A stretch of DNA of 32,650 nucleotides, from the NCBI GenBank assembly GCA_018303045.1, contig JAGVYX010000009.1:1-32650 (forward strand). The letters are read 5' to 3'. Positions 1 through 32,650 of this stretch are shown here, piece by piece (position 1 is the first letter of the stretch; each line of letters starts with the position of its first letter). The stretch comes from Candidatus Woesearchaeota archaeon (lineage in GTDB: Archaea; Nanobdellota; Nanobdellia; Woesearchaeales; GW2011-AR9). Made by a program: the position numbers and the translations under genes. A model generated the notes under the pieces. It was not told the origin of the DNA and made no database searches. It saw only the letters and a list, made by a program, of their open reading frames with translations.

Positions 1-1239
1 GAAATGTTCTACTGGACGGGCGCGGGAAAAGCTCCTGATTTATTTGATCCGAAAGATAAGCACTGGGTGGAAATCTGGAATGACGTGTTTATGGCTTATG
101 ATCGGAAATCTGCCGGAAAATTAGAACTCTTGAAACAAAAAAATGTAGATACCGGGATGGGTATGGAGCGTACGGTAGCCGTTTTATCCGGGAAAAAAAG
201 CGCTTATGAAACGGAATTATTTCAGCCGATGATTAAGGTTATAGAAGAAATTGCCGGAATAAAGTATACCAAAAAAAAGAAAGAAATCAGGATTATTGCC
301 GATCATTTAAGAGCCGCGGCTTTTGTCTTGGGCGATGAAAATTATGTTGTTCCTTCCAATGTTGACCGAGGCTATATTTTAAGAAGACTAGTTAGAAGAG
401 CTATCAGATATGGAAAATTGATTGGCATTAAAGATCTATTTACAGCTAAAATTGCCGAACTGGTGATTAAAGAATATGGCGGCGGCTACCCGGAATTAAA
501 GAAAAATAAATCCAGAATTGTTGCAGAACTGCAGAAAGAAGAGGAGAAATTTGCTTCTACTTTGGAAAAAGGGCTGAAAGAATTTAATAAAATGGCTGCT
601 GAAAATGATCTTATTACCGGCAAAGATGCTTTTTTATTGTTTCAGTCGTATGGTTTTCCATTAGAGATGACGCAGGAATTGGCCTTGGAGCAGGACCTCA
701 CTGTGGATGAAGCAGTCTTTAAAGAAGAATTTGAAAAACATCAGGCGTTATCGAGAACGGCGGCGGCCGGCAAATTTAAGGGCGGCCTTTCCGATAATTC
801 TCCAATTGTAACGAGAATGCATACCGCTACGCACTTGTTAAATGAAGCCCTGCGCCGGGTTATTGATCCCAGAATAAAACAGCGGGGCAGCAATATTACT
901 CCGGAACGGCTGAGGTTTGATTTTAGTTTTGACCGAAAACTAACCAGCGAAGAAATTCAAGCGGTGGAAGATGAAGTTAATCGGGTAATTCAGTCGGGGC
1001 TGGAAGTAACCCGGGAGGAAATGTCTAAAGATGAAGCCATGCAGCTGGGAGCGCAGATGGAATTTGGCGCTAAATATCCGGACCGCGTTTCGGTCTATTT
1101 TATTGGCGATTATTCCAAAGAATTTTGCGGCGGGCCGCATGTAAGGAACACCAACGAGATGGGCAGGTTTAAAATTATTAAGGAAGAAAGTTCTGCCGCC
1201 GGCGTGAGAAGAATTAAAGCAGTAATGGGAGAAGAATAA
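1..1239 (+). CDS. alaS: Alanyl-tRNA synthetase, 3' part (5' end outside window); ends after the editing domain
   Basis: Open from base 1; DTGMGMERTVAVLSG, RIIADHLRAAAFVLGD, NVDRGYILRRLVRRAIRYG, HTATHLLNEALR and FCGGPHVRNTNEMGRFKIIKEESSAAGVRRIKAV are AlaRS signatures. Confidence 0.95.
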   Translation, partial: EMFYWTGAGKAPDLFDPKDKHWVEIWNDVFMAYDRKSAGKLELLKQKNVDTGMGMERTVAVLSGKKSAYETELFQPMIKVIEEIAGIKYTKKKKEIRIIADHLRAAAFVLGDENYVVPSNVDRGYILRRLVRRAIRYGKLIGIKDLFTAKIAELVIKEYGGGYPELKKNKSRIVAELQKEEEKFASTLEKGLKEFNKMAAENDLITGKDAFLLFQSYGFPLEMTQELALEQDLTVDEAVFKEEFEKHQALSRTAAAGKFKGGLSDNSPIVTRMHTATHLLNEALRRVIDPRIKQRGSNITPERLRFDFSFDRKLTSEEIQAVEDEVNRVIQSGLEVTREEMSKDEAMQLGAQMEFGAKYPDRVSVYFIGDYSKEFCGGPHVRNTNEMGRFKIIKEESSAAGVRRIKAVMGEE

Positions 1240-1372
1240 AAATTAAAAAAAACAGTGCAGATTCTAGGAATTTTCTCTTTCGTCAGGAATAATATCATTC
1301 TGGAAGTTTTAGGCCCTTTACTGGAAAAATATCTTCTTTAATTTCACAACAAATTTAAATAACTTCAACTTA

Positions 1373-1666
1373 TTGAGTTTAATGATTCCTAAAGATATTG
1401 TAAACAAAATTATTTCTGAGGATCTGCAGTTGGCCGGGGAAGCTGTTGATAATCCTACTTGGGATGAAACGGCTTTAGGAATCGAAGCTCGCGTGGGCAA
1501 TATCCTTCTAAGGGTTTATGATCGGGCTAACAAAGAAGCTGCCAGAAGGGAGTCGGGAATTATTGAATTAGGTTACGGCCTTAAACCAGGACAATCAACA
1601 GGAAGTTCCGGATACAACGGGAATCTTCGCTGGTATACCATTATAAGCAATAGAATAAATAACTGA
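1373..1666 (+). CDS. Hypothetical short ORF (uncertain)
   Basis: 97-aa ORF in the alaS-tRNA gap; no recognised family. Confidence 0.25.
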   Translation: MSLMIPKDIVNKIISEDLQLAGEAVDNPTWDETALGIEARVGNILLRVYDRANKEAARRESGIIELGYGLKPGQSTGSSGYNGNLRWYTIISNRINN

Positions 1667-1855
1667 GATGCCTTTTTTCTGTGAAATTTGCCAACGAGGA
1701 ATAGCCCTTAACAATTGATCCGTAAATTTGGCTTTGGTCGTATTCTGCCAGCGAGGAAAAGTTCGCGTCAGCAGGAGGATCTTCCTGACGGAAAAGATCT
1801 GCTTCAAATAGCTTAATTCTGGCATTAAGGTGATCTTACAGATTCATAATAAAAA

Positions 1856-1962
1856 TGCGGTAGCCGAGATTTGAACTCGGGTCACAGCCTGTTTACAAAA
1901 TTTGGCAAGGCCGCATAAAGGTCGGATGGCTATTAATCCCCTAACCACTATACTACTACCGC
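1856..1962 (-). tRNA. tRNA-Gly(GCC) with two introns (about 23 nt in the D-arm, 12 nt at 37/38)
   Basis: Minus strand: acceptor GCGGTAG/CTACCGC+A, T-arm CCGAG-TTCAAAT-CTCGG, anticodon stem CGGCC/GGCTG, loop TTGCCA^A; removing GGGATTAATAGCCATCCGACCTT and AATTTTGTAAAC leaves 72 nt. Confidence 0.88.
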
Positions 1963-2103
1963 GTTATAGTTTCTGATTTAGAAGACTACTTTATTAAGAT
2001 TTTGGTAATTTTCAGTTTATAGTAACGGGCATTAATCTTTAGGCAATTATTAACAGTTAAGGTACACAAAGAATGTCAAAAATAAATTAAAAAATAAAAA
2101 AAA

Positions 2104-2460
2104 TTAAGCTTTGGCTAAGCTAAACACTGATTTTAGGGCAACGATAATGGTTGCTGGAACAAACAGGGTTAAAATTCCTCTCAAAATGTTTCCGATAACT
2201 GGTGCTACTGCATCGAAAACTCCTGCTTCTACTCCTAAAAAGGAGATCAGCGCTAAAACTGTTCCGCCAGTCAGGAATGCTCCTGTTTCATCATGGGTTA
2301 CGTTTAGTAATCCAACTACAATACCTAATAGGAATACAATCCACAGCATTGTTGCCTGGTAGGGTCCAGTTAAGCCTAACCCCAGAAGCACTGCCAGAAC
2401 TAATCCTACTAAGAAAGACCAACTTCCCACCAAACTGGCTCCGTTAAATCCTTTTTTCAC
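2104..2460 (-). CDS. Small hydrophobic multi-TM membrane protein, unknown function
   Basis: 118 aa, several hydrophobic segments; preceded by SD-like GAGGTGAT on the minus strand. Confidence 0.8.
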   Translation of the reverse strand: MKKGFNGASLVGSWSFLVGLVLAVLLGLGLTGPYQATMLWIVFLLGIVVGLLNVTHDETGAFLTGGTVLALISFLGVEAGVFDAVAPVIGNILRGILTLFVPATIIVALKSVFSLAKA

Positions 2461-2651
2461 TTACTATCACCTCTTTTTTTATGCGCATAAAGGGAAAGAT
2501 ATCCCTTGCTGATATCATGTCGCCATAATACCTTATAGTAAGTAAATTTTTTTAGTTTAAAAGCCTTTTGGTGGGGTTAAAGGATTTTCTTTAAATTTTT
2601 CCCGAAACAGACAGAAACTTTAATAAGTAAAACTCATCTTCGTCGGCTAAT

Positions 2652-2805
2652 CCCTCCATAGTTCAGCGGTAGAACGCTCGGCTGTAGCATATGCTTTTGA
2701 TTTGTCTTGGAGACTGTAATGATAAAGTATCAGCCGTTACCGAGAGATCCCCGGCAAACTTTGACTTAAGGCGGAGTTTGGGGAATTCAAATCCGGGTGG
2801 GGGGA
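2652..2805 (+). tRNA. tRNA-Tyr(GUA) with two introns (51 nt in the anticodon loop, 31 nt at the T-stem/T-loop junction)
   Basis: Acceptor CCCTCCA/TGGGGGG+A, D-stem GTTC/GAAC, anticodon stem CTCGG/CCGAG with CTGTA, T-arm CCCGG|CAAACTTTGACTTAAGGCGGAGTTTGGGGAA|TTCAAAT-CCGGG; 72 nt after intron removal. Confidence 0.9.
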
Positions 2806-3044
2806 CTTTTTTTTTCATAAATTATTTTCCATAAGTTAAACAGATTAAACAGCTTAAGTCTAAACAGCTTAAGTCTAGAAATTCTTTAGAAGATAAATTA
2901 AAATAAGTTCTCGCGCGGGCTATTTTACTCCGCAGTCCTCAAAAAATTCGATAAATTTATAAACAAACCGCGGTTTTAATCAGAAAATGGTCGGCTATTC
3001 TCTACATTTAATGTTATTATGTAGATGGTAGGCTATCTAATGAT

Positions 3045-3174
3045 GCCCTGGTAGTGTAGTTCGGCCTAGCACGGAGCCCTGTCACGGCTGGGAATCGCCA
3101 AAGTAAGGCTTCGACCCGGGTTCAAAGTGGTGTGGAATGGATAATTACATGTCAGGAATGTCCCGGCCAGGGCG
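3045..3174 (+). tRNA. tRNA-Asp(GUC) with two introns (about 21 nt in the 3' anticodon stem, about 34 nt in the T-loop)
   Basis: Acceptor GCCCTGG/CCAGGGC+G, D-stem GTGT/GCAC, loop CTGTCAC, T-arm CCGGG-TTCAAA|...|T-CCCGG; 75 nt after removal. Confidence 0.87.
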
Positions 3175-3188
3175 TTTATATTTCCCAG

Positions 3189-3312
3189 GGGCCGGTAGCT
3201 CAGCTTGGTAGAGCGCTTGACTTTTAAGTCAGGAAGGCATCGCAAATAAGAAATTTGCCGCTTCTTTACTGAAGCTATCAAGCGGTCGCGAGTTCAAATC
3301 TCGTCCGGCCCG
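3189..3312 (+). tRNA. tRNA-Lys(UUU) with one 50-nt anticodon-loop intron
   Basis: Acceptor GGGCCGG/CCGGCCC+G, D-stem GCTC/GAGC, anticodon stem CTTGA/TCAAG with CTTTTA, T-arm GCGAG-TTCAAAT-CTCGT; 74 nt after removal. Confidence 0.92.
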
Positions 3313-3329
3313 CTCACAATTATTAAAAA

Positions 3330-3560
3330 ATGGACATCAGCAAACATCTATTGGTACCTAAACATACGAAGTTATCTGATGTAGATAAGAAAAAGGTATT
3401 TGATAAATATTCCGTTACCGTTAAGGAATTGCCTAAAATTATGAAAGACGATCCCGCCATCCATGCGCTTAATTCTAAAGTGGGAGATGTAATTATGATT
3501 GAACGGGAAAGCAAAACCGCCGGCAGAGCGATCTATTATCGGGTGGTAATTGATGGTTAA
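3330..3560 (+). CDS. rpoH: DNA-directed RNA polymerase subunit H (RPB5 C-terminal-like)
   Basis: 76 aa, KHLLVPKHTKLSD... and GRAIYYRVV; first gene of the archaeal RNAP operon. Confidence 0.95.
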   Translation: MDISKHLLVPKHTKLSDVDKKKVFDKYSVTVKELPKIMKDDPAIHALNSKVGDVIMIERESKTAGRAIYYRVVIDG

Positions 3561-4959
3561 TAATCTGGCTCAAGACCGGTCAATCCTCATCAAGAAATAT
3601 TTTGAAGAGAAGAAATTTGTCGACAGCAATATTCAGTCTTTTAATAATCTGTTAGAGCAGGGGCTGCAGGAAGTTATTGAAGAAAATAAGGAAGCAGAGC
3701 CAGCCATTATTCCCCATAACATTGAGAAATTTAAAATCCGCTTTGGCCGGATTACTATTGGAAAACCGGAAATCATCGAAGCCGACGGCAGCAAGCGGCC
3801 AATTTATCCAATGGAAGCCCGGCTGAGAAAAATTTCTTATCATGCTCCTATCTTTCTGGAAGTCAGCTCTTATGTTAACGATGTGCAGAGAGAGAATTTC
3901 GTCGCTGAAATTGGGAAAATGCCCATCATGCTAAAAAGCAAGCATTGCAATTTAAATAATTTAAATCGCGAAGAATTAATCAAGCGCGGGGAAGATGCCA
4001 CTGACCCTGGAGGGTATTTTATCATTAATGGAACGGAGAGAGTAATTGTCAATGTTGAAGATTTAGCTGCAAATAATTTTGTAGTGGAAAGGGCTAAAGA
4101 AGGAACTTGCTCGGGACGATATTTTGCGGCTAAAGGTTCTTATAAAATTCCACATTCGTTGGAAAAGAAGAAAGACGGCCTGTATTATCTAACTTTCACC
4201 AGAGTTAAGCAAATGCCCCTGATTATTGTCCTTAAGGCATTGTTTATTGACATCAAGACGCAGGAAGAGGCTGTTGATTATATTGCTAAGAGAATTGGCA
4301 TAGCCCAGGTTAGAGAAATTCGGATGGAACGGACTAAAGAAATCTTGGACAAGTATTTGTTGCCAAATGTGGGGGTTGATTCCAGCGCAGCTTCCGAAAA
4401 AGCCAAAAATTTATGCAAGATGCTGAAGAAATTAATTGATGTGGATAATCATGATCGTGAAGCCGACGATAAAGACCACTACATGAATAAGCGGATTAGG
4501 ATGGCTGGAGATCTATTGCTGGATTTGTTCAGAGTTAATTTTAAAGTTTTAGTTGGAGATATTTTATATAATTTCCAGAGGATCATTAAGAGGGGAAAAC
4601 TGCCGTCCATCAGAGTTATAATCAGGGATAAATTATTAACTTCCAGATTATATTCCGCTATGGCTACAGGAGAATGGGTCGGCGGCCGACAGGGAGTTTC
4701 CCAGCGGATGAGCCGGACTAACTTTTTAGACATGGTCTCTCATTTGCAAAGAATTGCCAGCCCTCTTTCCACTTCACAGGAAAATTTTGAAGCCAGGGCT
4801 TTGCATTGCACCCATCTGGGAAGGCTTTGCCCGATTGAAACTCCGGAAGGGACTAACATCGGCTTAAGAAAGAATTTGGCGATGCTTTGTTCCTTGTCGC
4901 AAAATGTATCTGAAGAAGAAGTGATAGAAAAAATAAAGGCCATCTGGCCGAATCAATAA
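3550..4959 (+). CDS. rpoB2: DNA-directed RNA polymerase subunit B''
   Basis: GGYFIINGTERVIV, GRLCPIETPEGTNIGLRKNLA; overlaps rpoH. Confidence 0.97.
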   Translation: MMVNNLAQDRSILIKKYFEEKKFVDSNIQSFNNLLEQGLQEVIEENKEAEPAIIPHNIEKFKIRFGRITIGKPEIIEADGSKRPIYPMEARLRKISYHAPIFLEVSSYVNDVQRENFVAEIGKMPIMLKSKHCNLNNLNREELIKRGEDATDPGGYFIINGTERVIVNVEDLAANNFVVERAKEGTCSGRYFAAKGSYKIPHSLEKKKDGLYYLTFTRVKQMPLIIVLKALFIDIKTQEEAVDYIAKRIGIAQVREIRMERTKEILDKYLLPNVGVDSSAASEKAKNLCKMLKKLIDVDNHDREADDKDHYMNKRIRMAGDLLLDLFRVNFKVLVGDILYNFQRIIKRGKLPSIRVIIRDKLLTSRLYSAMATGEWVGGRQGVSQRMSRTNFLDMVSHLQRIASPLSTSQENFEARALHCTHLGRLCPIETPEGTNIGLRKNLAMLCSLSQNVSEEEVIEKIKAIWPNQ

Positions 4960-4962
4960 AAT

Positions 4963-6768
4963 ATGGCGGACTTATACATCAACTCTAAATACCTTGGACC
5001 TGTTGAAAATGACCAGCAGTTTGTAGCCGAATTTAAAGACTTAAGGCGTAAAAGTTCCCTGCCGGAAGATGTTAATATTTATCATGACCACGAAACTAAA
5101 GACATTTATATTTTAACTGATGAAGGAAGAGCCAGAAGGCCGCTGATTATTGTTAAAGATGGAAAACCGCTGCTGACTGACAAGCATCTGGAGCAGCTTA
5201 AAAATGGCGAAATAACCTGGGTGGATTTAGTCCGGCAGGGAGTAATCGAATATTTAGACGCGGCGGAAGAAGAAAATGCTCTCGTAGCTTATACTCCGGA
5301 AGAATTAACCGGCCAGCATACTCATTTGGAAATTACGATGGGCTCAATGTGCGGGATTACTACTTCCCTGGTGCCGTTTTCGAATCGGGCGCCTTCTTCC
5401 AGGGTGATCATTGGCAGCAAGAACCAGAAACAAGCATTAGGATTTTATGCTGCTAATTATTATTTAAGAATGGACATGGATGCTAATCTGCTGCATTATC
5501 CGCAACTGCCAATTGTTAAGACTAAGATTCACGACGTAACTGGTTATGAAGAGCATCCTTCGGGGCAGAACATGGTTGTTGCCGTGATGTGTTATGACGG
5601 GTATAACATGGAAGACGGAGTTATTCTGAATAAAGCATCAGTGGAGCGCGGTTTAGCTCGAAGCACCTATTTCCGGCCAGTTAGTGCTGAAGAGTTAAGG
5701 TATTCCGGGGGCTTAGTTGATGAAGTGTCTATTCCAGACAAAGATGTTAAAGGCTACCGCAGCGAGCATGATTATCGCTTCTTGGAAGAAGATGGGATAA
5801 TTTATCCCGAATCCAAAGTTAATGAAGGCGATGTAATTATTGGCAGAACCAGCCCTCCGCGCTTTTTAAGCAGTTTAGATGAATATAATTTATCGGCAGC
5901 TATCAGAAGAGAAAGTTCTATTGCTCTTAAGCATGGCGAGAAAGGAGTGGCTGATTTTGTAGTGATTACTGAAAATGAAGAAGGCAATAAGTTAATTCAG
6001 GTCCGGTTAAGAGAAGAAAGAGTTCCAGAAATTGGAGACAAATTCACCAGTCGCCACGGGCAAAAAGGCGTAACGGGAATTTTAATCCCTCCTCAGGACA
6101 TACCTTTTTCGACTAGGGGAATTGTGCCGGACTTAATTTTCACTCCCCACGGCGTTTCTTCAAGAATGACCATCTCGCACCTGATGGAATTGATCGGCGG
6201 CAAAGTAGGGGCCTTAAGCGGCCGCTTTGTGGATGGAACGCTGTTTGAAGCCGAAGATGAAACCAGCTTGCGGGAAGAATTATTACAGTTAGGCTTCCGC
6301 GATGATGGAACGGAAATCTTTTTTGACGGCCGAACCGGAAAGCAAATGCTGGCGAATATTTTTGTTGGCAACATGTACTACTTAAGGTTGCGGCACATGG
6401 TAGCTAACAAAATGCAGTCCAGAGCTCGCGGCCCAATTCAATTGCTGACGAGGCAGCCTACCGAAGGCAAAGCTAAAGAGGGGGGATTGCGGCTGGGAGA
6501 AATGGAAAAAGATACGTTCATTGCTCATGGGGCTTCATTATTGCTGAAAGAACGGTTTGATTCGGATAAAGTGGTAATTCCCGTCTGCAATGAATCCGGC
6601 TTAATGGGGTACTATGACTTAAGAAAAAACGGCAAGGCGATCTCGCCCTTACATGGCGAAGACGCTAAAGTTTCCAACATTGAAATGAGCTATGCGTTTA
6701 AACTATTGTTGGATGAATTCAGAAGCTTGGGGATTTATTCAAAGTTAAATTTAATAAATAAATATTGA
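4963..6768 (+). CDS. rpoB1: DNA-directed RNA polymerase subunit B'
   Basis: GYNMEDGVILNKASVERGLARS, GDKFTSRHGQKGVTG, GGLRLGEMEKDTFIAHGA. Confidence 0.97.
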   Translation: MADLYINSKYLGPVENDQQFVAEFKDLRRKSSLPEDVNIYHDHETKDIYILTDEGRARRPLIIVKDGKPLLTDKHLEQLKNGEITWVDLVRQGVIEYLDAAEEENALVAYTPEELTGQHTHLEITMGSMCGITTSLVPFSNRAPSSRVIIGSKNQKQALGFYAANYYLRMDMDANLLHYPQLPIVKTKIHDVTGYEEHPSGQNMVVAVMCYDGYNMEDGVILNKASVERGLARSTYFRPVSAEELRYSGGLVDEVSIPDKDVKGYRSEHDYRFLEEDGIIYPESKVNEGDVIIGRTSPPRFLSSLDEYNLSAAIRRESSIALKHGEKGVADFVVITENEEGNKLIQVRLREERVPEIGDKFTSRHGQKGVTGILIPPQDIPFSTRGIVPDLIFTPHGVSSRMTISHLMELIGGKVGALSGRFVDGTLFEAEDETSLREELLQLGFRDDGTEIFFDGRTGKQMLANIFVGNMYYLRLRHMVANKMQSRARGPIQLLTRQPTEGKAKEGGLRLGEMEKDTFIAHGASLLLKERFDSDKVVIPVCNESGLMGYYDLRKNGKAISPLHGEDAKVSNIEMSYAFKLLLDEFRSLGIYSKLNLINKY

Positions 6769-6823
6769 TGATAATTAAAATGGAAAAAATAAAAAATATT
6801 GCTTCTAAATTGATGGTGATTTC

Positions 6824-9394
6824 ATGAGACACCAAGTTAACGAAAAAATTGAAAGCATCACCTTCGGAATCTTTTCGCCAAAGCAGATTGTAGCCGCTTC
6901 TACAGCTAAAGTGGTTACCCCGGAATTGTATGACCGTGAAGGCTATCCGGTGGACGGCGGATTAATGGACCTGCGCCTGGGTGTAATTGATCCCGGGCTG
7001 CGCTGTAAAACCTGTGGGCAGAAGCTAAAAGAATGCCCCGGGCATTTTGGCTATATTGAATTAGCCAGGCCGGTAATTCATATTCATTTTGTAAAGCAAA
7101 TTTTAGACTTGTTAAAATTAACCTGCAAATCCTGCGCTCGCGTATTAATTCCAGATGAAAACTTAAAGAAATATTTCGGCATCCTGGAAAAGGTCGGCAG
7201 GGAGGAAGGATTTGAAGCGCGAAGGAAGAAAATAAAAGCCATCGTTAATAAGTACAAAGTTAAGGAAAAATGCCCTCACTGCAACACGGCTCAGGATAAA
7301 ATTAAATTGGATAAGCCTTACACCGTTTATGAGAATGAAGTTCGATTAAGCCCGATAGAAATCAGGGCCAGATTAGAAAAAATATCTAATGATGACCTGG
7401 AAACGTTTGGGTTCAAATCGGGGAATTTCAGGCCGGAATGGCTGATCATTACCGTTATGCAGATCCCGCCGGTAACGATGAGGCCCAGCATAACCCTGGA
7501 GTCTGGCGAGCGCAGTGAAGACGATTTGACCCATAAATTGGGAGATATCGTCAGAATCAATCAGCGGCTATTTGAAAATATTAATGCCGGAGCGCCGGAA
7601 GTAATCATTGAGGATTTATGGGACTTGCTGCAGTATCATATCACTACTTTTTTTAATAATGAAGTTCCTCAATTGCCTCCAGCCCGCCATCGCGGCGGGC
7701 AGATTCTGAAAACTCTAGCCACCAGAATCAGCAGCAAGGATGGAAGAATCAGGCATAATCTAGCCGGTAAAAGAACCGATTTCTCTGCCAGAACGGTAAT
7801 CAGCCCGGATCCGTTAATAAGTTTAAATGAAGTAGGCGTTCCTTTTAGCATGGCCATGGTGCTTACCGTGCCTGAACGAGTTACGGAATGGAATATCGAA
7901 TATTTAAAAAAATATATTGCTAATGGAAGCAAGGTTTATCCGGGAGCTAATTATACCCTTAAATCGGACGGCCGAAGAAAAACCATTACTGAGGAAACCA
8001 AAGCGGAGATTTTGGAAGAATTAGAGCCGGGATTCATTGTGGAGCGGCACTTGATTGATGGCGATATCGCTCTATTCAACCGGCAGCCATCGCTGCACCG
8101 GATGAGCATGATGTGCCATCGGGTTAAAGTTCTTCCCGGGATGACTTTCCGCTTAAATCCAGCGGTCTGCAATCCTTATAACGCTGATTTTGACGGCGAT
8201 GAAATGAACCTGCATATTCCGCAGACTGAAGAAGCCCGCGCTGAAGCTCAAGTATTAATGCTGGTGGAAACGCAAATTATCAGCCCTCGCTATGGGTTAA
8301 GCGTAGTAGGCTGCATTCAGGATGGAATTACCGGCAATTACCTTTTAACTAAAGAGCTGGTCTTAACTAGGAATGAGGCTGTTGATCTGCTTTATTCCTC
8401 AGGGGTAGATGATTTGTCGGCTTTGCCTAACAAGGAAAAGATTGATGGCAAGGAAGTTTTCTCGGTGTTATTGCCGGAAGACTTTAATTTTGTGGGAAAG
8501 GATAAAAGCGGCAATGATGTAAAAATCGTTAATGGGCAGTTAAAGTCTGGATGCATGGATAAAGCAAATTTAGGGCAGGAAAGCGGATTGATGCTGAGAA
8601 ACATTTATGAAAAGTACGGCCCGACATTTACTTCCGGCTTGCTGGGTAAAATTTCTAAACTGGGAATTACGGTGTTATCTAGAAGAGGATTTTCCATTGG
8701 GCTGGCGGATATGGACTTAGAAGAAGGAGCCAATGAAGAAATAAAAGAAGTTATTGCCAAGGCTGAAGAAGAGGTAAATCAGTTAATTAATTCCTACAAT
8801 CAAGGCAAGCTGGAATCCCTGCCTGGCAGAACGGTAGCTGAAACTTTAGAGTTAAGAATCCTGGAATCATTAAACAAAGCCCGCAACAAAAGCGGCACTA
8901 TAGCCATGAAGCAAGTTAGAGACAGCGCAGCCTTGATTATGGCTAAATGCGGCGCCAGAGGCAATCCTTTAAATATTGCTCAAATGACAGCTATTGTTGG
9001 GCAGCAGGCGTTGCGGGGCAAGAGAATTGAGAGCGGGTACCGCAGCCGGACCCTGCCTTATTTTAAGCCCAATGATCTAAGCCCTAAAGCCAGGGGGTTT
9101 ATTAAAAGCAATTTCAAGGAAGGATTAAAGCCGCATGAATTCTTCTTTGGAGCCATGACTGGAAGAGACGCCTTAATGGACACGGCATTGCGTACGCCTA
9201 AATCCGGATACCTTTACCGAAGGCTGTCTAATGCCATGCAGGATTTAAAAGTGGAATATGATGGCACGGTCAGAGATGCCAGCCGGAAAATTGTCCAGTT
9301 TTTGTATGGCGAAGATGGCTTGGACGTTTCCAAGACAGAGAATGGCGCGCTGGATATTAAAAAAATAATTCAACAAGTCCTAGGAGCCAAATAA
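6824..9394 (+). CDS. rpoA1: DNA-directed RNA polymerase subunit A'
   Basis: [15 protein letters not shown] catalytic motif, CxxC zinc sites, [20 protein letters not shown]. Confidence 0.98.
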
Positions 9395-9404
9395 TGGTGA
9401 GCCA

Positions 9405-10547
9405 ATGAAACATGACGAGGTATTAAAAGAATACAGTGAAAAATTATCGCCAGCCCTGCTGCAGGAAATCGCTGCGTCTGTTCCGGCAAATATCGCTAAA
9501 GAGAAATTAATTAAAATTCTGGAAGAAGCGGCGGGGTTATATTCCAGGGCTAAAATTAATGCCGGAGAATGCGTTGGGTTAGTAGGCGCTGAAAGCATTG
9601 GCGAGCCTGGCACGCAAATGACTTTAAACACTTTCCACCTGGCCGGGGTAGCTGAGATGAACGTTACTACGGGCTTGCCCAGAATTATTGAAATTTTTGA
9701 CTGCCAGAAAGAAATTAAAACGCCGATGATGGAAGTATTTTTGAAAGCGCCGCATAATACTATTGATAAAGTGAAAAAATTTGCTGCGGCCTTAAAAGAA
9801 ACGTTATTTGGCGAATTAGTTTCAGAATATTCCTTAAATATTTATGAGCAAACATTAACTCTAAAAATTAATGAAACTTTAATGAAAGACTATGGCTTTA
9901 CTGATATCAAAGAGCTGGCTAAATTGCTAAAAACCAAATCCAAGGGTTTTATCAGCGAGACCAAAGACTATCTGATTATTTTTACCCAGAAAGATAAAGG
10001 CGGGGAAAATTTAAAAGAAATGTATGGATTAAAAGAAAAATTAAAAGTTGTAAAAATCAAGGGAATAAAAGGCGTAAAGCAGGTTTTGCCGGTTAAGCGG
10101 GGCGAGGAATATATTATTCTTACTTCTGGCACCAACTTGAAAGATATTTTGCAGTTATCCGAAGTTGATGCAACTAGAACTTACGGCAATGATCTTAGGG
10201 AGGTTTATGAAGTGTTGGGTATTGAAGCTGCCAGGCAGGCGATTATTAATGAGGTGTATAAAGTTATGGAAGCGCAGGGGTTGAACATTGATATTCGCCA
10301 TATAATGCTGGTGGCCGACATTATGTGCGCATCCGGGGCGGTGAAAGGAATTACTCGGTATGGTGTGGTTAGCGAAAAGGCTTCCGTGCTGGCGAGGGCG
10401 TCTTTCGAAACTCCCATTAAGCATTTAATCAATGCGGCGTTGGAAGGCGAGGTTGACCGGTTAACTTCAGTCGTAGAAAATGTAATGATTAATCAGCCCG
10501 TTCCCTTAGGCACGGGATTGCCGGGATTAGTTACCAAGATGAAATAG
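9405..10547 (+). CDS. rpoA2: DNA-directed RNA polymerase subunit A''
   Basis: [53 protein letters not shown]. Confidence 0.97.
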
Positions 10548-10588
10548 TTAGAAGAATTTTTAAAGACAACCTTAATACTTTATTAAAA

Positions 10589-10882
10589 ATGGCGCAAACA
10601 GAACCACCAGCGGAATTGGAACAAAATTTAGCCCTAATAAAAGTTAAATTGCAGGATGGAAAAGCTATTTTGGGAACAGCAGCAGTTATCAAAAAGTTGC
10701 GCGGCGGAATGTTAGAGTCCGTTTTTCTGGCTCGAAATTGTCCTGACACGATAAAAAATGATCTCCAGCATCTGGCTAAATTGGGTAATATTCCAGTTGA
10801 GGTTTTATCTCTGGACAACGAAGAATTAGGCGTATTTTGCAAAAAAGGTTTTTTTATCTCTGTTCTTGGCGCGATGAAATAA
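10589..10882 (+). CDS. rpl30e: Ribosomal protein L30e
   Basis: L7Ae/L30e-fold protein between rpoA2 and nusA, the standard archaeal position. Confidence 0.85.
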   Translation: MAQTEPPAELEQNLALIKVKLQDGKAILGTAAVIKKLRGGMLESVFLARNCPDTIKNDLQHLAKLGNIPVEVLSLDNEELGVFCKKGFFISVLGAMK

Positions 10883-11296
10883 ATGAATCGCATAATCTTT
10901 GATCAGGAGATATTAGGGTTGTCTTCCCTTCTCGAGAATAGAACTCATGCCCGCATTAAGGATGTTTTTAGGGATGAGGAAATAATTTATGTTATTGTTG
11001 CTCCCGGCGAAATGGGGAAAATCCTGGGGAAGGGCGGAGAAACGATTAAAAGGCTGCAGCAGCAGCTGGGGAAGAGAATTAAGGCTGTTGAATTTAATGA
11101 TGCAGTGGAAATGTTTGTGAAAAACATTATTTTTCCGCTGAAAGTAGAAGAAATTATTCAGGAAGGGCTTGTGGTGTTAATCAAAGACTCGCAGAAAAAA
11201 ACAAAAAGTTTATTAATCGGGCGTAATGGGAGGAATTTGAAGTTGATCAATAGAGCCGTTAAGCGGTTTTTTAACGTGGAAGTTAAAGTAATATAA
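10883..11296 (+). CDS. nusA: Transcription elongation factor NusA-like KH protein
   Basis: GKILGKGGETIKRLQQQLG and LIGRNGRNLKLINRAVKRFF KH motifs; operon position. Confidence 0.93.
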   Translation: MNRIIFDQEILGLSSLLENRTHARIKDVFRDEEIIYVIVAPGEMGKILGKGGETIKRLQQQLGKRIKAVEFNDAVEMFVKNIIFPLKVEEIIQEGLVVLIKDSQKKTKSLLIGRNGRNLKLINRAVKRFFNVEVKVI

Positions 11297-11327
11297 TTAA
11301 GTAAGTAATAATAAAGAAAATATAAAA

Positions 11328-11747
11328 ATGGCTAAAAAATCCCGAGGATTAAGAGCGGCAAAGAAATTGCGAAAGCGCCGGCGGCAGTTTAAGCTAATGA
11401 GAAGATCCAAGCTAAAGAAGAAAGTAGACCCTTTATCTGGTTCTTCGCAAGCTAAAGCTATTGTTCTGGAGAAACTTCAGGTGGAAGCCAAACAGCCCTG
11501 CTCGGGCATGAGAAAATGCGCTCGCGTCCAATTAATTAAAAATGGGAAACAGATTACTGCCTTCATGCCGGGAGATGGCGCCCAGAAACTGATCAATGAG
11601 CACGATGAAGTTATCGTTGAATGCATCGGTGGGAAGATGGGAAGAGCTAAAGGTGATCTTCCTTGCATCAGATGGCAGGTAATTAGAGTTAACGATCAAA
11701 GCTTGGATGCCTTATTGAAAGGTAAATTGGAGAAAGCCAGAAGATGA
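11328..11747 (+). CDS. rpsL: Ribosomal protein S12 (uS12)
   Basis: [30 protein letters not shown]. Confidence 0.97.
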
Positions 11748-11804
11748 GGAAAAACAACGATTTTTCAGCATCTTCTAAAACTCCAGAGGATTTTTGTTAG
11801 ATAA

Positions 11805-12404
11805 ATGGCCGAAATAAAATTTTTCAATAAATGGACTGCTGAAGGAGTTCAAGTAACGGACTTGGGCTTGCAGAGGTATTTAACTCTGCAGCCAAAAATT
11901 ATTCCCAAGACCGGCGCCAGATATGCTGGCAACAGGTTTCATAAATCACAGACTTTTATCGTAGAAAGATTAGCCACCAAGCTAATGAATTCCGGCCATC
12001 GCGCTAAGAAGCATCTTCTGAGTTCCGGGCATAACAGCGGCAAGAAAAATCATGCCTTAAGCATTGTGGAAGAAGCCCTGAAAAAAGCTGAAGTAAAATT
12101 AAAAAATAATCCTTTAGCGATATTAGTAAAAGCTGTGGAAAATGCTGCTCCCCGGGAAGAAGTTATTGCCATTGAATATGGCGGAGCTCGTTATCCGAAA
12201 GCCGTGGATATTGCTCCGCAGCGAAGAATTGACTTGGCTTTGCGGTTCATGACGCAGGGAGCTTACGCTAAATCATTCAATAAAAAAGTTAAAATCGAAG
12301 ATGCTTTAGCGGAAGAAATTATTTCTGCTGCCCAGTGTTCCGGCAAAAGCGCGGCTGTTTCTAAAAAGAAAGATTTGGAGCGGCAGGCAGCCAGCAGCAA
12401 GTAG
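11805..12404 (+). CDS. rpsG: Ribosomal protein S7 (uS7)
   Basis: GGARYPKAVDIAPQRRIDLALRFM; follows S12. Confidence 0.95.
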   Translation: MAEIKFFNKWTAEGVQVTDLGLQRYLTLQPKIIPKTGARYAGNRFHKSQTFIVERLATKLMNSGHRAKKHLLSSGHNSGKKNHALSIVEEALKKAEVKLKNNPLAILVKAVENAAPREEVIAIEYGGARYPKAVDIAPQRRIDLALRFMTQGAYAKSFNKKVKIEDALAEEIISAAQCSGKSAAVSKKKDLERQAASSK

Positions 12405-12575
12405 AGTTCTAGGTTGAATGGGGGAAAATTTCTTTTCCCTGATTTAGGCAATCTTAAAAATTAAAGATAACTAGAAATAAATCCACAAAAATTAGTTATG
12501 TCTTTTGTATATAATAACTGCTATTTATTGTTCAAAAATTAATATCAGTTACTATAGAATAAAAAAATAAAAACT

Positions 12576-14479
<1,904 letters not shown>

Positions 14480-14504
14480 CCCGCTATTTTTTAGAATTTT
14501 TTAC

Positions 14505-14644
14505 GATTTGGTTAATGTTAGTATGATTTAATGAAGATTTGGTTAATGTTAGTATGATTTAATGAAGATTTGGTTAATGTTAGTATGATTTGATGAAGAT
14601 TTGGTTAATGTTAGTATGATTTGATGAAGATTTGGTTAATGTTA
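14505..14644. repeat. Tandem repeat, 31-bp unit, about 4.5 copies
   Basis: gatttggttaatgttagtatgattt(a/g)atgaa at 14505, 14536, 14567, 14598, plus 16-bp partial at 14629. Confidence 0.97.
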
Positions 14645-14794
14645 ATTTATGTTAATGATAGTCTTTTAAATGTTAATGATGGTTTTTTAAATTGCTTATA
14701 TTTAAAGATTGTGAGAGAAAATTACAGATTTTTGTTCTGGAAATAAAATTATGGCTTCAAAAGTTATTTATAGTGTTAAATTTTTGTTTAACTA

Positions 14795-15163
14795 ATGGCC
14801 GATAAACAGCTTTGGAACGTTCACTATAAATTTTACGAAGCGATGGGATTTGGAGAGGGCAGCATTATATCAAGATGTTATCTCGTAGTTGCTGGCAGTG
14901 AAGAGGAAGCTTTGGCGAAGGGCAATAAGGTGTTTGCAGGAATTTCTACAGATCATGCCGGGCTAGTCGGTGGTGAGAAAGAAGTTAATGGCCGCGTGAT
15001 TTTAAGAGATCTGGAAAAAAAGGTCGGCATTTATGAAGGGCTAAATTTAATTCCTCCCCAGCTGGACGGCTTAGATGCTGTAAATTTTGAACTTGAGACC
15101 AAAGTTCAATTTGACGACCAGAATATTAAAGTAGCTTATCTTCCAAGACCAAAAACCGGTTAA
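14795..15163 (+). CDS. Hypothetical protein
   Basis: 122-aa ORF with coding-like composition, divergent from groES. Confidence 0.75.
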   Translation: MADKQLWNVHYKFYEAMGFGEGSIISRCYLVVAGSEEEALAKGNKVFAGISTDHAGLVGGEKEVNGRVILRDLEKKVGIYEGLNLIPPQLDGLDAVNFELETKVQFDDQNIKVAYLPRPKTG

Positions 15164-15213
15164 TTGTAATTTATTATTCAGGAATTTTTCTTTAAAAAAC
15201 TTTAAATCGTTTT

Positions 15214-16305
15214 TCAAAATTGGTCTTTAAATTCCTTAAACTTTCCTTTCTTAATTGCTTCTTTTGCTTCCTCAAGCATTCTTTGTATGAAAAAGAGATT
15301 ATGGATGCTCAAAAAACGTTTAACAATCGGCTCTTTAACCTTGATTAAATGATGCAGGTAAGCCCGAGTATAATTGTTGCAAGTATAACAATTGCATCCC
15401 TGTTCGATTGGAGAAAAGTCATCTTGATATTTTAATTGCTCAATCAATACATTTCCCTGTCTGGTAAATAATGTTCCTCTTCTTCCCACCTGGGTTGGAT
15501 ATACTGAGTCAAAACAATCGATGCCCCGGCCAATTAATTCCAGCATTTCTTTCGGCGAACCGATACCCATGACGTAACGCGGCTTTTCTTTAGCAATATA
15601 TGGCAGCACGGCATCAATGGCTTGATACATTTTTTCTTTCGGCTCACCGATAGCCACTCCGCCAATGGCTACGCCATCAAAAGCTAACGAATTAATGAAT
15701 TTAGCAGATTGCTCTCTTAATTCCGGGTAAAAATTGCCCTGCGCGATGCCAAACAATAACTGGCTGGAATTTTGCTCTCGCTTTAATTTTTGATGCCATT
15801 CCAGACTTTCTTTTCCCCAGCGATGCGTATTTTCCATAGCTAATTTAGCTTCTTCATAAGAGACGCCATAACCAGACATATCATCCAGCATCATGGCTGC
15901 GTCGCTGTTAATGGCTAGTTCTATCTCCATAATTTTTTTTGGAGTAATGATTACTTTACTATTGTCATAAGGACTTCTGAAATGCAACCCTTTTTTATAT
16001 TTCTCCTCAAAAATCCCCCGGGACATCTGGAATCCACCGCAATCCGTGAAAATAATTCCAGAAAAATTCATGAACTGGTGAATTCCGGCAGCTTTCTTAA
16101 TTATTTCAATTCCCGGCTTTAGGCTAAGAATCAAGGCGTTGGCGATAATGGCTTTAATCCTTATATGCTTATAGTCATCGGTAGTAATTACCTTGCCGGT
16201 GGCTTTGGTAGCTGCGGGCATGAAAAAAGGAGTTTCTATCGTTCCGTGAGCAGTAGTTAATTGGCCTATTCTGGCGCTGCCGTCCTGGTGAGTTATTTGG
16301 AACAT
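15214..16305 (-). CDS. tgt: tRNA-guanine transglycosylase, compact type without PUA
   Basis: TPFFMPAATKATGK, TDCGGFQMS, YVMGIGSPKEMLELIGRGIDCFDSVYPTQVGRRG, CNCYTCxxYTRAYLHHL. Confidence 0.95.
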   Translation of the reverse strand: MFQITHQDGSARIGQLTTAHGTIETPFFMPAATKATGKVITTDDYKHIRIKAIIANALILSLKPGIEIIKKAAGIHQFMNFSGIIFTDCGGFQMSRGIFEEKYKKGLHFRSPYDNSKVIITPKKIMEIELAINSDAAMMLDDMSGYGVSYEEAKLAMENTHRWGKESLEWHQKLKREQNSSQLLFGIAQGNFYPELREQSAKFINSLAFDGVAIGGVAIGEPKEKMYQAIDAVLPYIAKEKPRYVMGIGSPKEMLELIGRGIDCFDSVYPTQVGRRGTLFTRQGNVLIEQLKYQDDFSPIEQGCNCYTCNNYTRAYLHHLIKVKEPIVKRFLSIHNLFFIQRMLEEAKEAIKKGKFKEFKDQF

Positions 16306-16421
16306 CTAATGCAATTTCCAGCCTTATTTTATAAGATTATCTGGATTTAAATTAATGATGGAGAAAGCTTAATATTATTTAAAGCAATATTTTTTAAAAT
16401 AGAGGCTTTCCCTAATGTTTT

Positions 16422-17414
16422 ATGATCACCCTCGGCATCGAATCCACCGCCCATACCTTTGGCATAGGCATGGTAACAGACAGAGGCAAAATCCTCGCTA
16501 ATGTTAAAGACAGCTATAGCTCCCTAAATGCAGGCATGATCCCTGACCAGGTAGCCGAACATCACCAATTGGTGAAAGGTGAAATTTTAAAACAAGCTTT
16601 ACGGGAAGCCAAAATAGATTTAACTGATGTTGATTATCTGGCTTATTCATCTGGCCCGGGAATTGATCCCTGTTTGTGGGTCGGGTATAATTTTGCTAAA
16701 GAGCTGTCGGAAAAAATAAAGAAACCATTAATTGCTGTTAATCATTGCGCAGCTCATTTAAGCATTGGCAAGCTCTATAATCAATTAAAAGATCCCGTTT
16801 ATCTGTATGTTTCCGGAGTTAATACGCAGATTATTATTGAGAAAACTGCTGACAGAAAAAGCCACTATGTGGTTCTAGGCGAAACTCTGGATATCGGTTT
16901 AGGAAATATGTTGGATAAATTGGGCCGAATAATGGGTTTAGGGTTTCCGGCAGGACCCGGAATAGAAGAATTAGCTAAAGGGGGTAAATATCTAGAACTG
17001 CCTTATGTTGTTAAAGGCATGGATGCATCGTTTTCAGGAATTTTAACCAAAGCGCAGCAATTATATGAGCGCAAACAGGCAACTAAGGAAGACCTTTGTT
17101 TTTCTGTTCAGGAAACTTGTTTTGCCATGATAACTGAAGTGGCTGAACGAGCCCTGGCGCATACAGGTAAAACAGAACTGGTCTTGATTGGCGGAGTGGG
17201 CGCTAATCAACGATTCTGCGAAATGTTGCAAATAATGTGCAAAGAGAGAAAAGCTGAATTTTATAATGTTCCAATAGGCTTGGCTGGCGATCAGGGAGCG
17301 ATGATTGCCTGGGAAGGTTTTTTAAGGAAAGGACAGTATGGTGATGGACAGTATGATGATAGACAGTATGGTGAAGGAGGAGTAAAACCGCACTGGAGGG
17401 TGGATGAAGTTTGA
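16422..17414 (+). CDS. kae1: KEOPS tRNA threonylcarbamoyladenosine subunit Kae1
   Basis: GIESTAHTFGIG, HCAAHLSIG, GFPAGPGIEELAKGG, LIGGVGANQRF, PHWRVDEV tail. Confidence 0.96.
   Translation: MITLGIESTAHTFGIGMVTDRGKILANVKDSYSSLNAGMIPDQVAEHHQLVKGEILKQALREAKIDLTDVDYLAYSSGPGIDPCLWVGYNFAKELSEKIKKPLIAVNHCAAHLSIGKLYNQLKDPVYLYVSGVNTQIIIEKTADRKSHYVVLGETLDIGLGNMLDKLGRIMGLGFPAGPGIEELAKGGKYLELPYVVKGMDASFSGILTKAQQLYERKQATKEDLCFSVQETCFAMITEVAERALAHTGKTELVLIGGVGANQRFCEMLQIMCKERKAEFYNVPIGLAGDQGAMIAWEGFLRKGQYGDGQYDDRQYGEGGVKPHWRVDEV
17331..17375 (+). repeat. Three tandem 15-bp repeats within kae1
   Basis: ggacagtatggtgat / ggacagtatgatgat / agacagtatggtgaa encoding GQYGD-GQYDD-RQYGE. Confidence 0.95.
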
Positions 17415-17665
17415 AATTAAGAAAAATAAAACTATCTAAGCGCGCTCCGGTTTATTTCTTACGAAATGAAATTAGAAGAGAAGTTAATAGGCTGACCATC
17501 CCGTATGGTGTTGATCCGATTAGTGGTTCTTCTTATATCCCAAGATTCTTGGAAGATTTAGAGGCTGAATATGAATGTTATTTTAGAACCAAAGAATTTG
17601 TTACAAAAACTAGAGCCAAATCTTGGCGGCAGTATGTTTATGCTGGGTTGCAATGGTCAAATTGA
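17411..17665 (+). CDS. Small basic hypothetical protein, translationally coupled to kae1
   Basis: 84-aa ORF with TTG start overlapping the kae1 TGA stop. Confidence 0.6.
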   Translation: MKLRKIKLSKRAPVYFLRNEIRREVNRLTIPYGVDPISGSSYIPRFLEDLEAEYECYFRTKEFVTKTRAKSWRQYVYAGLQWSN

Positions 17666-17770
17666 GAATTTTCTTGCGCGTAATGATTTAACGACCATTG
17701 TAGATAAGTTACGATTATTGCCAATCAACTTTTAAGATAAATACGAACTAACTATCAAACCTCCGATACC

Positions 17771-17780
17771 TTTATAAACC
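17771..17780 (+). promoter_or_regulatory. Candidate TATA box for gyrB
   Basis: tttataaacc about 85 bp before the gyrB start. Confidence 0.45.
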
Positions 17781-17840
17781 TAAAAAGGCTCTTGAATTTA
17801 CGATTTTATCGACGATAAACCAAGGAAATCCCCCCCTTAA

Positions 17841-19772
<1,932 letters not shown>

Positions 19773-19784
19773 GGTGGTTAAAAT

Positions 19785-20045
19785 ATGAAATTAAGAATTA
19801 GTCCGGAAACTCTTAAAAAAGTAGCTTATGGCTTTATTTTAACTGGTTTTTTAGGATATGTCGGTACTCAAGCTTATCTTCGCAAAAGAAATGCTGAGTT
19901 TGAGCAACAGAAATCAGCATCTCAACAACTTGTTGAGCATCAGGCCAATTATCAATTCTGCGATAACTTAATGAAAGAAACCGCCGGCGATTCAGGTTTA
20001 GAAGGATTTGTTTTAGACAAAGTAAAAATTTCCGGCTGGTGTTGA
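19785..20045 (+). CDS. Hypothetical protein with N-terminal hydrophobic segment
   Basis: 86 aa, VAYGFILTGFLGYVGTQAYLRKR; 12 bp after gyrB. Confidence 0.6.
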   Translation: MKLRISPETLKKVAYGFILTGFLGYVGTQAYLRKRNAEFEQQKSASQQLVEHQANYQFCDNLMKETAGDSGLEGFVLDKVKISGWC

Positions 20046-20190
20046 TAACGGCCGATCCTGCAGAGTAGTTCTGGCTGGATGTTCTACAGAGTAATGGGAT
20101 AAATATTCTTTTAACCTTTTTTTAGAAACTTAAATAAAGAAAGCCTTAATTGAGGTATCAAATGAAAAGTAAGTTGTTGTTAATAAAAAA

Positions 20191-20223
20191 TCCCAATCGG
20201 AGCAGAGCTCCGGGGTATTTTTT
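20191..20223 (+). terminator. GC-rich hairpin followed by T6 (terminator-like)
   Basis: tccc-aat-CGGAGC-aga-GCTCCG-gggta-tttttt. Confidence 0.5.
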
Positions 20224-20226
20224 AAT

Positions 20227-20314
20227 CTTGCTTGGAATCGACATCGCAGTAGTCAAGTCACGTTGTTCGTGAGTTTCCTGCGGAAACAACTCCTGGGCAT
20301 GATACCCAAGCAAG
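20227..20314 (+). ncRNA. Candidate structured RNA or 5' leader
   Basis: CTTGCTTGG...CCAAGCAAG closing stem enclosing TCACG-ttgtt-CGTGA and GTTTCC-tgc-GGAAAC hairpins; lies 33 bp before a CDS. Confidence 0.4.
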
Positions 20315-20347
20315 AAATCAATAATCTTTAACTGAACGAGGTAAAAA

Positions 20348-20581
20348 ATGGCTTTTGACAAGAATTTAGATCGGGAATTGTTTTCAGAATCAGTTGATTT
20401 GGATAAGTCGGTAATTGCGGTAGCTGTCTTTTCCTATAATAATGGAACTCCCAAGCTGCAAATTTCTCGGCAGAATAAAAATGCTGCTGGCGAGTTGAGT
20501 TTTGCCAAGCTCGGAAGAATGACTAAAGAGGAAGTAGAAAAAGTTTTGCCATTAATGGAGAAAGCAAAAACTTATTTGTAA
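20348..20581 (+). CDS. PC4/YdbC-like putative nucleic acid-binding protein
   Basis: 77 aa; VAVFSYNNGTPKLQISRQ...FAKLGRMTKEEVEKVLPLMEKA resembles the PC4-like p15 fold. Confidence 0.65.
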   Translation: MAFDKNLDRELFSESVDLDKSVIAVAVFSYNNGTPKLQISRQNKNAAGELSFAKLGRMTKEEVEKVLPLMEKAKTYL

Positions 20582-20587
20582 TAAAGT

Positions 20588-21277
20588 ATGAAAAAATCTG
20601 AAAAGAAAGCTCTTTCCATGCATCCATCACAACAAATCAAGTTTATTGAAGATTATGTCCGAACTGAATTATCCGGTGAAGCTTCCGGGCATGACTGGTG
20701 GCACAGCCATCGAGTTAGAAATTTAGCCTTAACTATCGCCCGAGCTGAGGGCGCTGAGTTGTATCTGGTGGAAATTACTGCCTTAATGCATGATATCGGC
20801 GACCCTAAATTTTATGAGGGGGACGAAACGGTAGCTCCGCGGTTAGTCGGCCTGAAATTGGCAGAAGCTGGACTCGCAGCAAAGGATAAAGACAAGATTA
20901 TGTACATCATCGCCCAGATGTCTTATTCCCAATCTTTAGCTGGAGAAACGGATATAGAAAAGTCTAAGGAATTTATGGCCGTGCAGGATGCCGACCGGCT
21001 GGATGGAATCGGAGCCATCGGCCTAGCCCGCGTTTTTGCCTATGGCGGCAGCAAAGGGCGGCTGATTCATGACCCAAATATAAAACCCAAACAGAATATA
21101 ACTAAGGAGGAATACCGGGTTTCTAAAGGAACCAGCATTAACCATTTGTATGAAAAAATGTTACGATTGAAGGATTTAATGAATACGGAAACTGGCCGAA
21201 GAATCGCCGAAGAGAGACATTTATTTATAGGGCAGTTTTTAGATCGGTTTTATAAAGAATGGGATGGTCAGGCTTAA
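20588..21277 (+). CDS. HD-domain phosphohydrolase
   Basis: HDWWHSHRVRNLAL...EITALMHDIGD...AVQDADRLDGIGAIGLARVF. Confidence 0.9.
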   Translation: MKKSEKKALSMHPSQQIKFIEDYVRTELSGEASGHDWWHSHRVRNLALTIARAEGAELYLVEITALMHDIGDPKFYEGDETVAPRLVGLKLAEAGLAAKDKDKIMYIIAQMSYSQSLAGETDIEKSKEFMAVQDADRLDGIGAIGLARVFAYGGSKGRLIHDPNIKPKQNITKEEYRVSKGTSINHLYEKMLRLKDLMNTETGRRIAEERHLFIGQFLDRFYKEWDGQA

Positions 21278-21322
21278 AGCTTTAGAGAATTTTGAATAAT
21301 TCATATTTTATGATTTTCAACT

Positions 21323-22036
21323 TTAATTTATCACATCATAAACTAGATGAAGATAAGAATTCTTTAACTTCCTGCACGTCTTCAGTTTAAGGGTTTTGAT
21401 CTTATTTAAATCAGATATTGACTTTAAAGACTCTCCGCCTATTAGCGCGGATGTTTGTTCTCCGCCAATTAAAGCTGGAGCAATGACCAGATTAATTCTA
21501 TCAATTAAGCCCAACCTAACTAGAAGGGCATTTAAAGTTCCTCCCGATTGTACGGTTACTCGATTCATTTTATATTTTACTTTTAATCGATTAAATAAAT
21601 CATTAAAATTAATTTTGTTTTGGTAAAAGATGGTTTCAGCTTCTTTGAAATTAAAAGCGGGATGATTTTTATTGGAAGTCGCTAGAAATAGCTTTTTCGA
21701 TTTTTTAATCATATTTTTAATGCCGGTTTGCGTAAGGTGATTGTTATCAACGATAATAAAGTTAACTGGTAATTTGTGAATCTCTGTTTTTGAGTCATTC
21801 ATTCCGATTTTGACCATTACCCTGCCAGTGTTAAATGAATTGATGTCCGTGCTCTGTTCTAATTGGTAATACTGCTTTAATCCTTCTTTTAGGCCATTAA
21901 TCTTGGGAAAATCTTTATCAAAGTCTCGTCCATCAACACACCCCGTGGAGATTTTTCCATCAACAGAAGAAAGCATAAACAAGGTATTGAAAGTTCTGTT
22001 TTTTGCCATCATTATCTCTAAACTTAATACCTGCAT
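21323..22036 (-). CDS. RibD C-terminal/dihydrofolate reductase-like protein
   Basis: NTLFMLSSVDGKISTG, VTVQSGGTLNALLVRLGLIDRINLVIAPALIGGEQTSALIGG. Confidence 0.85.
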   Translation of the reverse strand: MQVLSLEIMMAKNRTFNTLFMLSSVDGKISTGCVDGRDFDKDFPKINGLKEGLKQYYQLEQSTDINSFNTGRVMVKIGMNDSKTEIHKLPVNFIIVDNNHLTQTGIKNMIKKSKKLFLATSNKNHPAFNFKEAETIFYQNKINFNDLFNRLKVKYKMNRVTVQSGGTLNALLVRLGLIDRINLVIAPALIGGEQTSALIGGESLKSISDLNKIKTLKLKTCRKLKNSYLHLVYDVIN

Positions 22037-22082
22037 GCCCCCTATTCCCTGCTGAATAATTAAATGTCTGATCTAATCAATC

Positions 22083-25000
22083 CTAAATATTTAAGCTGGT
22101 AACTTTGCTTACTCCGTCTTTCATGCTGATGCCGAATAAAGTGTCAGCTTCGGAAATCAAGGCGTCATTGTGCGAGATGACCACATACTGGGCTTTATTC
22201 GAATATTCCCGGATCAATTTGGATAACCGCTCAGCATTGTGCTTGTCCAGAGCAGCGTCAATTTCATCCAAAATGTAGAAGGAAGCCGGCTGGTATTCCT
22301 GGATCGCAAAGATAAAGGACAGGGCAGTTATGGTTTTCTCTCCTCCCGACAACGATTTGATATCCATGTAGCGGTTCCCAGTTAATTTAACTTTGATGCT
22401 TAGTCCTTCCTCAAAGGGCTTTTCCTTATTGTCCAGCTGCAGGTAAGCGTTGCCTTTGCTAAACAAGGTGGAAAAAATCCTCGTGAAATTTTTATTAGCT
22501 TGCTCAAAGGTCTTCATGAAATGCTCTTTCTTTTTGGTTTCAATTTCATTCATTAAAGTTAGAACATCAGTTTTTTCTTTATACAGGCTGTCTTTTTTTT
22601 CCAATAATTTATTAAATTCAGTTTCTACCTGTTCATAAACCTCTAAAGCCTTCAGGTTTACAGCGGACATCTGGGCCATCATTACTTCATATTTGCTCAT
22701 TTCCGGTTTTAATTCCGCAGCTGTTTTATTTTTTAAAATGGGCGCTTCTTTCACCAGGCTGAATTCTTCCTGCAATCCGGCCAGCTTGGCTTTAATTTCC
22801 GCATTTTTTAAAGAGCATAAATTCAATTCCCGCTCCTGGGCCCTCGTTTTTTCCCGGCAATTCTCGATTTCGTTTTCCGACCGGTTTATTTCGCCGTTTA
22901 ATTTTTCTCTCTGGGCAAATAAAGCCCGATATTTGGAGTAGAATTCCGTGCTGGCTTTCTCCTTATCCTTAAGCGCGGCTTCTTCATCTTTAATGGTGTT
23001 GGTTAAGAGTTTAATTTCCTCATTAAAAGCAACTTCTTCTTTGCCATGCTGTTTCATAATTTCGGCGATTTTTTCTTTTTCCGGAGCCAGCAATTGAATT
23101 TGATGGATATTGTTATTGCGCAATTCGCTGTCGAGTTTAACCAAATCTTCCCGGCATTTTTGCTTGGATTCCTCAAAAGCCTGCAGCTGGGCCAGCAAGC
23201 GGGGATCGCGCAATTCATTTACTTCTGTTCTCAGCAGCTGTTTTCTGCTTTTTAGAGCCGCTAAATCCCGGTTAATGGCCGTGATATCTTTTTGCACATT
23301 GCCCAACTCGGAGTCTATTTCTTTTAGCCGGCCGGCTAATTGTTGGCTTAATTCAGCATTGGCTTCTAAATCGCTGCTTTCCAGATGGAGCGTTTTTTCT
23401 GATTTGATGATTTCCGCTTCCAGTTCGGCTTTCAGGGTTCTTAAACAAGAAATTTCTTGTTCGTTAGCTCTTCTCTTGGTTTCGATATTTAAGATTACCG
23501 ACTGTAATTCGGAGATTTTTGCCTCCATTTTTTCTAAATCTTCAACGGAATCTTTTTCGATAAATCCCAACCCTGCCCTTTTATTGATAAATCCGCCCCT
23601 CATCGCGCCGCTGGCTTCAGAAATATCTCCTTCTAGAGTGGTCATTTTAATTCTTCCGACGCCGATTTTCCTCACGGCATTTAAGTCCTCAACCACTATA
23701 GAGTTGCCAAAAACATACTGAAAGGCAGTTTTAAACTGTGGCTTAAAATTAACCAGATTTAAAGCAAAATCGTGGACTCCGGGCTGTTTCAATAATTTCT
23801 TGTCTTCCTCATTAATCGGCTGCGCCTTTATTTTATTTAAAGGAATGAACGAAGCCAAGCCGCTTTTATTGGTTTTTAAGTATTTAATGCATTCAGCTGC
23901 GGTTTGGTCATCAGCTACTACAATCTGCTGCATCTTGTTTCCGGCAGACATTTCCAGGGCCGTAGCGTATTTCTTATTAGCCTGCCCTAATTCAGCAATG
24001 GTCCCATGAACTCCAGAAAATTGTTTTTTGTTTTCCAGGATGCTTTTTATAGCCTGGTTGCTGGCCAGATGAGCCTGCAGGGACATGGTTTTTGCCTGCA
24101 GCTTGGCTTGAAGATCTTGCTGTTGGATCAAGGACTGTTTAGCCTGGCCGAGCTGGGAAGCAAAACTGCTGTCAGCGTCTAAGCGCTGGTTTAGCTTGAG
24201 TGCGGCATTTTTAAAATTTTTTTTGCAGTCCTGCAGGATTCTGATTTGCTCTTTATTTTGCTCGCTGACTTCTTTAACTTTTTTAATTTTTTCGTTGATC
24301 GTCTGCAGCTGGTATTCGAGGCGGTCTTTTTCACGCAGCAATTCCTGCTGCTTTTGCCGGACGGTTTGTATTTCTTCCTGTTTTTGCTCAATCAACTTAT
24401 CTTTTTCTTCAATTTCCGAATCCAGTTCTTTGGAAGATTCAATGTTATTTTTTTTCTTGAAGGAATCTATATTTTTTTGAAGATCCTGCAATTCTTTATT
24501 TTTTCTGGAAAGGGAATGCTGCAATTCTTTCTGCTGTTGATTATAAGAAGCGCTTTTAGCTTCCAGATCTTTTAGTTCTTGGTTAAACTGGTCTCTGCGC
24601 TGCAGGATTTTATTAATTTCATCTTTAAGCGTGGAGGTTCTGGCTTTATCTTTGGTAATAGATATCTTTAAATCTTCAATTTCTTTATGAACTTTTAACT
24701 GTTCTTTCTCTCCTTTCTGTTCAATTTCCTGATTCATGGAAGCGATTTCGGTTTTAGCTGAAGTTATTTTTTCTTTCAATTCATTAATTCTTTTTTCAGA
24801 TTCAGCAATTCTGCGCTGGCTTTTTCCTAATTCAGTCAAATGCTCGGAATTAGCTGATTCCAGATCCTGAATCCGCAACTGCAAATAAGTTGCTTTATAG
24901 GAATTAATTTTATCCTTAAGATCTTTGAATTTTAGGGCCTGATCGCGGTCCTGTTTCAGTTCTTTGAGATAAACGCTTCTTTCTTTAAGGATAATCTCAG

Positions 25001-25574
25001 CATTATTTAGCTTCTCTTCCACTTTGTTCAGCTCCAGCAGGGATTTGTGTTTTTTATCTTCATAAATGGAAACGTCGCTGATTTCTTCGATAATCTTTCT
25101 CCTTTCCAGCGGAGACATATCCACAAATCTGGTGATATCCCCCTGTAGAATAATATTGTATCCTTCTGGATTAACTCGGGCTAAAGACAAGAGGTCAACT
25201 ATCTCAGTTCTGGTCTGCTTTTTTCCATTTACCCTGTAAGCGCTGCTGCCGTCTTTAGAAATAATTCGGCTGATCACTACTTCTTTCTCATCGAGCGGAA
25301 AGATCTTTTTCTCGTTGGAAAAAGCAATTTCCACGCTGCCAGAGCCTGCTGGCTGCTTGCTTTTCCCGCCATTGAAAATTAAATTTGCGGCTTTCTCAGC
25401 CCGCATGGATTTAGCTGATAACCGGCCCAACACAAAACACAGGGCATCTCCAATATTGGATTTGCCTGAACCATTTGGGCCTAGAATGCAGTTAAATTGG
25501 TCTTTAAATAAGATATCCGTTTTATGGGCGAAACTCTTAAATCCCTGAATAGTTACGCGATTAATTTTAGTCAT
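22083..25574 (-). CDS. smc: Chromosome segregation protein SMC
   Basis: 1163 aa; GPNGSGKSNIGDALCFVLG Walker A, coiled coils, hinge, SLSGGEKTITALSFIFAIQEYQPASFYILDEIDAALD. Confidence 0.97.
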   Translation of the reverse strand: MTKINRVTIQGFKSFAHKTDILFKDQFNCILGPNGSGKSNIGDALCFVLGRLSAKSMRAEKAANLIFNGGKSKQPAGSGSVEIAFSNEKKIFPLDEKEVVISRIISKDGSSAYRVNGKKQTRTEIVDLLSLARVNPEGYNIILQGDITRFVDMSPLERRKIIEEISDVSIYEDKKHKSLLELNKVEEKLNNAEIILKERSVYLKELKQDRDQALKFKDLKDKINSYKATYLQLRIQDLESANSEHLTELGKSQRRIAESEKRINELKEKITSAKTEIASMNQEIEQKGEKEQLKVHKEIEDLKISITKDKARTSTLKDEINKILQRRDQFNQELKDLEAKSASYNQQQKELQHSLSRKNKELQDLQKNIDSFKKKNNIESSKELDSEIEEKDKLIEQKQEEIQTVRQKQQELLREKDRLEYQLQTINEKIKKVKEVSEQNKEQIRILQDCKKNFKNAALKLNQRLDADSSFASQLGQAKQSLIQQQDLQAKLQAKTMSLQAHLASNQAIKSILENKKQFSGVHGTIAELGQANKKYATALEMSAGNKMQQIVVADDQTAAECIKYLKTNKSGLASFIPLNKIKAQPINEEDKKLLKQPGVHDFALNLVNFKPQFKTAFQYVFGNSIVVEDLNAVRKIGVGRIKMTTLEGDISEASGAMRGGFINKRAGLGFIEKDSVEDLEKMEAKISELQSVILNIETKRRANEQEISCLRTLKAELEAEIIKSEKTLHLESSDLEANAELSQQLAGRLKEIDSELGNVQKDITAINRDLAALKSRKQLLRTEVNELRDPRLLAQLQAFEESKQKCREDLVKLDSELRNNNIHQIQLLAPEKEKIAEIMKQHGKEEVAFNEEIKLLTNTIKDEEAALKDKEKASTEFYSKYRALFAQREKLNGEINRSENEIENCREKTRAQERELNLCSLKNAEIKAKLAGLQEEFSLVKEAPILKNKTAAELKPEMSKYEVMMAQMSAVNLKALEVYEQVETEFNKLLEKKDSLYKEKTDVLTLMNEIETKKKEHFMKTFEQANKNFTRIFSTLFSKGNAYLQLDNKEKPFEEGLSIKVKLTGNRYMDIKSLSGGEKTITALSFIFAIQEYQPASFYILDEIDAALDKHNAERLSKLIREYSNKAQYVVISHNDALISEADTLFGISMKDGVSKVTSLNI

Positions 25575-25589
25575 TTTTATATAGATAAA

Positions 25590-25663
25590 GCACTAAATAT
25601 TCGTACATTTCATAGTACATTCCAATATCGTTTGTCACTAAATTTTATACCAAAATTTAGTGC
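25590..25663. repeat. Nested inverted repeats upstream of smc
   Basis: CACTAAATTTT-atacc-AAAATTTAGTG (25636-25662); outer GCACTAAAT (25590-25598) pairs with ATTTAGTGC (25655-25663). Confidence 0.85.
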
Positions 25664-25761
25664 CTACACTATACCTAGAAGGTTTCATTTTTTGTTTATA
25701 AACTTTTGCCTTTAACAAAAAGACGGGGAAGAACAGTAATTTTTAAGCAGAAATTATTTTT

Positions 25762-25860
25762 GTTGGGCTGAATCTTGCGAATCGGAAGTTTTACAGCAAT
25801 TTAATGCTAACCACATGGATTTTCTAAGCCAAACTCCTCTTATTGTCGCATTCGCCCAAC
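25762..25860 (-). ncRNA. Candidate structured ncRNA of about 99 nt
   Basis: Minus strand: GTTGGGC...GCCCAAC closing stem, TGCGA/TCGCA, GGAGTTT/AAACTTCC (1-nt bulge), AGCA-ttaaat-TGCT apical hairpin; TTATAAAT about 25-30 bp upstream, TCTTTTTG downstream. Confidence 0.4.
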
Positions 25861-25946
25861 AGCTAAATCTATAGTTAAGAGAATTTATAATTGTTTCTTA
25901 CCACTTCGGGTAAATAAAAAAGTAAAAATGAGAAAATTTAAAAAAA

Positions 25947-26702
25947 TTAACCTTTTAAATTAAGGTCTTTCTGCGCTGAAGCCATGGCTTTGGGCACTTC
26001 TTCATCATTGTTGAACAAGATGACTCTTACAGTAACGCTTTCCAAATTTCCAGCTTCTTTTTCATTGTAGCCGAAAGGTTTGTCCAAAGTCACTTTGCCA
26101 GACTGAGTTTCACCGGATCTTATCATCTGTAATTCAGAAGAAAGAGTAGCTTTTTTCTCTACATCTTCATAACCTTCGACCATGATTAAAAAATATCCCG
26201 GAGTTATTGAACCAGGTTCACCGTTAATGATCGAATAATCCAAAGCAATAATTTTTCCCCACGTATCCTGCCATTGCACTTCGAGGTCATTTAAGCTGAT
26301 TTTAGTGTTTTTATAAGTTTCAACAACCGGTTCATTGCTTTTATCTTCAACTGCTGGTTCAGATTCCTCTTTTAATTTGGTTTTTGGTTCTGTTACTGTT
26401 TCTTCTGGAAGAACTTCCTTGGGCTGGGATGGTTCTACTACTGCTTCCGTGGTGGTTAATCCAGTAAGCTCAAAATTGTTAGCGCTTAATCTTCCCAGAA
26501 AGAATACTGCTAGCAACACAACTACCACTAAGCCTACGCGGCCGATACGGCCTGGATTCAGCTTAATGCGTATTTCCCGGTCCTTTCCCGGACGCGAATT
26601 ATCTCTGGTTTCCCGAACGGGCTTGACTTCATCCCTGTTTTCCCGGAAGGGTTTTATTGGTCTGGAAACCTGCACACCATCTTCTTCAAATCCTCTTGCC
26701 AT
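25947..26702 (-). CDS. Single-pass membrane protein, unknown function
   Basis: 251 aa; basic N-terminus, TM VGLVVVVLLAVFFLG, extracytoplasmic domain; SD AAGGAGTGAT upstream. Confidence 0.8.
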   Translation of the reverse strand: MARGFEEDGVQVSRPIKPFRENRDEVKPVRETRDNSRPGKDREIRIKLNPGRIGRVGLVVVVLLAVFFLGRLSANNFELTGLTTTEAVVEPSQPKEVLPEETVTEPKTKLKEESEPAVEDKSNEPVVETYKNTKISLNDLEVQWQDTWGKIIALDYSIINGEPGSITPGYFLIMVEGYEDVEKKATLSSELQMIRSGETQSGKVTLDKPFGYNEKEAGNLESVTVRVILFNNDEEVPKAMASAQKDLNLKG

Positions 26703-26785
26703 AATAATATCACTCCTTTTAGATAATAGGTTAGAGTAAAATTTTAGGATATATAAAGATAACGGTGATTGAAGAATTATAGAAA

Positions 26786-26811
26786 TGCACCCGCCTGGAT
26801 TCGAATCCGGT
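26786..26811 (-). pseudogene. Degenerate or partial tRNA 3' exon (T-loop plus acceptor 3' strand)
   Basis: Minus strand CCGGATTCGAATCCAGGCGGGTGCA; no matching 5' half (GCACCCG) seen near this locus; resembles the 3' exon of tRNA-Gly(UCC) at 27626. Confidence 0.6.
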
Positions 26812-26883
26812 CTTTGAAAATATACTTACAATATTGACAATCTTTAATAATTTAATCTATTCATTCATACATAACTTTCTGAT

Positions 26884-27624
26884 ATGAATAAACAAAGATT
26901 AAATTCAACAGAATTAGACCAAATATCTACTTTAATTCTTAGTGGTTTTTCCTTAAAGACTATAGCAAATAAGCTTAATAAGAGTAAAACTACAATTTAT
27001 TATCATTTTAGAAAAGTTAAGGGTAAAACTATTATTCCTCTAACAATAAATCGATTAAACGACGAGTTGATTGGTGAATTTATCGGTTTATTCGCCGGTG
27101 ATGGTTCTTTTTACAAGACTAAAGATTATAAATATAAAATAAGGCTTCATTTTAGTTGCAGAGACCAGAATTATGTTGATAATTTGATCAAGAACGTATT
27201 AGTCCCCTTATTTAATAAAAAACCAATGCAATTTTTAGAAGAAAATAGACTTAATTTATGCTATAATTCTAAGGAACTTTATGGATTTATCAAACAGTAC
27301 TTGCTTTGGGATCATCATTTAAAGAAAACGTATACAGTTAGACTTATTTCAAATAATTATTCAAAGAAATTTTTAATTGGTTTTATTAGAGGTAGTTTAG
27401 ATAGTGATGGTCATTTTTCATCTGATAAAATTTCCTTTGCAACAGTTTCAACTAATCTTAAAGATAACATTATTTCTGCTTTAAAAATTTTAGATTTAAC
27501 CTATTCTGTTGGGTATTATGTTGATAAAAGACCTAATCGGGTTGGAATTTATCATATTAATATCCCCAAGGGAGAACATCCTAAGTTTATATCATTGATA
27601 AAACCAAGAAATATGAGGAGCTAA
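26884..27624 (+). CDS. HTH-LAGLIDADG homing endonuclease
   Basis: N-terminal HTH (SGFSLKTIANKLNKSKTTIYYHFRK); two LAGLIDADG-type helices EFIGLFAGDGSF and FLIGFIRGSLDSDGHF. Confidence 0.9.
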   Translation: MNKQRLNSTELDQISTLILSGFSLKTIANKLNKSKTTIYYHFRKVKGKTIIPLTINRLNDELIGEFIGLFAGDGSFYKTKDYKYKIRLHFSCRDQNYVDNLIKNVLVPLFNKKPMQFLEENRLNLCYNSKELYGFIKQYLLWDHHLKKTYTVRLISNNYSKKFLIGFIRGSLDSDGHFSSDKISFATVSTNLKDNIISALKILDLTYSVGYYVDKRPNRVGIYHINIPKGEHPKFISLIKPRNMRS

Positions 27625-27625
27625 A

Positions 27626-27771
27626 TGCACCGGCCGGGATTCGAATATCCGAACGCCGCTCCTCGAAGCGTTTCCCGGATCATCGGCTGACTTCTGGATA
27701 ATGGAAGGCCGACATTTGCTCGTTCCAATGCCATTAACAAATGGAACTACTAGCCGTTATACTACCGGTGC
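27626..27771 (-). tRNA. tRNA-Gly(UCC) with three introns (about 33 nt D-arm side, 13 nt at 37/38, 28 nt at 53/54)
   Basis: Acceptor GCACCGG/CCGGTGC+A, anticodon stem TCGGC/GCCGA with CTTCCA^A, T-arm CCGGG|AAACGCTTCGAGGAGCGGCGTTCGGATA|TTCGAAT-CCCGG; 72 nt after intron removal. Confidence 0.87.
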
Positions 27772-28007
27772 TTAATCAGTTATTTAAAGAGATTCTTTAT
27801 TAAATTTTTGGTGCTTTGTAATACTTCACTATTCTGAAGCCGCTTAATTATATTTTAGGAGTATTGAAAAGCTTATTTACTTGTGTTAGCTACTTTGTAG
27901 CTAAATGAAAAAAGAGGTCAAAATAGAATTATTGGGCTTTGAAATGCTTGAAAAGCAAGTAAACCAAAGTGGAAACAGTGGTCGACACCTGATAGATAAT
28001 CGGTTTT

Positions 28008-29123
28008 TTACCCAAACATCATCTTCAAAAAACTCTTCATCGGCTTTTCTTCGTGAAGCTGTTTAATTAAATCAATTTGTTTTTTGCTTAATTTGTCTGG
28101 CACTTCGATTCTTACGGCAACCAGCTGGTCTCCGCGGCGCGGACTGTTAACCGCAGGCAGCCCTTTCTCTCTCATCCTTAAAATAGTTTCAGACTGGGTT
28201 CCCGGCGGTATTTTTAATCTGGCTGACCCGTTGATGATAGGCACTTCAATTTCATCTCCCAGAACGGCCTGGGTGAAAGAAATAGGTATTTTAATCTGAA
28301 TATCCTCGCCTTCTCGAGTGAATATCGGATGCTCTTTAACCTGAATCTCCACATATAAATCTCCATTGGAGCCGCTTCGCTCTCCGGCTTCGCCTTCTCC
28401 TGGCACGCGCAGTTTCATTCCCTCCTCTACTCCGGGTGGAATTTTAACCGCTAATTCTTTTCTTTTTCTTACCAGTCCTTCGCCGCCGCAGGCAGGGCAG
28501 GAGTCCTGAGGCAATTCGCCCTTGCCGTGGCAATAAGGGCAGGGCCCAGTTTGCTGGAAAATGCCAAACACGGTTCTTTCCACTCGCTTCAAATATCCAG
28601 AGCCTTGGCAGTGAGGGCATTTCTCAAACTGCTGCGCTCCCTTGCCGCGGCACTTTTCGCAATTCTCCAATTTGTTTAAATGAATCGTTTTGCTGGTTCC
28701 TTCCGCTACTTCTTCTAAAGTTACTTCCAGTTCATACAATAAGTCCGAGCCTCTTCTAGCTCTGGAGCTTCTGGTTTGCCCGCCGCTAAATAACTGGTCA
28801 AAAATGTCTTCAAAATTGCCAAAAGCCCCGGATCTGAATTGCGACATGATGTCGGAAAAATCGAAGCCCGGATGAGCGCCAGAGCCGCCCTGGAAAGCCG
28901 AGCTGCCGAACTGGTCGTATTGCTGCCGCTTTTTATCGTCTCCTAAAATGGAAGCAGCTTCATTTATTTCTTTAAATTTTTCTTCATACTCCTTTTTCTT
29001 GTCTTCTGGAGCGCGGTCAGGGTGATATTTTAAGGCCAGCTTTTTGTAAGCTCTTTTAATCTCTTCTTTAGCGGCATTTTTATTCACTCCCAGAATTTGA
29101 TAGTAATCTTTGGTTCCGGCCAT
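28008..29123 (-). CDS. dnaJ: Chaperone DnaJ (Hsp40)
   Basis: J domain with HPD (KYHPDRAPEDKK), GF region, four CxxCxGxG motifs. Confidence 0.97.
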   Translation of the reverse strand: MAGTKDYYQILGVNKNAAKEEIKRAYKKLALKYHPDRAPEDKKKEYEEKFKEINEAASILGDDKKRQQYDQFGSSAFQGGSGAHPGFDFSDIMSQFRSGAFGNFEDIFDQLFSGGQTRSSRARRGSDLLYELEVTLEEVAEGTSKTIHLNKLENCEKCRGKGAQQFEKCPHCQGSGYLKRVERTVFGIFQQTGPCPYCHGKGELPQDSCPACGGEGLVRKRKELAVKIPPGVEEGMKLRVPGEGEAGERSGSNGDLYVEIQVKEHPIFTREGEDIQIKIPISFTQAVLGDEIEVPIINGSARLKIPPGTQSETILRMREKGLPAVNSPRRGDQLVAVRIEVPDKLSKKQIDLIKQLHEEKPMKSFLKMMFG

Positions 29124-29125
29124 AA

Positions 29126-29776
29126 TTAAACGCTCCGCCGAATGGCTTCGTTCAGCCGAATGCTTCGTTCAGCTTCCATAGCTTCCTTTAATTGGCAAGG
29201 CTCTAAATCCAGCCTGGCGAAAATGTTCTGTTCAACTATTTTGTTTCGGTCCAAGGCTTTTCTCCATAGCTTATTTTTGCTTATGTAAACTTCAGCAAAA
29301 TAAGCGAATCGCTCTTCTAAAGACACTATTTGCTCTTTAAAGATTCGGTAATCAACATAAGTAATTAAGGCTTCTTCAATGGTTCTATCAGTTATATGCA
29401 GATCGCCTTCATGCAACAGTGTCAAGGCTAATTCGGGGAATCTGTCTTTAAATATTTCGTAAGCAATCTTGGTTTCATGCTGGCCGGGAAATTCTTTCCT
29501 TAACTTTTCCCGCATAGCCAATTCCTCTTTGCTGAAAACAATCTGATGATGCTGATTTGGTTTAGGATCTTTAATTCCAGCCATCTTAAACAAATCGTGA
29601 AGCAAAGCCGCAGCTTGCACCAATTCGATGTTGATTTTGACTCCCGAATTTTTAAGCTTCCCAGCCAGAAAGACCGCTACTTCCTGCACTTTTAAGCAAT
29701 GCCGTTGGATATTTTCAGGCACTTTATATTCTTCAAAATAATCTAGGCATTGCTGCTGCGTAGGTAATTTAATCAT
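29126..29776 (-). CDS. HD-domain protein (putative phosphohydrolase)
   Basis: ENIQRHCLKVQEVAVFLA...AAALLHDLFKMAG...HEGDL; 2 bp from dnaJ. Confidence 0.85.
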   Translation of the reverse strand: MIKLPTQQQCLDYFEEYKVPENIQRHCLKVQEVAVFLAGKLKNSGVKINIELVQAAALLHDLFKMAGIKDPKPNQHHQIVFSKEELAMREKLRKEFPGQHETKIAYEIFKDRFPELALTLLHEGDLHITDRTIEEALITYVDYRIFKEQIVSLEERFAYFAEVYISKNKLWRKALDRNKIVEQNIFARLDLEPCQLKEAMEAERSIRLNEAIRRSV

Positions 29777-29849
29777 TGATGGGGCTTTAGGGTTTTTTCT
29801 GTATCAGGAAGTTTATAATAAAAAAATTAAAAGTCAAAACAGACTTTCT

Positions 29850-31694
29850 TTATTTTTTATCTTTCTCTTCGAATTCGGCATCTACAACTGTATCATCCTT
29901 TTTATGGCTTTTCTTTCCTTTAGGCTGAGACTGAGCCTTGGCTGCGGCTTCCTGATACATTTTAGCGCCAATCTCCTGAGCCGTTTTGTTCAGCTCGCTG
30001 ATTTTTTGATTGATTTGATCCACATCTCCGGATTTTCTGGCTTCTTCCAACTCTTTGATTCCAGAATCCAATTTTTTCTTGGTTTCCGGATCAATGTTGT
30101 CTTTAAACTCGCCCATCATTTTCTTGGTTTGATAAACGACCGATTCAGCAGTGTTTTCGGCTTCGATCTTGGCTTTGCGCTTTTTGTCTTCAGCTTCGTT
30201 CTTTTGCGCATCTTCTTTCATTTTTTCAATGTCCGTTTTGCTTAAAGTTGTTGACCCGGTAATCTGGATTTTGTGTTCTTTTCCGGTGCCCAGATCCTTG
30301 GCTGAAACATGGACTATGCCGTTGGCGTCAATGTCAAAGGTAACTTCAATCTGCGGCACGCCGCGCGGAGCTGGCGGAATGCCCATCAAGTCAAACTGGC
30401 CCAGCAGTTTATTGTCGGTAAACATGGATCGCTCTCCCTGCCCAACCCGAATCGTTACCGCAGACTGGTTATCGGCGGCTGTGGAAAAGATCTGCGACCG
30501 CTTGGTGGGAATGGTGGTATTTCTTTCAATTAATGCCGTGAAAACTCCGCCTAAGGTTTCAATGCCTAAACTTAAGGGGGTTACATCCAATAGCAAAATA
30601 TCTTTAACATCCCCGGACATTACTCCGGCCTGAATGGCCGCTCCAATGGCTACAGCTTCATCCGGATTAACTGATTTATCCCCGTCTTTGCCGGTTAATT
30701 TTTTAACTAATTCCTGAACCACGGGAATCCTGGTAGATCCGCCGACGAAAATTACTTTGTCAATATCCTCATTAGACATGCCGGCGTCTTTTAAAGCGCT
30801 TTTAACCGGGCTTTCTAATCTTCTTAGAATATCTGAAATTAAATCCTCAAATTTGGCTCGCGATAATTCTTCTTTAATGTGTTTAGGGCCATGCTGGTCG
30901 GCAGTAATGAAAGGTATGCTGATTTCCACTTTGGTTTTAGTAGATAATTCAATTTTAGCTTTTTCCGCCGCTTCCTTCAGCCTTTGCGCGGCAGTAGGGT
31001 CATTGTTTAAATTGATGCCCGTAGACCGTTTGAAATTATCAGCCAGATATTTGATAATTATTTCATCAATATCATCTCCGCCTAACTGGTTGTCTCCACT
31101 GGTGGATTTTACTTCAAATACGCCGCCTCCCAGCTCCAGGATGGAAACGTCAAAAGTGCCTCCGCCAAAGTCAAAAACTAAAATGGTATGCTCTTTTTCC
31201 TGTTTATCTAACCCGTAAGCCAAAGCTGCGGCGGTAGGCTCGTTAATAATTCTTAACACGTTTAATCCGGCAATTTCCCCGGCATTTTTAGTAGCCTGGC
31301 GCTGCGCGTCGTTAAAGTAAGCTGGAACGGTAATTACGGCATTTCTGACCGGCTGGCCGAGATAAGCTTCAGCATCTTTCTTCAGCTTCTGCAGAATCAT
31401 GGCGGAAATTTGTTCGGGGCTGTAATCTTGTCCGTCAATTTCAATTTTCTCGTTAGTCCCCATTTTTCTCTTGATAGACCTGATGGTATGAGCTGGGTCT
31501 ACGATGGCCTGATTTCGGGCTACCTGCCCGACAATAACTTCATCATCTTTAAGATGCACCACGCTAGGTGTAGTTCTGGTGCCTTCGGCATTAGAAATAA
31601 TGGCCGGTTTGCCTCCTTCCAGCACTGCTGTTGCGGAAAAAGTTGTGCCTAAATCTATTCCTATAGTTGCTCCACTTGCATTTTTTGTTGCCAT
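29850..31694 (-). CDS. dnaK: Chaperone DnaK (Hsp70)
   Basis: [66 protein letters not shown] upstream. Confidence 0.98.
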
Positions 31695-31699
31695 TTTGA

Positions 31700-32356
31700 T
31701 TAATCCTCCTTAAGATCGTTTTTATTAAGATTATTTTTATCTGGTCTTTGATGATTCTGATTATTCTGATTTTGTCTTGTTTCTTCTGTTTTCTTTCCTG
31801 AGCTGATTTTTACTTTAGCGTGCCGGATCACCTCTCCATGCAAAGTGAATCCTTTCTGGAACTCTTCTAAGATCATTCCTTCCGGCTGTTCTGATTCAAC
31901 TTTCAACAAGGCTTCATGAAGATACGGGTCAAACTTTTGGTCCAAGCATTCAATTGCCTTAACTTCGTGGTTTTCTAACAGGGTATTTAACTGGACATAA
32001 ATTAGCTCGATTCCTTCCTGGAAGGCTTTACCTAGGTGATCATTATTTTTGAAAGCTAGCTCAAAATGGTCTAGTACAGGCAATAATTGTAAGATAATAT
32101 TTCTCGAAGCCATTTCTTTAATTTCCATAATTCTTTTCTCGGCCTGCTTGCGGTAATTCTCGAAATTAGCCTGAGTTCTCTGCAGCAGTTCCTTTAGCTC
32201 AAGAGCTGAAAGTTCTTCTTTTTTAACCTCGGCTTTAACGGTGGATTCCTGGTAATTAGTTTCAATCTGGGCCTTAGTCTCTTTGTTATTAACTTCAGCT
32301 TTCACAGTTTGTTCTTCCTTTTTTGCTTCCGATCTGGTTTCTTTAGTCATGTTCAT
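31700..32356 (-). CDS. grpE: Nucleotide exchange factor GrpE
   Basis: [13 protein letters not shown]...[11 protein letters not shown]...[17 protein letters not shown]; adjacent to dnaK. Confidence 0.93.
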
Positions 32357-32510
32357 TTCCTAGTTAGTTTACTTTAAGTCAACGTTGTAGATTTGATTTT
32401 GATAGTAATATATAAATGTTTTGGAATAATTGTGCATTTCTGGGAAATGTTTATAATGTTAATGATAAACTAACGATAAACTAACAATTAAATAATAGTA
32501 TTGTATAATA

Positions 32511-32553
32511 TAGTAATTGTGAATTATTTTCGAATATTTGTTCACAATTACTA
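32511..32553. repeat. Perfect 13-bp inverted repeat, 17-nt loop
   Basis: TAGTAATTGTGAA - ttattttcgaatatttg - TTCACAATTACTA. Confidence 0.95.
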
Positions 32554-32600
32554 ATAGCAAATGTGTGGATAAGTGTACGAATATTTAACACATTTGCTAT
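32554..32600. repeat. Perfect 13-bp inverted repeat, 21-nt loop, abutting the previous one
   Basis: ATAGCAAATGTGT - ggataagtgtacgaatattta - ACACATTTGCTAT. Confidence 0.95.
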
Positions 32601-32650
32601 ATCAGTAAAGCTGACTTAGCAAAGCTGATTTGGAATTATACTAAAAGACT

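Follow-up and report, generated by a model that had tools for sequence, protein, structure and literature searches.

A three-intron tRNA-Gly(UCC) gene and a convergent LAGLIDADG endonuclease gene in a Woesearchaeales archaeon: a candidate tRNA-specific homing system

In the window analysed here (i.e., the whole 32,650-nt stretch of contig JAGVYX010000009.1), a tRNA-Gly(UCC) gene interrupted by three short introns is followed, 1 nt from its 3' end, by the stop codon of a convergent gene for a LAGLIDADG homing endonuclease. The best reading of this arrangement, with a probability of roughly 0.6, is that of a tRNA-specific, free-standing homing endonuclease whose target would be masked by the T-arm intron, together with a covarying helix which that intron would form with the 3' trailer. 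Its relevance concerns the origin and spread of archaeal tRNA introns, as the intron at position 53/54 travels with the endonuclease gene on the same tRNA and both differ jointly between sister species. The tRNA gene comprises the following parts (BHB, bulge-helix-bulge):

27626..27771, minus strand: tRNA-Gly(UCC) gene, 146-nt precursor, discriminator A73, CCA not encoded
27749..27771, minus strand: exon 1 (nt 1-23), with the boundary 23/24 taken from the BHB register (24/25 is equally suitable and gives an identical mature RNA)
27716..27748, minus strand: D-arm intron, 33 nt, relaxed BHB, BHB score 9/10
27702..27715, minus strand: exon 2 (nt 24-37), with the anticodon UCC
27689..27701, minus strand: anticodon-loop intron at 37/38, 13 nt, relaxed (bulge-helix-loop), BHB score 8/10
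27674..27688, minus strand: exon 3 (nt 38-53)
27646..27673, minus strand: T-arm intron at 53/54, 28 nt, canonical BHB, BHB score 10/10, at a position common to about 20 relatives
27626..27645, minus strand: exon 4 (nt 54-73)
27795..27804, minus strand: TATA-like box TTTAATAAAG, about 25-34 nt upstream of the tRNA, read from the sequence

The minus strand of 27626-27771 runs GCACCGG...CCGGTGCA. When the introns (33, 13 and 28 nt) are taken out, a 72-mer remains which ARAGORN calls tRNA-Gly(TCC); the raw, unspliced gene is missed by this program and stays below the threshold of Rfam RF00005. The original prediction had given the three introns (including D-arm and T-arm sites), their lengths, the coordinates, the minus strand and the 72-nt cloverleaf correctly. 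It had also described the T-arm motif, which is indeed canonical: central helix UCCG/CGGA, bulges GGA and UAU, inner helix AACGC/GCGUU and, in addition, outer helix UGA/UCG. The check with a BHB-aware tool that it proposed was carried out with a self-written finder based on the acceptor, D, anticodon and T stems plus the invariant bases, with up to three introns allowed, each with a scored BHB motif. In a scan of the whole bin, the same three introns were recovered ab initio with a score of 22.1, while two first-order Markov versions of the genome (about 2 Mb) yielded three hits, all of them with three introns and all scoring below 16.

The intron junctions are fixed, since the spliced 72-mer aligns without indels to the uninterrupted tRNA-Gly(UCC) of a relative (G004; 93% identity, E 1.6e-25). 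The D-arm motif is relaxed, with an outer helix ACG/UGU, a central helix in which GCU plus an A.G mismatch faces AGC, bulges GUA/AAA and an inner helix GUUCCA/UGGAAC. The anticodon-loop motif, also relaxed, has a central helix CUUC/GAAG, a 3' bulge UCA and a 5' bulge fused with the short loop. A box resembling TTTATAAA lies upstream of the tRNA in three relatives (G011, G034 and G015), at a distance similar to that of the TATA-like box here. A consensus tRNA product, one canonical and two relaxed motifs, and the presence of EndA and RtcB genes are what characterizes a BHB-type intron-containing tRNA gene; 27626-27771 thus appears to hold a functional tRNA-Gly(UCC) gene of a member of Woesearchaeales, with a predicted splicing pathway. 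On its own, this three-intron gene is a further case of the known multi-intron tRNAs.

The host is a Woesearchaeales archaeon, and the relatives of its DnaJ belong to Woesearchaeota; the bin (G000) has 1.01 Mb in 74 contigs and is 84% complete. Introns occur in most of the tRNAs found on its archaeal contigs. For instance, tRNA-Thr(UGU) on the minus strand of L156 (G000:C57) parses with three introns (D-loop, anticodon loop and T-loop), and tRNA-Gly(GCC), at 1856-1962 of the window (minus strand), has a 23-nt D-arm intron (22/23) plus a 12-nt intron at 37/38, and is miscalled by ARAGORN as Arg(CCG). Multi-intron tRNAs are ordinary in this genome, and woesearchaeal tRNA sets are badly under-called by standard tools. 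Two other genes of the window lie near each other on the plus strand: a probable multi-intron tRNA-Tyr of uncertain parse (2652-2805) and a tRNA-Lys(UUU) with a 50-nt intron (3189-3312).

According to the original prediction, a second intact tRNA-Gly(UCC) elsewhere would mark this gene as a pseudogene. Such a copy does exist in the bin, on contig C47 (L071), where it stands alongside PilB/PilC and pseudopilin genes. Contig C51 (L072) carries genes for LepA, PrfB, FtsE and FtsX; the tRNAs of both contigs have U73 or an encoded CCA, and their intact tRNAs are those for Gly(UCC), Pro, Gly(CCC), Thr and Gln. Both contigs are bacterial contaminants, probably from Patescibacteria. The possibility that the interrupted gene is a decayed copy, with decoding left to another tRNA-Gly(UCC), draws on that intact copy and fails because the copy is bacterial; moreover, the spliced tRNA retains all stems, G18G19, T33, TTCGA and A73, and resembles the intact tRNAs of relatives. 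No evidence of a pseudogene was found, and such decay is highly improbable.

Regarding the splicing machinery, the bin contains an RtcB gene and one EndA, close to the catalytic subunits of N. equitans and M. jannaschii. Compared with the M. jannaschii enzyme, this EndA has no insertion at the position of the Crenarchaea-specific loop, and a hidden Markov model of 30 alpha subunits found no second subunit in the bin (at 84% completeness, and with a very divergent beta subunit able to escape such a search). Among 38 relatives with a match, 37 have a single EndA gene, the exception (G018) being a split hit. Of the hallmarks of the broad-specificity forms, (alpha-beta)2 or epsilon2 (PMC6379350), neither a second subunit nor the Crenarchaea/ARMAN-specific loop was found in this bin. 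Relaxed motifs are known to be processed well only by two-subunit and epsilon2 enzymes (PMC6379350), which makes a single-gene EndA next to relaxed introns a small puzzle. In Thermoproteales, too, a contiguous tRNA gene can be interrupted by two or three short BHB introns, located at canonical as well as non-canonical positions, with three as the maximum per gene (PMC4033280, PMC3218864). The present case differs from them in (i) its host, a member of DPANN; (ii) its single alpha-type EndA; (iii) the linked endonuclease; and (iv) the intron loop that would pair with the trailer.

The neighbouring gene, which the original prediction does not mention, is the following:

26884..27624, plus strand: LAGLIDADG homing endonuclease gene, 246 aa, with an N-terminal HTH and two LAGLIDADG motifs, convergent with the tRNA, stop codon 1 nt from the tRNA 3' end

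Its product has a LAGLIDADG_3 domain (PF14528, above the cut-off). A profile built from 27 relatives retrieves I-DmoI (E 7.6e-10), and an AlphaFold model (pLDDT 92.5) matches the same enzyme (E 3e-10, target TM 0.74). Domain, two motifs and fold identify it as a LAGLIDADG homing endonuclease, with predicted cleavage activity.

In a protein search of 60 genomes, the best matches were genes convergent with tRNA-Gly(UCC) in G011, G034 and G015. Relatives were collected by protein search only, and their tRNA neighbours were inspected afterwards. In all 30 inspected loci from 353 genomes of the order, a tRNA gene lies at most 116 nt, and mostly 5-14 nt, from the 3' end of the endonuclease gene (six of these loci, L244, L247, L252, L254, L255 and L266, were read by eye). 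The same holds for 11 additional loci, drawn from other families of the class and from two more of the order: a tRNA lies at the 3' end, and some of the frames overlap it (L273 and L275 were read by eye; the tRNA of L276 is partly readable). In total, 41 of 41 inspected loci abut or overlap a tRNA gene at the 3' end, one of these tRNAs being readable in part, where chance would give about 1%.

The clades of this family follow the tRNA: those of Gly(UCC), Gly(CCC), Ala and Ile are each monophyletic, with the endonuclease gene convergent with the tRNA for Gly(UCC) and Ile, and in tandem with it for Gly(CCC) and Ala. On the tree, the isotype label changes six times, which is the minimum, versus 16.5 times in shuffles. 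The hosts of the Gly(UCC) clade belong to seven families, a spread more in keeping with tRNA-specific homing than with vertical neighbourhood. As in a free-standing homing element, the gene lies outside introns and inteins, is fixed beside one target gene and is patchy among close relatives. It does not belong to a mobile BHB intron with an internal endonuclease, of the I-DmoI type: the introns measure 13-33 nt and the ORF stands outside the tRNA gene. Among open PMC papers, no report was found of tRNA introns in Woesearchaeota or of such tRNA-linked endonucleases. Apart from this family, a more distant LAGLIDADG relative at 854-1387 of L289 (G197) lies upstream of a tRNA-Gly(UCC) with D-arm and 59/60 introns; possibly, it represents a second endonuclease lineage on this tRNA.

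The tie between the endonuclease and the 53/54 intron can be described at three levels: (i) within the main Gly(UCC) clade, the intron accompanies all 13 endonuclease loci, of which 10 belong to the order and three (G407, G442 and G522, two of them read by eye) lie outside it; (ii) among 40 genomes sampled irrespective of the endonuclease, the intron is present in 4/4 with the endonuclease versus 3/25 without (Fisher p 0.0015), while an order-wide Fisher value of 1e-14 was set aside, given that the DNA pattern misses some 53/54 introns; and (iii) in contrasts within one genus, intron and endonuclease differ together in four out of five. The concordant contrasts are G124/G125 (which have a D-loop intron in common), G096/G097, G196 vs. 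G045/G197, and G160 vs. G162/G167/G172; the discordant one is that of G246, which keeps the intron without endonuclease, beside G245.

A different explanation is that the flank of the tRNA gene is a tolerated landing site, with the T-arm not being targeted and the three introns ordinary and unrelated to the endonuclease. Multi-intron tRNAs are common in this genome and in the order, 53/54 introns without endonuclease occur in G012, G021, G024, G135 and others besides G246, and in other clades of the family the gene lies at the 5' flank of tRNAs that have no T-arm introns, all of which suits this explanation. Set against it are the intron in 13/13 loci of the Gly(UCC) group and the joint difference in four of five genus contrasts, and it is regarded as rather unlikely, though far from negligible. 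The introns without endonuclease would be explained by loss of the latter. On the other hand, since the endonucleases of the Ala and Gly(CCC) clades adjoin tRNAs without a T-arm intron, immunity through an intron is not general in the family.

For the preferred reading, that of a tRNA-specific homing endonuclease with its target masked by the intron, cleavage, homing, splicing and immunity are deduced from sequence data, and the following steps are proposed. The endonuclease would cut tRNA-Gly(UCC) genes in a T-arm region that no intron interrupts; during repair on the donor template, the endonuclease gene would be copied together with the flanking 3' half of the tRNA. The donor itself would be immune because its 53/54 intron splits the target. 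The tRNA would remain functional through splicing: the splicing endonuclease would open the precursor at its three BHB-type junctions, and RtcB would ligate the exons (the genes for both are present).

Two further features concern the RNA structure of the precursor:

27658..27664, minus strand: T-arm intron loop GAGGAGC, complementary to the trailer
27615..27621, minus strand: 3' trailer GCUCCUC, 4 nt after A73, partner of the intron loop, within the 3' end of the LAGLIDADG ORF (other strand)

Here the loop is the exact complement of the trailer. The loop of the 53/54 intron is complementary to the 3' trailer of its tRNA in at least 12 genomes; matches of 7-10 bp, different in sequence but identical in position, are found in G011, G034, G196, G160, G245, G096, G135, G021, G012 and G246, and in G015 the complementarity lies 34 nt further on. 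Across 19 loci, introns scored against their own trailers reach 310.5, compared with a permutation mean of 234.1 and maximum of 285.5 (0 of 100,000 permutations reach the observed value). By the same test, the complementarity of the 59/60 and D-arm introns with the trailer is not significant. A helix count on 11 loci gave double changes in 7/7 pairs (29 cells; shuffled mean 6.9); its segments had been selected as complementary, so that of the two it is the permutation test that is free of bias. Intron loop and trailer therefore probably pair in a covarying helix, a precursor-tRNA structure of which no earlier report was found in open PMC papers.

This complementarity could also be an inverted repeat at the DNA level, a relic of templated (fold-back) insertion or of a replacement that took in the whole unit, and not an RNA helix. 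Intron and trailer lie within 60 bp and could be replaced together by conversion, and a GGACTG core is common to several loci; nevertheless, at least seven unrelated sequence pairs occur on homologous introns, all of them with double changes, and two members of one genus (G245 and G246) have different pairs, each complementary. The DNA-level origin is a minority possibility, appreciably less probable than not. In the favoured RNA helix, the 3' end of the tRNA would be tied to the unspliced intron; in a mature-like fold, stacking of the helix on the acceptor stem would leave the 3' end blocked, from which it may be guessed that 3' processing by RNase Z is delayed until the T-arm intron has been removed.

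Loci without the match (G024, G158, G173, G124 and G271) mostly have longer intron stems, a difference in stem length between loci with and without pairing that is only suggestive (p 0.07). The match was rejected as a trait of the endonuclease, being present in G012, G021, G135 and G246 without it and absent from two loci that bear it (G124 and G222). Also rejected was the idea that a pseudoknot stabilizes the BHB fold relative to the mature T-stem: between loci with and without pairing, local energies do not differ (p 0.73; calculated with the G124 intron one base short). As to G015, an in-frame TAG interrupts its endonuclease gene (L210/L252), and the trailer complement lies about 35 nt from the tRNA; this locus is an element in decay.

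Taken together, tRNA, endonuclease and helix stand between SegB-like free-standing homing and collaborative homing. SegB of phage T4 is a free-standing homing endonuclease in a tRNA region (PMC2988022, PMC13096335), and here too the endonuclease gene lies beside a tRNA gene and outside any intron; SegB, however, is a GIY-YIG enzyme of a phage, whereas the present family is of cellular archaeal LAGLIDADG type, with many tRNA-specific clades and BHB introns in the adjoining tRNA. Collaborative (trans) homing of endonuclease-less introns is known for self-splicing phage introns (PMC2988022). Both that system and this locus combine a free-standing endonuclease with a small intron, separate from it, at a conserved site nearby; the intron here, by contrast, is a protein-spliced tRNA intron, and cleavage is a prediction. 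With I-DmoI, the protein shares the two-motif monomeric LAGLIDADG fold, as judged from profile and predicted structure. I-DmoI is encoded inside an rRNA intron, unlike the present gene, which lies outside any intron and has an N-terminal HTH. A wider proposal, held tentatively and at somewhat less than even odds, is that in Woesearchaeales and related DPANN a tRNA-specific, free-standing LAGLIDADG family moves short protein-spliced introns in trans, with the BHB intron serving as an immunity tag and its loop pairing with the trailer in a dedicated precursor structure. If true, movement in trans by endonucleases would provide a mechanism for the gain and spread of archaeal tRNA introns.

The intron set of tRNA-Gly(UCC) varies widely among relatives: (i) no introns (G004, G007, G010, G019, G026 and G029); (ii) 37/38 only (G003, G022, G023 and G039); (iii) 59/60 only (G017 and G037); (iv) 37/38 plus 59/60 (G001, G006, G008, G013 and G028); (v) 20a/21 plus 53/54 (G011, G024 and G034); and (vi) 20a/21, 37/38 and 59/60 (G014). 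The introns of G003, G006 and G014 were partly read by eye. Within a single genus, G245 has D-arm and 53/54 introns, and G246 has 37/38 and 53/54 introns. In the relatives compared, 53/54 and 59/60 introns never occur together in one tRNA-Gly(UCC). Each site changes 5-7 times on the EndA tree, whose poor resolution does not allow the polarity of intron gains to be derived. As the set changes between and within genera, these introns are mobile or easily gained and lost.

This turnover bears on the link with split tRNAs drawn by the original prediction. In Caldivirga maquilingensis, tri-split tRNA-Gly is made from separate transcripts joined in trans (PMC4090602), and the present gene is likewise a tRNA-Gly disrupted in the D-arm and the anticodon loop. 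An intermediate towards or from such split genes would fit this sharing of tRNA regions (PMC4090602), and is very improbable in view of the D-arm site (23/24, not 25/26), the exons lying in one contiguous 146-nt gene instead of at separate loci, and the turnover of introns between and within genera; the link was thus rejected. Multi-intron tRNAs being ordinary here and introns at these sites turning over, no split-tRNA intermediate is indicated.

Finally, the 59/60 T-loop introns of L045 (G017), L048 (G001), L053 (G006) and L189 (G014) have in common a sequence of about 65 nt (AAGAGGTTTAGCTTAGAAAATCCAGCTGGTTAGTC..GAC..TAAAACCTGTCTCGAAAG), which is perhaps a structured or guide RNA.
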